Origin: Shewanella oneidensis MR-1
GTDB taxonomy: Bacteria; Pseudomonadota; Gammaproteobacteria; Enterobacterales; Shewanellaceae
Assembly: GCF_000146165.2 (NCBI RefSeq)
Contig: NC_004347.2
Coordinates: forward strand, 2,046,001 to 2,110,000
Direction of reading: 5' to 3'
DNA length: 64,000 bases
Shown: one piece after another, positions 1 to 64,000 of the stretch
How the letters are laid out: each line of letters opens with the position of its first letter
How positions within the stretch are numbered: the first letter of the stretch is position 1
The notes under the pieces: generated by a model
The model's database searches: none
The model's input: only the letters and a program-made list of their open reading frames with translations
What the model was told of the DNA's origin: nothing
Position numbers and translations under genes: made by a program

Positions 1-757
1 GGAGTGCGGCTTCAGGGAAATTGTCTGCCAGCTTGAGTAAATCAATCCCAAGTAGAGGATGCTGCTTAATAAAATTAAGCTCGGGTGCAGACCAAGGTGT
101 GGTTTTTTTCAAAATTTGCGGGGGTACTTTGAGTTTTCCCACATCATGAAACAGAGCGCTTAAGCCGACTAATTCGATTTCACTACGGTCCCATTCCATC
201 TCTTTGGCAATCAGCATGGAGAGGATGGAGACATTTAATGAATGATAATAAATGCTTTCATCCTGCTTGGCATCACTCATTAAATGCAGCACTAGATTGT
301 CTGAGGTTAAGAGTTGTTCCACCATACTTTGAACTAACACCTTGGCATCATCAACGGCATTCAATGGCCGATTGCGTAGCTTAGAGATCAGACTGCGCAT
401 CATGGCGACTGAGCGAGTGAAATTTTGCTCAGTTTTATGAATATCTCGGCGAAGTTTCTTTTGTACTTCAATTTGTTCAGCCTTGTAGATATCCATATTA
501 TTTTTAAGATCATGGAGTTCAGGGCTGGGAGGCAGTGTTATGGGGTTAACCGCTTCAGGATTTAAGGGGGCGATTTCACTGCGCTCTAAATCGACGATAA
601 CGTGTTCAATACCAAGATTTTTAATTAATTCAATTTGCGCAGCCTGTTTAATGTGAAAGCTACTGAATAAAAAAGGATGATCTTTCCAGGCAACGGGTAA
701 ACGCACAAAATTCCCTACCTGTAATTGATGAACTGAGACTTTACAGCTTTTTTTCAT
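1..757 (-). CDS. HD-GYP domain protein, 3' end cut by the window edge
   Basis: The reading frame runs from an ATG at 757 off the left edge, giving 252 residues without a stop. The first 125 or so residues look like the DUF3391 domain that precedes many HD-GYP domains (VRLPVAWKDHPFLFSSF, then a charged helix). The HD-GYP part follows, with YYHSLNVS and the metal-binding FHDVGK motif; the GYP part lies outside the window. HD-GYP proteins are phosphodiesterases that linearise cyclic di-GMP, so a role in motility or biofilm control is likely, but activity cannot be judged without the missing C-terminus. No signal peptide or membrane segment is visible, so it should be cytoplasmic. The Shine-Dalgarno before the chosen ATG is weak. 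The gene is divergent from the oxygenase gene at 1078. Confidence 0.88.
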   Translation of the reverse strand, partial: MKKSCKVSVHQLQVGNFVRLPVAWKDHPFLFSSFHIKQAAQIELIKNLGIEHVIVDLERSEIAPLNPEAVNPITLPPSPELHDLKNNMDIYKAEQIEVQKKLRRDIHKTEQNFTRSVAMMRSLISKLRNRPLNAVDDAKVLVQSMVEQLLTSDNLVLHLMSDAKQDESIYYHSLNVSILSMLIAKEMEWDRSEIELVGLSALFHDVGKLKVPPQILKKTTPWSAPELNFIKQHPLLGIDLLKLADNFPEAAL

Positions 758-1077
758 ATTTTTGTTATCGCGAAGCTAATGAAGTTATTTTATCCCCAGA
801 CAACCTGAAGATTCAGAGATCAGCGGGAGTTTAACGCACTTTAGGCAAAGCGGCTATTTGCAGACCTCATGGGCTGAGTTAAAAATAACCAATCCAACGT
901 ATAGTGCGTTACCACGTGTTAACATTTACTGCCGGTAGAGAGTGACTAAGGCGCTCTACTTCCGTTTTGCATCAATTCAAAAGGTGGTCGGCATTCTGTT
1001 ATTGATGCAGCTTTACAATTACTTAACTAACATGTCAGCATAGTAAGAGTAGAAAATAGCCAAAGCATCGAGCATAT
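758..1077. other. Divergent intergenic region
   Basis: This 320-base spacer separates the start of the HD-GYP gene from the start of the oxygenase gene and must hold the promoters of both. I see no terminator, no RNA gene and no clear operator in it. Confidence 0.5.
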
Positions 1078-1773
1078 ATGGATTTTATCGAAGTATACCC
1101 TAATGCAATACCTGATGATCTATGTGATCGTCTCATTCTTGCGTTTGAAAAGCACTCTGGCGTCGTTGATGGGCAAACTGGCAATGGTGTTGACCTTGAA
1201 AAAAAGATCAGTCGAGATCTTACATTAGATAATTTCACCGATTTACAGCCTCTTAAAAATGAATTGTTATCTTACACTCTTAAGGGAACGGCAGACTATT
1301 TTAGCCAATATGCAATGGCGCTAATGGGAGCAGTGGCGGTTTCTGTCAGTGATGAGCAAGGTCAAGCGGTTACCTTAACACCAAGCAATTTTGAGCGTTT
1401 AGGTAAGCCTAGAGCGGAGGCATTAGTCAAATATTTATACCGTAGTGGCAGTATTAATATTCAAAAATATCAAAAGAATAAAGGTGGATATCCCCACTGG
1501 CATTCGGAGCAATTCCCCCAACTAAGCCACAATGAAGCCTTACACCGTGTGGTGCTCTATATGTTTTATTTAAACGATGTGGAGGAGGGGGGGGAGACCG
1601 AGTTTTATTACCAGCAACGTAAGATTTCGCCTAAAAAAGGCACAATGGTGATTGCGCCAGCAGGCTTTACCCATTCCCACCGCGGCAATATGCCTATTAG
1701 TAATGATAAATACATTGCCACCTCTTGGGTGATGTTTAATCGGGCCGAGCAGCTATATGCTGTTTATGCATAA
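1078..1773 (+). CDS. 2OG-Fe(II) oxygenase, prolyl 4-hydroxylase type
   Basis: The 231-residue product has the double-stranded beta-helix signature of Fe(II)/2-oxoglutarate dioxygenases. The first metal pair is the HxE form in YPHWHSEQ, the strand RVVLYMFYLNDVEEGGETEF is typical of the P4Hc family, and the distal histidine lies in GFTHSHRGN about 50 residues later, followed by a basic residue that could bind 2-oxoglutarate. Family members hydroxylate proline or other residues or small molecules; the substrate here is unknown. There is no signal peptide. The gene stands alone, convergent with the histidine-kinase gene, whose stop is only 5 bases away. Use of Glu instead of Asp as the third metal ligand is less common but found in the superfamily. 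Confidence 0.8.
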   Translation: MDFIEVYPNAIPDDLCDRLILAFEKHSGVVDGQTGNGVDLEKKISRDLTLDNFTDLQPLKNELLSYTLKGTADYFSQYAMALMGAVAVSVSDEQGQAVTLTPSNFERLGKPRAEALVKYLYRSGSINIQKYQKNKGGYPHWHSEQFPQLSHNEALHRVVLYMFYLNDVEEGGETEFYYQQRKISPKKGTMVIAPAGFTHSHRGNMPISNDKYIATSWVMFNRAEQLYAVYA

Positions 1774-1778
1774 AATGG

Positions 1779-3128
1779 TCAGGCAGGGATGGTAATCCTG
1801 AATAGTGCGCCTTCTAAATGGCTTTCCTCTATTTTCAGGCTTCCACCATAGCTACTGACAATTTCATCACATACGGCTAAACCAATCCCTTGTCCTGGGG
1901 ATTGGGTGTCGGCTCTCACGCCCCGTTGAATGATTTTTTGCCGCAATTGCTCTTCTACGCCTGGGCCATCATCTTCGACGATTAACTCAAAATCACCCTG
2001 CTCATTAAAATGTGCCGTCACCTGTACTTGGCTAATACATAATCTAAAGGCGTTTTCCATTAAATTGCCGCAAAGTTCCATCAAATCGCCTTTATTGCCA
2101 GGAAACAATAAATTAGCCGAAATGTTGGCTTTAAATTGTACTTGTTTATCGCGGTAAATCTTAAATAGCATTTGTGCGAGTTGTTCAACAAGTGGCGCAA
2201 TGGGGGTGTGTTCTTGCTTTAACCCTTGGCGACCTAACATGGCGCGTTTTAGTTGATATTTAACCAGTTGATCCATTTGGCTGATCTGCTCCATGATTTT
2301 TTCATTGGCAGATTGTTTATTGAGACTTGTGTCGTCGGTAATGGCATGAACGGCGGCGAGGCGAGTTTTCAAGCTGTGTGCCAGATCATTCATTGCATTC
2401 TGATAGCGTTGCTGTTGAGCGCTCGATTGTTGTAATAGCTGGTTAAGCGCTTGAGTTACCCCTTCGAGTTCAACGGGATAGCCTTCAGACAGAGATTTCG
2501 TCTTACCTTGGTTAATCGACTGAAGTTCATTTTGCATTCTGACGAGCGGGCGCATCCCCCAATACGCGGCACTAACCAGTAAAATAAGGGCTAATGCGAG
2601 CACCATCGCAAGACGGATATAGGTACGTTTACTGAATTTACTATATTCCTGCTCCAGTTTAGCGGCATCTTTCATCACCAGCAGATTGTAATGCACGCCT
2701 GCGATTTCAACCGCGAGCAAATACACAAAGTAACCTCTGTCATCTGCCATAGTGAGGTAATAGGGCGGAGAGTCGTTACGGATTTCGTTAAATCGTTCGC
2801 AGGTATCGAATAGGCCACGGTCGACGGCGAGGGATGAGGTCCATACTTGTTTAAACTTTTCATCACAACTAGCAATCACATAGCGTTCTTGCTTGTTGTT
2901 TTCCTCTAACCAAGCACTGGTATCGGGGATGAGATCATGCTCCCTCAGTTCGGCGGCGACTTGAGGAATTTCGGCGATGAGCTGGGCGGTTTCTTCGTTA
3001 TAACTATTTTGAGCATGCAGAACGTTCACCATCCATGCGAGGCCAAACCCCACTAAGGTGATGATGGATAGCGAGGTGAGAAACATCCGCGTGAGTAGAC
3101 GTTTCTTAAACTTGAGTCTTAGTTGCAT
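1779..3128 (-). CDS. phoQ: PhoQ-like sensor histidine kinase
   Basis: This is a 449-residue membrane histidine kinase. A first membrane segment lies at about residues 17-36, a periplasmic sensor domain follows to about 170, and a second membrane segment spans about 172-192, then a HAMP-like linker. The phosphoacceptor motif LAHSLKTRLAAV puts the histidine at 251. The ATP-binding domain has the N box (N354, N359), DGPG at 387-390 and GQGIGLA near 412-418. H-S-L-K-T around the histidine is typical of the PhoQ group. The gene overlaps the upstream response-regulator gene by about 10 bases, so the two are translationally coupled. PhoQ senses divalent cations, acid pH and cationic peptides in enterics; the sensor domain here is shorter and its acidic patch is not obvious, so the signal is uncertain. 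Confidence 0.85.
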   Translation of the reverse strand: MQLRLKFKKRLLTRMFLTSLSIITLVGFGLAWMVNVLHAQNSYNEETAQLIAEIPQVAAELREHDLIPDTSAWLEENNKQERYVIASCDEKFKQVWTSSLAVDRGLFDTCERFNEIRNDSPPYYLTMADDRGYFVYLLAVEIAGVHYNLLVMKDAAKLEQEYSKFSKRTYIRLAMVLALALILLVSAAYWGMRPLVRMQNELQSINQGKTKSLSEGYPVELEGVTQALNQLLQQSSAQQQRYQNAMNDLAHSLKTRLAAVHAITDDTSLNKQSANEKIMEQISQMDQLVKYQLKRAMLGRQGLKQEHTPIAPLVEQLAQMLFKIYRDKQVQFKANISANLLFPGNKGDLMELCGNLMENAFRLCISQVQVTAHFNEQGDFELIVEDDGPGVEEQLRQKIIQRGVRADTQSPGQGIGLAVCDEIVSSYGGSLKIEESHLEGALFRITIPA

Positions 3129-3793
3129 GGCAGATTGAATTTATATCCTTGGCCACGGATTGTCGCTATCGGATTATCTATTCCATCGCGGGTCAGTTTT
3201 TTACGTAAACGGCTCACCATGACTTCAATAGTATTTGGGTCGCCTTCTTTGTCGCCATAGATCACATCTAGCAGCCGCTGCTTTGCTACTACCTCGTGGC
3301 AATGGCGCATTAAATATTCGAGGATAAGATACTCAAAGGCGGTGACTTCCATGATGTCATTACCGAGGGTCACTTGTTTAGCGGCAAGATCGAGTTTTAA
3401 CTCACCACTGGTAATAACAGGTTTGACAAACCCTGCGCTGCGTCTGACCAAGGCATCAAGCCTTGCAACAAGTTCTTCTTTTTGGAAGGGTTTAACTAAG
3501 TAATCGTCTGCGCCCGCATTGAGGCCTTCAACTTTATCTTGCCAATTCACCCTCGCCGTGAGGATAAGAATGGGGGCTTTAACGCCTTCTTCACGTAATT
3601 GCTGGATAAGGCTGATACCATCTTGATCGGGTAAACCTAAATCGACAATCGCGACATCTATGGGATAATTGGTTGCTTGGAAGAATCCTTCCTTGGCAGT
3701 GAGGGCAACTTGAACTTGGTTGCCCAAGTCACTTAGTTGTACTTTTAGATGGTGGGATAAAATAAGATCATCTTCAACAACCAAAATTCTCAT
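3119..3793 (-). CDS. phoP: PhoP-like OmpR-family response regulator
   Basis: The protein has an N-terminal receiver domain with the acidic pocket in LVVEDD, the phosphoacceptor aspartate in VDLGLPDQDG, a threonine in LILTAR and the lysine in YLVKPF. The C-terminal half is an OmpR-type winged helix that ends in the usual VSRLRKKL and TIRGQGYKF motifs. The ATG at 3793 is preferred because AAGG lies ten bases upstream of it; an ATG at 3802 is also in frame but would have that AAGG only one base before it. It is co-transcribed with the overlapping kinase gene. The closest family match by eye is PhoP/PmrA-type regulators; gene names are by similarity only. Confidence 0.88.
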   Translation of the reverse strand: MRILVVEDDLILSHHLKVQLSDLGNQVQVALTAKEGFFQATNYPIDVAIVDLGLPDQDGISLIQQLREEGVKAPILILTARVNWQDKVEGLNAGADDYLVKPFQKEELVARLDALVRRSAGFVKPVITSGELKLDLAAKQVTLGNDIMEVTAFEYLILEYLMRHCHEVVAKQRLLDVIYGDKEGDPNTIEVMVSRLRKKLTRDGIDNPIATIRGQGYKFNLPCN

Positions 3794-3974
3794 AATACTC
3801 ATGCCTTAATTTCGACTGGGCTCAGTGTACGCAAAATATACGTGGGAGCCAAATATTGTCTTATCTTAGCCACAAGGAACTTAACCTCGGCTGACCAAGG
3901 TTCATCAATGTCGAAAATAAGTACTAATCTATTGTCTTTAAAGTCATTATCTTTAAAGCATATTTTGGTGGCTA

Positions 3975-4319
3975 TTAGGCCTTAGCATAAGTACTTTTCG
4001 CTCTGCGCCAGATGTCGTTGGCGCTCCACACCGCTCCTAAACTAAAAAGCATTACGCTACCCATGATGAGCGCAAGTCTTAACCAAGGCGCGCCGTGGGA
4101 GATCCGCATCTGTATGGCATCAATTGCTGTGGTGCTCCAAACGATGATAACGCTGATACACAAAACGGCTTGCAGCAGACGAATGACAAGTGGGTGTTTA
4201 ATGAGTAAGCCAAGAGGCGCTAATGCAAAAATACTGGTGAACACGAGTTGGTCGTACCGTAAAAAATGTGCGCTTAACAGCCAAAAGGCGACAATAATCC
4301 AACTCACTCTCCACCACAT
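3975..4319 (-). CDS. Small inner-membrane protein of unknown function
   Basis: The 114-residue product begins MWWRVSWIIV and has about four hydrophobic segments, at roughly residues 3-20, 24-42, 46-64 and 78-98, with a basic C-terminal end (DIWRRAKSTYAKA). The ATG at 4319 is chosen because TTGGAG lies six bases upstream; an in-frame TTG six codons earlier is less likely. It lies upstream of phoP on the same strand, with about 170 bases between, so it may be separate or weakly co-transcribed. I recognise no family. It resembles the many four-helix membrane proteins annotated as hypothetical. Confidence 0.65.
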   Translation of the reverse strand: MWWRVSWIIVAFWLLSAHFLRYDQLVFTSIFALAPLGLLIKHPLVIRLLQAVLCISVIIVWSTTAIDAIQMRISHGAPWLRLALIMGSVMLFSLGAVWSANDIWRRAKSTYAKA

Positions 4320-4425
4320 AATATTCTCCAATAACAATTTTGATGTGGGCTAATATAGCGACATTTAAAGGACTATTCTATTTGCTTGTTCACAAAACAA
4401 CGATTTGACGATATTCAATCATAAG

Positions 4426-4448
4426 CAAGCCCAACAACGTTGGGCTTG
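4426..4448 (-). terminator. Stem-loop after the symporter gene
   Basis: CAAGCCCAA and TTGGGCTTG form a perfect 9-base-pair stem with a five-base loop, 37 bases past the stop of the symporter gene. The T-run is poor, so it is a probable, not certain, Rho-independent terminator. Confidence 0.55.
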
Positions 4449-4484
4449 GAGGATAAACATTAACCATAAATTATAAGGACATTT

Positions 4485-5798
4485 TTAATCTATTTTATGG
4501 ACTTGTTCATCGAAGCTAGGAGCAATTTTGCCTGCTTGAGTATTGTTAAATACAGTTTCATTAAATTCGCCTTCTGATTTCGCGATAATGACTGTGGCCA
4601 CACAATCGCCGGTGACGTTAACCGCGGTACGCACCATATCCAGCAGTCGATCAACACCAATAATTAGGGCAATACCTTCAACGGGGAGGCCAACTTGGTT
4701 AAGTACCATAGCCAACATAATTAACCCAACACCAGGGACTCCGGCGGTGCCAATAGAGGCTAAAGTGGCTGTGACAATCACCGCTGCGTAATCGGTAAGC
4801 GATAATTCAATACCAAATACTTGGGCGATAAATACCGTAGCTACACCTTGCATAATCGCAGTACCATCCATGTTAATGGTTGCGCCTAATGGCAGGGTAA
4901 AAGAGGCAATTTTATTGTCGACACCGAGTCTGTGTTCAGAAGCTTCAATGGTAATAGGTAAGGTTGCGTTAGAGCTGGCAGTTGAAAAAGCAAACAGCTG
5001 CACATCGCGCATTTTACGGATGAAAATCAGCGGATTTAATCCAGAAAATGCTTTAAGTAAGATTGAATAGGTCACAAAATTATGAATAAGTAGCAGAGTA
5101 AGTACAAGGAAGAAGTATTTAACGACACTGCCAAAGGTTTCTAAACCTAAGGTCAAGGCTAATTTTGCCATCAGTGCAAACACACCATAGGGCGCTAACT
5201 GCATAACTAGGGTCACTACCCGCATAATTACGTTGTTTAGGTCATCAAAAAGCTGGGCGATACGGTTACCTCGCTCCCCAAGATGAGCAATAGCAAAGCC
5301 GAAAATAACTGCAAAAATAATGATTTGCAGCATATTTCCTTCACTCATGGCCTGCACCGGATTGGTGGGCATCATGTCAATGATGACCTGAGCAAAACTG
5401 GGTGCTTCTTTTGCGACATAATTTAACTTTTCGTTAGCTAATGTCGCATCCCCTGGATGGACTATGACCGCAGCAAACACGGCCAACACTAATGCAAGGA
5501 CAGTTGTGAATAAATAAAAGGCTAAGGTTTTACCCCCTAATCGTCCCAACTTAGATGGCTCACTTAACGAACAAGTCCCACAAACTAATGAAATAAACAC
5601 CAGTGGAACCACTAACATTTTTAAGCTTGAGATAAAAATCGTACCGATTACATGTAAAAAACCGTCGGTGATATAGTCCTTAATAAAGATACTGTCGGGG
5701 AACAAATTGCGAAGAATAAGTCCGAATATAATGCCGGTTGCCATGCCGATTAAGATTTTACTGGTCAGTCCGAGTTTATTTTGTAATGAGGTTGCCAT
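4485..5798 (-). CDS. Sodium:dicarboxylate/glutamate symporter (DAACS family)
   Basis: The 437-residue product is a multi-spanning transporter of the DAACS (GltP/DctA/GltPh) fold. The diagnostic C-terminal half is intact: the HP1 serine-rich tip SSNATLP, the TM7 motif INMDGT, the HP2 loop ASIGTAGVPG and the TM8 substrate-binding run DMVRTAVNVTGD. The TM8 Arg-Thr pair coordinates the acidic side chain in characterised homologues. It would import C4-dicarboxylates or acidic amino acids with sodium or protons; which one cannot be read from the sequence, though Arg at this TM8 position favours acidic substrates. AGGAA lies a few bases before the ATG. It is monocistronic, divergent from the Big-1 lipoprotein gene. 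Confidence 0.92.
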   Translation of the reverse strand: MATSLQNKLGLTSKILIGMATGIIFGLILRNLFPDSIFIKDYITDGFLHVIGTIFISSLKMLVVPLVFISLVCGTCSLSEPSKLGRLGGKTLAFYLFTTVLALVLAVFAAVIVHPGDATLANEKLNYVAKEAPSFAQVIIDMMPTNPVQAMSEGNMLQIIIFAVIFGFAIAHLGERGNRIAQLFDDLNNVIMRVVTLVMQLAPYGVFALMAKLALTLGLETFGSVVKYFFLVLTLLLIHNFVTYSILLKAFSGLNPLIFIRKMRDVQLFAFSTASSNATLPITIEASEHRLGVDNKIASFTLPLGATINMDGTAIMQGVATVFIAQVFGIELSLTDYAAVIVTATLASIGTAGVPGVGLIMLAMVLNQVGLPVEGIALIIGVDRLLDMVRTAVNVTGDCVATVIIAKSEGEFNETVFNNTQAGKIAPSFDEQVHKID

Positions 5799-6018
5799 GG
5801 GGGTTCCTGTGTGTTTTTTATACGTTCTAATATTGGCGACGACAAGCCTAGCAAGAAAATGCAGAAGTTTAAATGAGTTCTAATGTTAAACTAAGTGCAA
5901 AATATGCGAAATAAAATAAGAGAGTAATGGTAAAGTTACGTGAAAATTGTGTAATGTTAGCCTATAAGTTATAGGCGTCAATTTTAGTATTATCATTAGA
6001 GTAACAGGGAGCCTGACA

Positions 6019-9000
6019 ATGAAGTCAGCGTATAAGGTTTTTCTCGCAGGATTATGTTCACTTTTCTTGGTTGCATGCGGAGGTGGAGGTAGTATCACCG
6101 ACGATGGCACTGGCCCCACGCCCACCCCAAGTGTTATCACTGTTTCATTGAGTATTTCTAACAGTGATAATGTTTCATTAGCTACTCCTGCTGAGGTAAA
6201 AGCAACAGTAGTAGACTCTAAGACTGGCCCTAAAGCTGGAGTGGTTGTTACATTTAAACTTGATAATGCTTCATTAGGCATCTTCACTCCAGCAACAGGG
6301 ACACAACTAACGGATTCGTCAGGTGTTGCAACAATAAAATTAGAAACAGCAACGCTAGCTGGAGCAGGTAACGTCACAGCAAGTATTGCAACTGGAGAGT
6401 CAGCTACAAAGGGTTTTTTCTCAAAGGGTGATGGAGTTACCAATCCTGGTACAGGCAATAAGTTAGCGCTTTCTCTTGTAAATCAGCAGCAGCAAGTTAT
6501 CACAGGTATAAGTGCGGCAGTTCGGGGAATAATTAAAGCCTCTTATACTAACAGCTTGAATGAGCCCCTTGTTGGCAAGGTTGTTGTATTCAACTCAACG
6601 TTAGGTAAACTGTCCCCTGAATCTGGAACTGCCCTGACTAACTCACAAGGAATAGCTGAAATATCGATTACCGCTGGCACCATTGCTGGAGCGGGCAAAA
6701 TTACAGCTAAAGTAGATGGTACTGAAGCTGAACCTCTTGGATTCAATACATTAGGGGATGAGGTTGTTGTTAAACCCATAGATTCATACGCCATAACACT
6801 AAATATTCAAGACTCACAAGGTAATAATTTAAGAAAAATTAGCCATAGTGTACCTGGCTCTGTGGTTGCTACTTTGTTAAAGGATGGAGTTCCTGCAAGT
6901 TATCAAAAGATTTCCTTCAATCTAAACGGTGAAGGTATTCTAAATCCATCCTCTGGTACAGCATTAACTGATTTAAGTGGTCGAGCTCTAGTTACACTTG
7001 TTACTGGAACAAATGCTGGTGCTGCAACTGTTACTGCAAGCTTCTCTCTCGACAATGACATTATTACTGATAGCTTCAACGCTGAAGTTGCAGGTGACGC
7101 CCCCGGTGGTAATGGTGAAGCTAATTCTTTATCGATTCAATTAACCAATAGCCTTACAGGTCTATCAACTACAAATATCAGTGCTAACCAACCAGCGAAG
7201 GTTACTGTTACTTTAGTCGATAAGGACTCAATTCCTCTAAGCGGTAAAGTCGTAAGTTTTGCAAGCAGTTTAGGTAATTTTTTACCTTCTAAAGGCACTG
7301 CACTTACTGATTCTATTGGTCGAGCATCAATTACTTTGACCGCCGGTAGTATTGAAGGCGCTGGCGAAATTACTGCTACTTACGGAACGGCTAAAGCCAT
7401 TATTGGATTTGCTACAGCAGGGGATGAAATAGATCCAGTAGAGGCTAGTCCAGAAATCACATTTGATATATATAATTGTAATGGTGTTGCAGCTTGGGAT
7501 AAAACACTAAAGAACTTTGAAGTTTGTCAACCCACAGACAATATCACTAATGATAAACCAGGCATCATAGGGGCTAAAGTTACTCGTTCTGGTAGTACGC
7601 AGCCTTTGCAACAAGTGCTTGTTACTGCAGCAACAACATTAGGAGCAATAAGCCCTAATTCTGGTACAGCTATTACAAATGCTGATGGTAAAGCGATTTT
7701 AGATCTATATGCTAATGGTAGTGTTGGTGCGGGTGAAGTATCTTTAAAAGTGAAAGATGTTACCTCAACGAAAGCGTTTGAAATTGGCAGGGTAAACATT
7801 TCTCTAAAACTAGAAACCTCTCTTGGTACAAATTTACTACCTGCTGGCGGTTCTACCATTTTGGATGTCACGGTTTTAAATCCAGACGGTTCATTAGCAA
7901 CTGGTCAACCTTTTACTCTTGTATTTACTTCTGAATGCCAAGCATCAAATAAAGCAATAATTGACTCTCCTGTTATTACAAATGGTGGGAAGGGGTATGC
8001 TACCTATCGAAGTACAGGGTGTGAGACACAAGATACAGTATCTGTTTCTGCTATAACTGGCGGGGGAAGTGTAAGTTCAACTGCAGTTATAAATATTGAT
8101 TCTATCAAAGTTGGTGCTTTGCAGTATGTTTCAGCTAATCCGACATTGCTGGCCTTGCAAGGTACAGGAGGAATCGCTGGTGCAGGATCTCGTTCTGAAA
8201 CATCAGTAGTAACATTTAAGTTACTAGATGAGACTGCTGCGCCAGCAGGGCAAGAAAGAGTTTGTTTTGAGTTAAGTACTGAAGTAGGGGGTATTAGCTT
8301 AAGTCCTGCTCCTTTAGCGCAAGATTATCTCGATTGCCCTAATTTTCCAAAGCCGAATACTTCTAACTATCCTGTTGATTTAAATGCTCCAAATAAATAT
8401 GCCGTTGCTGTAACAGACAGTGCAGGATTAGCATCTGTTATTGTTAGAAGTGGTGATAGAGCGACTCCTGTAAAAGTGTTTGCATTATGGGCTGGCAGTA
8501 CTGCTGCAGGTCATAATGGTGTTATTTCAAATGTGTCAGATCAGCTGGCGATCACAACTGGCCTTGCAGATGCTAATAGTTTCTCTGTCTCTGCATCTAC
8601 GTTTAATCCTGAAGGTTGGGATTATGATAATGAACTTGTAGATATTAATGTTTTAGCAGCGGATCATTTTAATAACATGGTTCCAGCAGGAACAGTAATC
8701 GTTTTTACTGCAGAAGGAGGTGCTATACCAGGCTCTTGTACAACGGGTGGTTTAACTAATCCTGATGGTGCTTGCAGTGTTCAATGGCGCAGTCAGAACC
8801 CTAGACCTTTTGACACTACACTTGTGAAATGCCCCGAGTCATTTAATGGTGACTTTAATCCTCCTTGTATGGGAACATTAAAGTCGCAATTTGATTCAGG
8901 TAAAAATTCATTATTACCTGAACCTAGACCAGGTCGAGCGACTATCACTGCTTATGCTATTGGTGAGGAAAGTTTTGTTGATTTAAATGGTAATGGCTTG

Positions 9001-9732
9001 TTTGATTTTGTTGATACAAATGGCGATGGTGTAATAGAAATAGATAAGGGTGAGACTGAACCTTTTACTGATATCTCTGAGGCTTTCACAGACCATAACG
9101 AGGATGGTTTTTATCGTAAAATATCACAGAGTTCCTCATTAGCTGATTTGCTTATCCAACCTGCGGGTGCAGTAAACGAGGAATTTGTTGATTATAATAG
9201 TGATGGTAAATTTAATAAAGCTGATGAAAAGTATACAGGGCTATTATGTGCTTCTGGTTCCGGACTAGCCTGTTCTGATACTGGTTTGGATGATAATAGA
9301 GCCCAGTTAAATATATTCAAAAACATACCCATCGTTATGTCAGGCAGTACACCTATGATACGGTTAGTTTCTATTGATGGTGATACGATGACCGCAGTTT
9401 CTGAAATAGATCTAATTGATAGAACTGATCCAACAAAACCTGTAGCGAAAGGGCCTCAGACTGTATATTTGTTTGTTTCTGATGTTAATAACAATACGTT
9501 GCCTTTCGAGACTAAAATAAGTACTTCCATAGATAACGGCAAGCTTATCGTTCCAGTAGGAGGAAGTTACTCAATTGCAAGTAATGCATCGAATAAACCA
9601 TTAGTATATGCATTTACAATCGGTCAAGAAGACAAGCCTAACCAAAAACTCTCTGGTGCCCTTGTTATTACTGTCAAAACACCGAAAGGCTCACCTGTGA
9701 GTGTGGCTGTGAATATTACTGATGGTGGTTAA
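6019..9732 (+). CDS. Large Big-1 (Ig-like) repeat lipoprotein
   Basis: The 1237-residue product starts with a lipoprotein signal (VFLAGLCSLFLVAC) followed by GGGGS, so Cys20 should be lipidated and the protein is probably on the outer membrane. After it come at least five Ig-like domains of the bacterial Big-1 type, each about 110 residues, seen from repeated blocks such as LGxFxPxxGTxLTDSxGxAxITLxAGxxxGAGxITA. A less regular region follows with paired cysteines. Around residues 980-1070 lie acidic DxNGDG-like loops (DTNGDGVIE, DYNSDGKF) that resemble calcium-binding sites. Big-1 domains are common in surface adhesins and intimin/invasin proteins; there is no beta-barrel here, so a lipid-anchored surface or periplasmic stalk is likely. 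AGGGAG precedes the ATG. Function is inferred, ligand unknown. Confidence 0.85.
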   Translation: MKSAYKVFLAGLCSLFLVACGGGGSITDDGTGPTPTPSVITVSLSISNSDNVSLATPAEVKATVVDSKTGPKAGVVVTFKLDNASLGIFTPATGTQLTDSSGVATIKLETATLAGAGNVTASIATGESATKGFFSKGDGVTNPGTGNKLALSLVNQQQQVITGISAAVRGIIKASYTNSLNEPLVGKVVVFNSTLGKLSPESGTALTNSQGIAEISITAGTIAGAGKITAKVDGTEAEPLGFNTLGDEVVVKPIDSYAITLNIQDSQGNNLRKISHSVPGSVVATLLKDGVPASYQKISFNLNGEGILNPSSGTALTDLSGRALVTLVTGTNAGAATVTASFSLDNDIITDSFNAEVAGDAPGGNGEANSLSIQLTNSLTGLSTTNISANQPAKVTVTLVDKDSIPLSGKVVSFASSLGNFLPSKGTALTDSIGRASITLTAGSIEGAGEITATYGTAKAIIGFATAGDEIDPVEASPEITFDIYNCNGVAAWDKTLKNFEVCQPTDNITNDKPGIIGAKVTRSGSTQPLQQVLVTAATTLGAISPNSGTAITNADGKAILDLYANGSVGAGEVSLKVKDVTSTKAFEIGRVNISLKLETSLGTNLLPAGGSTILDVTVLNPDGSLATGQPFTLVFTSECQASNKAIIDSPVITNGGKGYATYRSTGCETQDTVSVSAITGGGSVSSTAVINIDSIKVGALQYVSANPTLLALQGTGGIAGAGSRSETSVVTFKLLDETAAPAGQERVCFELSTEVGGISLSPAPLAQDYLDCPNFPKPNTSNYPVDLNAPNKYAVAVTDSAGLASVIVRSGDRATPVKVFALWAGSTAAGHNGVISNVSDQLAITTGLADANSFSVSASTFNPEGWDYDNELVDINVLAADHFNNMVPAGTVIVFTAEGGAIPGSCTTGGLTNPDGACSVQWRSQNPRPFDTTLVKCPESFNGDFNPPCMGTLKSQFDSGKNSLLPEPRPGRATITAYAIGEESFVDLNGNGLFDFVDTNGDGVIEIDKGETEPFTDISEAFTDHNEDGFYRKISQSSSLADLLIQPAGAVNEEFVDYNSDGKFNKADEKYTGLLCASGSGLACSDTGLDDNRAQLNIFKNIPIVMSGSTPMIRLVSIDGDTMTAVSEIDLIDRTDPTKPVAKGPQTVYLFVSDVNNNTLPFETKISTSIDNGKLIVPVGGSYSIASNASNKPLVYAFTIGQEDKPNQKLSGALVITVKTPKGSPVSVAVNITDGG

Positions 9733-9762
9733 TTTACTTTTTAAAGTTGATTAATATGTGTT

Positions 9763-9790
9763 AAGGCGACGATATTGTCGCCTTTTATTT
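9763..9790 (+). terminator. Rho-independent terminator of the Big-1 gene
   Basis: AAGGCGAC and GTCGCCTT pair around a six-base loop and are followed by a T-rich tract, 30 bases past the stop codon. Confidence 0.85.
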
Positions 9791-9905
9791 ATATAATTAG
9801 ATTAAAATCAACGCCAGAACTGATATGCGTTATTTATATTCATGTTCTGTGCCTATTAGTAAAAAATTGACTAAAAAATTATAAATCAGTACCTTTCAGT
9901 ACGAT

Positions 9906-9945
9906 AAAAGCCCTGTTTACAACGTGGTATGTTGGAGGGCTTTTT
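9906..9945 (+). terminator. Second stem-loop with T-run
   Basis: AAAAGCCCT and AGGGCTTTT pair across a 21-base loop and run into TTTTT. It may be a second terminator for the Big-1 transcript or the end of an unannotated short RNA in 9791-9905; the long loop lowers confidence. Confidence 0.5.
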
Positions 9946-9960
9946 ATTGTCATCCCAAAA

Positions 9961-9979
9961 CCACCGCCTCTGGCGGTGG
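9961..9979 (+). repeat. IS200 left-end hairpin
   Basis: CCACCGCC and GGCGGTGG form a perfect 8-base-pair stem with a three-base loop. Hairpins of this kind are the binding sites of Y1 transposases; here it sits 85 bases before tnpA. Confidence 0.75.
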
Positions 9980-10260
9980 TGATTGTTCCTTGAGGCTATA
10001 GCCTGAATTACGCCCATGCTAAAAGAGACTTCTTATTCACCACAAGTAAGAGGAAACGAAAAGCATGGGCGATTATAGAAGTTCATCACATGTTTATTGG
10101 CGTTGCAAATATCATATTGTTTGGACTCCGAAGTACCGTTTTAAAATTTTAAAAGGAAACCTTGGTAAGGAGTTATACAGGTCAATTTATATCCTTTGCA
10201 ATATGAAGGGTTGTGAGGTTTTAGAATTAAACGTTCAGATAGACCACGTTCACTTGGTAG

Positions 10261-11300
10261 AAGGGCTATCCATTTAGCGCCACCAGTGTCAATATGTAGT
10301 AATGAAAACTTCATCGTATTTATTAAAAGCTGGCGTCGATTACCCTACAAATTGGGACGAATTTGTTGATTGGTTTCATGATGAACAATCTTGCACTAGC
10401 TACCTTTACGCACTTCGTTGGCCAAACGGATTCATTTGCCCAAGCTGTTCGAGCCATCAATCACCTTATCAGTTAAGTAATGGCAAGTTAAAATGTCATG
10501 CTTGCCGTTTTCAGTGTTCAGTAACATCAAGTACACTTTTTGACAAAACAAGAACCCCCATGAAAAGTTGGTTTGCAGCTGTCTGGTTTATTACAAATCA
10601 AAAGAATGGGGTCAGCGCTCTTGGAGTCCAAAGGCTATTAGGTCTTGGGAGTTATCAAACTGCTTGGTCTTTAATGCACAAGTTAAGATATGCCATGGTT
10701 GACCCTGAAAGAGATAAACTGTCCGGCATCGTAGAGGTTGACGAAACATTAATAGGTGGGGTCATTCCAAAATCATCTATTAAAAATCAACAGGGTAAGC
10801 GTAAAGCTATAGTTTTGGTGGCTGTTGAGCTGCTATCACCCTCTGGATTTGGGCGGATACGTTTAAGGCAAGTAGAAAGTGCAACTAAAGAACATATCCA
10901 TCAATTCATTCAAGATGTAATAGAGCCTGGTAGCACAATTTGTAGTGATGGTTCTCAAGCATACAAGCAAATAGACAAAAAAGGATATAAGCATAATCGG
11001 ATGGTGCATTTAGGTTCATCTGTACCTGCACATGAAACAATGGCTGGGGTGCATCGAGTCTCATCATTATGTAAAAGATGGCTTTTAGGTACGTATCAAG
11101 GTGCGGTAAAGGCTAAGCAACTTGATTATTATTTAGATGAATTTACATTTCGCTTCAACAGAAGAAAGTCAGATTCTCGGGGATTATTATTCTACAGGTT
11201 GCTTGAGCAAGCAGTGCGTTCTAAGCCGATAACGTACCAATCAATTAAAAATCGATAACCACAATATATAGTGGTTGGTCGTGCTAAGTGGATAGCCCTT
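10261..11300 (+). mobile_element. IS1595-family insertion sequence, complete
   Basis: The 1040-base element starts AAGGGCTATCCATTTAGC and ends in the near-complement GCTAAGTGGATAGCCCTT. It is flanked by direct repeats CTTGGTAG at 10253-10260 and 11301-11308, the 8-base duplication expected for IS1595. It encodes one intact transposase. Both ends and the duplication are undamaged, so the insertion looks recent and the copy could be active. Confidence 0.92.
10302..11258 (+). CDS. IS1595-family transposase (ISXO2-like DDE)
   Basis: The 318-residue protein has an N-terminal zinc ribbon (CPSCSS, then CHACRFQCS about 20 residues later) and a DDE/N catalytic core of the ISXO2-like type. The first Asp is in VEVDETLIGG and the second in ICSDGSQAY. 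A His-containing segment, VPAHETMAGVHRV, follows, then the C-terminal part with YYLDEFTFRFNRRKS, a run seen in nearly all members. Length is normal for the family and no stop or frameshift is present. It fills the IS between the inverted repeats. Confidence 0.92.
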   Translation: MKTSSYLLKAGVDYPTNWDEFVDWFHDEQSCTSYLYALRWPNGFICPSCSSHQSPYQLSNGKLKCHACRFQCSVTSSTLFDKTRTPMKSWFAAVWFITNQKNGVSALGVQRLLGLGSYQTAWSLMHKLRYAMVDPERDKLSGIVEVDETLIGGVIPKSSIKNQQGKRKAIVLVAVELLSPSGFGRIRLRQVESATKEHIHQFIQDVIEPGSTICSDGSQAYKQIDKKGYKHNRMVHLGSSVPAHETMAGVHRVSSLCKRWLLGTYQGAVKAKQLDYYLDEFTFRFNRRKSDSRGLLFYRLLEQAVRSKPITYQSIKNR

Positions 11301-11586
11301 CTTGGTAGTCATAATCCCGCCGAAGCTGTCAGTATCAACGTTGATGGGAGTATTGAAAGGAAGAAGTGCGATAAGGCTATTCAATAAATTCCCTCATGTA
11401 CGTAAAAAGCAATGGGGCAATAGCTTTTGGGCCAGAGGTTATTTTGTAGATACAGTAGGTGTTAATGAAGAAATCATTAGACGATATGTGCGCCACCAAG
11501 ATAAACAAGATCAGGAACATGAGGCTCAATTGTCGTTGCAGATGATGTAGGTTCTTGGAATAGCCCCTTCCAGGGGCAAGTCAAAG

Positions 11587-11605
11587 CCGCCTTCTAAGAA
11601 GGCGG
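11587..11605 (+). repeat. IS200 right-end hairpin
   Basis: CCGCCTTC and GAAGGCGG pair around a three-base loop, followed by ATTCTTT. A smaller hairpin, GCCCC/GGGGC at 11563-11577, lies between tnpA and this end. A closely similar sequence occurs as a relic at 55861-55900. Confidence 0.75.
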
Positions 11606-11823
11606 ATTCTTTACTGATATTTTGGATACTGCAGGGAGAATCGGTTGGTTGATTATAAGACTAACTCAAATAGGTCAGTGCTTAGTTTGATACTATTCCC
11701 CATGTGTTCTATCGAGGCTGTTAATAATTCTGTGTCAGGTTAATTTCACAGGTCGATATGGTTTTCTAAGCGCCCATCAAAATGGATTGATTTCTTTAAG
11801 CATCACATCTAGACAATTGGTGC

Positions 11824-13587
11824 TTAGTAACCCACCGCTTCGCTCCCAGAATGGCGAAGGTCTGAGGCGCCAAAAATCCCTTGTTCAGTCACCATAATGG
11901 ATTGAGTGCTGCCCATGGCCGATTGTACGTTAACTTTGTGGCCTTTGGCTTCGAGCAATGAAATGGTATCGCGGTTAAGGCTGGTTTCGACCCGCAGTTC
12001 ATCGGGTAGCCATTGATGGTGTACCCGTGCGGCATTGCTGGCTTCAGCAATGTTTAAGCCATGATCAATCACATTCATAATGATTTGGAGCGTAGTGGTT
12101 ATGATGCGAGAACCACCTGGGCTGCCTGTCACTAAGAAGGGTTTGCCATCCTTCATTACTATGGTTGGGCTCATCGAACTTAGTGGACGCTTGTTACCTT
12201 CTACCGAGTTGGCCTCGCCACCCACTAGGCCGTAACCGTTTGGACTGCCTGGTTTTGCGGAGAAATCATCCATTTCGTTATTGAGTAAAATCCCGGTTCC
12301 TTTTGCGACTAAACCTGAGCCATAGCTGAAGTTTAAGGTGTAAGTGTTAGACACCGCATTGCCCCATCGATCGACTACCGAGAAGTGTGTGGTTTGGTCA
12401 CTTTCGTAGGGCGCTAGATTGCCGGGTTTGATTTCTTCGCTTGGCGTGGTTTTATTTAGTGCAATTTGGCTGGCAATTTTTTGGGCATAATCTTTATCGG
12501 TTAACTGTTTTAGGGGCACGTTGTAGTAATCGGGGTCGCCTAAATATTCGCTGCGATCGGCGTAGGCATGCTTCATGGTTTCGGCCATCACATGGATAGT
12601 TTGCGCCGTGTTATGGCCAAATTTATCAATTGGAAATTGCTGTAACACATTGAGCATTTCGATAATGTGCACACCACCTGAAGACGGCGGTGGCATCGAA
12701 ACCACCTCATAGCCACGGTATTGGCCACGCACCGGTTCGCGCTCAACCGCCTTGTAGTGTTTAAGATCTTCTAATGTCATGATGCCGCCGGCTTTTTGTA
12801 CCGCCTCGACCAGCTTAGCTGCGGTTTCTCCCTCGTAGAATCCTTTGGTGCCTTTTTGGGCAATCAATTGCAGAGAATGGGCAAGTTCGGGCTGCTTTAA
12901 CATGTCATTGACTTGATAGTCGCTACCATCGGCCTTGTAGAAAATCGCTGCGGTGCTTGGCCATTGACTCATTCGGCGCTTTAAGCCTGCAAGTGATACC
13001 GCTAAATCAGGGCTGACGCTTATTCCTTCTTGTGCCATTTTGATGGCGGGCGCCGTGACCTGTGCCATGGTCATAGTGCCATATTTTTCTAGGGCTAAAC
13101 TCATGCCCATCACAGTGCCGGGTACACCAACCGCGAGGCCATGCTCGCGACTCAGTTTGGCTACTGCATCGCCTTTTTCATCAAGAAAAATATCTTTTTT
13201 CGCTTTCGAAGGTGCCATTTCGCGGTAATCGATGGCAATCGTTTTATTTTCTTTCGCCAGATGCACCAGCATAAATCCGCCGCCACCAATGTTGCCCGCG
13301 CGGGGTAAGGTAACCGCTAAACTGAATGCCACTGCAACCGCCGCATCAATGGCATTACCGCCTTGCTTTAAGATCTCAACGCCGGTGCGACTGGCCAGCA
13401 TTTCTTGGCTGGCGACCATGCCATGTTTTGCCCAGACCGGTTGGGCCGTGGCCATTTGGCTGAAAATGGAGGGCTCATCGGCATAGAGTGCAGGCGACGA
13501 TAACAACGGTAAAGCCATGGCAATGGCGAGAATAAGAGGTCTTAACTGTCTGACGGGACGCATATTCAATCCTGAATTTATTTTCAT
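11824..13587 (-). CDS. ggt: Gamma-glutamyltransferase, periplasmic
   Basis: The 587-residue precursor has a signal peptide (LILAIAMALPLLSSPALYA) and the full Ntn-hydrolase fold of gamma-glutamyltranspeptidase. The autocleavage site is Gln-Thr-Thr-His-Phe-Ser, which puts the catalytic Thr at about 399, the first residue of the small subunit. Other family blocks are present: GGNAIDAAVA, GNIGGGGFMLVH, PPPSSGGVH, LLNNEMDDFS, KRPLSSMSPT and GSPGGSRI. The enzyme hydrolyses glutathione and gamma-glutamyl compounds in the periplasm or transfers the glutamyl group to amino acids. An in-frame ATG eight codons later is an alternative start. It is divergent from the GNAT-like gene at 13672. Confidence 0.96.
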   Translation of the reverse strand: MKINSGLNMRPVRQLRPLILAIAMALPLLSSPALYADEPSIFSQMATAQPVWAKHGMVASQEMLASRTGVEILKQGGNAIDAAVAVAFSLAVTLPRAGNIGGGGFMLVHLAKENKTIAIDYREMAPSKAKKDIFLDEKGDAVAKLSREHGLAVGVPGTVMGMSLALEKYGTMTMAQVTAPAIKMAQEGISVSPDLAVSLAGLKRRMSQWPSTAAIFYKADGSDYQVNDMLKQPELAHSLQLIAQKGTKGFYEGETAAKLVEAVQKAGGIMTLEDLKHYKAVEREPVRGQYRGYEVVSMPPPSSGGVHIIEMLNVLQQFPIDKFGHNTAQTIHVMAETMKHAYADRSEYLGDPDYYNVPLKQLTDKDYAQKIASQIALNKTTPSEEIKPGNLAPYESDQTTHFSVVDRWGNAVSNTYTLNFSYGSGLVAKGTGILLNNEMDDFSAKPGSPNGYGLVGGEANSVEGNKRPLSSMSPTIVMKDGKPFLVTGSPGGSRIITTTLQIIMNVIDHGLNIAEASNAARVHHQWLPDELRVETSLNRDTISLLEAKGHKVNVQSAMGSTQSIMVTEQGIFGASDLRHSGSEAVGY

Positions 13588-13671
13588 TATAGCTATGCAA
13601 TGTGCCGAGAATTAGGCTTAATTGCAACCTTGGATCTGACTTAGCGTTTTTAAAGGACGAGAACATACCCC

Positions 13672-14970
13672 ATGAGACCGCTTATTTTTGCCTATGCCAA
13701 TGCTGCAGCGAGTATCGCTGCTGATAGCTGGAATCTGGTGATGGGAGAGGATAATCCCTTTTGCAGACATGAGTATTTGCTTAGCTTAGAACAGAGTTTA
13801 TCAGCCTGTGATGCAACGGGGTGGCAAGCTTGTCATCTGTGTGTTTTCGATGCCAGCGGCATGGGGTTAACACAAGAGCAGAATACTGATGGTATAGTTA
13901 GCACTCGGGATGCCGTGCATTTTATCGACCTACCACTGCTAGCCGTGATGCCGCTTTATCAAAAATCTCACTCCTACGGCGAGTACGTGTTTGACTGGGC
14001 TTGGGCGCAGGCTTACGAACATCATGGCCTAGCGTATTACCCTAAACTGTTGAATGCGATTCCTTTTACGCCAGTACTGGGGCGGCGGATTGGGCTGTCA
14101 CCCAGATTGTCGGCAGATGAGGCGCAGCAGCTAAGTGCCTTGGTGTTTACGTGTTTAAATCGTCAATTAATGGATGCACATGCATCGATTTCCTCTTGGC
14201 ATTGCTTGTTTGTATCGCCTTCACAGCAATCTTTGTTTGAGCCCCCGCTTAGTGTTAAACAACAGACTCTGCAGCATTTGCCGCATAATCCTTCACTTAG
14301 GCGTTTAAGCACGCAGTTTCATTGGTATAACCGTGGCTATACCAGCTTTGAGGCGTTTCTCGCCGCACTCAATTCACGTAAGCGCAAGAATATTGTGAAG
14401 GAGCGTGCTCAATTACAAACCCATGGCTTACGGTTTGAATTTGTTGCAGGAAATGTGATAACCAGCCAGCAATGGCAACGATTTATCGAGTGTTACCAAT
14501 TAACTTACCTTAAACGATCTGGCCATCGCGGCTATTTAACGCCTGTGTTCTTTCAGATGATTGCTGAGCGTTTGGCCGAGCAGATAGTGCTTCTTGTGGT
14601 AAGCGATGCAACAGGGGAGATGATCGCGGGAGCCTTGTACTTTACTGGGCGTAACGAATTGGGTCAGAGATGCCTCTTTGGACGTTACTGGGGCAGTACG
14701 TTAGAGCTGGAAGGATTACACTTTGAAGCTTGTTATTATCAGGGGATTGAATACTGCATCGCCCAAGATATAGAGGTATTTGATGCAGGCGCGCAGGGCG
14801 AACATAAGGTACTGCGCGGGTTTGAGCCTGTTGCCATTTATTCCTATCACAATATTGCCCATCCCGAATTTAAGCTGGCGATTGCCCATTTTACCGAGGA
14901 GGAAGCGGTGCAAATGGAAGTGTATATGCAGCAGATGCGTGAGGTTTTGCCCTATAAAAAAGCGCCTTAG
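13672..14970 (+). CDS. GNAT/FemAB-like protein (COG3146, DUF482)
   Basis: The 432-residue cytosolic protein matches the COG3146 family by its blocks NPFCRHEYLLSLEQS near the start, HWYNRGYTSFEAFLAALNSRKRKNI in the middle and GRYWGS, FEACYYQGIEYCI and FDAGAQGEHKVLRGF towards the end. The family has a duplicated acetyltransferase-like fold related to FemAB aminoacyl transferases and is often called peptidogalycan biosynthesis protein, but the reaction is not settled. The gene stands alone. No signal peptide is present. I rate the family call as firm and the function as unknown. Confidence 0.82.
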   Translation: MRPLIFAYANAAASIAADSWNLVMGEDNPFCRHEYLLSLEQSLSACDATGWQACHLCVFDASGMGLTQEQNTDGIVSTRDAVHFIDLPLLAVMPLYQKSHSYGEYVFDWAWAQAYEHHGLAYYPKLLNAIPFTPVLGRRIGLSPRLSADEAQQLSALVFTCLNRQLMDAHASISSWHCLFVSPSQQSLFEPPLSVKQQTLQHLPHNPSLRRLSTQFHWYNRGYTSFEAFLAALNSRKRKNIVKERAQLQTHGLRFEFVAGNVITSQQWQRFIECYQLTYLKRSGHRGYLTPVFFQMIAERLAEQIVLLVVSDATGEMIAGALYFTGRNELGQRCLFGRYWGSTLELEGLHFEACYYQGIEYCIAQDIEVFDAGAQGEHKVLRGFEPVAIYSYHNIAHPEFKLAIAHFTEEEAVQMEVYMQQMREVLPYKKAP

Positions 14971-15047
14971 CCATAAATGATAGGCGCGGCGCTTTTAAAG
15001 GCTAAGATAAGTTTAGAATTTAAACAAAGAGTTGGATATTAACGTAA

Positions 15048-15671
15048 TTAACTAATCGCTAACCAGATCCCAACGCCAATCATCAGGCTGCCAGCAATTC
15101 GATTTAGCCAGCGGATATTGTCACCGCGACTTAAAAAGATCCGCAAACTCTTTCCGCCACTGGCATAGGCCAGCATAGAGGTGAACTCTGTCACCATAAT
15201 AATGCTCAGGAGTGCAAGGAGTTGTGGTGCTACTTCCCGTTCTGCATTAATAAAGGGGGGCAATAGCGACACCATAAACGCCCAGCCCTTAGGGTTAGCA
15301 ATTGCAGTAATAAATCCCTGTGAGATCAAGGTGAGATTACTGACTCTTGGGTTAGTTTTATCATCGCTTAATATGGCCATTTTGCCTCGAGCACGCCACA
15401 TTTGAACGCCGATATAGCCTAAATAAAGGCCTCCGACCCATTTAAAGATCTGAAACACTTCTGGATAGTTGAGCATAATACTGGCAACACCCATCACTGC
15501 AGCGGTGGCGACTAAGGCTACTCCTATAAGCTCACCGAGCATCATCCACAGGGTTCGACGTACACCGATACTCATCCCGAGCGTCATGGCGAGTGTCATA
15601 CACATACCGGGCGTGATGGCAACAAAGAAAAAGGTCGGAATAAACACTGCAAGTAAGGCAAAATCTGGCAT
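15048..15671 (-). CDS. LysE/RhtB-family exporter
   Basis: The 207-residue membrane protein begins with the family signature, an N-terminal helix ending in ITPGMCMTLAMTLGMSIGVRRT, and has about six hydrophobic segments. The block FKWVGGLYLGYIGVQMWR and the GFITAIANPKGWAFMVSLLPPF segment are typical of RhtB/LysE permeases. Such proteins export amino acids such as lysine, threonine or homoserine lactones; the substrate cannot be told from the sequence. The Shine-Dalgarno is weak. It is convergent with the GNAT-like gene upstream in the window. Confidence 0.88.
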   Translation of the reverse strand: MPDFALLAVFIPTFFFVAITPGMCMTLAMTLGMSIGVRRTLWMMLGELIGVALVATAAVMGVASIMLNYPEVFQIFKWVGGLYLGYIGVQMWRARGKMAILSDDKTNPRVSNLTLISQGFITAIANPKGWAFMVSLLPPFINAEREVAPQLLALLSIIMVTEFTSMLAYASGGKSLRIFLSRGDNIRWLNRIAGSLMIGVGIWLAIS

Positions 15672-15956
15672 GGTCGAAGCGGTCTACATGAAATTGAATG
15701 GATGGCTAGTGTAATGAAAATGCTTGAGTTAGCCAATGCGTGCATGATAACGTTTATTCCCCACGACCAAACGGAGTCATTTAACACGCCCTCGAGCTTG
15801 CTTGGATTTCTTTGCAAACAAGCCGCGTAGTTATGATGGTTTTGGGATAAACGACCCGTGTTTGTACTATTACTGTTGATTTTGCTGCGGACAACAGAAT
15901 TTGACATATTGAAATAAGATGCATTTTTAAAACTGAGTGATTTAAATCATCACTTT

Positions 15957-16409
15957 TCAAATGTTCAAGGATGTAATTTCAGGCTCGCATTCGGTATCGA
16001 TTAAATATACGCATTCTTGGCTGATAATATAATAACTGTATAACTGAGTGTAAATGTGTTCACCTAATCCGCCATAGCAATGAAGACGGGCATTTTTTAC
16101 CGACTTCCATATTGGCCAAGGTAAACTAAAATATTCATTATTATTTTCTGTAATATGTAAATCTTCATCTAAAGGGAATGTGATGCTGTTATTGCCATCA
16201 CTGACATTAGTCAAATAGGTTTGATAGCTTGATTCATCAATCACCTGTAATCCAGCAATCGTGGGAAAATAAATTATCATAGCAACTGAGTCTTGCTCTT
16301 GCTGCCAATTGATCGTCAATGAAAGATGATTAAGTTGGCAATGTACCAATGGATAGGGTTTTAGCGCAGTATTAAGGGGGAACCAAGGATGATAACAGGC
16401 TTTTGACAT
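15957..16409 (-). CDS. Hypothetical protein, 150 residues
   Basis: I do not recognise this gene. The product is a mostly beta, acidic protein without signal peptide or membrane segment, with two cysteines near its C-terminus (SQECVYLIDTECEP). AGGATAA lies eight bases upstream of the ATG, which supports translation, and codon use is like the neighbours. It is monocistronic: 285 bases separate it from the LysE gene and 250 from the divergent PEBP gene. Function unknown. Confidence 0.6.
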   Translation of the reverse strand: MSKACYHPWFPLNTALKPYPLVHCQLNHLSLTINWQQEQDSVAMIIYFPTIAGLQVIDESSYQTYLTNVSDGNNSITFPLDEDLHITENNNEYFSLPWPIWKSVKNARLHCYGGLGEHIYTQLYSYYIISQECVYLIDTECEPEITSLNI

Positions 16410-16661
16410 TAATTTATCCTAAACTTTCAAATGGATAGTAAATTTTTGGCTAGTACTATATTGACACAATTATGAGGTTGATATGGTAAATGATGCTAAA
16501 ACGACTAAATAATTTGATAGCAGCATAACCTATTTAATAAAAAAAGATCTCGAAAGATTATCTAATAATTTTTGAAACTCCTATCAATAACGCGTGACTT
16601 ATCAAAGTGCGAACTCAGGTTATGCTTACTCACAATTCTATTTTTATAGTGAGTTAATCCC

Positions 16662-17270
16662 ATGAAACAGCGATTTTATACAGATTATTTGTTTAAATTC
16701 TCTTTGGTCGCTAGCGTCATACTATTTAATACAGCAAGTGCGAGTGTAGAGGGGAAACCCGTAAAGACAACCCCCGCAAATAGTTCTAAAACAACGTTTA
16801 GTGTGCAGAGTAATTTAGCACCTGATGTGTCTATTCCGGCCGATTATTATTGGGATCAATTTGGCTGCTCGGGAGACAATCTTGCACCAAGATTAACCTG
16901 GGAACATGCCCCCAAAGGCACTAAAAGTTTTGCGGTCACTTTTTATGATAAAGATGCACCCACTGGTAGCGGCTTCTGGCATAGAGTGGTTTACAACATT
17001 CCATCACAAGTCAATCAATTGGAAGGAGGCATAAATGGGGGAAAGTTACCCGTAGAGGCAATTGAGGCTAATACAGATTTAGGTAAGCCAGGATTTTTTG
17101 GCCCTTGCCCACCTAAGGGACGTGAACACCGATATGTATGGACAGTGCATGCCTTGGATGTTGCGAAGTTGCCGGTTGACGCTAATGCAAGCCCTGCTTT
17201 AGTGGGGTTTTATCTATGGCAACATCGCCTAGCTGAAGCGAACTTGACAGTTTTAGCGGGTTCAAAATAG
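16662..17270 (+). CDS. YbhB/YbcL-type PEBP (Raf-kinase-inhibitor-like) protein, secreted
   Basis: The 202-residue precursor has an N-terminal hydrophobic signal (FSLVASVILFNTASA) and a phosphatidylethanolamine-binding-protein fold. Family motifs are CSGDNLAPRLTWEHAPKGTKSFAVTFYDKDAP, FWHRVVYNIP and the later GKPGFFGPCPPKGREHRYVWTVHALD block. Bacterial YbhB/YbcL proteins have no settled function; YbcL from uropathogenic E. coli dampens neutrophil migration. It is the first of five same-strand genes, only 10 bases ahead of the next. Location should be periplasmic. Confidence 0.88.
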   Translation: MKQRFYTDYLFKFSLVASVILFNTASASVEGKPVKTTPANSSKTTFSVQSNLAPDVSIPADYYWDQFGCSGDNLAPRLTWEHAPKGTKSFAVTFYDKDAPTGSGFWHRVVYNIPSQVNQLEGGINGGKLPVEAIEANTDLGKPGFFGPCPPKGREHRYVWTVHALDVAKLPVDANASPALVGFYLWQHRLAEANLTVLAGSK

Positions 17271-17280
17271 GAGCAAGTGT

Positions 17281-18441
17281 ATGAAATTTAATTCTTATCA
17301 AACCTTTATTGCTTCGTTAGTGATGTTGACAAGCCAAGCATTTATTGCGCCTAACCTTATGGCTCAGCAAGCGGTAATACCTCAGGCTCTACCTGAGGTT
17401 TATGCCACGCTTGATGGTGCTGTGGGCGGCATTAGTTTTACCTCAAGCGATAGGCTTATCTTTAGTTATCACCCTTTTTATCAACCCAAAGTCAAGGTGG
17501 GTGAGTTACTGGCTGATGGTAAAGTCAAACCTTTTCCCAATTCAAATTGGCAACAATGTCATGATCCCCAAGGAAAACCGAAAGATCCTAATACCTGTTT
17601 AAATTGGGTATTAGGTTTGCGAACCGACGATAGGGACAGAGTATGGTTGCTCGATTCTGGCCAAGCTGAACCCCGGATTGAACCTAAGTTGGTGGCATGG
17701 GATACCCGTAAAAATCAGTTAGATCGGATTATCCCGTTGCCTTTCCCTGTGTCCATTCCGGAGTCGCAGCATAATGATTTTGTCATTTCCAACCGTCATC
17801 AAGCGATTGTGATAGCTGATGAAGCAATTGCAACAGGCCCTGTTGGTGATAAGGCTGCCTTAGTTGTCGTGGACTTAACTACGGGTGAGAGTCGGCGTGT
17901 ATTACAGGGTGACTCTAGTGTGATGCCAGATCTGCAGCGACCGCTGATTATTGATAGTACCAGTGCCAATCCAAAGCGTATTGAGGTGTTTGTTGGCGCC
18001 GATGGTATTGCCTTAGACAGTGCCCAACATTGGCTTTATTTTGCGCCGATGAATAAGGACAAAGTCTATCGTGTCGCGATGGCAGATCTACTTAATCCTG
18101 ATCTAAGCCCACAAGCGCTATCCGCCAAGGTTGAAGAATACGCCGATAAGCCAAATAACGGCGGCTTAAGCATTGATTCGGCTGATAATCTTTATCTCAC
18201 CGAAGTTGGTGAACGCGCCATAGGTATTATCCCTGCCACGGGGCGTCAATATCAAACCTATGTGTATGACGAGCGCATGGTATGGCCCGATGGTGTAAGT
18301 TTTGGCAAGGATGGCTACCTGTATTCTGGCGCCGCCCAACTGCCGCTATCCGGCGCATTAAACAATGGCAAAGCAGAAAACCGTGCACCGTATTACATCT
18401 TCCGCTTTAAACCCTTAGCAGCCGGCGTCCCAGGTAACTAA
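17281..18441 (+). CDS. Major royal jelly/yellow-like protein, secreted
   Basis: The 386-residue precursor has a signal peptide (SLVMLTSQAFIAPNLMAQ) and the six-bladed propeller pattern of the MRJP/yellow family: SNWQQCHDPQGKPKDPNTCLNWVLGLRTDDRDRVWLLDSG in two cysteine-bearing blades, GADGIALDSAQHWLYFAPMNKDKVYRV, and VWPDGVSFGKDGYLY near the end. Bacterial members are thought to be periplasmic sugar-acid lactonase-like or binding proteins; no activity is assigned. It follows the PEBP gene by 10 bases and precedes the VOC gene by 24, so all are likely co-transcribed. Confidence 0.85.
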   Translation: MKFNSYQTFIASLVMLTSQAFIAPNLMAQQAVIPQALPEVYATLDGAVGGISFTSSDRLIFSYHPFYQPKVKVGELLADGKVKPFPNSNWQQCHDPQGKPKDPNTCLNWVLGLRTDDRDRVWLLDSGQAEPRIEPKLVAWDTRKNQLDRIIPLPFPVSIPESQHNDFVISNRHQAIVIADEAIATGPVGDKAALVVVDLTTGESRRVLQGDSSVMPDLQRPLIIDSTSANPKRIEVFVGADGIALDSAQHWLYFAPMNKDKVYRVAMADLLNPDLSPQALSAKVEEYADKPNNGGLSIDSADNLYLTEVGERAIGIIPATGRQYQTYVYDERMVWPDGVSFGKDGYLYSGAAQLPLSGALNNGKAENRAPYYIFRFKPLAAGVPGN

Positions 18442-18465
18442 CCCTTTAACCACCGAGTAAATCAT

Positions 18466-18927
18466 ATGAATATTGTTGGATTAGACCACTTTACGATCCG
18501 TACCCCGATATTGGCTGAAACGGTCCAGTTTTATCAGGTCATCCTCGGGTTAACGCAAGGCTGGCGGCCACGGTTTGGTTTTCCTGGACATTGGCTCTAC
18601 GCCGAAGAGAAACCCATTTTGCATTTAGTCGAAGTTGGCAGCCGGGCTTTAGATGCCTATTTGGGTGAAAGCAATGCTCTGTTTGGTTCAGGTCGGGTTG
18701 ATCACCTCTCTTTTCGGGGGACGAATTTGGCCCAAATGCAGCAGCACTTATGCCGACAACAATGCCAATTTCGGGAGCGAATTGTCCCAGAGATTGGTGA
18801 GCATCAATTATTTATTGAGGATCCCAACGGCATTACAGTGGAAATGATTTTTCCCTATGCAATAGACAACGCAGTCGTGGGCATTGCGATGGAAAGACTG
18901 ACAATTTTGCTTGAGGAATCGGCCTAA
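18466..18927 (+). CDS. VOC-family (glyoxalase/extradiol dioxygenase fold) protein
   Basis: The 153-residue protein is a single vicinal-oxygen-chelate unit pair: LDHFTIRTPILAETVQFYQVILGL at the start, VDHLSFRG in the middle and HQLFIEDPNGITVEMIF at the end. The histidine of LDHFT, the histidine of VDHLS and the glutamate of VEMIF are placed like the metal ligands of the family. Members include glyoxalases, epimerases and dioxygenases; the substrate is not evident. It is the third gene of the cluster. No signal peptide, so it acts in the cytosol, unlike the two genes before it. Confidence 0.85.
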   Translation: MNIVGLDHFTIRTPILAETVQFYQVILGLTQGWRPRFGFPGHWLYAEEKPILHLVEVGSRALDAYLGESNALFGSGRVDHLSFRGTNLAQMQQHLCRQQCQFRERIVPEIGEHQLFIEDPNGITVEMIFPYAIDNAVVGIAMERLTILLEESA

Positions 18928-18962
18928 ATGTCGCAAATCGATCTCGCACGATAGCACAATTG

Positions 18963-19928
18963 ATGACCGTGGGCGGTGTTGCCGTATCTAGTTTGTTTTC
19001 CCTTGGAGCGATAGCCATGAACTTAATCGATGATCTTCAACAAAAACAATTATGTAATGGACAACATGCCCATCATCACGCACCGCTAATTCGTTTAGGT
19101 GTAACGGACTTAAGCTTTCATCGCGTGACTGCGGCTGTGGTTGCCCAGGTAATGCACTTGATGGGCAAAAGGGTCGAGCTAAGTTATGCCCTGCATGAGG
19201 CAAATTTTAATCGGCTCAAGCTTGGGCAGATAGATTTGCTTTGCTCGGCTTGGCTGCCTCACAGTCATGGCGTGTATCGGCAGGAGGTTGAGACCCAAGT
19301 CACAACGCGTGAGCTAGGGCTACATTATGAGCCTTATGCACTTTGGGGTGTACCAGATTATGTGCCTGAAGATGCGGTTTCACGCATTGAAGACTTGCTT
19401 AAACCTGAGGTGAAACAACGGATGCGGCCGATTATTCAAGGTATTGGTGAAGGGGCGGGTATCACCCGTTTTTCTAAAAATATCATGGAGCAATATGGAT
19501 TAACTGCGGCAGGTTATCAATTTAGAACGGGCACTCAGGCCGATTGTGTGGCGGCATTTGAATCGGCGGTGTCAGTACGGGACTGGGTAATTGTGCCATT
19601 GTGGCATCCGCAATTTTTACACCATCAATACGGTATTCGTGATCTTCAAGACCCCAAAGGTTTACTTGGGGGAAAAGATAAAGCGGTTTTGCTCGCCCGT
19701 GAACGCGAGTTAGCAATTAATTTCTCGCCGGAACAAATTCAAGTACTTGATAACATAGTGTTATCGAATCAAATTGTTGCAGAACTCGATTATGCGGTTA
19801 ATCGACAAGGAATGACGGAAGATGAGGCCGCTGCGAACTGGTTGGCAGTCAATCCTTCGCATTTGACGACGTGGTTAGCCCCGCTGCTTAATCCTACGAA
19901 TGTCACATCTCAGGAGGTGACATTATGA
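18963..19928 (+). CDS. Glycine-betaine-type (OpuAC) substrate-binding protein
   Basis: The product of about 321 residues matches the OpuAC/ProX-like binding fold: IRLGVTDLSFHRVTAAVVAQVMHLMGKRVEL, LKLGQIDLLCSAWLPHSHGVY, IQGIGEGAGITRFSKNIMEQYGL and a C-terminal MTEDEAAANWLAVNPSHLTTWL. The tryptophan of SAWLPHSH belongs to the ligand cage in this family. The start is uncertain: ATG 18963 gives a short hydrophobic stretch (VGGVAVSSLFSLGAIA) without a basic n-region, and ATG 19017 would remove it. No permease or ATPase gene is nearby, so it may be an orphan binding protein or serve a distant transporter. It overlaps the RidA gene by four bases. Confidence 0.78.
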   Translation: MTVGGVAVSSLFSLGAIAMNLIDDLQQKQLCNGQHAHHHAPLIRLGVTDLSFHRVTAAVVAQVMHLMGKRVELSYALHEANFNRLKLGQIDLLCSAWLPHSHGVYRQEVETQVTTRELGLHYEPYALWGVPDYVPEDAVSRIEDLLKPEVKQRMRPIIQGIGEGAGITRFSKNIMEQYGLTAAGYQFRTGTQADCVAAFESAVSVRDWVIVPLWHPQFLHHQYGIRDLQDPKGLLGGKDKAVLLARERELAINFSPEQIQVLDNIVLSNQIVAELDYAVNRQGMTEDEAAANWLAVNPSHLTTWLAPLLNPTNVTSQEVTL

Positions 19929-20386
19929 TGAACACTCCGGAATCGCGGTTAGTGGCTGCTGGGCTTGAATTACCTGAGGTTGCAGCGGCTCTTGGAAATT
20001 ACGAACCCTATTCAATTGTTGGTAGCCAATTAATGACTTCGGGTCAGTTTCCCTATTTACAGGGTAAGCTTCTGTATCAAGGACAATTGGGCGCAGATTA
20101 TACTGTGAGTGAAGGTTACGCAGCCTGTCGTCTTGCTACCCTAAATGCCATTGCGCAATTGAAGCAGGCTTGTGGTGAGCTTTCGCGAATAAAACAAATT
20201 TATCGCTTAGAAGGGGTGCTAAATGTTCATCAATCTTGCATTGAACATCCCAAAGCACTTGATGGAGCTTCGGATTTATTGCTTGAAATTTTCGGTGAAG
20301 CAGGGCGTCATAGCCGAATGATTTGGACAAATCCGGTCATGCCACTTAACAGCTTATGTTTAGTGTATTTATTTGCCGAACTCTAG
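19925..20386 (+). CDS. RidA/YjgF-family protein
   Basis: The 153-residue protein belongs to the RidA (YjgF/YER057c/UK114) family, in the longer subgroup with LMTSGQFPYLQGKLLYQGQLG, EGYAACRLATLNAIAQLKQ and a C-terminal GRHSRMIWTNPVMPLNSLCLVYLFAEL. Canonical RidA deaminates reactive enamines and imines; the catalytic arginine of that group (in the R-x-x-V motif near the end) is not clear here, so it may be one of the non-deaminating subfamilies. ATG overlaps the stop of the previous gene. The stop codon TAG lies exactly where a MITE begins; the sequence past the MITE would supply the same stop. Confidence 0.82.
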   Translation: MMNTPESRLVAAGLELPEVAAALGNYEPYSIVGSQLMTSGQFPYLQGKLLYQGQLGADYTVSEGYAACRLATLNAIAQLKQACGELSRIKQIYRLEGVLNVHQSCIEHPKALDGASDLLLEIFGEAGRHSRMIWTNPVMPLNSLCLVYLFAEL

Positions 20387-20663
20387 GGCGTGTTGACGTT
20401 TCGAGATTAAATTTTGTTCGTTCTGGCAAGTTCGTGCTCGCGAAACGAGGAATGATGTGTCGTTATTCTACTCAAATGACGGGCGGCTCTTATGACCGAA
20501 AGTAAGAGCAAGGGCTTGCCAGACGAACCCCTCGGGCAGCATTTGGCTGGCTTTCTGCCGCGTTATCGTCCGTTTATGTAGAATAACTACACAGCACGGA
20601 CTTTGCCTTGCATAAACGCCAGCCAAATTGCTGCAAAAACAACCCTGAAACGTCAACACGCCC
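20386..20663. mobile_element. MITE copy 1, 278 bases, TA-flanked
   Basis: The element begins GGGCGTGTTGACGTTTC and ends in its exact complement, GAAACGTCAACACGCCC, with TA on both sides (20384-20385, 20664-20665). It has nested inner inverted repeats such as CTGGCAAG/CTTGCCAG and TTATTCTAC/GTAGAATAA and encodes nothing convincing. A second copy, about nine-tenths alike by eye, lies at 62836-63102. TA duplication with no transposase fits a non-autonomous derivative of an IS630/Tc1-mariner or IS5-type element; the parent is not in this window. Confidence 0.88.
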
Positions 20664-20846
20664 TAGTGTGATGACCAACAATGACCTTGGTCTCGATTGA
20701 TATTGAATGCTTGAATGTGACTTACATTGGCTGTTAGCTAAATGGTATGCCATTAGAGGGCACTCAATCGCCTATAGGGCAGTCCTTGAACTTTCATCAA
20801 TCGATTGTTAGGGTGAGGCCATTATTGACCGAATGTTGACAATACC

Positions 20847-21425
20847 ATGACTGAGAAACAAAAAATGTTGGCGGGCCAGCCTTATAAGGCTTGGGATGAT
20901 GCGTTATTGGCTGAGCGGATGCGGGCGAAATCTATTTGCCATCAGTTTAATCAGGCCGATCCGACTTTGCTTGATGCGCGTATGGCGCATCTTCGTGGCC
21001 TGCTCGATATTCCAGCCTGCGCTCACATTGAGCCTAATTTCTTTTGCGATTACGGCTATAACATCCATATCGGTAAGCAATTTTATGCTAATCACAACTT
21101 AACCATACTGGATGTTTGCTCTGTTTTGATTGGCGATAACGTGATGTTTGGTCCTCATGTGATGATTTCAACCGCGACGCATCCTATCGACCCTATTGCG
21201 CGGCAAACAATTGAATACGGCGCGCCAATTCAAATCGGTAATAATGTCTGGTTGGGTGGAAACGTCTCTGTGTTACCCGGTGTGATCATTGGCGATAATT
21301 GTGTCATCGGTGCTGGTAGTGTTGTGAATAAGAGCATTCCCTCGAACTGCGTGGCGGCGGGTAACCCTTGTAAGGTTATCAAACCTATCGATGTGGATTA
21401 TCACAGGAACGTTAATGCCGAGTAA
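20847..21425 (+). CDS. Maltose/galactoside O-acetyltransferase (left-handed beta-helix)
   Basis: The 192-residue protein starts with the Mac domain (MLAGQPYKAWDDALLAERMRAKS) and continues into hexapeptide repeats. The catalytic histidine is in TATHPIDP, after FGPHVMISTA, and the acetyl-CoA-binding loop is NVWLGGNVSVLPGVIIGDNCVIGAGSVV. This matches Maa/LacA/NodL enzymes, which move acetyl groups to sugars in the cytosol. The physiological acceptor is unknown. It is monocistronic, with a strong bidirectional terminator after it. Confidence 0.9.
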   Translation: MTEKQKMLAGQPYKAWDDALLAERMRAKSICHQFNQADPTLLDARMAHLRGLLDIPACAHIEPNFFCDYGYNIHIGKQFYANHNLTILDVCSVLIGDNVMFGPHVMISTATHPIDPIARQTIEYGAPIQIGNNVWLGGNVSVLPGVIIGDNCVIGAGSVVNKSIPSNCVAAGNPCKVIKPIDVDYHRNVNAE

Positions 21426-21466
21426 TTGGTTTGCACGTTGACAGCCAAGTCGATATTTGTAGCAAG

Positions 21467-21496
21467 AAAAACGGTACGCTGAGCGTACCGTTTTTT
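21467..21496. terminator. Bidirectional terminator between maa-like gene and hppD
   Basis: ACGGTACG and CGTACCGT pair around a five-base loop, with A-run before and T-run after, so it can end both converging transcripts. Confidence 0.92.
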
Positions 21497-21512
21497 ATTA
21501 GCAGATGAAAAC

Positions 21513-22553
21513 TTACAGTACGCCGCGGCGCATTTGATCCCGTTCAATCGATTGGAACAGGGCAGTAAAGTTACCTTCACCAAAGCCTAAGTTGTTCTTG
21601 CGTTGAATGATTTCAATAAAGATCGGGCCAAACAAGTTCTTAGTGAAGATTTGTAATAAATAGCCTGATTCGTCACCATCTACCAAAATTTGGTGATGCT
21701 TGATGCGATCACGGTTTTCGGTCACTTGCGGGACTTTATCGAAAATGGTGTCGTAATATTCAGGAATAATATCCAAGCATTGAATAGAGCTGCCTTCCAT
21801 CGCATCCAAGGATTTGACGATATCACGGCTTCTAAAGGCTAAATGTTGTACACCTGGACCATTGTATTCCTTCAGGTATTCATCGATTTGGTTCTTATCG
21901 TTGCCTTTACCTTCGTTAATCGGAATGCAGAAGCTGCCATCGGGTGAGCGCAGGGCATAAGACACCAGCGCAGTTTGCACGCCGCTGATGTCAAAGTAAC
22001 GTACTTCAGTAAAACCAAAGATGTTTTTGTAGAAGTTTGCCCAATGCTCCATGGTGCCTTTGTAGACGTTATTGGTTAAGTGATCTACTTCGATAAAGCC
22101 TTTCTCTTGGGTGATCACTGGCTCGCTTAAGTCTTCAAAGTCAGTGGCATAGATATTATTGTTGGCACCAAAGGTGTCGATAAAATAAATTAAGCTGTCG
22201 CCAATGCCATAAATCGCCGGATAGGGCAGATCTTTAGCCGAATCATCGGCCGCTTTGGCACCACGCTCCACCGCCACACGGTGAGCAAAGCTCGCGTCTT
22301 CCACACGCCAGCCCATGGAGCAAATGGCAGGACCGTGGGATTTGGCAAACTTAGCAGAGAAACCTTCGCGCTGCTTGTTGAGCAGAAAGTTAATATCATT
22401 TTGTTTGTAGTACAAAATGTCTTTATTTTTGGCTTTTTTCAGCAGCGAAAAACCAAAATCGATAAACACCTTGTGCATAAAATCAGTATCAGAGCTGGCG
22501 AATTCGGTGAATTCGATACCTAATAAGCCCAGTGGATTGAGTTCGCTTGCCAT
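21513..22553 (-). CDS. hppD: 4-hydroxyphenylpyruvate dioxygenase
   Basis: The 346-residue enzyme converts 4-hydroxyphenylpyruvate to homogentisate in tyrosine breakdown. It has two VOC modules; the C-terminal one carries the iron ligands, His in VDHLTNNV, His in GVQHLAFRS and Glu in GPIFIEIIQRK. The characteristic block LQIFTKNLFGPIF and GFGEGNFTALFQSIERDQ at the end are conserved in bacterial HPPDs. Build-up of its product is what makes some Shewanella form pyomelanin. The gene lies 120 bases after hmgA on the same strand, so both probably share a transcript. Confidence 0.96.
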   Translation of the reverse strand: MASELNPLGLLGIEFTEFASSDTDFMHKVFIDFGFSLLKKAKNKDILYYKQNDINFLLNKQREGFSAKFAKSHGPAICSMGWRVEDASFAHRVAVERGAKAADDSAKDLPYPAIYGIGDSLIYFIDTFGANNNIYATDFEDLSEPVITQEKGFIEVDHLTNNVYKGTMEHWANFYKNIFGFTEVRYFDISGVQTALVSYALRSPDGSFCIPINEGKGNDKNQIDEYLKEYNGPGVQHLAFRSRDIVKSLDAMEGSSIQCLDIIPEYYDTIFDKVPQVTENRDRIKHHQILVDGDESGYLLQIFTKNLFGPIFIEIIQRKNNLGFGEGNFTALFQSIERDQMRRGVL

Positions 22554-22673
22554 GATCTGTTCCTCTTGATTAATTCAACTCGTAGTCACTCTTATTGCCT
22601 TTGTTCGCGATGGTGACTTACGGCGAGAGTGCTCATTTTATTAAGCTGTTAGCTGACGCTGCCAATCGCTGTG

Positions 22674-23834
22674 TTAGTTTTCTAGCCAGGAGCGGTTGTA
22701 GTCTTTACTCATGCAATGCTGCACATGTTCGGTTAATTTCAGTGGGGCGAAGGTGTCCACCATCACTGCATATTCATAGGTTTCTTTTTTGCCAATCGAG
22801 GCTTCGGTGCGGCCGGGCTGTGGGCCGTGCGCTACGCCTTTTTGGTGTAAGGTGATGTAGCCTGCTTCAATCCCGGTGCGGCTCATAAAGTCGCCATCAA
22901 CGTAGTACAGCACTTCGTCACTATCGATGTTGTTGTGATAGTAAGGCGCGGGAATGGCTCGCTCGTGGAAATCATAGGGGCGCGGCACAAAGTTACACAC
23001 CACAAAGTTGTGGGCGGTAAACACGAGATGGTCCGAAGGCGGTAAATGGATTTTTCCAACCTTGGGCGCGTATTCGGTGATGTTAAATGCCCAAGGGTAA
23101 ACACAACCATCCCAGCCCACTAAATCAAATGGATGCCACTCTAGCGTTGTCAGCTGGTATTTATCGCCAAATTTACATACTAGCGGGAAGGCACCACGCT
23201 CAACCACAGCAGCTTGCAAAATGGGCGTGCGCAGATCGCGTTCACAGTAGGGTGCGGATTCGAGTAACTGGCCGTATTCATTACGGCAATGCTTAGGCAC
23301 TTCCACCATTGAAAAGGCTTCAATCACAAACAAACGCACATTACTGTAATTGTTGAATTTAAGTTGATGTGTGGTGCCGCGTGGGATCACTAAATAATCC
23401 CATTTTTTAATCTCTAAGGTTCCGTACTCGCTATACAGTGTGCCTTCACCTTCGTGCACAAATACCACTTCATCGGCGTAGGCATTACGGTAAAACTCAG
23501 CGGTGTCTTGGGTGACTTTTGCGGTGTAAATTGCCACATCATTGTTATAGAAGATTTTATTGCGGGCACTGAAGAAGTTGCCTTCACGATCGGCTGAGCG
23601 GGAATCCAGTTTATAGTTTTGAACTAATGAGTCTTCCCAATGAGCACCGTGACCGAGGCGGTAAGGGGCGACTTCTAACGCCTTCGTCGGCATATTGTGG
23701 TGATATTTATTGGAATAAATATTGGAAAAACCATGGGTTGAAAACAGCTCTTCACGGTATAGCTCGCCGTTTTCCTTCTCAAATGCGATATGGCGCTTAT
23801 GGGGTACTTGGCCTTGTTTCACATAAAATGGCAT
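22674..23834 (-). CDS. hmgA: Homogentisate 1,2-dioxygenase
   Basis: The 386-residue protein is a cupin-fold ring-cleaving dioxygenase that turns homogentisate into maleylacetoacetate. The ATG at 23834 (MPFYVKQGQVPHKRH) is chosen over an upstream in-frame ATG because AAGGA lies a few bases before it and the family starts here. Conserved blocks are VFVHEGEGTLYSEYG, GTTHQL, the C-terminal cupin PRPYDFHERAIPAPYYHNNIDSDEVLYYVDGDFMSR and HQKGVAHGPQPG, with His and Glu iron ligands among them. Together with hppD it makes the upper part of tyrosine catabolism; the later steps (maleylacetoacetate isomerase, fumarylacetoacetase) are not in the window. Confidence 0.94.
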   Translation of the reverse strand: MPFYVKQGQVPHKRHIAFEKENGELYREELFSTHGFSNIYSNKYHHNMPTKALEVAPYRLGHGAHWEDSLVQNYKLDSRSADREGNFFSARNKIFYNNDVAIYTAKVTQDTAEFYRNAYADEVVFVHEGEGTLYSEYGTLEIKKWDYLVIPRGTTHQLKFNNYSNVRLFVIEAFSMVEVPKHCRNEYGQLLESAPYCERDLRTPILQAAVVERGAFPLVCKFGDKYQLTTLEWHPFDLVGWDGCVYPWAFNITEYAPKVGKIHLPPSDHLVFTAHNFVVCNFVPRPYDFHERAIPAPYYHNNIDSDEVLYYVDGDFMSRTGIEAGYITLHQKGVAHGPQPGRTEASIGKKETYEYAVMVDTFAPLKLTEHVQHCMSKDYNRSWLEN

Positions 23835-24052
23835 GGTGGATCCTTGAGTTTTATGCGCTGCGAGCAGTGCTCTACAGTGCTTATTGTTATGTTGCAAGTT
23901 GCATTACTGTGATCTTCTTATCAATTTAGTTGCTTAGATGAACAAAAAAAAGAATAATAAATCTGTCATCTCAATCTAAAAAATAGATGGTATTAACTGC
24001 TTTACGCTTCGTAGCGTTTGCGTGACATATTTATTCGCGCCAAGGAGTCCCC

Positions 24053-24967
24053 ATGCGCATCGATATTGATGCTTTTAATGTGCTGCAAGTGTTGGTGGAA
24101 GAGGGCAGTTTTGCTAAGGCTGCCGAGCGGTTGCATAAGGCGCAATCGGCGGTGAGTTATCAGGTTAAAAAGCTCGAGGAACATTTAGGTGTGCAGCTTT
24201 TTAGCCGTGACCAATACCGCGCCGAATTAACAAGCGAGGGACGGGTGATCTTGGCTGAAGGTCAAAGACTGTTGCAACACCTTGCAAACATTGAACATCT
24301 TGCCAGTCGTTTCAGCGAAGGTTGGGAGCCTAAACTGGAGTTAGTAATCGATGGGGCTTTGCCGATGGAGCCGATTATGACGGCGCTTAAACGAATGGCA
24401 GAGCATCAAATCCCGACAAAAATTCAGCTCAATATGGAGTTTTTGGGCGGTGTACAGCATAGATTCGAGCGTGATAATGCGGATCTGATGTTAGTTAAGG
24501 ATTATCGTACCGGCCCCTATTATCATCCACAGCCACTCCCTGCTATAACCAGTGTGCTGGTGGCGAGTGCTTTGCATCCGTTGGCGTCCTTAAAAAGGAT
24601 TAGTTTGTCCGAGTTACAGCAGCATGTTGAGTTGACCATCGAAGATTCTTCACCCAATAAAAGTTATCGTGATGAGCTGCAATTTGGCGGCGATAAAGTG
24701 TTTTATCTTTCTGGTTTTATTATGAAAAAGAATGCGTTATTGAAAGGATTGGGCTTTGGCTGGCTGCCAGATTTTTTAGTGCAGGAGGAACTGCTGAGCG
24801 GTGAGTTGGTTGAAATCGACTTTGTCGGTGGCAGCCGCTATACCTTTACGCCCCAATTAGTGTCGACCCTTGAGCGCCCTTTGGGCCGTGCGGGTAAGCT
24901 GTTTACTGAGTTGATCCTAGAGGAATTTGCTAAAGCAGAGCAGTTTAGTGGTGTTGGATTAGGATAA
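24053..24967 (+). CDS. LysR-family transcriptional regulator
   Basis: The 304-residue protein has a standard N-terminal winged helix-turn-helix (FNVLQVLVEEGSFAKAAERLHKAQSAVSYQVKKLEEHLGVQLFSR) and a C-terminal effector-binding domain. It is divergent from hmgA, 218 bases away, so it is a likely regulator of the tyrosine-degradation genes, although no T-N11-A operator could be picked out with confidence. It could instead control distant genes. Length and domain order are typical. SD AAGGAG lies just before the ATG. Confidence 0.92.
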   Translation: MRIDIDAFNVLQVLVEEGSFAKAAERLHKAQSAVSYQVKKLEEHLGVQLFSRDQYRAELTSEGRVILAEGQRLLQHLANIEHLASRFSEGWEPKLELVIDGALPMEPIMTALKRMAEHQIPTKIQLNMEFLGGVQHRFERDNADLMLVKDYRTGPYYHPQPLPAITSVLVASALHPLASLKRISLSELQQHVELTIEDSSPNKSYRDELQFGGDKVFYLSGFIMKKNALLKGLGFGWLPDFLVQEELLSGELVEIDFVGGSRYTFTPQLVSTLERPLGRAGKLFTELILEEFAKAEQFSGVGLG

Positions 24968-24996
24968 CCTCATATCACGAAATTTTTTGAAACAAC

Positions 24997-25015
24997 GATA
25001 ATGATAAAAATAATC
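24997..25015. promoter_or_regulatory. Possible Fur box upstream of the AIM24-like gene
   Basis: The 19-base site starts GATAATGATAA and ends AATAATC and matches 16 of 19 positions of the classical Fur consensus. It lies about 100 bases before the ATG at 25116. AT-rich spacers give such matches by chance, so confidence is low. Confidence 0.35.
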
Positions 25016-25115
25016 GCCTTTTGACATTTTATGTCATAAAGTGACTCACAGAATTGGGGCGATGTGGATGTGACACGCCCAGTCAATAAGGACTGACAGA
25101 GTAAAGGGGAATCGT

Positions 25116-25910
25116 ATGTCTAGACGTTGCCATGAAGTGGATTATGAAATTATCGGCCACAGTATGCAGTTGGTTGAGGTCGAACTTGACCCCAACGAAA
25201 CTGTGATTGCCGAAGCGGGGGCAATGAATTATCTGGAGCAGGATATTAGCTTCGAGGCCAAAATGGGCGATGGCTCAGAGCCGGATTCAGGCTTTTTTGG
25301 CAAGTTGATGGGAGCGGGTAAGCGGGCGTTGACTGGGGAGAGCATCTTTATGACGCACTTTACTAACCTCGGGCATCAAAAATGCAAAGTCGCCTTTGCC
25401 GCGCCTTATCCCGGTACGATTTTAGCTATCGATCTCGCCCAATATGGTGGCGAGCTGATTTGCCAGAAAGACAGTTTTCTTGCCGCAGCTCTGGGAACTC
25501 GCGTTAGCATGAAGTTTAACCGCCGTTTAGGTACTGGTTTTTTTGGCGGTGAAGGTTTTATTCTGCAGAGTTTACAAGGCGATGGCATGGCGTTTATCCA
25601 TGCGGGTGGTACGCTGATTAAAAAGGAACTAAAAGGTGAAACCTTAAGGGTCGATACCGGTTGTCTCGTCGGTTTTACCCCTGGAGTTGACTACGACATC
25701 GAGCGCGCAGGTTCTTTAAAATCGATGTTTTTTGGTGGTGAGGGGCTATTTTTAGCCACCTTAAAAGGCCATGGCACGGTATGGTTACAGAGTCTACCGT
25801 TCTCGCGGATGGCCGATCGCATTATTGCTCATGCGCCATCAGCGGGGGGCAGTGATCGCGGCGAAGGTTCAGTCCTCGGTGGTCTTGGTCGTATGATTGA
25901 TGGTCGTTAA
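25116..25910 (+). CDS. TIGR00266/AIM24-family protein
   Basis: The 264-residue protein matches the AIM24/TIGR00266 family: [78 protein letters not shown] and [30 protein letters not shown]. The fold is a beta-rich duplicated sheet related to the mitochondrial protein AIM24 (altered inheritance of mitochondria); no bacterial function is settled. It is monocistronic, with its own terminator. No signal peptide or membrane segment. Confidence 0.88.
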
Positions 25911-25966
25911 GTTATCAGTCGAATCGGCATAAACCGCAAAATCGAGTCATCGCGCTTTCTATTCTT

Positions 25967-26001
25967 AGGCATCCCAGACAAACTTATGGGATGCCTTTTT
26001 C
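25967..26001 (+). terminator. Terminator after the AIM24-like gene
   Basis: AGGCATCCCA and TGGGATGCCT make a perfect 10-base-pair stem with a ten-base loop, followed by TTTTT. Confidence 0.92.
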
Positions 26002-26030
26002 ATTGTATTTTTCGTTTGCTTAAACAGGCT

Positions 26031-27296
26031 TTAGTTATCGTTAAGTCGTTGCTGAATGCGCCTTTCAATCTGTCTTGATATCAGATACATCATTAAATAA
26101 CCCGTGCCTAAGGCCAAAATCACCGCCACAACATTTTCTGTATACTGTCGATAAGCGTAGAAAGTGCCAACTAGCACGACGATACCGCTAAGGCGGATGA
26201 GTAAGCTTTGGGTAAAATAGCCATGGGCTTTAAGATTGGCTAACTGATAGCCATTAAGCATCATAAAGATAAAGAACATGGAAAAGTGCATTAATACAGG
26301 TGCTGCTTTAAGGTATTGCTCGGGGAATAACCAAGCCACCAATGGCTTGCTTGCGAATAACATCATCACGAAAAATATTCCGCTGACCCACAACGAAACC
26401 TTTGTCAGCCATGATTTTATTTGTTGAACTTCCTCAAAGCGTTTTTCTCGCACACACACTGCGATTTCGGGCAGCACAAAACGGTAGATGGGAAACACAA
26501 ACAGCAGTGTGAGGTATGTGATCATCGGCCGCACAACCACTTGGAAATCACCTAGCTCATCTATGCTGAAATAGGCAATCGTCAGTAGTACTGTAATATA
26601 AATCATCAAGATACTGGCACCTGCTTCCATCGAGGCGGTTAGGCTTTTCTTCATAAAACTGCGCAACCCCGGATCAAAATGCACAACAGTTAAGGGCGGA
26701 GTGGCAATATCCTTACGCCGTGTTAAGTACATATATAAAGCAACGATAAGCGATGACAGAGTCATACTGTAAAAGAGTGATGCAATGGCGGTTTGTTTTA
26801 AGCCATAGAAACATAATAAAAAGCTAGTCACTTGCGCGAGTGGCTCTAACCAAGTGACTCGATTGGAGATGGCATATAGCCGGTACATGGCAATTTGATT
26901 GGTAAAATAGACCTTGAGCCCCATACTCAAAATAATGCCAACCAATTGAAAATATTCTACATTAAGCTGGAGTTTGTGTTTGATATAAGGTAACACAACG
27001 CCCCACGCGAGCAGCACCATTGCGATTAAGCTGTAGCGGAATATATTAGTGATATCCACATCTTGCTTGGTTTGAGAGTAGGTCACCACCATAGAAGAGC
27101 GAAACCCTGTCATTAGGATCAGCGACAACGAAATGATATCGATAACAGTGTGATAGAGTGCAAGATCGGCTTTGGCTACCCATTGTGCTAACCAAAGTTT
27201 AAATAGAAAACCTACGACAATACTGGCCAGAGATGCCCAGAATCCCGCAACAATCGCTTGCTTAACCCGTTGAAGTGAAGTTTGTTCCATATTCAA
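26031..27296 (-). CDS. Polysaccharide flippase-like (MOP superfamily) membrane protein
   Basis: The 421-residue product has about 12 hydrophobic segments and the layout of Wzx/MATE-like MOP flippases, with an N-terminal QAIVAGFWASLASIVVGFLFKLWLAQWV and a mid-protein block (SLTASMEAGASILMIYITVLLTIAYFSIDELGDFQV). Such proteins flip lipid-linked oligosaccharides or export small molecules. No glycosyltransferases are nearby, so it is not part of an O-antigen cluster here and its cargo is unknown. The first three residues MNM offer two starts (27296 or 27290). Confidence 0.75.
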   Translation of the reverse strand: MNMEQTSLQRVKQAIVAGFWASLASIVVGFLFKLWLAQWVAKADLALYHTVIDIISLSLILMTGFRSSMVVTYSQTKQDVDITNIFRYSLIAMVLLAWGVVLPYIKHKLQLNVEYFQLVGIILSMGLKVYFTNQIAMYRLYAISNRVTWLEPLAQVTSFLLCFYGLKQTAIASLFYSMTLSSLIVALYMYLTRRKDIATPPLTVVHFDPGLRSFMKKSLTASMEAGASILMIYITVLLTIAYFSIDELGDFQVVVRPMITYLTLLFVFPIYRFVLPEIAVCVREKRFEEVQQIKSWLTKVSLWVSGIFFVMMLFASKPLVAWLFPEQYLKAAPVLMHFSMFFIFMMLNGYQLANLKAHGYFTQSLLIRLSGIVVLVGTFYAYRQYTENVVAVILALGTGYLMMYLISRQIERRIQQRLNDN

Positions 27297-27737
27297 AAAT
27301 CCAGCGTTAGTTTGCGATCATTATTTTGATGGCATGCATGCAATTCGGCTTGTGCGTCAAGCACATCATCCCATTAGATTGGCGACATAATGGCTTTTTT
27401 GATGCTTGTTTTATTGAGTTGAAGCTGTGTTGTACGCCAAGGTTTTAAGATGCCTAGCGTCGATATGGCTTCAGTTATTGCGCACCGCTGTAGCCATTTC
27501 ATTTTATATTTATGCGCAGCTTAATATTTGTAGAGTCTAACATCCTACCGATTCACGACCAAACTGCAGAGCGTAAAGATATGATAAATATCAGCATGTT
27601 ACTTAGTTGTAACATGCGTTGTGAATATGGCAATATTGTTGTGGCAATCGAAAGAAAGCCAAGGGGGTGAGATAAAAGCTTTGTATGAAACGATGGCACG
27701 CTCAAAAAAGAGTAGAGCGTACCCATAAGTGACGCGC
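27297..27737. other. 440-base spacer without a supported gene
   Basis: I see no coding region here. A perfect inverted repeat, GCATGTTAC at 27594-27602 and GTAACATGC at 27609-27617, has a six-base loop but no T-run. A second short stem, ACGCTC/GAGCGT with As between, lies near 27698-27720, just past the stop of the CigR-like gene, and may help terminate it on the minus strand. Confidence 0.4.
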
Positions 27738-28070
27738 CTAATCAGTAATGATATTGACGATATCAAGGATTTTGCGACTCTTTTCATCGAGCTTTATGAT
27801 AGAGCCTTCAACTTGGATGCTGATCCTGCCATCTCTGTCTAAGGGGACAACCACGCGCCCACGGTCATAAATATCGTCATCTAAGATATCGCCTCGCCGC
27901 AGTTTTCTCTGCCATCCTGGCGGGAGAGGTTGGCCGTTATCGACTTTCTTTTGTAAGCCAGGAGGTAAGTCTTTGTCCTTTTTATCATTATCGTGTTTTG
28001 CCAAAGCGACTATCGGGGCGATTAAGCTGAAAACGACTCCGCCAATCAGTGAAGTGGTGAATTTATTCAT
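27738..28070 (-). CDS. RcnB/CigR-like small secreted protein
   Basis: The 110-residue precursor has a signal peptide (FTTSLIGGVVFSLIAPIVALA) and a charged linker, then LPPGLQKKVDNGQPLPPGWQRKLRRGDIL, the hallmark of the CigR (RcnB-related) family, and a final beta-rich part. Members are periplasmic or inner-membrane-associated; Salmonella CigR is an anti-virulence factor and RcnB takes part in nickel/cobalt balance. Function here is unknown. AGGGAGC lies seven bases before the ATG. It is on the same strand as the EVE gene upstream, 57 bases away. Confidence 0.8.
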   Translation of the reverse strand: MNKFTTSLIGGVVFSLIAPIVALAKHDNDKKDKDLPPGLQKKVDNGQPLPPGWQRKLRRGDILDDDIYDRGRVVVPLDRDGRISIQVEGSIIKLDEKSRKILDIVNIITD

Positions 28071-28127
28071 ACTTGCTCCCTGTTAAATTCAACCTCGTAT
28101 GGGTGAATTTTAGCTCAATATAAGGTG

Positions 28128-28589
28128 TTATCGGCTGAGCATCAGTACGGCTTGCCATTGCTCGGCGGTAACGGGTTGAATACTCAGCCTTGAACCTTTG
28201 GATACTAAGTACATATCAGCTAATTGTGGCAAGCTTTTAATCAAACTCAGTGGAATGATTTCCTTAAATTGTTCGACAAAGCGAATATCGACCCTTAGCC
28301 ATCTTGGGTTGCTAGGATCTGACTTAGGATCGAAATAGGTTGATTCGGGATCAAAGGCTGTGCTGTCAGGATAAGCATTTGTTACCACTTCGGCAATGCC
28401 GACAATACCAGGTACTTTGCAGCTTGAATGGTAAAAAAATACCTTATCACCAATTTGCATCGCATCGCGCATATAGTTACGCGCTTGGTAGTTACGTATC
28501 CCAAACCAAGGTTCGGTTTGATTGGGTCTTGCTTTAAGATCTTCGATGCTAAATTCGTCGGGCTCTGATTTCATAAGCCAATAGTTCAT
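28128..28589 (-). CDS. EVE-domain protein
   Basis: The 153-residue protein is a single EVE (PUA-like) domain: MNYWLMKSEPDEFSIEDL, WFGIRNYQARNYMRDAMQIGDKVFFYHSS, PGIVGIAEVV and a final LVSKGSRLSIQPVT. The EVE fold is related to YTH and PUA domains and is thought to bind modified bases in DNA or RNA; this stand-alone form (COG2947) is widespread in proteobacteria and has no fixed role. It is cytosolic. Likely transcribed towards the CigR-like gene. Confidence 0.9.
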   Translation of the reverse strand: MNYWLMKSEPDEFSIEDLKARPNQTEPWFGIRNYQARNYMRDAMQIGDKVFFYHSSCKVPGIVGIAEVVTNAYPDSTAFDPESTYFDPKSDPSNPRWLRVDIRFVEQFKEIIPLSLIKSLPQLADMYLVSKGSRLSIQPVTAEQWQAVLMLSR

Positions 28590-28886
28590 CTTTCATCCTT
28601 CATAGAAATAGCCATTTTATTGCGTTAATTCCTTGAGTTTATCTTACTTTTTGTGTGCCTCACAGTTAACCGTATTCTGATAACTGTACTCTGAGCCATT
28701 ATCAGGAGCGTTAAGTCAGTGTTCAGTTAACACCGCTTACCCTGTTGCCACTATTGAGACTGGTATGCATGATGCGGCGGTGCAATCGTGCCGCAGATAG
28801 ATGCAAAGTTGGCAGCTTTTGGTCCCAATCCAATTTTTATCAAAACCCGACTTCGTATGAGTGATATTGAGACAGTGAGGTGTGCT

Positions 28887-29267
28887 ATGGAAACTTCAGA
28901 AATGACCACAAACTGCGGCTTATACACTAAATATCTTAAGGATTTCACCGCGGGTGATGTGAGTATACATCGTGAGCGTATGTTGGAATTTATTAGCGAT
29001 TTAACCACGCAGGGCTGGTTACTGGCTAATTTCACTTGGGATTATTGGTATAACAACAGTTACTTAGTTGATAAGCCAGCATATATCCAAGAGGCGAGTG
29101 TTACCCAATGTCGCCTGCTATTAACTGCGATGACACGCTTAGAGGTTTTCAGCCCTGGCGTGTTAGAAAATATGCGCCGTCAAGGAGTATTGTTTGCCAT
29201 TATGGAGCGCCTGCAGCGTTTAGAGTCGCCTGCATCTAACAAGTCGGTTGCGTATATTAGCCGTTAA
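28887..29267 (+). CDS. Small protein resembling DUF6508
   Basis: The 126-residue product starts at the ATG at 28887, which has GAGG six bases upstream; in-frame starts further up lack this. Its pattern, an N-terminal segment, then LANFTWDYWYNNSYLVDK, then VTQCRLLLTAMTRLEVFSPGVLENMRRQGVLFAIMERLQRL, resembles DUF6508 proteins, where FxWxxW and the GxLxxxxxxGxxxxILxRL end are conserved. No function is known for the family. No signal peptide. Confidence 0.68.
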   Translation: METSEMTTNCGLYTKYLKDFTAGDVSIHRERMLEFISDLTTQGWLLANFTWDYWYNNSYLVDKPAYIQEASVTQCRLLLTAMTRLEVFSPGVLENMRRQGVLFAIMERLQRLESPASNKSVAYISR

Positions 29268-29394
29268 TGTGGGCTTTGTGGGGAGGGAATGACCTTACTC
29301 TTTAGTCTAATACCGTGCTTTTTTGCTTGTGACATATTCCGTGGATTGGTTAGTTTTAACCCCGCTAACCATAATAAAAAGCACGGAGGCCTAA

Positions 29395-31131
29395 ATGTCT
29401 GTTTCAACGAATCAAGTAACAAATCAAGCAACTAATCAAACCATTAGTCCCCTTAAATACAGTGAGTTCCGGGGGCCTAATGCCCCGGAACTTGTTGAAA
29501 AAACCATAGGGCAATACCTTGACGATATCGCTAACACCTATCCAGAACAGTTAGCTGTTGTCGTTAACCATCAAGATATTCGTTGGAATTACCGTCAATA
29601 TCTTGCGCGAATCGATGCCCTTGCCGCGGGCTTGCTCAAATTGGGTATAGGTCCCGGTGATCGGATCGGTATTTGGTCACCTAATAATATTGAATGGTGT
29701 TTAACCCAATTCGCCACCGCCAAAATTGGCGCCATCATGGTGTGTATTAACCCCGCTTATCGCCCTGAAGAATTACAATATGCTCTGACTAATGTGGGTT
29801 GCCGAGCGGTGATCTGCGCTGACAAATTTAAATCCAGCAACTATTTGCAGATGCTTTATACGCTGGCGCCTGAGCTAAAGGAGTGCGCCGCGGGTCAATT
29901 GCAGGCTAAGGCATTACCAGAGTTGCAGTTTGTTATCCGCATGGGGGCTGAAAAGTCTCCCGGCATGTTGAACTTCGATGACTTATTAGTCGAGGTGAGC
30001 GCAGATGATAAGGCAATGCTTGAGCGTATCGCCAACGGACTCAGCCCCTATGATGCTATCAATATTCAGTTTACCTCTGGCACAACAGGTAGTCCCAAAG
30101 GGGCGACCTTATCACACCATAACATCTTGAATAACGGTTACTTAGTGGCCGAGGCAATGAAGTTTACCTGTGACGACAAGCTCTGTATCCCTGTGCCTTT
30201 ATACCATTGTTTTGGTATGGTGTTAGGTAACCTCGTTTGCTTAGCTAAGGGCGCTGCGGCTGTATTTCCGGGAGATTCTTTCGATCCGCTTACCACCTTA
30301 GAAGTGGTTGAGCGCGAGCGCTGCACCGCACTGCACGGTGTTCCCACCATGTTTATTGCCGAATTAGAACATCCTGAATTTACACGTTTTGATCTCAGTT
30401 CGTTACGTACGGGCGTGATGGCGGGGGCGACTTGCCCTGAAGAAGTTATGCGCCGTGTACAACAGCTAATGTATATGCAGGAAGTGTTAATTGGGTATGG
30501 CCAAACCGAGTGCAGCCCGCTGAATCACATTACCGAAATCGATTCTCCAGTGGAGAAGCGTGTTCTCACCGTCGGCCGTGCGTTGCCCCATACCGAAGTG
30601 AAAATTGTCGATGAATTTGGCGAAGTGCTGCCGATTAATCAGCCCGGTGAAGTTTGTAGCCGAGGGTATTGCATCATGCAGTGCTACTGGAATGATCCTG
30701 AAAAAACCGCGGCTACGATTGACCGCGAAGGTTGGTTACATTCTGGCGATATTGGTCAAATGGATGAACAGGGTTATGTGCAAATCGTTGGCCGTATTAA
30801 AGATATGATTATTCGCGGTGGTGAGAATATCTATCCCCGTGAAATTGAAGAAAAACTCTATACCCATAAAGATGTGCAGGATGCCGCGGTGTTTGGGGTA
30901 CACAGTGATAAATATGGTGAGGAAGTCTGTGCCTGGATCAAGGTCCGCTCAGGGGCGACGATCAAAGAGGAAGATATTCGTCATTTCCTCACTGAAAAGT
31001 TCGCCTATTTTAAAGTGCCACGTTACATCAAATTTGTGGACCAATACCCAATGACTGTTACGGGTAAAATCCAAAAATTCAAAATGCGTGAGTTGATGTA
31101 TCAAGAGTTGTACGAAGATATTAATGCCTAA
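29395..31131 (+). CDS. Acyl-CoA synthetase (AMP-binding, ANL superfamily)
   Basis: The 578-residue enzyme activates a carboxylic acid as acyl-AMP and then acyl-CoA. The P-loop is FTSGTTGSPKGATLSHHN, the A5 motif is YGQTECSP, the A7/A8 region is GWLHSGDIGQMDEQGYVQIVGRIKDMIIRGGENIYPREIEE, and the catalytic lysine is in TVTGKIQKFKMRE. Length and motifs fit medium- or short-chain fatty acyl-CoA ligases of the FadK/YngI type; the chain length preferred cannot be read. It is monocistronic with a clear terminator. The N-terminal NQVTNQATNQT run is a low-complexity extension. Confidence 0.92.
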   Translation: MSVSTNQVTNQATNQTISPLKYSEFRGPNAPELVEKTIGQYLDDIANTYPEQLAVVVNHQDIRWNYRQYLARIDALAAGLLKLGIGPGDRIGIWSPNNIEWCLTQFATAKIGAIMVCINPAYRPEELQYALTNVGCRAVICADKFKSSNYLQMLYTLAPELKECAAGQLQAKALPELQFVIRMGAEKSPGMLNFDDLLVEVSADDKAMLERIANGLSPYDAINIQFTSGTTGSPKGATLSHHNILNNGYLVAEAMKFTCDDKLCIPVPLYHCFGMVLGNLVCLAKGAAAVFPGDSFDPLTTLEVVERERCTALHGVPTMFIAELEHPEFTRFDLSSLRTGVMAGATCPEEVMRRVQQLMYMQEVLIGYGQTECSPLNHITEIDSPVEKRVLTVGRALPHTEVKIVDEFGEVLPINQPGEVCSRGYCIMQCYWNDPEKTAATIDREGWLHSGDIGQMDEQGYVQIVGRIKDMIIRGGENIYPREIEEKLYTHKDVQDAAVFGVHSDKYGEEVCAWIKVRSGATIKEEDIRHFLTEKFAYFKVPRYIKFVDQYPMTVTGKIQKFKMRELMYQELYEDINA

Positions 31132-31147
31132 TAGGCGATGAAAGCGA

Positions 31148-31183
31148 AATAAACCCAAGCCAAAAAGTTTGGGTTTATTTTTT
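31148..31183. terminator. Terminator after the acyl-CoA synthetase gene
   Basis: AAACCCAA and TTGGGTTT pair across a ten-base loop, followed by a T-rich tract. It can also serve the converging PGPGW gene. Confidence 0.88.
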
Positions 31184-31200
31184 ACAGGGTAGGGTAAACC

Positions 31201-31467
31201 TTAACTGAAACGATTTCGCATTTGGTCATCGAGCCAAGCGGCACTTTTACTTAATTGTCGCTGACTTAAGCGTAGCCAACGTTTAGCCCATCGATATTGA
31301 GTGCTCAATAGGGTTAAGCCAATCAGGATTAATAACAATCCAGGTCCTGGCAAGAGTAGAAAGATCCCACCTAACAAGGTTAGAACGATACCTAGCAAGG
31401 TAATAAGTATTTGAGCTATATTGATTTTGCTTGTGCTGGAACAATTGTCTTTGAATAAGATTCGCAT
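31201..31467 (-). CDS. PGPGW-type small membrane protein
   Basis: The 88-residue protein has two hydrophobic helices separated by the motif FLLLPGPGLLLILIGL, which marks the PGPGW family (PF09656/TIGR02611 type), followed by a basic amphipathic tail (RWAKRWLRLSQRQL). Family members are inner-membrane proteins of unknown function. Gene is monocistronic and convergent with the acyl-CoA synthetase gene. Confidence 0.78.
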   Translation of the reverse strand: MRILFKDNCSSTSKINIAQILITLLGIVLTLLGGIFLLLPGPGLLLILIGLTLLSTQYRWAKRWLRLSQRQLSKSAAWLDDQMRNRFS

Positions 31468-32371
31468 CTATTTTCCCCACTTAGGCTTAAACAATAACCC
31501 AAGACCATTATCCTTATTGATAAAGGATATCACTCACTCATCGCAGTCTACTCTCTGAAATGAGTTTTCCTTAAGAGCAAAGATGTAACAAAAAATCACT
31601 ATGCTGGGAATAAGTGGGATTATAATTGATGATATTGTCGATAAGGAGTCTTAAAACGTTGCCTGAAGTATTGCTGATCTAATATTCATACGGGAGGCTT
31701 TATGGTTCGATGGTTTTTTCTGCTGTTTTACGTTGGATTTAGCACCTTACAGAGTGCGCAGGCCGATACCGTAAAGTTAACATCTTTGCTTTGGCCGCCG
31801 TATGCTGGCTATCAACTTGTACAAGAAGGGGCAAGTGTTGCAGTAGCCCGTGCGGCGTTTGCGCGAATGGATCAACAACTCATTGTTGATTTTTATCCTT
31901 GGAGTCGTGCGATTAAATTAGCCTCCATGTCGAGTTCTGATTACATAGGCTATTTTCCAGAATACTATTTTGAAACCGATAAGTTTATTTTTTCTAAACC
32001 AATTGGTATTGGCCCATTAGGTATTGTCGAGCAAAAATCTCATCCCATCAGTTGGCTTCATTTAACCGATTTGAACCGTTACACCTTGGGTGTCGTGAAG
32101 GATTATGTGAATACTGATTCGTTGGATTTGATGATTGTTTCAGGGAATCAGCCTGTAGAAATGGCTACATCCGATGAGCAAAATATCAGAAAGGTGGCGG
32201 CCGGTCGTATTGATGGCGCTGTGATTGATATTAATGTGCTGCATTATCTACTTAAACAACCCCATCTTCAGCCGCTTGCTGATAAGTTGCAGGTGAATCG
32301 ACAACTTATTGCCAATAAGCAACTTTATGTTGCATTTCGTAATACAGAAGAGGGGCGACGTTGGCGGGATA

Positions 32372-33709
32372 CTGAAGAATCCCCTGATGATTTTCAGATA
32401 AATCATTAAATTAGAGTGAACTTGCACCTTGAAGTGTGATCAGATGGAAGTGCGAACAAACATCAATCACAGGGCATCAAGGTGCAAGTGTTAACTATCT
32501 TACATCAATCTCTCTATCAACATTGTCCAGAAATCCATCAAAAGCGACTGAATACACTCATGGTCGCCTGCAAAGCCCTCATCAACGCGGATTGTCTCAC
32601 CCTCACGCATTTAGGGCGGCACATTGATGGCACCAGCACTCATACTAAACACTCAATAAAACGCATGGATAGATTATTGGGCAACCCGCACCTTCACCAT
32701 GAAAGACTGGCTGTTTATCAGTGGCATGCAAAGTGGCTGCTAACAGCACATACGATGCCGACCATACTGGTGGATTGGTCTGATATGCGTGAAGGTCGTG
32801 AACTGATTGCACTACGCGCCTCTATTGCGATTAAGGGCCGCTCTATCACGCTCTACGAGCGAACATTTCCGTTAGTACTACAAGGCACACAAACTGCCCA
32901 TAATCAGTTTCTGAATGAACTCCATAAAGTGTTACCTGACAATATTACCCCGCTGATAGTCACTGACGCGGGCTTCCGTAATCCATGGTTTCGAAAAGTC
33001 GAGCAGCTCGGTTGGTATTGGCTGGGTCGTGTCAGAGGATTAAGTGTCTATCGGCTGCACCCCTTCGGTCGCCAATTTTCGCTAAAAGCGCTTTATCCCA
33101 AAGCCAGTCGTCGCGCAAAACATGTTGGGCGAGTGGCGTTATCGGTAAAGAAACCCTTGTTATGCGAGATGGTATTGTTCAGGGCTCCAAGTAAAGGCAG
33201 AAAAGGTCAGCGAAGTACGACAACAGACTGTCACCATACGGCGCAATGGACGTATGAACTGACCGCCAAAGAGCCTTGGGCACTGGTGACCAACTTGACC
33301 ATAGAAGCCATGTCGCCTCAAAAACTGGTTAATATTTACCAAAAACGGATGCAAATAGAAGAAACCTTTAGAGATTTAAAAAGCCCCGCTTATGGCTTTG
33401 GTTTACGTCATAGCAGAACACGTTATGCGGCGAGGATGGACATACTGCTATTGATAGCATTATTGGTACAACTGGCATTTTGGTGGGTAGGATTATACGG
33501 AGAAACACAGCAATTACAGCGGCACTTCCAAGCCAACACGGTAAAGAAAAGGAATGTGCTATCAACAATCAGGATGGGCAAAGAACTGCTGCGGCGACGG
33601 CATGACTACCCCATATCAGCAGATGATTTGCTTTGTGCTGCGAAGAAACTAGCCCAACTCTCATTAACTCATGGTTGTTGGGGCTATGAATTATGAGGGG
33701 ATCCTACAG
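32372..33709 (+). mobile_element. IS4-family (IS10-like) insertion sequence, complete
   Basis: The 1338-base element starts CTGAAGAATCCCCT and ends in AGGGGATCCTACAG, imperfect inverted repeats that stay similar over about 25 bases. It is flanked by the direct repeat GGCGGGATA (32363-32371 and 33710-33718). Nine bases is the duplication size of IS10-type members. It carries one intact transposase gene and split a binding-protein gene. Confidence 0.92.
32482..33696 (+). CDS. IS4-family transposase
   Basis: The 404-residue protein has the IS4/IS10 DDE arrangement: first Asp in ILVDWSDM, second in LIVTDAGFRNPWF and the glutamate of the Y-(2)-R-(3)-E-(6)-K-like signature in YQKRMQIEETFRDLKS. The N-terminal part (CLTLTHLGRHIDGTSTHTKHSIKRMDRLL) is the usual DNA-binding region. 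No stop or frameshift is visible, so the element could be active. An in-frame start further upstream is absent; the ATG at 32482 follows AGGTGC weakly. Confidence 0.93.
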   Translation: MQVLTILHQSLYQHCPEIHQKRLNTLMVACKALINADCLTLTHLGRHIDGTSTHTKHSIKRMDRLLGNPHLHHERLAVYQWHAKWLLTAHTMPTILVDWSDMREGRELIALRASIAIKGRSITLYERTFPLVLQGTQTAHNQFLNELHKVLPDNITPLIVTDAGFRNPWFRKVEQLGWYWLGRVRGLSVYRLHPFGRQFSLKALYPKASRRAKHVGRVALSVKKPLLCEMVLFRAPSKGRKGQRSTTTDCHHTAQWTYELTAKEPWALVTNLTIEAMSPQKLVNIYQKRMQIEETFRDLKSPAYGFGLRHSRTRYAARMDILLLIALLVQLAFWWVGLYGETQQLQRHFQANTVKKRNVLSTIRMGKELLRRRHDYPISADDLLCAAKKLAQLSLTHGCWGYEL

Positions 33710-33921
33710 GGCGGGATATGTTCGACCAAGGTTTAGCTAAACTTGATATTGAAAGCATTATGGGCGATTTGTTATTTCAGGAAGAAGCCTTAAATCACTA
33801 ATCCAGTACAGCACCAATCGAAAATGTTGGCAGGTATGTTTTGTCATAAATCTGTCTTGTAACACGATTAGTATCAATCCTAAGGTGATGAATTAGCACT
33901 CATCTCATTTTCTAGGATGAT

Positions 33922-34950
33922 ATGAATAATATTCCTTTCGAGTTAGATACGTTATCGCAACTCATTGATACTCATCATCTTAAACTCAAATATCAGATTC
34001 TTGCTGATATCGCATTTCGGCATGAACATTTTCCGCTCTACAGCGTTGAGTTAGGGGTAACTGAGCATCTTTGTCCTACAGTCTTGTTTGTAGGCGGTGT
34101 CCATGGTGTCGAACGGATTGGCTCACAAGTGATCTTGGCCTTATTAAACAGTCTGTTGCAACGTTTAACTTGGGATAAGCATCTACAGCAACTGTTGACT
34201 GAAGTGCGGCTGGCATTTGTGCCCGTTATGAATCCTGTTGGTCTGCTCTTGGGAACGCGTGGCAATGGTAACGAGGTGGATTTGATGCGCAATGCGCCGA
34301 TTGAATCCCGTGAAAAAGTGTCATTTCTGGTGGGCGGGCAGCGGTTATCGCCTAAATTGCCTTGGTTTCGTGGGCTCGGTGGGATGGAACTTGAAACGGC
34401 GGGGTTGGTGGCCTATGTGCAACAGTTACTTGGACAAAGCACCAGTCTCATTTCCCTTGATGCCCATTCAGGGTTTGGATTGACGGATCATATCTGGTTT
34501 CCCTACGCCCATACTAAGGCTCCGTTTGAAAATGCTCATTTTATTTTTTATTTAAAACAACTATTTGATGCAAGTTATCCCCATCATGGCCATTACCGAC
34601 TTGCGCCGCAGAGCCAGTTTTATCGTACCCATGGTGATATTTGGGATTACCTTTATGGCCAGCACCATATACAAGATCCTCAGGCGAGCGTTCCCTTTTT
34701 ACCGTTAACCTTAGAGATGGGCTCCTGGGCATGGATAAAAAAGAATCCCAGACAAATATTTAATTTTGCTGGTTTTTTTAATCCGCAAAAAACGCACAGG
34801 CACCATAGAATTTTACGGCGGCACACAGTATTAATGCAGTTTTTGATGGAGACAGCCTATGCGAGAGTGCTTGAAGGATTAACACCTGAGTATCTCACTC
34901 AACTTACGCAACGTGCGCAGCAGTATTGGTATCGGGAGACATTAGGATGA
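33922..34950 (+). CDS. M14-like zinc carboxypeptidase family protein
   Basis: The 342-residue protein has the zinc-binding HxxE of M14 peptidases and deacylases in FVGGVHGVERIGSQV (His61, Glu64), followed by PVMNPVGLLLGTRGNGNEVDLMRN and a second zinc histidine in SLDAHSGFGLTDHIWFPY. A catalytic glutamate is likely in LTLEMGSW. No signal peptide is present, so it acts in the cytosol, perhaps on small peptides or amidated compounds. ATGA overlap with the next gene shows translational coupling to an alpha/beta hydrolase. Confidence 0.8.
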   Translation: MNNIPFELDTLSQLIDTHHLKLKYQILADIAFRHEHFPLYSVELGVTEHLCPTVLFVGGVHGVERIGSQVILALLNSLLQRLTWDKHLQQLLTEVRLAFVPVMNPVGLLLGTRGNGNEVDLMRNAPIESREKVSFLVGGQRLSPKLPWFRGLGGMELETAGLVAYVQQLLGQSTSLISLDAHSGFGLTDHIWFPYAHTKAPFENAHFIFYLKQLFDASYPHHGHYRLAPQSQFYRTHGDIWDYLYGQHHIQDPQASVPFLPLTLEMGSWAWIKKNPRQIFNFAGFFNPQKTHRHHRILRRHTVLMQFLMETAYARVLEGLTPEYLTQLTQRAQQYWYRETLG

Positions 34951-35825
34951 CGACGTGGGTTTTACTTCGGGGCTTAATGCGGGATAAACGTCATTGGAAT
35001 GGCTTTGATCAAAGGCTTAGGCAAAGGGGGGGGACAGTATTCACGCCGGATTTACCCGGCAATGGTCTACTCAGTCACCAAAAAAGTCCATTGAGTATTG
35101 CAAAATATGCCCAAGCCGTGTGGCAACAACTGGATGAAAACCTACAGGGACAACCATTTTATCTGCTTGGATTATCGATGGGCGGCATGCTCGCGATGGA
35201 AATGGCGCAACAACGTCCTTGGCAGGTAAAGCATGTATTTGTGCTTAATAGCAGTGCTGCCAATTTGTCGCCTTGGTATCACAGATTCAATTTGTTCAAT
35301 GTCTTGCTGGCGTTTGTTAAGCGGTGCCGAGGAGTTCAATTACATCCTATCGAATCCACTATTGTGCGATTAACCAGTTATCGTCACCGTCGAGATACCA
35401 GATTGATTGAACATTGGAGCGAATATCGCAAAGAGACTTCTCCTGCGTTTTCAAATGCATGCCGGCAGTTATACGCTGCGTTTCGGTATCAATGTCCAAC
35501 ATCTTTAGCTATACCTGTGAGTATCTTATGTGGTGATCGTGATGCCTTGGTCAATATGCAATCGAGTAAAGCGCTTGCACAGCACTTTAAGGTGGAATTG
35601 ATGGTGTTAGCCTATTGTGGCCACGACATCACCATAGATGCGCCCGCAAAACTCGTGCACTATCTTTTTGATATTCTTAGCTCAAATCATGGTAAAGAAG
35701 AGCTTCAACTGGTTGATTGTGCTGACTTACTCGATTTACTCGATGAGGAAATTGCCTATCATGAGGCTAAGTTAATCCAAGCAATTCCTCGGTATTCATC
35801 AGCACTACCCGCTGAGTCTGAGTAG
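34947..35825 (+). CDS. Alpha/beta hydrolase
   Basis: The protein has 292 residues from the ATG at 34947, whose first bases overlap the previous stop (ATGA). It shows the alpha/beta-hydrolase layout: VLLRGLMRDKRHW (oxyanion region), PDLPGNG, the nucleophile elbow GLSMGG with Ser77, the acid in CGDRDALV and the histidine in YCGHDITIDAP. The extra C-terminal 40 residues are acidic (CADLLDLLDEEIAYHEA). Substrate unknown; the coupling suggests it works with the M14-like enzyme on one compound. Confidence 0.82.
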   Translation: MTTWVLLRGLMRDKRHWNGFDQRLRQRGGTVFTPDLPGNGLLSHQKSPLSIAKYAQAVWQQLDENLQGQPFYLLGLSMGGMLAMEMAQQRPWQVKHVFVLNSSAANLSPWYHRFNLFNVLLAFVKRCRGVQLHPIESTIVRLTSYRHRRDTRLIEHWSEYRKETSPAFSNACRQLYAAFRYQCPTSLAIPVSILCGDRDALVNMQSSKALAQHFKVELMVLAYCGHDITIDAPAKLVHYLFDILSSNHGKEELQLVDCADLLDLLDEEIAYHEAKLIQAIPRYSSALPAESE

Positions 35826-35841
35826 TGCTGTGTGAGTTGAC

Positions 35842-36249
35842 TTACGCTTTAGCGACAATCGTTTGTCCAATTGGCGTCAGACTTAACAGCGCTAGCTTAA
35901 GATGTTGGATCCCGAAGGGGATACCAATAATTGTGACAAAGCAGGCAAGGGCATGGGCTAAATGACCAATAGCCAACCAAATGCCAAAGAGCAAGAACCA
36001 AATAATATTGCCGACCATGCCAAAGGCACCTGTGCCTAAATCTTCACGGCCAGTTAAATGACGGCGATTCATTTGCTCCTGTCCAAAGGGCCAGAAGGTC
36101 AATTCACCAATCACAAAGCAAGCTCGGCCGAAGGGAATACCGATAATACTGATAAAACATAAAATTCCCGCGAGCCACCAAGCAAGGCCCATCACGAATC
36201 CGCCAAGTACAAACCAAGCAATATTGAAGATTAACCGTAGTAATGACAT
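35842..36249 (-). CDS. YccF-family inner-membrane protein
   Basis: The start at 36249 (MSLLRLIFNIAWFVLGG) is preferred because GGAG lies nearby and homologues begin here; a 38-codon upstream extension is unlikely. The 135-residue product has two copies of the YccF (DUF307) unit, each a hydrophobic run ending in a conserved ITIIGIPFG or ISIIGIPFG turn and a polar helix, GIPFGRACFVIGELTFWPFG and GIPFGIQHLKLALLSLTPIG. Function unknown. It is convergent with the hydrolase gene. Confidence 0.88.
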   Translation of the reverse strand: MSLLRLIFNIAWFVLGGFVMGLAWWLAGILCFISIIGIPFGRACFVIGELTFWPFGQEQMNRRHLTGREDLGTGAFGMVGNIIWFLLFGIWLAIGHLAHALACFVTIIGIPFGIQHLKLALLSLTPIGQTIVAKA

Positions 36250-36503
36250 TGAAAACTCCTTATCTAATCCAAAATCAGTGCGCAATAAACAACGACTCGC
36301 ACACAAGATCATTAATTGATGCTTAAATCGAATAAGCGAGAATTGTGCCAAAAAATTTATCATTAATTATCAGTATGATACTTGTATACTTATTTGTGCG
36401 GATTGTGAGTTAGACTAAAATTTCGTGAATTTCCTTAATTCTTAGGAAGGATTTAGCCAAGCTCGCGTTACACTAAACACCTTATCCCCACCAGAGTGAA
36501 TAA

Positions 36504-37496
36504 ATGCTAGCCAATAGCCCCGTCGAATCATTTTCCTTTGCAGGCCGTGAGATTTTTCTCAAAAGAGATGATTTATTACATCCTGGTTTTAGCGGTAATA
36601 AGGCGCGTAAGTTTGCCTACTTTTTAGATCAGGAATTTGCGGGAGTTACTAAGTTGATTGGCCACGGCTCCGCGCAGGCTAATTCACTGTATTCACTGTC
36701 GGCGCTAGCCAAACTCAAAGGATGGCAGTGTGATTTTTATGTGGATCATATTGCCAGCCATGTACTCACACTGCCGACGGGCAACTATGCCGCAGCTATC
36801 GCCAATGGTACACGCGTCATTGATTTATCAAGCCTGATAGCAGCCAATCCTTTTGTTCAGCGTGAGCTTAAGTGGACTTGTCATGAGTATATTGTGCAAC
36901 AAGTCTTGCCTGCTGAGCCTAACGCTTTATTTATCCCCGAAGGTGGCCGCTGCCAGTATGCTGAATATGGTGTGAACCAGTTAGCGGCAGAGATTGAGAC
37001 TTGGGCAATGCAACAGGGGATGACAGATCTAAAGGTGTTTTTACCCGCAGGTACTGGTACCACGGCATTATTTTTAAATCAGTATTTTGTGCGTCAGCAA
37101 AGTGACATTCGAGTGCTTACCTGCGCCGTGGTTGGTGGGGATGCGTATTTACGCCAGCAGTTTAGCATGTTAAATCCAAATTCTGCTGAGCATCCACAGA
37201 TCCTGAATGCGGATAAAAAATACCATTTTGGTAAACTTTATCCGGAGTTTTATGCCATGTGGCTGCGGATTTGCGCCTCTGGCGTGCAGTTTGAATTACT
37301 CTACGATCCCTTAGGTTTTATTGTGTTAGAAAAATATTTACCGCAGTGGGACGCAAGCCCGGTGATGTATATCCACCAAGGTGGTTTGCTCGGAAACGAG
37401 ACGATGTTGCCACGTTATTTGCGTAAATTTGGACAAAGTAGCTCAGCCCACGGCGAAAAACATTTACTTAGTGACGCTAAGACATTATGTGTTTGA
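36504..37496 (+). CDS. PLP-dependent D-cysteine desulfhydrase/ACC deaminase-like enzyme
   Basis: The 330-residue protein is of PLP fold type II, in the ACC deaminase/D-cysteine desulfhydrase family. The N-terminal IFLKRDDLLHPGFSGNKARKF carries the PLP lysine (Lys33), and VFLPAGTGTTALFL resembles the phosphate-binding loop. VMYIHQGGLLGNETML near the C-terminus is the usual ending block. D-cysteine desulfhydrase makes pyruvate, sulfide and ammonia; ACC deaminase opens the cyclopropane ring. The sequence cannot separate these with confidence. It lies 52 bases upstream of nrtR but probably is a separate unit. Confidence 0.85.
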   Translation: MLANSPVESFSFAGREIFLKRDDLLHPGFSGNKARKFAYFLDQEFAGVTKLIGHGSAQANSLYSLSALAKLKGWQCDFYVDHIASHVLTLPTGNYAAAIANGTRVIDLSSLIAANPFVQRELKWTCHEYIVQQVLPAEPNALFIPEGGRCQYAEYGVNQLAAEIETWAMQQGMTDLKVFLPAGTGTTALFLNQYFVRQQSDIRVLTCAVVGGDAYLRQQFSMLNPNSAEHPQILNADKKYHFGKLYPEFYAMWLRICASGVQFELLYDPLGFIVLEKYLPQWDASPVMYIHQGGLLGNETMLPRYLRKFGQSSSAHGEKHLLSDAKTLCV

Positions 37497-37548
37497 AGCG
37501 CTGTAATGTCTAAGTTAAGCTTATGATGTCGAACGATGGAAAATACTC

Positions 37549-38262
37549 ATGACAGAAGCGGAATATCTCGCCAATTACGATCCTAAGGCTTTTAAGGCTC
37601 AGCTACTGACGGTTGATGCCGTATTGTTTACCTACCATGATCAGCAGCTTAAAGTACTCTTAGTACAACGCTCAAACCATCCCTTTTTAGGTTTGTGGGG
37701 ATTACCGGGAGGCTTTATCGATGAAACTTGCGATGAATCCCTTGAGCAAACTGTGTTACGTAAACTTGCGGAAAAAACTGCAGTAGTGCCACCTTACATT
37801 GAACAGTTATGCACTGTGGGTAATAACAGTCGCGATGCGAGAGGCTGGTCGGTGACTGTGTGTTATACCGCCTTGATGAGTTATCAAGCCTGCCAAATCC
37901 AGATTGCTTCAGTGAGTGATGTTAAGTGGTGGCCATTAGCGGATGTGTTACAGATGCCCTTGGCATTTGATCATCTGCAGTTAATTGAGCAAGCGCGGGA
38001 ACGCTTAACACAAAAAGCCTTATATTCTTTAGTGCCAGGATTTGCACTGTCTGAACCTTTTACCTTGCCAGAATTGCAGCATGTACATGAGGTTTTACTG
38101 GGCAAGCCTATCCAAGGGAAATCTTTTCGTCGGCGAGTTGAACAGGCCGATTTATTGATTGATACCGGATTGAAGCGCACCGAACGGGGACGTCCTGCTA
38201 ATTTATATTGCTTGAAACCTGATACGGCATCGTATCGCTTCTTAAGAAATTTAGAATGTTGA
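37549..38262 (+). CDS. nrtR: NrtR, Nudix-type transcriptional repressor of NAD metabolism
   Basis: The 237-residue protein joins a Nudix-like domain (about residues 17-150) to a C-terminal winged helix (RRRVEQADLLIDTGLKRTERGRPANLYCL). The Nudix box is degenerate: where active enzymes have REL-EE, this has RKLAEK, with lysines at two acidic metal-binding positions (72 and 76), so it should bind but not cleave ADP-ribose. This matches the characterised NrtR of Shewanella oneidensis, whose DNA binding is relieved by ADP-ribose. It is next to prs-nadV and two palindromes that fit as its operators. The gene itself is not clearly under those sites, which lie after it. Confidence 0.95.
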   Translation: MTEAEYLANYDPKAFKAQLLTVDAVLFTYHDQQLKVLLVQRSNHPFLGLWGLPGGFIDETCDESLEQTVLRKLAEKTAVVPPYIEQLCTVGNNSRDARGWSVTVCYTALMSYQACQIQIASVSDVKWWPLADVLQMPLAFDHLQLIEQARERLTQKALYSLVPGFALSEPFTLPELQHVHEVLLGKPIQGKSFRRRVEQADLLIDTGLKRTERGRPANLYCLKPDTASYRFLRNLEC

Positions 38263-38448
38263 TCACAGTGATGGCTGATTGAGGCAGGTATTCGCCTTGC
38301 TCTATAGGAGTAACCACGACTGTTTGTGCGTTGTTAATGGTTACTTTGATTCAGTAAAGACTGTTTTATTACTGATTTTGCCCTAATGTCTCCGGTTCTT
38401 TTATTACTCGATACCCATATTGTGGCTTCTTAGTTGTCGCACCCATTA

Positions 38449-38469
38449 ATAGTGTCTAAAAGACACTAT
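38449..38469. promoter_or_regulatory. NrtR operator 1 (perfect palindrome)
   Basis: ATAGTGTCT and AGACACTAT are exact complements around AAA. It lies 150 bases before prs and fits the NrtR site upstream of nadV operons described for this group. No other palindrome of this quality lies between nrtR and prs except operator 2. Confidence 0.85.
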
Positions 38470-38487
38470 ATGCAATTTAAGCATAAC

Positions 38488-38511
38488 ATTTCAGGTTGCT
38501 CCGCCTGAAAT
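38488..38511 (+). repeat. Hairpin between the two NrtR sites
   Basis: ATTTCAGG and CCTGAAAT form an 8-base-pair stem with an eight-base loop. No T-run follows. It may be part of the leader or a leftover of a small repeat; its role is unknown. Confidence 0.5.
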
Positions 38512-38534
38512 AGTCTAAAAATCAACTTTACATG

Positions 38535-38555
38535 ATAATGTCTTTAAGACACTAT
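38535..38555. promoter_or_regulatory. NrtR operator 2
   Basis: ATAATGTCT and AGACACTAT pair with one mismatch around TTA. Its centre is 86 bases from that of operator 1, about eight helical turns, so both could be held by one repressor complex. It lies 64 bases before prs. Confidence 0.82.
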
Positions 38556-38618
38556 TGTTCATGTAGACAACAAGGGCGCCGTTAATTGCGGTAATCTTGC
38601 CATAGACAGGAGGTTACT

Positions 38619-39524
38619 ATGTCTCAACGTATTCAAGTGTCTCAACAAATTCAAACGTCTCAAGATGTTTCTAAGGCGCAATGCTTACAAGCCGATTTTT
38701 ATCAGCTACCCGCCGCTAGCGATGAGGCTAATTACCGTTTATTTCAATTTGGCGCGGGGGAGAATCATGTACAACTACTGGTTCCTCCAGCGAAACGCGT
38801 CACACTTTTCTTCGGTTATCGTGGCGATCATTCCATCATGCAGCTCTTGTTGTTAACTGATGCATTACGCCGCAACGGTGCAGAGCAAATCGATCTGTTA
38901 CTGCCTTATATGCCGGGCGCCCGCCAAGATAGAGTGTGTAATGTGGGCGAGGCCTTGTCGGTAAAAGTCTATGCCAGCCTGATTAATCAGCAGCAATATG
39001 CTTCAGTCAGCGTTTTTGACCCGCACAGCGATGTTACCGCCGCATTGTTAGACCGAGTGCAGGTAATAGACAACCACAGCTTTGTCGCCGCGATCGCAGC
39101 CCAATTAACTGGTGAGCTAGTGTTAGTCTCGCCCGATGCGGGGGCGAATAAGAAAGTATTCGGCTTAGCTAAAGCGTTACAGGGAATGCCGGTGATCAGG
39201 GCCGATAAACATCGTGATGTGGTCAATGGCCATATTATCGCTACCGAAGTGTTCTGTGATGATTTATCGGGTAAAACCTGCTTAATCGTCGATGATATTT
39301 GTGCTGGTGGCAGAACCTTTATCGAACTAGCAATCAAGTTAAAGCAAAAAAGGGCCCAAAGCGTCATTTTGATTGTGTCACATTATGAAGATAAGGCCAG
39401 CGAATCGGCTCTGCGTGAGGCGGGCATAGACAGATTATTTTGTACCGATAGTTTAGGTGTCCCTACCCATATTTCGAGCGAGTTCTGTGATTGCCATGCT
39501 GTTTTGAGTTATATGAATCATTAA
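38619..39524 (+). CDS. prs: Ribose-phosphate pyrophosphokinase paralog of the NAD operon
   Basis: The 301-residue protein is of the PRPP synthetase family: FFGYRGDHSIMQLLLLTDALRR, LLLPYMPGARQDRVCN, LVSPDAGANKK and the PRPP loop CLIVDDICAGGRTF. It makes PRPP from ribose 5-phosphate and ATP. The first 15 residues have a repeating QxSQxIQ pattern that is not part of the fold. AGGAGG lies seven bases before the ATG. It is a paralog, not the housekeeping prs, because it sits in an NrtR-controlled operon: its stop is 10 bases before nadV, so PRPP can be supplied directly to NadV. Confidence 0.93.
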   Translation: MSQRIQVSQQIQTSQDVSKAQCLQADFYQLPAASDEANYRLFQFGAGENHVQLLVPPAKRVTLFFGYRGDHSIMQLLLLTDALRRNGAEQIDLLLPYMPGARQDRVCNVGEALSVKVYASLINQQQYASVSVFDPHSDVTAALLDRVQVIDNHSFVAAIAAQLTGELVLVSPDAGANKKVFGLAKALQGMPVIRADKHRDVVNGHIIATEVFCDDLSGKTCLIVDDICAGGRTFIELAIKLKQKRAQSVILIVSHYEDKASESALREAGIDRLFCTDSLGVPTHISSEFCDCHAVLSYMNH

Positions 39525-39534
39525 GGAAAATATT

Positions 39535-41007
39535 ATGTACTTGAATCCCGTTACTGCTATTGATGGCTACAAAGTCGACCACCGTCGTCAATATCCCGAT
39601 AATACTCAAGTGATTTTTAGTAACTTGACCGCCCGTAAATCCCGTCGTGGTTATACAGACCAAATGGTATTTTTTGGCTTGCAGTATTTTATCAAGCATT
39701 ACTTAATTGACAGTTGGAACCGTGATTTCTTTCAACAGCCCAAAGAGCAAGTGATCTGCCAATTCTCCCGCCGCATTAATAACTATCTCGGACCGAATAA
39801 TGTCGGCACTCAGCATATTGAGGAGTTGCATGATTTAGGCTATTTACCAATAAAAATCATGGCATTGCCTGAAGGCTCAGTATATCCATTAAAAGTGCCT
39901 TGCTTGATTTTGTACAATACCGATGAGCGGTTCTTTTGGTTGACCAATTATCTCGAAACCATCCTTTCCGCTAATGTGTGGGGTATGTGTACTAGTGCTA
40001 CTACCGCGCTGCAATACCGCAAAATATTTGAGGCTTATGCGTTAGAAACCGATGGTGACATCGCTTTTGTTGATTGGCAGGGTCACGATTTTAGTTTCCG
40101 TGGCATGTATGGTGTAGAGGCCGCGATCATGAGCGGCGCCGCCCATTTACTCAGTTTTACTGGGACAGATACCATACCCGCCATTGATTTTCTTGAGCAA
40201 TATTACCTTGCTGATAGTGATAAAGAACTTGTCGGTGGCAGTGTGCCTGCAACGGAGCACAGCGTGATGTGCGCAGGTGGCATGGAGAATGAATTAGAGA
40301 CGTTCCGCCGTCTGATTGAAGATATTTACCCTACAGGCATTGTGAGTATCGTTTCTGATTCTTGGGATTTTTGGCAGGTGATGACAGAATTCACCTTAGC
40401 GTTAAAAGACCGCATTCTTGCCCGCGATGGCAAAGTGGTGTTTAGGCCTGATACGGGTTGCCCTGTGAAGATCATTTGTGGCGATCCACAAGCACCAATC
40501 GGGAGCCCTGAGTATAAAGGCGCTATCGAGTGTTTGTGGGATGTCTTTGGGGGCAGCACAACTGCCAAAGGTTACAAATTACTTGATAGCCATGTCGGAC
40601 TGATTTATGGCGATTCAATTACGATTGAACGGGCTGAAGCCATTTGTGCCGGTTTGAAGGCCAAAGGTTTTGCATCAACCAATATTGTGTTTGGAATTGG
40701 CAGTTTTACCTATCAACACGTGACCCGAGATACTGACGGTTATGCCGTGAAAGCGACCTTTGCGAAAGTTGATGGTAAAGACAGAGAAATATTTAAAGAT
40801 CCTAAAACTGATGATGGCACTAAAAAATCCGCTAAGGGTTTAGTAGCGGTATTTAAAGATGAGCAGGGTCAATTTTATCTTAAAGATCAAGCCAGCTGGC
40901 AAGATGTTAACAATTGCGAGTTTGTCCCCGTATTTGCCGATGGTGAATTATTAACGGAATATTCTTTGGCTGATATTCGCGCAAGATTGGCAGCGTCTCG
41001 TCGCTGA
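39535..41007 (+). CDS. nadV: Nicotinamide phosphoribosyltransferase
   Basis: The 490-residue enzyme joins nicotinamide and PRPP into NMN and shortens NAD salvage by avoiding deamidation. Family blocks are DGYKVDHRRQYPDNTQVIFSN near the start, DWQGHDFSFRGMYGVEAAIMSGAAHLLSFTGTDT in the middle, VPATEHSVMCAGG, VSIVSDSWDFWQV, VFRPDTGCPVKI and the Nampt-specific NIVFGIGSFTYQHVTRDT. Length is right and no break is visible. It is translated from the same message as prs, 10 bases after it. NMN can then be adenylated by an NMN adenylyltransferase elsewhere in the genome. Confidence 0.96.
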   Translation: MYLNPVTAIDGYKVDHRRQYPDNTQVIFSNLTARKSRRGYTDQMVFFGLQYFIKHYLIDSWNRDFFQQPKEQVICQFSRRINNYLGPNNVGTQHIEELHDLGYLPIKIMALPEGSVYPLKVPCLILYNTDERFFWLTNYLETILSANVWGMCTSATTALQYRKIFEAYALETDGDIAFVDWQGHDFSFRGMYGVEAAIMSGAAHLLSFTGTDTIPAIDFLEQYYLADSDKELVGGSVPATEHSVMCAGGMENELETFRRLIEDIYPTGIVSIVSDSWDFWQVMTEFTLALKDRILARDGKVVFRPDTGCPVKIICGDPQAPIGSPEYKGAIECLWDVFGGSTTAKGYKLLDSHVGLIYGDSITIERAEAICAGLKAKGFASTNIVFGIGSFTYQHVTRDTDGYAVKATFAKVDGKDREIFKDPKTDDGTKKSAKGLVAVFKDEQGQFYLKDQASWQDVNNCEFVPVFADGELLTEYSLADIRARLAASRR

Positions 41008-41276
41008 GAAGGGGTCTTGTGGTTTAACATTTTGTGTATGTAGCGATTCAAATCACTACCGATAATGGAATAGAAAGTAGGCTGGCTATGCGGTTTTTCT
41101 GTGAATACGCTTGCCAGTCAACTTTAATAATACTGTATGTCATGACGACTGTTATCGCTAAATGAGCTCGTCACACAATAATAAAACGGTGAGAAAAAGA
41201 GGCTAATATACAAGCTGGTTTCGTTTAAGAATTTTATAAGTACGACAGCCAATGTTTTCAAGGTTTTTTAAATCTT

Positions 41277-41462
41277 TTAGGCTGGGTATTGCATCTGTAC
41301 ATTGCCAATAACTGATTTCTGCATCGAGCATTTCAAACATTTTTTAGAACAACCTAAACATTCGCCTTGACACATTTGTGCTTCATTTAAATTCAGCGGA
41401 ATGGCTTGCTGGATTTTAGCGATAAGCTGTTGCATAGCGGTTTTGGTATTCGGTTTTGACAT
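41277..41462 (-). CDS. Small cysteine-rich protein, hypothetical
   Basis: The 61-residue product has five cysteines in CQGECLGCSKKCLKC, spacing C-x3-C-x2-C-x3-C-x2-C, after a polar N-terminal helix. This could bind a metal or an iron-sulfur cluster. GAAG lies nine bases upstream of the ATG. It is read on the minus strand between nadV and another small gene. I recognise no family; the coding call is moderate. Confidence 0.55.
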   Translation of the reverse strand: MSKPNTKTAMQQLIAKIQQAIPLNLNEAQMCQGECLGCSKKCLKCSMQKSVIGNVQMQYPA

Positions 41463-41731
41463 AATAATACTTCACAATAGGAAAGTTAATATATTAGCAG
41501 AAGCGAAAGTTGATTGGTTTGATCTAGGTTAATACACATTTGGTTCAGCGTGTATCTATGTGAGCGAGATACTGGCTGAACCAAACGAGTTCGTCATATC
41601 GACGTGAAGGGATAGCGAATCGTGATATTAGGCTATCGATAAAGGCGAGTTGATTTCGGTATGGCGAGAAAAATGAGAACCGAATAAACCAACATGCCAA
41701 TATTCGTACTCTATGAGTACTTAATTCAGAC

Positions 41732-41905
41732 TTATTTATTTGACGACAAAAGCCATTTCATAAAGTTTAGGGCTTCGGTGCGCTTTGAAAAAGTCTGTCT
41801 GTTTTTACCTTGTCTATCGGTAAAAGCAATCGAGGTTTTATTGACTGAAATTGAATCTACAGGGAAGTTCACTGTGATTTCATGACCGTTAATTTTGTAT
41901 GACAT
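41732..41905 (-). CDS. Small hypothetical protein
   Basis: The 57-residue product starts MSYKINGHEITVNFPVDSIS at the ATG at 41905, with AAGGAG nine bases upstream; a GTG three codons earlier is also in frame. It has no signal peptide or membrane segment and is basic towards the C-terminus (KNRQTFSKRTEALNFMKWLL). No family is recognised. Good ribosome site and composition support it being real. Confidence 0.55.
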   Translation of the reverse strand: MSYKINGHEITVNFPVDSISVNKTSIAFTDRQGKNRQTFSKRTEALNFMKWLLSSNK

Positions 41906-41914
41906 AAGCCACAC

Positions 41915-42416
41915 TCCTTTTAGTTAAATTCACCCTTAGGTGAGCAATTAATAACGATAAAATATCCTTAGCATAGTTGCGAAAGATGATACTAATGAGT
42001 CTTGAGGTTACCCATTCCACCATAATTAATCAAGAGATGCTTTATTGATAACTAGTGCAAATCATCGATTATGTCAATGGATTATCTCAATTAGCCCAGT
42101 TGACCATAGCGAAGTGACAATACTATGACATTGGCTGAATTAAAGAGTTCATTTTTTTGAGTCGATGCCGGAAATCACTAACTCATTATTTTTTAAGGAC
42201 TTACTTGTAGTAGGCTTTCTTTGTGAGGATCAGGTTTGATACAAATCAAACCGATATAAAAAGGGTAACAACAAGATACTTCTCAAGATGCGGTGCAGTA
42301 TAACAGTAAATTCCCCGCTGGCAAGGGTAATTTTTGCTCAGCGGGAAATGTTTTTATGTTATATCTTTGTTGGGCATTTTGTCGGCAATTTTGTTAGCTG
42401 GAGATGCGCCGCCAAT
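41915..42416. other. 500-base spacer, A+T-rich, no supported gene
   Basis: I see no coding region. An inverted repeat GGTTTGAT/ATCAAACC lies near 42233-42250. CCCGCTG at 42314-42320 and CAGCGGG at 42339-42345 pair across a long loop, about 70 bases past the stop of the ChrR gene, and might end that operon on the minus strand, but the long loop makes this weak. Confidence 0.35.
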
Positions 42417-43109
42417 TTAATAAATGAGCTCTCCGATAGGGTTTAACAGTTTACTAATTCCCTTAGTAAAATAGAGTGGTGCATCCAATACGGTATAACA
42501 TAAACATCCCGTTTGAGTTGTGGGTGAATGCTGAGTATTACCATCTAAAATAATAAAGTCACCGACTACATAATTACCTGTCGAATCCGAAAATTCGCCT
42601 GACAATAGTAAGGTTAACTCAAACCCTTTATGGGTATGCTGTGGAATTTCACCTAAGGCTTCGATATATAATAAACTGGCGCGGGTATTTTTTTCGTCAA
42701 TATCGAATCGCATCCGACTGACTTTGCCAATTTGTTGCCATGGTAGTGCAATATGCTGACGAAAAACCCTAGGGATTTGGTAGCGGATATTTCTATGGCT
42801 AACCGTCACTGAAGATTCTATGTAGGGTTCACTCATTGTGCTTTCGGGAAGCGCCATAATGTTCGATAACATTTGTTGCCATGGGTCATTATCGACGACA
42901 TCAATCTCGTTTGAAGCGTTGTGTTGAACCGGATCATCACTGGAGGAAACAAAAGCAAGTTTGGCCGCTTGTTCAGTTAATTTAGCAATCTGATTTTGGC
43001 ATTCTTGACATAAGGCACAATGGGCAGCGACGGCCATAGACATCGACAAGGGGAGTTCACCTTGTGCATGGGCCTGAAGTAATTCTGCATGGGGGTGATG
43101 TTTAATCAT
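42417..43109 (-). CDS. chrR: ChrR-family anti-sigma factor (zinc ASD plus cupin)
   Basis: The 230-residue protein has an N-terminal zinc-binding anti-sigma domain with H-x3-C-x2-C (His30, Cys34, Cys37 in AAHCALCQEC) and a C-terminal cupin (RASLLYIEALGEIPQHTHKGFELTLLLSGEFSDSTGNYVVGDFIILDG) with metal-binding histidines. This is the ChrR build: the first domain sequesters the sigma factor and the cupin is needed for release on singlet oxygen or organic hydroperoxide. It overlaps the sigma gene by eight bases (ATG inside its end), so both are made together in fixed ratio. Confidence 0.93.
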   Translation of the reverse strand: MIKHHPHAELLQAHAQGELPLSMSMAVAAHCALCQECQNQIAKLTEQAAKLAFVSSSDDPVQHNASNEIDVVDNDPWQQMLSNIMALPESTMSEPYIESSVTVSHRNIRYQIPRVFRQHIALPWQQIGKVSRMRFDIDEKNTRASLLYIEALGEIPQHTHKGFELTLLLSGEFSDSTGNYVVGDFIILDGNTQHSPTTQTGCLCYTVLDAPLYFTKGISKLLNPIGELIY

Positions 43110-43770
43110 GTTGTGTCTCCAAAAAGCTTTTAAGCTTTTCCAGCCCCAATCTTAGTCGCGATTTAATCGTGCCAATGGGGACTTTTAAGGCATCGGCCAG
43201 TTCTTGCTGGGTGAGTTCTTGCATATAAATGCCTTGTACTACTTGGCGTTGTGCAAGGGGCAGGGCATCTAAGTGAGCGAGTAACTTGGCGGTCAATTTA
43301 TGGTCAGGATTATTATCTTGGTTAACAGCAACGTCATAAAGTGGCCAGATATCGTCGCCAAATGCATCTTCTCGGTTATGCTGTACCCGTCTTAGCATAT
43401 CGAAACATTGGTTACGCATGATGGTAAAGACCCACGTGGCGACAGACCCTTTGTCCGCATTGTATAAGTGTGATTTGGTCCAAACGGTGGTCATGGTCTC
43501 TTGAACTAAATCCATGGCTAAGCCTTGTTGATTTAATCGTTGCAGACCAAATGCTCTAATTTTGGGCATGAAGTGGCTGAACAAATAGCCAAATGCCGCT
43601 TTATCCCTTTGATTAGCAACTTTGATGATGGCGCTCACCAAAGGATCGATATCCGTTATATGTTCGTCGGCGGTTAAATTGTGGTTATCGTTTTCCATAG
43701 CCATTTCGATAGGGGGCGATAACTGCCTATCATAGCGATTTTGCGCTAAATGTGATTGAAAATTTTCCAT
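43102..43770 (-). CDS. ECF-family RNA polymerase sigma factor (ChrR-linked, ECF11 type)
   Basis: The product has an acidic N-terminal extension of about 40 residues, then sigma region 2 (FGYLFSHFMPKIRAFGLQRL, LAMDLVQETMTTVWTKSHLYNADKGSVATWVFTIMRNQCFDMLRR) and region 4 (LPLAQRQVVQGIYMQELTQQELADALKVPIGTIKSRLRLGLEKL). The ATG at 43770 has GAAGAG seven bases upstream; another at 43785 does not. Partnership with ChrR puts it in the singlet-oxygen/photo-oxidative stress group known from Rhodobacter. A TGATCC-N16-CGTA element at 43860-43885 is probably its own promoter. Confidence 0.93.
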   Translation of the reverse strand: MENFQSHLAQNRYDRQLSPPIEMAMENDNHNLTADEHITDIDPLVSAIIKVANQRDKAAFGYLFSHFMPKIRAFGLQRLNQQGLAMDLVQETMTTVWTKSHLYNADKGSVATWVFTIMRNQCFDMLRRVQHNREDAFGDDIWPLYDVAVNQDNNPDHKLTAKLLAHLDALPLAQRQVVQGIYMQELTQQELADALKVPIGTIKSRLRLGLEKLKSFLETQHD

Positions 43771-43859
43771 TATTGAGCTCTTCATTTAAGGTTCAACCCC
43801 GTTCGAACATGGCTTCAAATCCTGCTTCGCTTCCAATGTTCGATAAGCATGTTGTCTAA

Positions 43860-43885
43860 TACGTGGCCCTTTGAATAATGGATCA
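43860..43885 (-). promoter_or_regulatory. ECF-sigma promoter before the sigma-chrR operon
   Basis: Read on the minus strand it is TGATCC, 16 bases, CGTA. TGATCC is the -35 of the ChrR-linked sigma group in Rhodobacter; CGTA as -10 is from memory of the ECF11 group and less sure. It is 90 bases before the sigma start, consistent with autoregulation. Confidence 0.72.
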
Positions 43886-43892
43886 CTGTTAA

Positions 43893-44444
43893 TTATTTTA
43901 TGACGGTTCTTAATAAATCCAGTGTGAGCTGGTGGTCCAGAGCATTAATGCAGGTGTATTTTTCTGCGGAACGGATGGGCAATATCTCAAGCCAGCGTTG
44001 GCAAACCCATGCAATATCATCAAATTGTGCCGCTTGATATTGTTGTAGGTGCTTTGGATACTCTTTAAGGATATTTTGCAACATGTCACTGAGATAATGT
44101 TCATTTTCATGAATAGGTGCTGCTGGCCAGTTATCGATTAAATTGATTTGCGCACGTTTTAGGCCATCGGACTCCACACTGATATCGCCGAGGATAAATC
44201 GTTGTTTCCCTTCAATGCTTACGCCTAACATGCCGTCAGATAAGGTCTCAAAATCAATGATATGCACCAGAGTTCCTATCGGATAAAGCGTGTTAACTTC
44301 TTCTGATGTCATACACAGGCCAAAGCCATCGCCTGATTTAAGTGATTCAGCCACCAAACGTTTATATCGAGGTTCAAAAATCCGTAATTGAGTGTATCCC
44401 TCGGGCAATAAACAGATGGGCAAGGGAAAAAGAGGTAATTTCAT
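43893..44444 (-). CDS. LON substrate-binding (N-terminal) domain protein
   Basis: The 183-residue protein is a stand-alone LON_substr_bdg domain (COG2802): LPLFPLPICLLPEGYTQLRIFEPRYKRLVAESLKSG, FGLCM, IGTLVHIIDFETLSDGMLGVSIEGKQRF. There is no ATPase or protease part. Its role is unknown; it may be a substrate adaptor or a chaperone-like module. It is on the same strand as the sigma gene and just upstream. A TGATCA-N16-CGTA element lies 33 bases before its ATG, which suggests it belongs to the sigma regulon. Confidence 0.88.
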   Translation of the reverse strand: MKLPLFPLPICLLPEGYTQLRIFEPRYKRLVAESLKSGDGFGLCMTSEEVNTLYPIGTLVHIIDFETLSDGMLGVSIEGKQRFILGDISVESDGLKRAQINLIDNWPAAPIHENEHYLSDMLQNILKEYPKHLQQYQAAQFDDIAWVCQRWLEILPIRSAEKYTCINALDHQLTLDLLRTVIK

Positions 44445-44476
44445 AGTGGCCTCGGGTGAACTTTAGTTTCTACCAT

Positions 44477-44502
44477 TACGTACCATCATCAGAATTTGAT
44501 CA
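44477..44502 (-). promoter_or_regulatory. Candidate ECF-sigma promoter before the LON-domain gene
   Basis: On the minus strand it reads TGATCA, 16 bases, CGTA. It has the same spacing as the sigma gene's own element and differs at one base of the -35. The -10 is about 33 bases before the ATG. Confidence 0.62.
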
Positions 44503-44537
44503 GTGCTCCAAGCAATAGCCAACTCATTTAAGGGGAT

Positions 44538-45155
44538 ATGATGAAGTTAAACCCATTCGAGAAAAAGCTGGTTCAGCATCCGCTGCGTTTTTGGTTACAA
44601 AACCATATTGAAGCGCCGTTATTGACGTCAATGATGCCTAAACCGCAGCCTTATATTCAACACGCGCTCGAAATCGGTTGTGGTTTTGGCAATGGTATTC
44701 ATTTGATCCGTGAGCATTTTGGCGCCGAGCATGTTACCGCGGTGGATCTCGACCCTGAGATGGTGAGTGCAGCTAAGGCTTATTGGCGCACTTCAACCCA
44801 TGGGCTAGAACAGCTTGAATTTAGTATTGCCGATGCGACCGCATTGCCTTTTAGGGAGGCGCAGTTTGACACAGTGTTTAATTTTGCGGTGTTTCATCAT
44901 ATCCCCGACTGGCAATCCGCTATTGTTGAAGTTGCCAGGGTATTAAAGCCGAACGGGTATTTTGTGATTGAAGATCTTTACCGTGCCGCGATTTGTAATC
45001 CGTTGAGTCGTCGGCTCTTTGAGCATCCGCAGCAGAATCGGTTTAATCATCAACAATTATTACATATGCTTCGCCAAGCGGGCTTTCAAATTGTATGCGA
45101 CAGGAATTTGTTTAATTTGAGTGGTATGGTGCTGGCTCAGAAGGGGTGTGCTTAA
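44538..45155 (+). CDS. Class I SAM-dependent methyltransferase
   Basis: The 205-residue protein has the SAM-binding Rossmann motif ALEIGCGFGNG (near residues 44-53), the acidic residue ending strand 2 in VTAVDLDPEMV, the motif ADATALPF and the post-III block NFAVFHHIPDWQSAIVEVARVLKPNGYFVIEDL. This is the Methyltransf_11/25 type; the substrate could be a small molecule, lipid or quinone. Two adjacent ATGs (44538, 44541) follow AAGGGG. It is divergent from the LON-domain gene. Photo-oxidative regulons in other bacteria also contain methyltransferase and cyclopropane synthase genes, but this one has no clear sigma element. Confidence 0.85.
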   Translation: MMKLNPFEKKLVQHPLRFWLQNHIEAPLLTSMMPKPQPYIQHALEIGCGFGNGIHLIREHFGAEHVTAVDLDPEMVSAAKAYWRTSTHGLEQLEFSIADATALPFREAQFDTVFNFAVFHHIPDWQSAIVEVARVLKPNGYFVIEDLYRAAICNPLSRRLFEHPQQNRFNHQQLLHMLRQAGFQIVCDRNLFNLSGMVLAQKGCA

Positions 45156-45377
45156 GCCTTGAGGGTGTTAAATTGTCAAATATTGTGCTTAGTTGGGGTT
45201 GGTGTTTATTCTACAAACGGTTGATTTAGCAAATTCGCCATTCTTGCATCCGAGTGATTGTAATTTTTAGATAAAATCGACATATCACATGGTTCTCATT
45301 GCGAGTTTACCGCTATAATTTAGCTTAATCCTTAGCAGCTGAGGGAAGTTTTTCCTCCAGAGTAGAGAAGTAGCATT

Positions 45378-46322
45378 ATGGCAAATGTATTGGCAACGGT
45401 AGATCAACGCACCAATCTTGTCGGTGAGAATCGATTGGAACTGCTGTTGTTTCGGATTAACTCGATGCAGTTATTTGCGATTAACGTCTTTAAAGTCAAA
45501 GAGGTTGTTAAATTACCCCCGCTGAATGCCATGCCTGGGAGTCATCCCCATATTTCAGGTGTTGCCAATATTCGGGGTATGTCTATTCCGGTGATTGATC
45601 TGCGTTCGGCCATTGGTTTCAAGCCTGTGCCGCCAGATGATACTGCCAATATGATCATCACCGAATATAACCGCAGTGTGCAGGGGTTTTTAGTCGGTAA
45701 AGTCGAGCATATTATCAACATGACATGGAGCGATATTATGCCACCGCCAAAAACGGCGGGTCGGAATAATTATCTTACTGCAATTACTCGTATCGATTAT
45801 CAAGGTCAGTCGCAACTGGTTTCGATCATTGATGTTGAGAAGGTGCTGGCCGAAATTGTCCATTACGATATCAGCCTATCTGAAGGGGTGTTGGATGAGA
45901 GCTTATTAGACAAAATGCCCGGCAGGAAAATACTGATCGTTGACGACTCATCGACGGCAAGACGGCAAGTGCGTGAAACTCTTGGGCAACTTGGCATTGA
46001 AATTATCGAAGCCTCCGATGGGTTGCAAGCGTTACATTTACTGCAAAAATGGCGCGATGAAGGTAAGAATGTCACCAAAGAACTGCTCATGATGATCACC
46101 GATGCCGAAATGCCTGAAATGGACGGTTATAAACTGACCTATGAAGTTCGTAACGATAAGGCCATGGCTGACTTATTTATCACGCTAAATACTTCCCTGA
46201 GTGGGAGCTTTAACAATGCCATGGTGGAGAAGGTGGGTTGCGATCGCTTTATTTCTAAGTTCCAACCTGACTTATTGGTTGAAGTCGTGCAGGACAGGTT
46301 AAAACAAATCCTTGGTAAATAA
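45378..46322 (+). CDS. cheV: Chemotaxis protein CheV
   Basis: The 314-residue protein joins an N-terminal CheW domain (LLLFRINSMQLFAINVFKVKEVVKLP through LVSIIDVEKVLAE) to a receiver domain (ILIVDDSSTARRQVRETLGQLG, phosphoacceptor Asp in MITDAEMPEMDG, and Lys in FISKFQPD). CheV couples chemoreceptors to CheA and its receiver adapts the coupling. It is monocistronic and orphan here; no other chemotaxis genes are close. The usual KP of the receiver end is KF in this protein, a common CheV feature. Confidence 0.94.
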   Translation: MANVLATVDQRTNLVGENRLELLLFRINSMQLFAINVFKVKEVVKLPPLNAMPGSHPHISGVANIRGMSIPVIDLRSAIGFKPVPPDDTANMIITEYNRSVQGFLVGKVEHIINMTWSDIMPPPKTAGRNNYLTAITRIDYQGQSQLVSIIDVEKVLAEIVHYDISLSEGVLDESLLDKMPGRKILIVDDSSTARRQVRETLGQLGIEIIEASDGLQALHLLQKWRDEGKNVTKELLMMITDAEMPEMDGYKLTYEVRNDKAMADLFITLNTSLSGSFNNAMVEKVGCDRFISKFQPDLLVEVVQDRLKQILGK

Positions 46323-46512
46323 TAAGTTAAAATCGCGACTCAAACCAAAAGTGTAATGTAAGTTAGCAAGCTACTTAGGTTAATTGGACTACTGAGTTAA
46401 ACAATAAATACTTTGAAGAGGGGCGGTCGCTTTAGCAACATCAACGCTATTGGCGGCTTAGTTATTTTTCTGGCGTCTATTATAGCGTGGCACTCGCGAC
46501 GCGTAATTGAGG

Positions 46513-47154
46513 TTACTCGCTCAGTTCGGCTTTGACATCGGCAATGACTTGACGCTTCATTTCTTTCGCGGCGGCGATATGGATCCGTGCAAGCCGAAGT
46601 GCATAGTTAAATCGTTGTCGTCCAACGAGCCTGACTAGCTCTGCAAAAAACGCCGCGTCTAAGCAAAATTGTTTGCTGTAATAGTGAAGGGCAGCAGGCA
46701 ATGAAGAATAAGTGACGCCATCAAACTCAAACTGAGTACAGCCTTGCTGGCATTCAAGTTCAACGCCGTCGAGCATAATGGGCCATCCAGGATAGTTGAT
46801 CCTATCGCGGGCGATTTGATACATCATCCACGCGCTTTTTTTAAAGCCTTCAAACACTTTGCAGGAAAACTCAGATTCGGCGAGTTCCGCCTCGGTCCAA
46901 TTAATGCCAATGGCTAAATGTTTGGCGTACATAGCCATTAAGGCATCTTTTACCGCCATTCGGCAGTCCCAAATTGAGGTTAAGGGATATTGTTTCGCCA
47001 GTTTTAAACATTCTGCACAGCAAGGTAATGCGAGGGATGGATGGGGCGCATGCGGTGTTGCATGATACTCAAATAAATCTTTACAGGGTTCACCACAAAA
47101 CCAGCAAAGGTGACGCTTATCGAAGGGGATATCGATACAAGGAATCGCCAACAT
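46513..47154 (-). CDS. Hypothetical zinc-finger-like protein, 213 residues
   Basis: The ATG at 47154 follows an in-frame TTG. Near the N-terminus are two cysteine pairs, CWFCGEPC and CCAEC, about 25 residues apart with histidines between (YHATPHAPH), which looks like a zinc ribbon. The rest is helical and basic, with a final RIHIAAAKEMKRQVIADVKAEL helix. There is no signal peptide. I do not recognise a family with a known role; similar proteins are annotated as hypothetical in marine gammaproteobacteria. It lies 52 bases downstream of the DUF2750 gene stop-wise on the same strand and may share its message. Confidence 0.68.
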   Translation of the reverse strand: MLAIPCIDIPFDKRHLCWFCGEPCKDLFEYHATPHAPHPSLALPCCAECLKLAKQYPLTSIWDCRMAVKDALMAMYAKHLAIGINWTEAELAESEFSCKVFEGFKKSAWMMYQIARDRINYPGWPIMLDGVELECQQGCTQFEFDGVTYSSLPAALHYYSKQFCLDAAFFAELVRLVGRQRFNYALRLARIHIAAAKEMKRQVIADVKAELSE

Positions 47155-47205
47155 CAAGGTCTGAGCACCTCAGTCCTTGATGTCTTAAGCATGAAGTTGA
47201 TGAGA

Positions 47206-47565
47206 TTAGACTTCTTCAACATCAACTAAATCTTTGGCAAGTACGATAGGATCGAGTTCTAAACAATCCTCATCACTTTGCCAATCAACGCCAATTAATA
47301 CGCCATCATCGTTTAAATCGGATACCCAGTACTCAAGAAATTCTTCGAGGCTAATCGCAACGGCTTGGTAGTCTTTCCATTCTTCGGTACAGTGTGATTT
47401 TGCTTGCGCTTCGCTTGACCATAGTGGCATCACATCTGTGTCTTCGAACTCACCAGAGTCACAAACCACCCAGCCTTCGCCAGTCTCATCCATCAAACCC
47501 CACAGTGTTTGATGTTCTTTTACATTTTCGATAAAGCCTGCTAAAGCTGCGTTGATTTCAGTCAT
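47206..47565 (-). CDS. DUF2750-family protein
   Basis: The 119-residue acidic protein has the DUF2750 pattern: FIENVKEHQTLWGLMDETGEGWVVCDSGEFEDTDVMPLWSSEAQAKSHC followed by YQAVAISLEEFLEYWVSDLNDDGVLIGVDWQSDEDCLELDP. Family members are small cytosolic proteins of unknown function found in gammaproteobacteria, often annotated near stress or plasmid genes. AAGAGA precedes the ATG. Good length and motif match. Confidence 0.85.
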   Translation of the reverse strand: MTEINAALAGFIENVKEHQTLWGLMDETGEGWVVCDSGEFEDTDVMPLWSSEAQAKSHCTEEWKDYQAVAISLEEFLEYWVSDLNDDGVLIGVDWQSDEDCLELDPIVLAKDLVDVEEV

Positions 47566-47974
47566 GATAGGTCTCTTTGTATGCTGTTAACTTACCCATT
47601 ATACGGCAACGGCTAGATAGGCCAAGGGATTCTTTGTTAAGATTTTTTCGCTGTAGTTTAACTGAGCAATAAGTGCATTTATCCGTGTATTTGTTGCGAT
47701 GAGCATTGTGTTGGCGGGCGCTATGGGTCAGGATGTGCGCTCTAGAGGCGTAAATCGGTGGTAACTTGAATTACGCGCATCTGGTGGATTTTCCGTGGGG
47801 GAGAAAATACATTTGTGGATTTTTGGCCGTTGCGCATTCTCGTATATTCTTGAATTAAGCTAGCAACCTCTTTGTGGCTAAAAATCGTATCTCTCTTGGC
47901 ATGAGTCAATACCCAACTCGTGCTTGGCTCAGCTAAGGTATCCCTTAGCACTGAATTGAGGAGTAATTGATTTG
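47566..47974. other. Divergent spacer between DUF2750 gene and transglycosylase gene
   Basis: This 409-base stretch must contain both divergent promoters. A minus-strand frame of 80 codons runs through it and into the transglycosylase start, but composition and the lack of a ribosome site argue against a gene. No terminator or RNA gene is visible. Confidence 0.4.
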
Positions 47975-49276
47975 ATGAAAGCAAAAGGAATGTATTATCT
48001 TGCTGCGAGTATCACAGCGTGTGTGAGCTTAAGTGCTTGTTCTAGCTCGCCAACGTCTAGCAGTACGCCTAGCAATAATAGTGATACTGCTATCGTACAG
48101 ACGCAAGCCGCTGCGCAAGAAGTGCAATTGAACGAGATTATCACCAGTCATGCAGCAGCCTTTCCGACTTGCGTGACAAACCTCCAGAAGCGCGCTCGAC
48201 GTGAAGGTTTATCCGAAGAGACCATTAACAACACTGTGGCCAGTCTGCAGTTTGTGCCTAAGGTGATTGAGTTTGACCAGTCCCAGCCTGAATTTAGCCA
48301 AACTTTCACCAATTACTTCACCAAACGGGCAACTGATTGGCGAGTAAATGAAGGTCGACGTCTGCTGAAAAAGCACCGAGTGTTGCTTGAACAACTCGCG
48401 CAGCAATATGGCGTGCCGCCCCAATATATTCTGTCTTTTTGGGGGCTGGAGACCAACTACGGTTCCTATAAAGGCAAAATGTCCGTTTTAGATTCCCTCG
48501 CGACCTTGGCCTGCGAGCCACGTCGAAGTGATTATTTTACGACTGAGCTGATGCAAGCGCTCAAGTTAAAAGAAAAATATGGCTTCGATAAGCGTACTAT
48601 GGTGGGCTCTTGGGCGGGCGCCATGGGGCATACTCAGTTTATGCCCTCGGCCTATGCTAAATACGCCATCGATGGTGATGGGGACGGTAAAGCGGATCTG
48701 TGGAATAGCACAGAAGATGCTCTCACATCTGCGGCAAACTTTCTGCAACACTTAGGTTGGCAGCGTAACGAACGCTGGGGCCGTGAAGTGTTATTGCCAA
48801 GCAATTTCGGCTATGAGCATCTTGGTGCAAAACAGGCTCTACCTTTGTCTCAATGGGCGGCGCAATCTGTGTTGCAAACGAATGGATTGCCTTTACCTGC
48901 TATCGATCTGAAAGCTGCACTGTACTTGCCTTCTGGTCATACGGGCCCTGCATTCTTAGGTTATGAAAACTTCAATGTGATTATGCGTTGGAACCGCTCT
49001 GAATTTTACGCCATCACCGTAGGCCATTTGGCTGACCGGATTAATGGTGGTGAACCGCTCAAGGTGACACCACCCGAGCAGCCTCGATTAAGCCGTGAGC
49101 TAATCAAACAGTTACAAACCAAACTAAATGAATCCGGCTTTGATGTCGGTAAACCGGACGGCGTGCTTGGGCGCAATTCTACGGCGGGGATCCAGGCATT
49201 CCAACGTAGTAACAATATGATTGCCGATGGTTTTCCAAGCCCAGAAGTGTTTACTGCCCTAGGTATTTCACTCTGA
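47975..49276 (+). CDS. Lytic murein transglycosylase (MltB family) lipoprotein
   Basis: The 433-residue precursor has a lipobox (SLSAC, cleaved before Cys) after a short signal, so it should be attached to the outer membrane. The SLT_2/MltB domain has ILSFWGLETNYGSYKGKM with the catalytic Glu at about 159, ARRS-like DSLATLACEPRR, GSWAGAMGHTQFMPSAYAKYAIDGDGDGKADLW. A C-terminal peptidoglycan-binding domain (LKQLQTKLNESGFDVGKPDGVLGRNSTAGIQAFQRSN type) ends the protein. It cuts glycan strands with 1,6-anhydro ring formation. GAGGAG lies upstream of the ATG at 47975. Confidence 0.94.
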   Translation: MKAKGMYYLAASITACVSLSACSSSPTSSSTPSNNSDTAIVQTQAAAQEVQLNEIITSHAAAFPTCVTNLQKRARREGLSEETINNTVASLQFVPKVIEFDQSQPEFSQTFTNYFTKRATDWRVNEGRRLLKKHRVLLEQLAQQYGVPPQYILSFWGLETNYGSYKGKMSVLDSLATLACEPRRSDYFTTELMQALKLKEKYGFDKRTMVGSWAGAMGHTQFMPSAYAKYAIDGDGDGKADLWNSTEDALTSAANFLQHLGWQRNERWGREVLLPSNFGYEHLGAKQALPLSQWAAQSVLQTNGLPLPAIDLKAALYLPSGHTGPAFLGYENFNVIMRWNRSEFYAITVGHLADRINGGEPLKVTPPEQPRLSRELIKQLQTKLNESGFDVGKPDGVLGRNSTAGIQAFQRSNNMIADGFPSPEVFTALGISL

Positions 49277-49498
49277 TAAACGCCTCGTTTTATGCAATCG
49301 CCCGCAGACTATGCTTGAAACAACCACTGCGCCACATTGGCGCGGTGGATACTTCGTCTATCCAGCTTTATTTCCTAATCATTAATCTGGACGTATCTCA
49401 TCGCGGTTAAGTTTGCAGGGATAAAACAGTGGAGTGCAAAGGCCAGTTTTGCTAAGCTCGGCCGACATTTGAAATCGAAGCAAGTCAAAGGATATTCG

Positions 49499-49987
49499 AT
49501 GAACATTAAAGACGATATGGTTGTGCAGTTTAATTACACCCTGCGCGACGAAAAAGGCGAAGTGATTGAAACCAATGAAGGTCGCGAGCCTATCGCCTAT
49601 TTACACGGTCATGACAACATGATGCCTGGTGTTGAGAATGCGATTAACGGTAAAGCCGTCGGTGAAAAGTTCACTGTGACGCTGCCATGTGCTGAAACCT
49701 ATGGCCAACGTATTGAAGGTGAAGCGGCGCAGCAACGTGTATCGGTTAAGCACCTGTTAGGCGCAAGCGTGTGGAAACCTGGTATGACGGCGGTGGTTCA
49801 TACTGATCACGGTCAACGCCAAGTGACAATCGTAAAAGTCGGCAAATTTATGGCAACCGTGGATGTCAATCATCCATTAGCAGGCCGTGATTTAACTTTT
49901 GATATCGAAGTGGTGGGCGCCCGTGATGCGAGCGATGAAGAAATTGCCCACGGTCATGCCCATGGCGTCGGTGGTCATCACCACTAA
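49499..49987 (+). CDS. SlyD-like FKBP-type peptidyl-prolyl isomerase
   Basis: The start at 49499 (MNIKDDMVVQFNYTLRD) follows AAAGGA; a ten-codon upstream extension is unlikely. The 162-residue protein has the FKBP fold with inserted IF domain: GEVIETNEGREPIAYLHGHDNMMPGVENAINGK, VSVKHLLGA..., VDVNHPLAGRDLTFDIEVVGAR. It ends in a histidine-rich tail (AHGHAHGVGGHHH), shorter than that of E. coli SlyD, that may bind nickel. It isomerises proline bonds and chaperones in the cytosol. A terminator follows. Confidence 0.93.
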   Translation: MNIKDDMVVQFNYTLRDEKGEVIETNEGREPIAYLHGHDNMMPGVENAINGKAVGEKFTVTLPCAETYGQRIEGEAAQQRVSVKHLLGASVWKPGMTAVVHTDHGQRQVTIVKVGKFMATVDVNHPLAGRDLTFDIEVVGARDASDEEIAHGHAHGVGGHHH

Positions 49988-50066
49988 TCGGCCTGAGTGT
50001 GATGTTTGATAGCGCTGCTGGCGCATTTTAAGTGCTGCGATACAAACACCTTCCGATGATAAAGCA

Positions 50067-50095
50067 AAGCCCAAACTTAAGTTTGGGCTTTTTTG
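50067..50095 (+). terminator. Terminator after the slyD-like gene
   Basis: AAGCCCAAAC and GTTTGGGCTT form a fully palindromic stem around TTAA, then TTTTTT. Confidence 0.92.
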
Positions 50096-50120
50096 TTGGG
50101 TTAATATCTGAATGCTGTCT

Positions 50121-50376
50121 TATACCAATCACATTAAATATCTCATCAGTTCAGAGCCTCACAGGCATTTCAATCCAAGGCGCATTGACGCAGAAATGGT
50201 CATTCCCTTTTAAGTCAATGCAACACCGGAGTGGGATGCCTGTGTGGCTCCCAAAGGGCTGGTTTCAACGCGCTTTATGGCTTTCGACAGAGCAGCACTA
50301 TGCCTTCAAGCCTTCGCCTTGTCTAAAGCGCGTTGAATTCCCGCTGAATGAACAGATATTTAATACGATTGGTATT
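50121..50376. mobile_element. MITE-like inverted-repeat element of a second family
   Basis: The 256-base segment starts TATACCAATCACATTAAATATCT and ends in the near-complement AGATATTTAATACGATTGGTAT. The interior has no transposase and another inverted pair (CGCGCTTTA/TAAAGCGCG near 50268-50335). It lies after the slyD terminator and before the end of the M1 aminopeptidase gene. ATACCAATC-ended elements are frequent in Shewanella and Vibrio as far as I recall; the parent IS is not in this window. No target duplication is clear. Confidence 0.72.
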
Positions 50377-50497
50377 AACCTTATTTCGGGACGGTAAATT
50401 CACCTCAAATCGCTCTTTACGGCGCTTACTTCGATGAATTGACATGCAATTGGCTAATCTTTAGCTTTTCACACTCCAGATCAATCTTCACTTGTGG

Positions 50498-52426
50498 TTA
50501 ATGCTGATGCTCAATGGGAGTATCGCTAAACATCGTATCTAAACTGGCTTGAGTCTGTGGATGGTAGCCGCTGCGCGCTGCAAGGTAGACTGTTTTTGCC
50601 CAGTCGTAATGTTCGCTGCTCGCCAGTTTTTGGTACAAGGGCACAATCAGCCTGCGCCGGCCTATTTCGGTTAAATGCTGCTTTAATGCAGGTAACACGC
50701 TGAAATAGCGATTGTCGAGGGCGAGGGAATACCAAGCAAAGGCGATTTCGTTGTTGCTGGTGCCGGTAAAATGAAAGGCGTTATCGAGTTCCAAAAGTTG
50801 TGCAGGTGTCAGATTTAACCGTGGCATTTCGTTAATGAATCGCAGCCATTGATGCACAGTCCAACCTTGGGTGTTGAGTGCGCTAGCCTTTGCTTTGCCA
50901 TCCAACCAAGCTTGGCGCTGGGCGTCAATATCATCGAAGGCGGGTGAATTGGGCGGTGTTAAAAATGGCGGTAAACCTTGTCCCTCAATCCATGTATCAA
51001 CCTCGGATTCACTGACGATATTGGGATAGCGTTGTAGTAAATGTTGCGTGAGATAGTTGCGGAATTGCTCCGTGGTAATACTCTGAAACGCAAAGTGATC
51101 AAAGTAACTTTTGACAAAGTTATCGAAGCGTTCACGGCCAAATTTTTGTTCAAGGAAGCGCAGGAATAATTGGCCTTTGACATAGGGCACGCCGCTAAAG
51201 GCATCGTCGGGATCGCGCTCACCTAAGTCAATATGCAGTACGCTGTCGCCTGCGGGCAACTCGGCTAATTCTGCCAGCAGCTCTGAGTAACTAATGGTTT
51301 GCTCCATCAATGCACGGTCGCGGCCATAGAGATCTTCCATAATCCGATTTTCAACATAGGTGGTAAAACCCTCGTTGAGCCAGAGGTCACGCCAAGTCGC
51401 GTTAGTGACCAAATTGCCAGACCAAGAGTGGGCCAGTTCATGGGCGATTAAACTTACCAAACTTTTATCTCCCGCAATAACGGTGGGGGTGATAAAAGAC
51501 AAACGAGGGTTTTCCATGCCGCCGAAGGGGAAGCTAGGTGGCAGGATCAACAGATCGTAACGACCCCAGCGATAATCACCATAACGTTTGGCGGCGATGG
51601 CGATCATCGCTGGCGTATCGGTAAACTCTTTGCTGGCCTTGGCGAGCATTTCGGGCTCAGCCCAAATGCCAGAGGTCTTATCTAAGGCGGCAAATTGTAA
51701 GTGGCCAGCAGCAATGGCAATCAAATAGGCTGGAATCGCCTGCGGCATGGTGAATTGGGTTTGTGTATCGGACAGACTTGTCCGGTCGGCACTCATCACG
51801 ACACTCATGCCTTGCTTGGTGGTAACAGTGGCGCTGTAGGTTTGTCGCACTGCAGGTGTATCTTGCAGCGGGATCCAGCTTCTGGCGTGGATAGCTTGGC
51901 TCTGGCTAAACATAAATGGCCATTGCTTACCTTGGGTTTGCTCTGGAGTAAGCCATTGAATACCTGATGGATTGGCCGATGTATGATAATTTATTTTTAC
52001 CTTGGCGACCCGTTCTTGAGGAAATTGGATGGTAAGCGCCGCGCCTTTGACCTTATCGACAACGCCGAGACGAAAGGGCACGGCTTGCCATTGGCCTTTT
52101 GCATTTAACATGCTCACACTGTTAATCGTGAGATCGCGAGTATCTAACACTAGGGTTTTGCCTGCCTTATGCCAATCCAGCTCGAGAATGACGTTACCCG
52201 AGAGTTGTTGCAGCTCAAAATCCACGTTCAGCGCCAGTTCAATATGGTGAATGCTTACCTGTTGGTAATTTGCAAAAGTCAGGTTATCTGCGACTGAGTG
52301 CAATGGGCTCGTGGCGACGCTGGCAAGATTACTGTTAGGTAAACTATCGGCGGCGTTGGCATATTGAACGAATGGCAGCAGCATCAACAGGGCGCTGCTA
52401 ATGAGGGTACGACGAGATAAAAACAT
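50498..52426 (-). CDS. M1-family zinc aminopeptidase, exported
   Basis: The 642-residue precursor starts with a signal peptide (SSALLMLLPFVQYANA) and has the M1 layout of leukotriene-A4-hydrolase-like aminopeptidases: N-terminal beta domain, PFGGMENPRLSFI exopeptidase motif (GGMEN), zinc site HELAHSWSG (His329, Glu330, His333) with NEGFTTYVENRIME supplying the third ligand, and a C-terminal helical arm of about 140 residues. It should remove N-terminal residues from peptides in the periplasm. A near-perfect Fur box lies just upstream of the start, so iron-dependent control is likely. Confidence 0.94.
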   Translation of the reverse strand: MFLSRRTLISSALLMLLPFVQYANAADSLPNSNLASVATSPLHSVADNLTFANYQQVSIHHIELALNVDFELQQLSGNVILELDWHKAGKTLVLDTRDLTINSVSMLNAKGQWQAVPFRLGVVDKVKGAALTIQFPQERVAKVKINYHTSANPSGIQWLTPEQTQGKQWPFMFSQSQAIHARSWIPLQDTPAVRQTYSATVTTKQGMSVVMSADRTSLSDTQTQFTMPQAIPAYLIAIAAGHLQFAALDKTSGIWAEPEMLAKASKEFTDTPAMIAIAAKRYGDYRWGRYDLLILPPSFPFGGMENPRLSFITPTVIAGDKSLVSLIAHELAHSWSGNLVTNATWRDLWLNEGFTTYVENRIMEDLYGRDRALMEQTISYSELLAELAELPAGDSVLHIDLGERDPDDAFSGVPYVKGQLFLRFLEQKFGRERFDNFVKSYFDHFAFQSITTEQFRNYLTQHLLQRYPNIVSESEVDTWIEGQGLPPFLTPPNSPAFDDIDAQRQAWLDGKAKASALNTQGWTVHQWLRFINEMPRLNLTPAQLLELDNAFHFTGTSNNEIAFAWYSLALDNRYFSVLPALKQHLTEIGRRRLIVPLYQKLASSEHYDWAKTVYLAARSGYHPQTQASLDTMFSDTPIEHQH

Positions 52427-52441
52427 ATAACAAACCCAGTG

Positions 52442-52456
52442 TGATAATGATTATTA
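52442..52456. promoter_or_regulatory. Fur box upstream of the M1 aminopeptidase gene
   Basis: TGATAAT, one base, ATTATTA matches the 7-1-7 Fur inverted repeat with one mismatch in 14. It ends 15 bases before the aminopeptidase start codon, so bound Fur would block transcription or lie over the start of the message. No divergent gene is close on the other side. Confidence 0.65.
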
Positions 52457-52654
52457 GGCTTAAGAGGAGTGCGAGCCGCGAGAGACCGTATCCGTTGCGC
52501 CCTGATTTTACTCGAACTCTGTAGGTTTGGGGCTATTTAGCTGGTACAGAAGTGTAATCAAACTTGAACTTGTTTTAAAAAATCATCTCAGGCGAAGTAA
52601 CTTTGTTATCATGGCGCGATGTTAACAATGTCTTATGACTAGAACTGGACAACT

Positions 52655-52882
52655 ATGGTACTGGATTTTTCACAGGGTAAGCTGATAGCAACTGAGTTTG
52701 AAGTACAGATCAGACTAAGTGTGGCCAATGTTGTGCTTCAAGCGAGTGCTGAGGATGTAAGCCTTAGGCTTGACCCTCCGATGATCATCGCCAATGGCGG
52801 CAGCGTGCGTTGGAGCATGAAATTAGATAACTCAGACCAGTTGCAATCACTGCAAGCACTCCTCGGGATTGATTATCTGTAA
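52655..52882 (+). CDS. Small DUF3389-like protein
   Basis: The 75-residue product (MVLDFSQGKLIATEFEVQIRL..., IIANGGSVRWSMKLDNSDQLQSLQALL) resembles the DUF3389 family of short beta-rich proteins in Vibrio and Shewanella. No function is known. It is 80 bases before the carboxylesterase gene and may share a promoter with it. No signal peptide. Confidence 0.65.
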   Translation: MVLDFSQGKLIATEFEVQIRLSVANVVLQASAEDVSLRLDPPMIIANGGSVRWSMKLDNSDQLQSLQALLGIDYL

Positions 52883-52962
52883 GCACACACTTGGCTATTG
52901 GCTCTGGTGCTTGATGACATTTAACCTTAATTTTCAATTTGATTTAGAAAGGATATATCAGT

Positions 52963-53628
52963 ATGACGCTTGAACGTATTGTGATTGAACCCCAAGTTGA
53001 AGCGACCGCCGTTGTGATTTGGCTTCATGGGTTAGGCGATTCTGGTGCTGGTTTTGCCCCCGTTGTACCTGCGCTAGGATTGCCAGCGGATCACAGTATT
53101 CGCTTTATTTTTCCCCATGCACCTGAGCAAGCGGTGACCATCAATGGTGGTTATATTATGCGTGCTTGGTATGACATTAAAAGCATGGACTTACACGATA
53201 GAGCCGATATGCAGGGAGTGATGGCATCCGAGTTAAGTGTTCAGGCACTGATTGATGAGCAGATCGCCGCAGGTATTCCAAGTGAGCGTATTGTGCTGGC
53301 GGGGTTTAGTCAAGGTGGGGTGATGAGTCTGTTCACTGGATTACGTTACCCACACAAACTTGCCGGTATTATGGCGTTATCCTGCTATCTGCCAACGGCC
53401 GATGTATTACCAAGCCAACTCAGTGCGGCCAATACTAATACGCCTATTTTGCTTCAGCATGGCGAGCAGGATGATGTCGTCCCGTTATCGGCGGGATTAT
53501 TGGCAAAAGAGGCGTTAATTAGCGGAGGTTATCAGGTGCAATGGCAAACCTATCCGATGCCACATTCAGTTATTCCTGTACAATTAAAAGCCATTAGTAC
53601 TTGGTTACAACAGCGTTTTGAAATGTAG
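52963..53628 (+). CDS. Carboxylesterase/phospholipase family alpha/beta hydrolase
   Basis: The 221-residue protein belongs to Abhydrolase_2 (YpfH/EstB-like): VIWLHGLGDSGAGFAPVVP, RFIFPHAPEQAVTINGGYIMRAWYD, the nucleophile in LAGFSQGGVMSLFTGLR (Ser116), the acid in GEQDDVVPLS and the histidine in YPMPHSVIP. Members hydrolyse short acyl esters and some remove acyl groups from proteins. It is cytosolic. AAAGGA lies before the ATG. The gene is alone apart from the small DUF3389-like gene before it. Confidence 0.92.
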   Translation: MTLERIVIEPQVEATAVVIWLHGLGDSGAGFAPVVPALGLPADHSIRFIFPHAPEQAVTINGGYIMRAWYDIKSMDLHDRADMQGVMASELSVQALIDEQIAAGIPSERIVLAGFSQGGVMSLFTGLRYPHKLAGIMALSCYLPTADVLPSQLSAANTNTPILLQHGEQDDVVPLSAGLLAKEALISGGYQVQWQTYPMPHSVIPVQLKAISTWLQQRFEM

Positions 53629-53991
53629 TTGAATCTAAATGCCGATAAAACCATCATGCGGTAAATGGTTTTTTGCCGCTTGGTGTTTTTTATAAAGAAC
53701 AATGCAGTGGTTCATTATTTTTTTCTAAGTTGTTTAAACTAAAGCGTTTAACTTTAGAATTGTAATTATATTTGTTATTAAATCCCAAAATAAAAAATAA
53801 GCCGTTTAGCTTATTTTTTATTTGAAACAAATCTGTATTAAAATTCGTCAAAAATCCCACATTAAAGTCACGTTTATTAATAAAAATGACACAATTAATC
53901 TTTATTCTTTGATATTATGCGTGGCGCGAGAGTTGATGGTACTCGCACAATCTATCTATGATAAAATAATTAAAATCAAGGGGTTGATGTA
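53629..53991. other. A+T-rich spacer before ushA
   Basis: The spacer holds the carboxylesterase terminator at 53792-53820 and the promoter region of ushA. I see no gene or clear operator in the rest. Confidence 0.5.
53792..53820. terminator. A+T-rich terminator
   Basis: AAAAAATAAGC and GCTTATTTTTT form an 11-base-pair stem with a six-base loop; symmetric A and T runs make it bidirectional. Confidence 0.75.
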
Positions 53992-55701
53992 ATGACAAAT
54001 ATGCTTATTAAAGGACTCATTGCAACTGCAGTGCTGACTGCGTTAGCAGGTTGTAATAGTGATGATGATAAAGTTCCAACAACTTGCGCCGAAGCTGGCG
54101 CTGCCTGTAAAACATTTACAATCCTTCATACCAATGATAACCATGGCCGTTTTTGGGAAAACAAAGATGGCGAATATGGTTTAGCCGCCCAGAAAACCTT
54201 GGTTGATCAAATTCGTGCCGAAGTGAGTAAGAAAGGTGGTCAAACGCTGTTACTTTCTGGTGGCGATATTAACACTGGCGTGCCTGAATCCGATTTACAA
54301 GATGCGATTCCTGACTTTACTGGTATGAACAAAATTGGTTATGACGCAATGGCAGTCGGTAACCATGAATTTGATAATCCATTATCAGTTGTGGATATGC
54401 AACGCAGCCTTGCCGAATTCCCTATGTTAGCGGCCAACATTTATAAGGCTGATGGCACTCGCTATTTCGATGCCTATAAAATTTTCGATGTTAATGGTGT
54501 AAAAATAGCTGTTATCGGTTTAACCACTGAAGATACCGCTAAGATCGGTAACCCAGAATATATCAGTGAATTAGAGTTTAGAGATCCAAAGAAAGAAGTT
54601 GCCAACGTCATCAAAGAAATCAAAGAGGCTAAGTCAGCGGACATCATTTTTGCAGTGACACACATGGGTCACTACGCCGATGGCCAAAATGGTAGCAATG
54701 CGCCTGGTGATGTGGCGTTAGCCCGTTCACTGAAGGAAGGCGATCTACAGGTGGTGATTGGCGGCCATTCACAAAACCCCGTCTGTATGGAGCCTGGCAA
54801 TAAGGCCTATGCAGCATTCAAACCGGGCGATGCCTGCGCACCAGATCAACAAAATGGTACTTGGATTATGCAAGCCCACGAATGGGGTAAGTATGTCGGT
54901 CGTGCGGACTTTGAATACTTCAATGGTGAACTTCACTTAGCCAGCTACAAATTAGTGCCAGTGAACTTAGTTAAAGAAGTGACTGATGAAGCGGGTAACA
55001 AGAAAAAAGTGCTCGTCGGTGAAAAGATTGAGCCTGATACAGAGTTAAAAGAGCTGCTTTCTTACTATCAAGAGAAAGGTCAAGCTAAGTTAGATGAAGT
55101 GATTGCGACTACCGATGCGCTGCTCGATGGTGAGCGTGCAAATGTGCGTAACAAGCAGACCAACTTGGGTCGTATGTTAGCCATGGCACAAAGTGGTAAA
55201 GTGTCTGCTGATTTTGGGGTGATGAACTCAGGTGGTGTGCGCGCTTCTATCAAAGCGGGTAACATTACTTACCGTGACGTACTTACCGTTCAACCTTTCG
55301 GCAATATGGTGACCTTAAACGAGATGACTGGTGCGGCCGCTGCTGATTATTTAGGTGCAGTGGGTAGTCTTCAAATTGGTTCTGGTGGTTATGCGCAAAT
55401 TACAGGCGTGAAGATGACCGTTGACTGTGTAGCCAAAAAAGCGACAGTTCATGAAATCAATGGTAAAGCATTTAGCGCAACGGCAACCTATAAGTTCACC
55501 GTGCCTAGCTTTAACGCTGCTGGTGGTGACGGTTATCCCAAATTGGTAAGCCCAATCCAAACAGGCTATGTTGACGCCGATTTACTTTATACTTTCCTGA
55601 AAGAGAAACAATCTATCGTTGCTGCTGATTACAACCCAGTGGGTGACATTGTGTATGAAAACTCAGATAGTGTAGAAGGTTGTAAGATTACAGCGAAGTA
55701 A
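53992..55701 (+). CDS. ushA: UshA-type 5'-nucleotidase/FAD pyrophosphatase, lipoprotein-like
   Basis: The 569-residue precursor has a lipobox (ALAGC with Asn after Cys), so it is probably lipid-anchored in the periplasm. The metallophosphoesterase half has HTNDNHG (Asp49, His51), LLSGGDINTG, GNHEFD (Asn124, His125), VTHMGHY and GGHSQ. The C-terminal 5'-nucleotidase domain binds the base (MNSGGVRASIKAGNITYRDVLTVQPFGN). In S. oneidensis UshA hydrolyses FAD to FMN and AMP, a step needed for flavin electron shuttles, and uses AMP as food; I assign this by gene order and motifs. AAGGGG precedes the ATG. It can also split NAD, feeding NMN/nicotinamide salvage, as inference. Confidence 0.9.
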   Translation: MTNMLIKGLIATAVLTALAGCNSDDDKVPTTCAEAGAACKTFTILHTNDNHGRFWENKDGEYGLAAQKTLVDQIRAEVSKKGGQTLLLSGGDINTGVPESDLQDAIPDFTGMNKIGYDAMAVGNHEFDNPLSVVDMQRSLAEFPMLAANIYKADGTRYFDAYKIFDVNGVKIAVIGLTTEDTAKIGNPEYISELEFRDPKKEVANVIKEIKEAKSADIIFAVTHMGHYADGQNGSNAPGDVALARSLKEGDLQVVIGGHSQNPVCMEPGNKAYAAFKPGDACAPDQQNGTWIMQAHEWGKYVGRADFEYFNGELHLASYKLVPVNLVKEVTDEAGNKKKVLVGEKIEPDTELKELLSYYQEKGQAKLDEVIATTDALLDGERANVRNKQTNLGRMLAMAQSGKVSADFGVMNSGGVRASIKAGNITYRDVLTVQPFGNMVTLNEMTGAAAADYLGAVGSLQIGSGGYAQITGVKMTVDCVAKKATVHEINGKAFSATATYKFTVPSFNAAGGDGYPKLVSPIQTGYVDADLLYTFLKEKQSIVAADYNPVGDIVYENSDSVEGCKITAK

Positions 55702-55716
55702 TCTACAGCAGTTAAT

Positions 55717-55748
55717 AAAATGCCACTCAATTTGAGTGGCATTTTTTA
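55717..55748 (+). terminator. Terminator of ushA
   Basis: AATGCCACTC and GAGTGGCATT pair around a five-base loop, followed by TTTTATTTATTT. Confidence 0.92.
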
Positions 55749-55860
55749 TTTATTTGAATTTCCCATCCGTTAAATTCATAAATATCACCATCAGATACTG
55801 ACTAGTACAGGGCGGGATCATACTTTGTTAACTAACGGAAACTTTTAAGCTTAAGCGGGT

Positions 55861-55900
55861 CAGGGGGAATGCAAAACCACCTTCTTCAGAAGGTGGATTC
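55861..55900 (+). mobile_element. Solo right-end relic of an IS200/IS605 element
   Basis: The segment has CCACCTTC/GAAGGTGG at 55877-55896, then ATTCTT, and before it CAGGGGGAATGCAAAA, close to the right end of the IS200 at 11572-11612 (CAGGGGCAAGTCAAAG, CCGCCTTC/GAAGGCGG, ATTCTTT). No tnpA or left end is near, so this is a leftover. Confidence 0.65.
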
Positions 55901-55959
55901 TTAAATTAATATTTCATTTTGTATAAAATTCAGATGTTGCTTGACTTGATTATAATAAA

Positions 55960-56010
55960 ACTTAATACTGCATTTTGCTAATTTACTATTAGCAAAATGC
56001 AGTATTAAGT
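55960..56010. repeat. Perfect 23-bp inverted repeat upstream of the orphan secreted gene
   Basis: Two arms of 23 bases, starting ACTTAATACTGCATTTTG and ending CAAAATGCAGTATTAAGT, are exact complements around a five-base loop (TTACT). It lies 75 bases before the ATG at 56085. No T-run follows. It could form a cruciform or a leader hairpin, or be the ends of a tiny element. Confidence 0.85.
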
Positions 56011-56084
56011 GTAACGTTGGATGTGAAGATAATTTTCTATGCATCATTTTTATAAGTTAACTATATCTTTAAAAAGGACTTTAT

Positions 56085-56987
56085 ATGAAAAAACTTACAT
56101 TGGTTACTAGTGCTGTTCTGTTTAGTTCATTGGTTTTAGCTGGTGAACCTCATGAACAAAGTTTTGAAAATGAACAGCAAGCTGTCGGATTTATAGGAAT
56201 AGCTACGAGTTTTTTTGCTAATGAAATTATTAGTGCGGCAACGTCTGCAATAAAAAGTGGATTACAGTCAGCTTTAAAGAACGCCATTTTTGGTAAATCC
56301 GCACCAAATTATGTCACGTTAAGTGAAGAAAGCTTGGCTGCAATAGAAAATATAGTTCAGACTGGATTTGACACTTATGTTCATGATGATATGATTTCAA
56401 AAATAGGTTCCCTTGAAGAGGCGGTTAAAGCATATAACGACTCTCTACTGCAAGGCAAACGATTTGAGTCTATGGTCACTCAATTGGAAGTTCGCTCGCA
56501 TGACTTAAGTCAATCACCGGCATTTTGGAATACAAAATCATATTATGCAGATCTAACTATTCAAGAATCTTTAGCCGCAAGTCTGTCATATGCTATATAC
56601 GCTGATAAAGTACACTATGGCGAAATCTCTAAAGCCTACTTAGAATATCTTGGCAATAGTTTAGCAGACAAAATTGAGGCTCGTGGCGCCGCCGAATTAA
56701 AAATAAGTCAAAATATCACTATGACATCTCGTGCAACAAATTGTGATATGGTGATGGCGTATCGAGCTGGTGTTGAGTCAGCTAATCAAATTAGCGGAAA
56801 ATGTAAAGACTATATAGTATCAGATCGATTTTCGGGTAAGACTTACTTCTATCGATACGTCCAATACGGACCACAAAATGGATCAGAAGCTTACAACCAT
56901 ATTTCTAGCTTGAAATCGCAATACCAAGTTACTCTCAAAGGTAAAAATTATAATCAGGTTATTTCGACACTAAGAACAACCTACTAA
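56085..56987 (+). CDS. Orphan secreted protein of unknown function
   Basis: The 300-residue precursor has a clear signal peptide (LTLVTSAVLFSSLVLA) and a helical mature part. A hydrophobic-amphipathic stretch (VGFIGIATSFFANEIISAATSAIKSGL) follows at about residues 34-60. Two cysteines (about 220 and 240) could form one disulfide. AAAGGAC precedes the ATG. I recognise no family. The helical bundle with one hydrophobic helix recalls pore-forming toxin domains, but this is only an impression. It lies in an A+T-rich patch with IS and pseudogene debris, so it is probably acquired. Confidence 0.65.
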   Translation: MKKLTLVTSAVLFSSLVLAGEPHEQSFENEQQAVGFIGIATSFFANEIISAATSAIKSGLQSALKNAIFGKSAPNYVTLSEESLAAIENIVQTGFDTYVHDDMISKIGSLEEAVKAYNDSLLQGKRFESMVTQLEVRSHDLSQSPAFWNTKSYYADLTIQESLAASLSYAIYADKVHYGEISKAYLEYLGNSLADKIEARGAAELKISQNITMTSRATNCDMVMAYRAGVESANQISGKCKDYIVSDRFSGKTYFYRYVQYGPQNGSEAYNHISSLKSQYQVTLKGKNYNQVISTLRTTY

Positions 56988-57000
56988 CGGTTAATTATTA

Positions 57001-57022
57001 GGCCAAAGTCCATTCTTTGGCC
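57001..57022 (+). terminator. Stem-loop after the orphan secreted gene
   Basis: GGCCAAAG and CTTTGGCC form an 8-base-pair stem with a six-base loop. The T-run is poor (TCTATAAG), so termination is probable but not sure. Confidence 0.6.
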
Positions 57023-57041
57023 TCTATAAGGATGTAATAAA

Positions 57042-57720
57042 GTGAAGTTATTTTACCTTATTGTTATAATAACCCTATTGGGTTGTAATGATTCAACGAA
57101 CAAACCGCCTACCCTCATTTAAATCCCTAGCCAATTTTAAACATCCAGTAATGTAACAATGTTTTGAGTTCTGGGTAGAAGATAAAGGTTGGCAACAAAT
57201 TGAAGATGTCTCGGAACTGTCTTGCAGTCGCAATGGTATTTATGCAATCGAAGGCGTTGAAACGTTAAGCAACTTGAAATCTCTTAGCTTCACTTATACG
57301 GCTGTCAACTCATTAGACTGAACAAGCCTTACCGGTTTGGAATATTTAGGGCTTTATGGTAACCCTTATATCAAGAAATTGGATTTATAGTATTTATCTC
57401 CCATAATCGCCTTGAGGAGATTTATCTAACTTAACTAACTTATGGCTTGCAAATTTACAAACCAATTTACTTAAACGTGTAAAAGTTACCAAAACCTAGA
57501 TAGAGTTTCTCTGGCTGGGGGAATGTGATTGAAAACTTGGATTTAAATGAAGTTATCGGGCTACAAGATTTAAGAGCCCAAAGAAATCCCCTTGGTTCTG
57601 TTGAACTTTTCAATTTACCCGATTTAAGGTACCTCGATTTATCCTATACTTCGCTTGAAAATATTGAGCTGAAATACAACACCAAGCTTGAAGGGGTGGA
57701 TCTCGATGGGAACAGAGGCT
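57042..57720 (+). pseudogene. Decayed leucine-rich-repeat lipoprotein
   Basis: A GTG at 57042, with AAGGAT upstream, starts a lipoprotein signal (LFYLIVIITLLGC) that stops at 57120. In the next frame, from 57160, CFEFWVEDKGWQQIEDVSEL and LSCSRNGIYAIEGVETLSNLKSL look like the start of an internalin-like leucine-rich-repeat protein, with a stop at 57319. LTGLEYLGLYGNP and, after further shifts, ENLDLNEVIGLQDLRAQRNPLGSVELFNLPDLRYLDLSYTSLENIELKYNTKLEGVDLDG continue the repeats. At least three stops or shifts separate these pieces, so it is a pseudogene. The last stretch runs into a TonB-receptor fragment. Confidence 0.85.
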
Positions 57721-58185
57721 GTTCACATAGCCTATAACCTTGAAACTGGAATTGGTGATTTTAACTTCAAGTTCGATTTAACCCATGTTTTGGATTTTAA
57801 AGAGCAAGCTAATGCTAGTGCTGAAATGATTGATTACGCGGGTCTTGTTACACAGCCTGATTGGCGCGGAAATTTAGCAACCAGTTGGAAATATGACGAT
57901 TTCTCTGCGGCTTGGACAGTCGTGTATATCGGTAGTCAATCGGCTGATTACTATAACAAGTTAGAAAAGACTACCCGTTATGTCGATTATTCTGACTACT
58001 TTAAACACAATATCCAATTTGCTTATAACCACGCGTACAACGGTTCAATCACCGTCGGGGTAAATAATCTGTTTGATGCAGATGCACCAAACTACTATAC
58101 CTACGCCGATTATCGTGATGTGGACGTCGGATTATATGATGTATTGGGTCGTACTTATTATCTGAGAATTAATCAGAAGTTTTAA
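57706..58185 (+). pseudogene. C-terminal fragment of a TonB-dependent receptor
   Basis: The last 160 residues of an outer-membrane receptor are in one open frame: GTEAVHIAYNLETGIGDFNF, FDLTHVLDFKEQ, LVTQPDWRGNLATSWKYDDFSAAWTVVYIGSQS, SITVGVNNLFDADAP and the end DVGLYDVLGRTYYLRINQKF, whose terminal Phe is the mark of outer-membrane barrels. The plug, most of the barrel and the signal peptide are missing. The 5' end joins the decayed repeat gene at about 57706-57735, which shows a deletion or replacement. It is not expected to be functional. Confidence 0.88.
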
Positions 58186-58210
58186 GTTATCCTCCTCCCT
58201 GGATAACTCA

Positions 58211-58236
58211 AACCTCCGCTTGCGGAGGTTTTTTTG
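58211..58236. terminator. Bidirectional terminator between receptor fragment and DksA-like gene
   Basis: AACCTCCGC and GCGGAGGTT pair around TT, then seven T. It is a relic of the original receptor gene's end and can also serve the converging DksA-like gene. Confidence 0.9.
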
Positions 58237-58259
58237 TTTAAGATATAACGCGTAATGCT

Positions 58260-58619
58260 TTAATGACTGAGCCGCAGCTCGTGACGATGCTCATGCTGAT
58301 AATGTTCAGCGCAGCAGCTGCAACGTTGTTCGGTGGGATCTTGCATTAAACGTTCAGCTTCGATTTCAGTTTCGCAATCGGAACAAAGGCCATACAGACC
58401 TAAGTCCAGTTGGCAAAAGGCGGCGTCGAGACGGTTTAAGCGGCAAAATAGCGGGTGATCTGCGAGATGACTCTGTGCCAGTAGGTCGATGAGTTCGCCT
58501 AGGCTAAGGTTGGCACAATGCGCCCCAAGTATTTCAATAAACTGAGGGAGCGCGCCGATTTCCTTCCTTAGATTAGCTTCAAGCTCTGACAATTCTTGTC
58601 TGATATGGGTGGTGCTCAC
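58260..58619 (-). CDS. TraR/DksA-type zinc-finger protein
   Basis: The 119-residue protein starts at a GTG and has a helical N-terminal part and the C4 zinc finger in CSDCETEIEAERL and CSCCAEHY, the form seen in the TraR/DksA family. It is shorter than DksA (151) and lacks the acidic DxxDxA tip of the coiled coil, so it may bind RNA polymerase differently or not act in the stringent response. A histidine-rich tail (HYQHEHRHELRLSH) is unusual. It is followed by a bidirectional terminator. Confidence 0.85.
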   Translation of the reverse strand: MSTTHIRQELSELEANLRKEIGALPQFIEILGAHCANLSLGELIDLLAQSHLADHPLFCRLNRLDAAFCQLDLGLYGLCSDCETEIEAERLMQDPTEQRCSCCAEHYQHEHRHELRLSH

Positions 58620-58760
58620 GTAAAATCGCCTGTTTTATCTAACTCTGGGCATTCAGTCTAATAGTTTCACTACCAACGACTATGATAAAGATCAAGTATC
58701 AGTACGATTTTTAAGGATAACGTGGTAGTTAACATAAAAAACCACCACTTTTGTATGGGG

Positions 58761-59708
58761 TTACTGATTAAGGTGATGTTGAGCTTGCTCTAGCACGCGT
58801 ACAATTTCTTCAGTGGTTTTATAGATCCTAAGCTCCCGAAATAGGGTATCTGCCTCGGGATATTGGCGATTGAGATAGCTAAACCACTGTTTGATGCGCG
58901 CTGGATAATAATCACTCTTACGGCCACTAAGCTCCCTTTGGGTATAACTGAGCATTAACTGTAATGTGTCGGCCCAACTATAGGGTGTTGCACCTGTTTT
59001 TATGGTGTCGGCAAGATTGGGGAGCGAAATCGCGCCGCGACCAATCATGATGCTGTCGCAGCCTGTTACTTGCATACAACGTTTGGCGTCGTCACGGTTC
59101 CAAATCTCACCGTTGGCAATCACTGGGATAGGTAAGCGTTCGCGCACTTCGGTGATGTATTCCCAGTAGGCGGGTGGTTTGTAACCATCTACTTTACTGC
59201 GGGCATGAATCGCAAGCTCAGTGGCGCCAGCTTCATAGACAGCCAGTGCATTTTCCATAAATAGCGATTTATCTTCGTAGCCTAAACGAATTTTGGCGGT
59301 TACTGGATGTTCAGCCGGCACCGCTTGGCGCATCGCGCGCACAATATCGTGAATGGTATTGGGGTACTGCAACAGAACAGCCCCGCCATTACTGCGATTG
59401 ACCATCTTGGCAGGGCAGCCAAAGTTTGCATCTACGCCGTGGGAGCCAAGTTCAATGGCGCGCATGGCATTTTCGGCCATGCAGTTGGGTTCTTGCCCTA
59501 ATAATTGCACGCGAACAGGGGTGCCCGATGGGGTATAGCCGCCGCTCAGTAGCTCTGGGCACAGTTTAAGAAAGACCTTCTCCGGTAAGAGTTGGTCAAC
59601 CACACGCACAAATTCGGTAACAAGCAAATCGTAGGGGTTAATCGACGACAAAATATCTCGCATTAAGTCATCAACCACGCCTTCCATCGGGGCCAAAATT
59701 ACGCGCAC
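58761..59708 (-). CDS. dusC: tRNA-dihydrouridine(16) synthase
   Basis: The 315-residue flavoenzyme reduces uridine 16 in tRNA. It starts at a GTG (MRVILAPMEGVVDDLMRDILSSINPYDLLVTEFVRV), an arrangement with the PMEGV motif of DusC rather than DusA/B. Conserved blocks are GSHGVDANFGCPAKMVNRSNGGAVLLQ with the catalytic cysteine, HPVTAKIRLGY, LAIHARSKVDGYKPPAYW and PVIANGEIWN plus the FMN site DSIMIGRGAISLPNL. It is monocistronic and divergent from the hvf locus. Confidence 0.94.
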   Translation of the reverse strand: MRVILAPMEGVVDDLMRDILSSINPYDLLVTEFVRVVDQLLPEKVFLKLCPELLSGGYTPSGTPVRVQLLGQEPNCMAENAMRAIELGSHGVDANFGCPAKMVNRSNGGAVLLQYPNTIHDIVRAMRQAVPAEHPVTAKIRLGYEDKSLFMENALAVYEAGATELAIHARSKVDGYKPPAYWEYITEVRERLPIPVIANGEIWNRDDAKRCMQVTGCDSIMIGRGAISLPNLADTIKTGATPYSWADTLQLMLSYTQRELSGRKSDYYPARIKQWFSYLNRQYPEADTLFRELRIYKTTEEIVRVLEQAQHHLNQ

Positions 59709-59976
59709 TGCTACAAACCTATATCGAGAAACAAAGGGCGTGCATTCTATCCTATTGCTCCCCTGTTACAAAGCGTGCAGAGAGGTGCTTAGCAATTGTG
59801 ATAACTGTCTAGGGCAATTTAATCTGCTAAATTCAGTTTCCTATCAGCATATTTTGATCATTTCTGTGATTTGGTGATATTTTTTGAAATAAAGCTGAGA
59901 TGAGGTAGGTCTTTTGCAGTAAGCCAACGATAGCACTGTTGTTGGCCACCATTAATCAATAAAAGGAAGCAAGAAT

Positions 59977-60408
59977 ATGAAATCAGTTAAGCAAACAGCG
60001 GTTGCAGTGGCATTAGGTACTGTGGTGGTCGGTTCTACATTCGCAGTAAATGCGCAAACCAATTTGTTCGGATTTGAAACCATGGGATCAGGTTATCAAC
60101 TCGTTGGTTCTGAAGGTAAATGTGGTGAGGGCAAATGCGGTGCCGAGATGAAAAAAGCGGCCGCAGACAAAGCCAAAGAAGGTAAATGCGGTGAAGGTAA
60201 ATGTGGCGCTGATATGAAAAAAGCCGCGGCAGATAAAGCCCACGAAGGCAAATGTGGTGAGGGCAAATGCGGCGCCGATATGAAAAAAGCCGCAGCAGAC
60301 AAAGCTCACGAAGGTAAGTGTGGTGAAGGCAAATGTGGCGCTGATATGAAAAAAACAGCTGAAAAAGTAGACGCTAAGACCGAAGCGGTCAAAAAAGAAG
60401 TGAAATAA
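59977..60408 (+). CDS. hvfA: HvfA-type RiPP metallophore precursor, eight EGKCG motifs
   Basis: The 143-residue precursor has an N-terminal signal peptide (VALGTVVVGSTFAVNA, cleavage near residue 26), a short leader and then four tandem 22-residue units with two EGKCG motifs each. All eight cysteines (49, 54, 71, 76, 93, 98, 115, 120) are in these motifs. Between them are lysine-rich ADMKKAAADKAHEGK linkers. In the Haemophilus HvfA the cysteine of EGKCG is turned by a DUF692 enzyme into an oxazolone-thioamide that binds copper; the same order of genes here supports this. AAAGGAAG lies just before the ATG. The signal peptide means a periplasmic or secreted product. Confidence 0.9.
   Translation: MKSVKQTAVAVALGTVVVGSTFAVNAQTNLFGFETMGSGYQLVGSEGKCGEGKCGAEMKKAAADKAKEGKCGEGKCGADMKKAAADKAHEGKCGEGKCGADMKKAAADKAHEGKCGEGKCGADMKKTAEKVDAKTEAVKKEVK
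60112..60375 (+). repeat. Four tandem 66-base coding repeats in hvfA
   Basis: Each 66-base unit encodes EGKCGEGKCGADMKKAAADK plus two residues, with Glu for Asp in the first and a diverged tail in the last. Many differences between units are silent (for example GGT/GGC, TGT/TGC), which means the protein repeat is kept by selection rather than by recent duplication. Confidence 0.93.
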
Positions 60409-60499
60409 GTTAAGTTGTACTTAGTTGCGATCCTGCTTCAAAACATGGCCAGCCTATGCTGGCCTTTGTTTAGCGGTATCTAAATCAAGGGGTAAAGTG

Positions 60500-61339
60500 A
60501 TGCAAGAACGTGGATTGGTTGGATTGGGGTTACGGCGTGAAATGCTCAGTGAGTTTTGCCAACAGCTACCAAGTGCTATTGATTTTTTAGAGGTCGCCCC
60601 TGAAAATTGGATGACGCTTGGAGGTAAATATGGCAAACAATTTAGGCAGTTAACTGAGCAACATACCTTTTTCTGCCATGGTCTTTCACTCTCAATTGGC
60701 AGCCCTGAGCCGCTGGATCTTGAGTTTGTACGTCGTATTAAAGCCTTTATGGATTTGCACCAAATCGATGTTTATTCAGAGCATTTAAGTTATTGCTCGG
60801 GAGCGGGCCATTTATACGATCTTATGCCAATTCCTTTTACCGAGGCCGCGGTTAAGCATGTTGCAAGGCGGGTAAAGCAGGTTGAGGATATTTTAGAGCG
60901 GCCGCTTATTTTGGAGAATGTGTCCTTTTATGCCGCACCAAGTGCACAGATGACTGAGTTGGCGTTTTTGACTGCGGTGTTAGAAGAAGCCGACTGCAAA
61001 CTCCTGTTAGATGTTAATAATATTTATGTGAACTCGATAAATCATCAATACGATGCGCTGGCATTTTTAAAAGCGATGCCGACTGAGCGGATTGCGTACT
61101 TACATATTGCTGGCCATTTTAAAGAGTCTGAAGAATTATTGATTGATACCCACGGCAGTGATATCAACGCTCCTGTATGGGCACTCCTTGATAGCTGCTA
61201 CGCCGAGCATGGTGTATTGCCAACGCTGCTCGAGCGTGACTTTAATTTGCCCGCCACAGCGCATTTATTGGATGAAATTAATCAAATTCATGCTTATCAA
61301 GCGCGGGCTAAAAGTAACCTAGATAAGAGGATTGCCTAA
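60500..61339 (+). CDS. hvfB: DUF692/MNIO-family RiPP maturase (HvfB type)
   Basis: The 279-residue protein starts at the ATG at 60500 behind AAGGGG. It has the TIM-barrel motifs of the MNIO (multinuclear non-heme iron oxidase) family: FLEVAPENW, FFCHGLSLSIGS (His60), DVYSEHLSY (Glu94, His95), LILENVSFYA (Glu139, Asn140), LLLDVNNIYVN (Asp171), NHQYDA (His182), YLHIAGH (His202, His206), LIDTHGSDINAPVW and TLLERDFN (Glu245), which together can hold two or three irons. It should oxidise precursor cysteines. It starts 91 bases after hvfA and overlaps hvfC by one base. Confidence 0.92.
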   Translation: MQERGLVGLGLRREMLSEFCQQLPSAIDFLEVAPENWMTLGGKYGKQFRQLTEQHTFFCHGLSLSIGSPEPLDLEFVRRIKAFMDLHQIDVYSEHLSYCSGAGHLYDLMPIPFTEAAVKHVARRVKQVEDILERPLILENVSFYAAPSAQMTELAFLTAVLEEADCKLLLDVNNIYVNSINHQYDALAFLKAMPTERIAYLHIAGHFKESEELLIDTHGSDINAPVWALLDSCYAEHGVLPTLLERDFNLPATAHLLDEINQIHAYQARAKSNLDKRIA

Positions 61340-62079
61340 TGGATTTTAAGCAAGTACAGCAATCCTTTATCGATTATATTCGCGATCCGCAACGCCCCGT
61401 TCCAGTAGGGGTGCCGTTAGCGCGGATGCAGGTTTACCGTGAGCTTTTTTTTAACAATGTAATGGGATTTGTCTCGAATGGTTTTCCCGTACTTAAGAGC
61501 TTATACACAGATGAACAGTGGCAAACTTTAGTGCAGGCTTTTTTTGGTCAACATGATTGTAAGTCACCCGTGTTTATTGATATCGCAGGGGAGTTTTTAG
61601 ATTTTCTGCAGTTTCAATATTCCCCCATGGATAGTGATCCGCCCTTTATGCTGGAACTCGCCCACTATGAATGGCTTGAACTGCGGGTGGCTACGGCGCA
61701 GCAAGATGATCGCCAAGAGCTTATTGGCAAAGAAGATATTACCTATCGAAACCTGTGTTTGGCCGCAACAGCGAGCGTGGCACAGTACCAGTATCCGGTG
61801 CAACAAATACGCCCAGATTATCGCCCTTCAGAGCCGCTGGTAAACCCAGTCTATTTTTGCCTTTATCAGGATGAAGTAGGCGAGGTGGGCTTTCTGCAAT
61901 TAACGCCATTAAGCGCACAAGTACTTGGTTATTTAACTGAAAAGGGACAAGGCACTTTTGATGAATTAACTCAATGGCTAGCGGCGACTTACCCGCAAAT
62001 GCCAACAGAGACTTTAACTCAAGGCTGTCTAGCGCTACTTGAGCAACTGGCTACTAAAAGCATTGTGCGCGGTGTGTAG
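61339..62079 (+). CDS. hvfC: DUF2063-family RiPP maturation partner (HvfC type)
   Basis: The 246-residue protein has the DUF2063/HvfC-BufC N-terminal domain: FKQVQQSFIDYIRDPQRPVPVGVPLARMQVYRELFFNNVMGFVSNGFPVLKSL, then YEWLELRVATAQQD, and a winged-helix-like C-terminal part (LSAQVLGYLTEKGQGTFDELTQWLAATY). In this family the partner binds the precursor leader and presents it to the MNIO enzyme. ATG overlaps the previous stop (TAATG). No DoxX-type hvfD follows. Confidence 0.9.
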   Translation: MDFKQVQQSFIDYIRDPQRPVPVGVPLARMQVYRELFFNNVMGFVSNGFPVLKSLYTDEQWQTLVQAFFGQHDCKSPVFIDIAGEFLDFLQFQYSPMDSDPPFMLELAHYEWLELRVATAQQDDRQELIGKEDITYRNLCLAATASVAQYQYPVQQIRPDYRPSEPLVNPVYFCLYQDEVGEVGFLQLTPLSAQVLGYLTEKGQGTFDELTQWLAATYPQMPTETLTQGCLALLEQLATKSIVRGV

Positions 62080-62173
62080 AGGTTTATGTCGCTAAACCAG
62101 CAAAATAATTGCAATAACCATATAAAAAAAGGGTTTTTGTTGATGTGGCAAACCGCTACAATGGCGCCCGTTT

Positions 62174-62189
62174 TGTGATCTTCGTCACT
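62174..62189. promoter_or_regulatory. CRP-like site before the 40-residue membrane peptide
   Basis: TGTGA, six bases, TCACT differs from the CRP consensus TGTGA-N6-TCACA at one position. Its centre is about 60 bases before the ATG of the small gene at 62241. Confidence 0.5.
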
Positions 62190-62240
62190 GTACGATTCCT
62201 GCGCACATACCTTTGCACACATTTAATTTGAGGAGCTGTA

Positions 62241-62363
62241 ATGAGCAGTCAGCCATTTAAAGACCCATTTAACGTTATGTATTTTATTGGTTTTATCTTA
62301 GTCTTACTGTTGCCGACGCTTCCTGCAAGCCTGACATGGTTAAAGCAATTAGGTTTAATTTAA
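62241..62363 (+). CDS. 40-residue membrane peptide
   Basis: This short gene is supported by a very good ribosome site (GAGGAG, six bases before the ATG), an uninterrupted frame and one strong hydrophobic helix (VMYFIGFILVLLLPTLPASL), with polar ends: MSSQPFKDPFN before and TWLKQLGLI after. It is an inner-membrane single-span peptide. Function unknown. It follows hvfC by 160 bases and so could be part of that message or have its own CRP-linked promoter. Confidence 0.7.
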   Translation: MSSQPFKDPFNVMYFIGFILVLLLPTLPASLTWLKQLGLI

Positions 62364-62462
62364 GCAGGTTTTCATCTCAAGTTGAGTATACAATTAGCCA
62401 CTCTGAGAGTGGCTTTTGTTTTTAAGTTTGAGGCATCTACATACTATGGTCATATACACACT

Positions 62463-62831
62463 ATGATATTGAAACGCGGATTGTTTTTATTTATAGGCTG
62501 TCTTGCGTTGGGCCTTGGACTGATAGGTATTGTCGTGCCGCTGTTGCCGACTGTGCCGTTTATTTTACTCGCGGCTTATTGCTTTGCCCGTTCGAGCGAG
62601 CGTTTACATCAGTGGTTAATGACCCATCCTTGGTTTGCTGATGCGCTTACCCAATGGCAAACCCATCGAGCTATGCGCCCAGGCCTTAAACGCAGGGCGA
62701 TGTTACTCTCGGGACTCAGTTTTAGTGTCAGTATCCTCGTGGTGCCTATTGTATGGGTAAAGCTGTTGCTATTAACCATGGCAATCGGACTTCTCTGGTA
62801 TCTTAAAACGATTCCTGAAATCGAATCCTAG
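62463..62831 (+). CDS. YbaN-like DUF454 inner-membrane protein
   Basis: The start at 62463 (MILKRGLFLFIGCLALGLGLIGIVVPLLPTVPFILLAAYCFARSS) gives 122 residues and matches the DUF454 (YbaN) family, whose mark is GxVxPLLPTxPFxLLAAxxFxRSS, followed by LHQWLMTHPWFADALTQWQTHRAMRPGLKRRA. It has about four membrane helices. In E. coli ybaN also sits just before apt, so the order is ancestral. A MITE lies three bases after the stop codon. Confidence 0.9.
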   Translation: MILKRGLFLFIGCLALGLGLIGIVVPLLPTVPFILLAAYCFARSSERLHQWLMTHPWFADALTQWQTHRAMRPGLKRRAMLLSGLSFSVSILVVPIVWVKLLLLTMAIGLLWYLKTIPEIES

Positions 62832-62835
62832 TATA

Positions 62836-63102
62836 GGGCGTGTTGATGATGTTTCGAGATTAAATTTTGTTCGTTCTGGCAAGTTCGTGCTCGCGAAACG
62901 AGGAATGACGTGTAGTAATTCTACTCAAATGACTAGTGACAAAGAGCAAGTGCTTGCCAGACGAACCCTTCGGACAGCGTTTGGTTGACGTTTCTGCTGC
63001 GTTATCGTCCGTTTATGTAGAATAACGACACAGCACGGACTTTGCCTTGTATAAACGCCAGCCAAATAGCTGCAAAAATAACCCTGAAACGTCAACACAC
63101 CC
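62836..63102. mobile_element. MITE copy 2, 267 bases, TA-flanked
   Basis: The same family as 20386-20663: it begins GGGCGTGTTGATGATGTTTC and ends GAAACGTCAACACACCC, with TA at 62834-62835 and 63103-63104. The left end has a three-base insertion relative to copy 1 and the interior a small deletion. It encodes nothing. It separates ybaN from apt. Confidence 0.88.
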
Positions 63103-63216
63103 TATGGAAGCACATTTGATCTAAGGCACAAATTGATAACCAATTCGTCACTTGAATACGCTGTTAGTTGCAACTCAAACTAAAGCGGCATAAGCTTTGG
63201 GCGAATTATTAAAGCT

Positions 63217-63247
63217 CGTCCACACTCGCTGTGGACGTTTTGTTTTT
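63217..63247 (+). terminator. Terminator-like hairpin 44 bases before apt
   Basis: CGTCCACA and TGTGGACG form an 8-base-pair stem with a five-base loop, followed by TTTTGTTTTT. It is either the end of the upstream message or an attenuator in the apt leader. Confidence 0.78.
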
Positions 63248-63290
63248 ACTGCCAGCAGTTAAGCGTGGCGAAACGATTAAGTTAAATTAA

Positions 63291-63842
63291 ATGGCTATGA
63301 ATACAGAAACCTTATCCTTGATAAAGCAAAGCATTAAAACAATTCCTAATTATCCTAAGGAAGGGATTCTATTTCGCGATGTGACTAGCTTGCTGGAAAA
63401 CGCTACCGCTTACAAAGCGACTATCGATTTATTGGTTGAGCATTATCGTAGTAAAGGCTTTACCAAAATTGTGGGCACCGAAGCCCGTGGTTTTCTGTTT
63501 GGTGCGCCTTTAGCGCTGGGGTTAGGCATTGGTTTTGTGCCTGTACGTAAGCCGGGTAAATTGCCGCGTGCTACTATCAGCCAAAGCTATGAGCTGGAGT
63601 ATGGTCACGATAGCCTTGAAATCCATACTGATGCGATTACCGCGAACGATAAAGTATTAGTGGTTGATGATTTACTGGCGACTGGTGGTACTATCGAAGC
63701 GACGGTTAAACTTATCCGCCAATTGGGTGGTGAAGTGCAAGATGCCGCTTTTGTGATTTCGTTACCTGATTTAGGCGGCGAGGCGCGTTTAACCGCCTTA
63801 GGTCTTGAGTTGGTTAAACTTTGTGAGTTTGAAGGCGAATAA
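63291..63842 (+). CDS. apt: Adenine phosphoribosyltransferase
   Basis: The 183-residue enzyme salvages adenine with PRPP to AMP. It has the family blocks [66 protein letters not shown] and the PRPP loop [13 protein letters not shown]. The first two codons MAM give two starts (63291 or 63297). It precedes dnaX, the order also seen in E. coli. A terminator lies between the two. Confidence 0.97.
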
Positions 63843-63915
63843 TTCTTCAGCTAAAGGCGCCTTGGGATAGTTTAATAGCGTGTCGTTAATTGACATGTTA
63901 TCTTGCTATTATCTC

Positions 63916-63936
63916 GGGGCGCGATCCCCTTTTTTG
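63916..63936 (+). terminator. Short terminator after apt
   Basis: GGGG and CCCC pair around CGCGAT and run into TTTTTT. The stem is short, so confidence is moderate. Confidence 0.6.
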
Positions 63937-63973
63937 TACCACACCATTCTTGTAATGCACATTGGGGAGTTCC

Positions 63974-64000
63974 ATGTCATATCAGGTGTTAGCCAGAAAA
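63974..64000 (+). CDS. dnaX: Start of dnaX (DNA polymerase III tau/gamma), cut by the window edge
   Basis: Only nine codons, MSYQVLARK, are present; they match the conserved start of DnaX, the clamp-loader subunit. GGGGAG lies nine bases before the ATG. Position after apt supports the call. Confidence 0.85.

Follow-up and report, generated by a model that had tools for sequence, protein, structure and literature searches.

Among the closest described counterparts of the locus studied here is the hvfABC-hvfX/oxazolin system of Haemophilus influenzae (PMC13419390, PMC7907618), which comprises a Sec-type precursor with paired EGKCG motifs, the enzyme HvfB, its partner HvfC, and HvfX, with hvfX located in the same operon. 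The precursor carries three AEGKCGEGKCG motifs with six cysteines, and the product, once given as an oxazolone-thioamide, has been reassigned to 5-thiooxazole, also by the discoverers of oxazolin (PMC12668002, PMC13419390). The homologous operon of H. influenzae depends on an ECF sigma factor, with hypochlorite as the reported inducer (PMC7907618).

A minimal A-B-C arrangement without DoxX, as in Shewanella oneidensis MR-1, is found in the fontiphorin cluster fonABC of Fontimonas thermophila, whose EGKCG repeats provide seven sites and in which residues of the MNIO enzyme FonB have been linked to EGKCG-type substrates (PMC12668002). The bulbicupramide cluster mmrABC of Microbulbifer likewise combines A, B and C genes with EGKCG cysteines and is conserved throughout its genus; Cu(I) binding was shown, the product was not detected in the native host, and no sigma factor link is described in the part of that report used here (PMC12538549). 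The bufferins Buf1 and Buf2 share with hvf an MNIO with a DUF2063 partner, a Sec signal peptide, thiooxazole and copper, whereas their precursor families differ; Buf1 clusters contain sigma factor genes (PMC12452194). Copper binding has been reported for fontiphorin, oxazolin, gonophorin and bulbicupramide (PMC12668002, PMC12538549).

For Shewanella itself, an antiSMASH-type 'RiPP like, DUF692' cluster has been listed in another member of the genus, without further study in the consulted part of that source (PMC9138089), and PMC13377108 names none of the hvf locus genes. Genome-wide fitness and expression data for MR-1 under copper exist (PMC3658271); searching the literature by locus tag or topic, we found no experimental work on the MR-1 hvf locus.

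Here, we analysed a 64-kb stretch of MR-1 DNA (the window, to which positions refer unless stated otherwise). We consider it likely, judging from sequence comparison, that it harbours an EGKCG-type captophorin locus in which hvfABC and an unlinked hvfX would form one regulon of an ECF sigma factor, yielding a copper-binding thiooxazole peptide. The system type is already known and its family is named in NCBIfam; new, and obtained by computation only, are the unlinked HvfX, the promoter common to hvfA and hvfX, and the tracking of this promoter with an SO_3096-type factor.

Gene content of the hvf locus

The precursor gene hvfA (59977..60408, + strand; 143 aa), recognized from the ORF list, a motif count and two NCBIfam models, encodes a Sec-type signal peptide (judged by eye) followed by four 22-residue (66-bp) units at 60112-60375, i.e. 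EGKCGEGKCG plus a 12-residue linker in each, with two EGKCG motifs apiece. The back-translated EGKCG pattern matched exactly eight times in the window, all inside hvfA, with 0.01 matches expected by chance and none of 100 shuffles reaching eight, which confirms the initial annotation of an eight-EGKCG precursor with all eight cysteines in the motif. In the ten-residue motif block, the four units differ from one another by synonymous codon changes only. The MR-1 precursor is a member of the HvfA family (NF050137; 104.7 bits over four stretches, cut-off 19.5) and is not filed as an HvfA equivalog (NF050188; 69 bits, under the cut-off of 95, best stretch 42-95 of 96). A genome search with NF050137 gave three matches, all at hvfA, and no second precursor of this kind.

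Among 95 genus precursors, 944 of 944 cysteines beyond residue 38 fall in [DE][GA]xCG, and the number of sites per precursor ranges from 2 to 14. Since Microbulbifer precursors have 5-8 sites (PMC12538549) and those of Pseudoalteromonas up to 58 Cys (PMC12452194), the eight sites noted initially in MR-1 are ordinary. A beta-helix model has been reported for a member with 17-residue repeats (PMC12452194). One genus member (L071) has a precursor with only two motifs.

The MNIO (DUF692) enzyme gene hvfB (60500..61339, + strand; 279 aa) begins with the ATG at 60500, preceded by AAGGGG, while the mechanical ORF begins at a TTG at 60425. Its product matches PF05114 (354.9 bits) and NF003818, 'HvfB family MNIO-type RiPP peptide maturase' (436 bits, cut-off 360), and is related to PDB 3BWW (E 2.3e-68); the match to the BufB equivalog NF050167 remains under its cut-off (268.8 bits, cut-off 310), as does that to the methanobactin enzyme MbnB (TIGR04159; 34.9 bits, cut-off 325). 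R12, R13, D247, F248 and ten further His/Glu/Asp/Asn positions are invariant in all 94 aligned orthologues, an alignment that leaves out one genus member (L096) in which hvfB is split over two frames. In seven of seven paralogues, T/N and A/H stand at the places of R13 and F248. The R-R and D-F residues of MR-1 HvfB correspond to those of the fontiphorin enzyme by position and context, FonB itself not being in the alignment (PMC12668002).

The partner gene hvfC (61339..62079, + strand; 246 aa) encodes a DUF2063/RRE protein matching PF09836, PF22106 and NF050145, 'HvfC family RiPP maturation protein' (282.8 bits, cut-off 142), with PDB 3DEE as a relative (E 8.6e-9). Its ATG (61339-61341) shares base 61339 with the TAA stop of hvfB (61337-61339), and all three ORFs lie on the + strand, in agreement with the single transcription direction and one-base overlap proposed initially; the HvfABC-type designation is likewise borne out by NF050137, NF003818 and NF050145 for precursor, enzyme and partner. 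The host, described beforehand as a metal-reducing-type bacterium, is indeed S. oneidensis, the published MR-1 rpoE2 promoter being present in the window letter for letter.

The locus thus shows the features of an EGKCG captophorin (Buf_EGKCG/oxazolin), i.e. repeated Lys-Cys motifs with an N-terminal signal peptide (by eye), an HvfB-family MNIO with the catalytic Asp, Arg-Arg and Phe, and the DUF2063/PME1 partner HvfC. Very probably, the three neighbouring genes serve to produce a small peptide for export, whose cysteines become metal-binding rings. While gene identities and conservation were computed, we infer modification, export and copper: HvfC would bind the exported precursor, whose eight motif cysteines HvfB would convert, using an iron cluster and O2, into 5-thiooxazoles with loss of 4 H each; the peptide would pass via Sec to the periplasm and bind Cu(I). 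The product would be a captophorin of the oxazolin/fontiphorin kind, and the oxazolone-thioamide groups named in the initial annotation are outdated (PMC12668002, PMC13419390). An hvfB homologue was found in 95 of 97 Shewanella genomes, 93 times in synteny. These hvf genes, near-universal in the genus genomes examined and carried by MR-1 as a standard laboratory strain, can be placed in the captophorin family with its current chemistry.

One could alternatively regard the precursor as an ordinary cysteine-rich repeat protein that binds metal with little modification, hvfBC being under-used relics. The two-motif precursor of L071 and the split hvfB of L096 might be quoted for such a decay, neither being direct evidence for it, but the near-universal hvfB, the 94/94 invariance of the examined active-site and specificity positions and the purely synonymous differences in the motif block make this very improbable.

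Unlinked hvfX and a promoter common to hvfA and hvfX

In contrast to Haemophilus, hvfX is not part of the hvf operon in MR-1. The genome contains two DoxX genes, both away from the operon, and one of them, at C1:2828601-2829191 and around 723 kb from hvfABC, belongs to the HvfX family (241.1 bits, cut-off 80). A simple loss of DoxX was therefore rejected, and the initial three-gene description of the locus is incomplete without this unlinked gene. At E 1e-25, an HvfX match was absent in 5 of the 93 syntenic genomes.

Upstream of hvfA, an ECF-sigma-like promoter, TGAAAT-N17-GGTCT, is present as an exact match at 59885..59912 (+ strand); neither it nor the hairpin between hvfA and hvfB (see below) figured in the initial annotation. 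The exact form precedes hvfA in 65 of 94 genus loci and a unified pattern, [TC]GNAA-N18-GGTC, in 89 of 94, compared with 0/92, 0/92 and 0/61 before three neighbouring control genes; the spacing is 17 in 76 of 77 TGNAAT matches from genus hvfA upstream regions. The same unified pattern was found upstream of hvfX in 30 of 30 loci examined. Here, the -35 element is mostly TGAAAG or CGAAAG (22/30), that of hvfA being mostly TGAAAT, and in seven of the 30, including the locus nearest to MR-1, it shares bases with the end of the preceding gene. That the unlinked hvfX has its own copy of the same promoter type speaks for a functional link of HvfX with HvfABC, independent of operon position. No motif was seen within 250 bp of the doxX genes of Arsukibacterium and of four further loci (L094, L095, L097 and L098).

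A TGTGA box at 59865..59869 (+ strand), 20 nt upstream of the -35 element, may represent an activator site specific to hvfA: 66 of 89 genus loci have TGTGA within 55 nt upstream of the hvfA -35, at 20-21 nt in 60 of them, compared with 7.7 % in mononucleotide shuffles, and the box is absent 10-30 nt upstream in all 30 hvfX promoters examined.

In the MR-1 genome, exact TGAAAT-N17-GGTCT occurs at three sites, compared with two in the backward control, and the TGNAAT form at five sites in both. With these counts, the pattern alone cannot define a regulon, and a genome-wide MR-1 regulon derived from it was rejected. In single relatives, motif-bearing promoters were also seen before a secreted AhpC-like gene, gshA, a thioredoxin gene and a YHS lipoprotein gene (few genomes, names assigned by eye). 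Further leads, in two relatives each, are the motifs before what we take to be a DUF2057-like gene and an OmpR-type regulator gene.

Sigma factor SO_3096 as candidate regulator

MR-1 has five ECF factors according to PMC4336711, matching the five ECF loci found here; the SO_3096-type factor, whose gene adjoins a DUF3379 gene, is little studied and, in the consulted part of that paper, listed only as ECF-like. Of 97 genus genomes, 93 contain an orthologue of at least 70 % identity; the other four are the two without an hvfB match and two whose divergent, non-syntenic hvf lacks the motif. For genomes outside the genus, we predicted beforehand that TGAAAT-N17-GGTC would occur where an SO_3096-type factor is present. 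Of 17 genomes with the factor, 7 had this form, compared with 0 of 11 without it (p 0.023); for the unified pattern, the numbers were 14 of 17 and 2 of 11 (p 0.0015). The set without the factor comprised 13 rows, of which two were too short to count, and both co-occurrence tests are confounded by relatedness. Three of the 17 factor-bearing genomes thus lack even the unified pattern, and the hvfA-type motif is absent upstream of SO_3096 itself. SO_3096 is matched at E 1e-30 in 74 genomes of the order, of which 48 lack an HvfB orthologue of at least 52 % identity. A stretch of around 5.3 kb in Arsukibacterium perlucidum contains hvfABC, doxX and an SO_3096-type ECF gene together.

Could the common promoter of the same peptide system be read by another ECF factor, i.e. 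of the RpoE2, SO_3840 or SO_3551 type? There is a choice of five such factors in MR-1, HvfB occurs without an SO_3096 match in 13 genomes of the order, and rpoE2 itself lies in the window, its published promoter (43858-43885) being around 16 kb from hvfA. However, the published RpoE (GAACTT..) and RpoE2 (TGATCC..CGTATT) promoters (PMC4336711) differ from TGAAAT-N17-GGTCT, on which ground RpoE2-ChrR was rejected as the regulator, and SO_3096 tracks the motif inside and outside the genus. We therefore regard control by another factor as improbable.

While the shared promoter and the co-occurrence were computed, sigma dependence and inducer are what we infer: hvfABC and the unlinked hvfX would be one regulon read by an ECF factor, as in Haemophilus (PMC7907618), most likely of the SO_3096 type, with the DUF3379 neighbour as its putative anti-sigma factor. 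As a single ECF-read regulon, the system would therefore be part of an envelope metal, thiol or oxidative stress response. It is tempting to speculate further, although we hold this only tentatively, that a captophorin regulon of Shewanella and relatives, spread over two distant loci, is governed by this orphan factor, with its DUF3379 neighbour acting as an envelope sensor of a new type for copper or thiol damage. If so, the same factor would also explain the unlinked hvfX wherever present. For the SO_3096-type factor, the promoter type common to hvfA and the unlinked hvfX provides a candidate target set and a testable role.

A main role in protection from oxidants or from a soft metal other than copper (gold, mercury or zinc), with the peptide made and modified but copper incidental, seems rather unlikely to us. 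It would suit the hypochlorite induction of the H. influenzae hvf genes through an ECF factor (PMC7907618), the gold and mercury links discussed for bufferins (PMC12452194) and the above promoters before the AhpC-like, gshA, thioredoxin and YHS lipoprotein genes; the copper binding of fontiphorin, oxazolin, gonophorin and bulbicupramide (PMC12668002, PMC12538549) argues against it.

Hairpins at the locus

Folding of the hvfA 5' leader gave a hairpin, GCCAACGATA-GCAC-TGTTGTTGGC (59923..59946, + strand), with 10 pairs and a z of -2.67 in MR-1. By eye, a helix persists at this position in many of 45 diverse leaders despite altered letters; 12 of the 45 have z below -1, and with a mean z of -0.7, the case for a regulatory RNA is weak.

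Between hvfA and hvfB, a terminator-like hairpin, GGCCAGC-CTAT-GCTGGCC followed by TTTGTTT, is located at 60447..60464 (+ strand) and probably keeps the precursor in excess over the enzyme. In 54 of 94 genus loci, this interval likewise contains a perfect GC-rich stem of at least six pairs, with at least four T in the next eight bases and with differing letters.

The hvfABC locus

Open reading frames were found at the places given in the initial annotation, i.e. hvfA (59977-60408), hvfB (60500-61339) and hvfC (61339-62079), all on the + strand, and a motif search of the window returned the same eight EGKCG cysteines, far above chance (0.01 sites expected). The 143-aa precursor consists of four 22-residue units, each comprising EGKCGEGKCG and a 12-residue linker. 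The HvfABC-type assignment holds in outline, since the curated NCBIfam models name the HvfA, HvfB and HvfC families for the three proteins. Pfam was consistent for HvfB and HvfC; the Pfam search of the precursor gave no match, and its score against the NCBIfam HvfA equivalog was 69 bits, under the cut-off of 95. The nearest solved structures of the enzyme and its partner were 3BWW and 3DEE, placed in the same class by PMC12668002. HvfB carries R12-R13 and D247-F248, which we equate by position and context with Arg15-Arg16 and Asp249-Phe250 of FonB, residues to which PMC12668002 ascribes specificity and catalysis in EGKCG-type enzymes. Both pairs are invariant in 94/94 Shewanella HvfB orthologues (leaving out L096, where hvfB is split over two frames in one species), and all seven paralogues have other residues in place of R13 and F248. 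Based on the family models and these residues, the MR-1 locus is, judged by sequence, a member of the EGKCG captophorins, an already known kind of system. The present analysis adds that hvfABC and hvfX are split and apparently co-regulated, and proposes a sigma factor for them.

The importance originally attached to eight sites needs correction, as 95 precursors from 95 of the 97 Shewanella genomes examined (one own-locus duplicate, paralogue loci and loci without hvfC left out) carry between 2 and 14 E[GA]xCG motifs, and Microbulbifer precursors are reported with 5-8 EGKCG cysteines (PMC12538549). The commonest number was 12 (27/95), with eight in 17/95; the value of 2 comes from a short gene (L071), and the two cases of 4 from incomplete genes, one truncated where its contig ends (L087) and one interrupted by masked sequence (L055). 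All 944 cysteines past residue 38 lie in [DE][GA]xCG. The most frequent distance between consecutive cysteines was five residues (399 cases), followed by spacings of 12 (241), 16 (63), 11 (56) and 17 (40). In two relatives (L091 and L092), the first motif pair is still EGKCG and the later motifs have mostly drifted to EGSCG or EGTCG, natural variants suited to probing the tolerance of HvfB.

The oxazolone-thioamide group named for the product could not be upheld: it is the first oxazolin assignment, since replaced by 5-thiooxazole, which was shown in fontiphorin, oxazolin and gonophorin by alkylation-assisted NMR (PMC12668002) and with which the original oxazolin group now agrees (PMC13419390). 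With 4 H lost per converted site, the predicted mass change for eight modified HvfA sites would be about -32 Da.

hvfX and the shared promoter

In Haemophilus, the fourth gene of the operon is the DoxX-family gene hvfX (PMC13419390), whereas none is present at the MR-1 hvfABC locus. One of the two DoxX genes of MR-1 (C1:2828601-2829191, minus strand) lies about 723 kb from hvfA, and its product scores 241 bits against NCBIfam HvfX (cut-off 80). HvfX matches at E 1e-25 or better occurred in 90/97 genomes, including 88 of the 93 with a syntenic hvf locus (i.e. all except G006, G012, G041, G082 and G083). In two genomes (G005 and G072) doxX directly follows hvfBC; in the others, judged by eye among the listed places, hvf and hvfX are on different contigs or at least tens of kb apart, so the separation of hvfX from hvf characterises the main group.

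Side-by-side reading of hvfA upstream regions revealed TGAAAT-N17-GGTCT, found exactly in 65/94 regions (L087, where the gene is cut, excluded) vs 0/1880 shuffles; TGNAAT-N16-18-GGTCT was found in 76/94 vs 3/1880, and 76 of 77 TGNAAT-type matches had a spacing of 17. The unified pattern [TC]GNAA-N18-GGTC, applied to order-level data before it was applied to hvfX, covers 89/94 hvfA regions, the exceptions being L094, L095, L074, L076 and L079; by eye, the last three seem to be letter or spacing variants. It was absent upstream of the neighbouring genes dusC (0/92), DUF454 (0/92) and apt (0/61), and was present upstream of hvfX in 30/30 loci fetched, which represent those of the 90 genomes nearest MR-1 in sequence. 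Here the first six letters were TGAAAG (18), TGAAAT (6), CGAAAG (4), TGCAAT (1) or TGTAAT (1), so that the hvfX form departs from the usual hvfA form at the sixth letter. The hvfX -35 element is intergenic in 23/30 loci and overlaps the end of the preceding gene in seven, including MR-1, where coding constraint could aid its conservation. No motif was found within 250 bp of the doxX genes of Arsukibacterium, G005 and G072, nor of those in the second cluster that G003 and G010 each carry. Taken together, hvfABC and the distant hvfX apparently form a split, co-regulated set. We found no paper in the open-licence literature linking hvfABC, hvfX and a sigma factor in Shewanella.

A TGTGA box lies 20-21 nt before the hvfA -35 element in 60/89 loci and was not found near the corresponding place in the 30 hvfX promoters; it is perhaps an extra input at hvfA. 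A hairpin in the hvfA leader, kept in many loci, is thermodynamically modest. In relatives, TGAAAT-N17-GGTCT also precedes a secreted DUF2057-like gene and an OmpR-type regulator (two genomes each), a secreted AhpC-like gene, a YHS-type lipoprotein and gshA (L291, L292, L298, L299, L284, L290 and L283; gene names assigned by eye), which are possible further regulon members.

Candidate sigma factor

Five ECF factors are described in MR-1 (PMC4336711). The RpoE and RpoE2 promoters published there differ from the hvfA promoter; that of RpoE2 occurs letter for letter at 43858-43885 (- strand), and an ECF sigma gene (region 4) was found at 43132-43284. The candidate sigma factor for hvfABC and hvfX is of the SO_3096 type, a name derived from the chromosomal order of the five ECF genes and the numbers in PMC4336711 rather than from annotation; its gene is followed by a DUF3379 gene, and no motif was found in its own upstream interval.

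Orthologues with 70 % identity or more were present in 93/97 Shewanella genomes, and the four without comprise two lacking an hvfB match and two with a divergent, motif-less hvf locus. As these four might just form a single distant branch, a prediction set beforehand was tried outside Shewanella, on 30 genomes of the order in which an HvfB orthologue is present; two of them, without the factor, had rows that were too short. TGAAAT-N17-GGTC occurred as predicted in 7/17 genomes with the factor vs 0/11 without (p 0.023, uncorrected for descent), and the unified pattern in 14/17 vs 2/11 (p 0.0015, likewise uncorrected). Moreover, in Arsukibacterium perlucidum doxX comes after hvfABC, separated from hvfC by three other genes, and the SO_3096-type gene adjoins it; the whole group occupies about 5.3 kb. 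Against this link, however, an HvfB orthologue is lacking in 48 of the 74 factor-bearing genomes of the order, and 13 genomes encode HvfB but not the factor. As for the inducer, the homologous operon of H. influenzae is reported as hypochlorite-induced and ECF-factor dependent (PMC7907618), and a copper-responsive ECF factor is described in another genus (PMC12153292).

Neighbourhood of the locus

The order DksA-like, dusC (divergent), hvfA, hvfB, hvfC, DUF454, apt is at least partly kept in 93/95 loci, i.e. all except L094 and L095 (G005 and G072). A terminator-like hairpin, differing in letters, lies in the hvfA-hvfB interval of 54/94 loci, in keeping with precursor excess. Many other Shewanella genomes have an MNIO paralogue (34-41 % identity) that is missing from MR-1, and two (G003 and G010; L097 and L098) carry a second MNIO cluster of 44 % identity, accompanied by a nearby DoxX gene of its own.

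Between hvfC and DUF454, 62241-62363 (+ strand) encodes a protein of 40 aa (MSSQPFKDPFNVMYFIGFILVLLLPTLPASLTWLKQLGLI) that probably spans the membrane once and has, by eye, its own ribosome-binding site. It matched neither Pfam nor NCBIfam and is conserved in 92 Shewanella loci. As it was not found at the two loci lacking DUF454/apt next to hvf, it is perhaps a feature of the surrounding region and not of hvf itself. Further upstream, 57040-58185 (+ strand) contains remnants: a leucine-rich-repeat frame broken by stops (LRR_4 match at 57525-57737) leads into a segment of 165 aa (57688-58185) that gave no Pfam match and resembles by eye the C-terminus of a TonB-dependent receptor.
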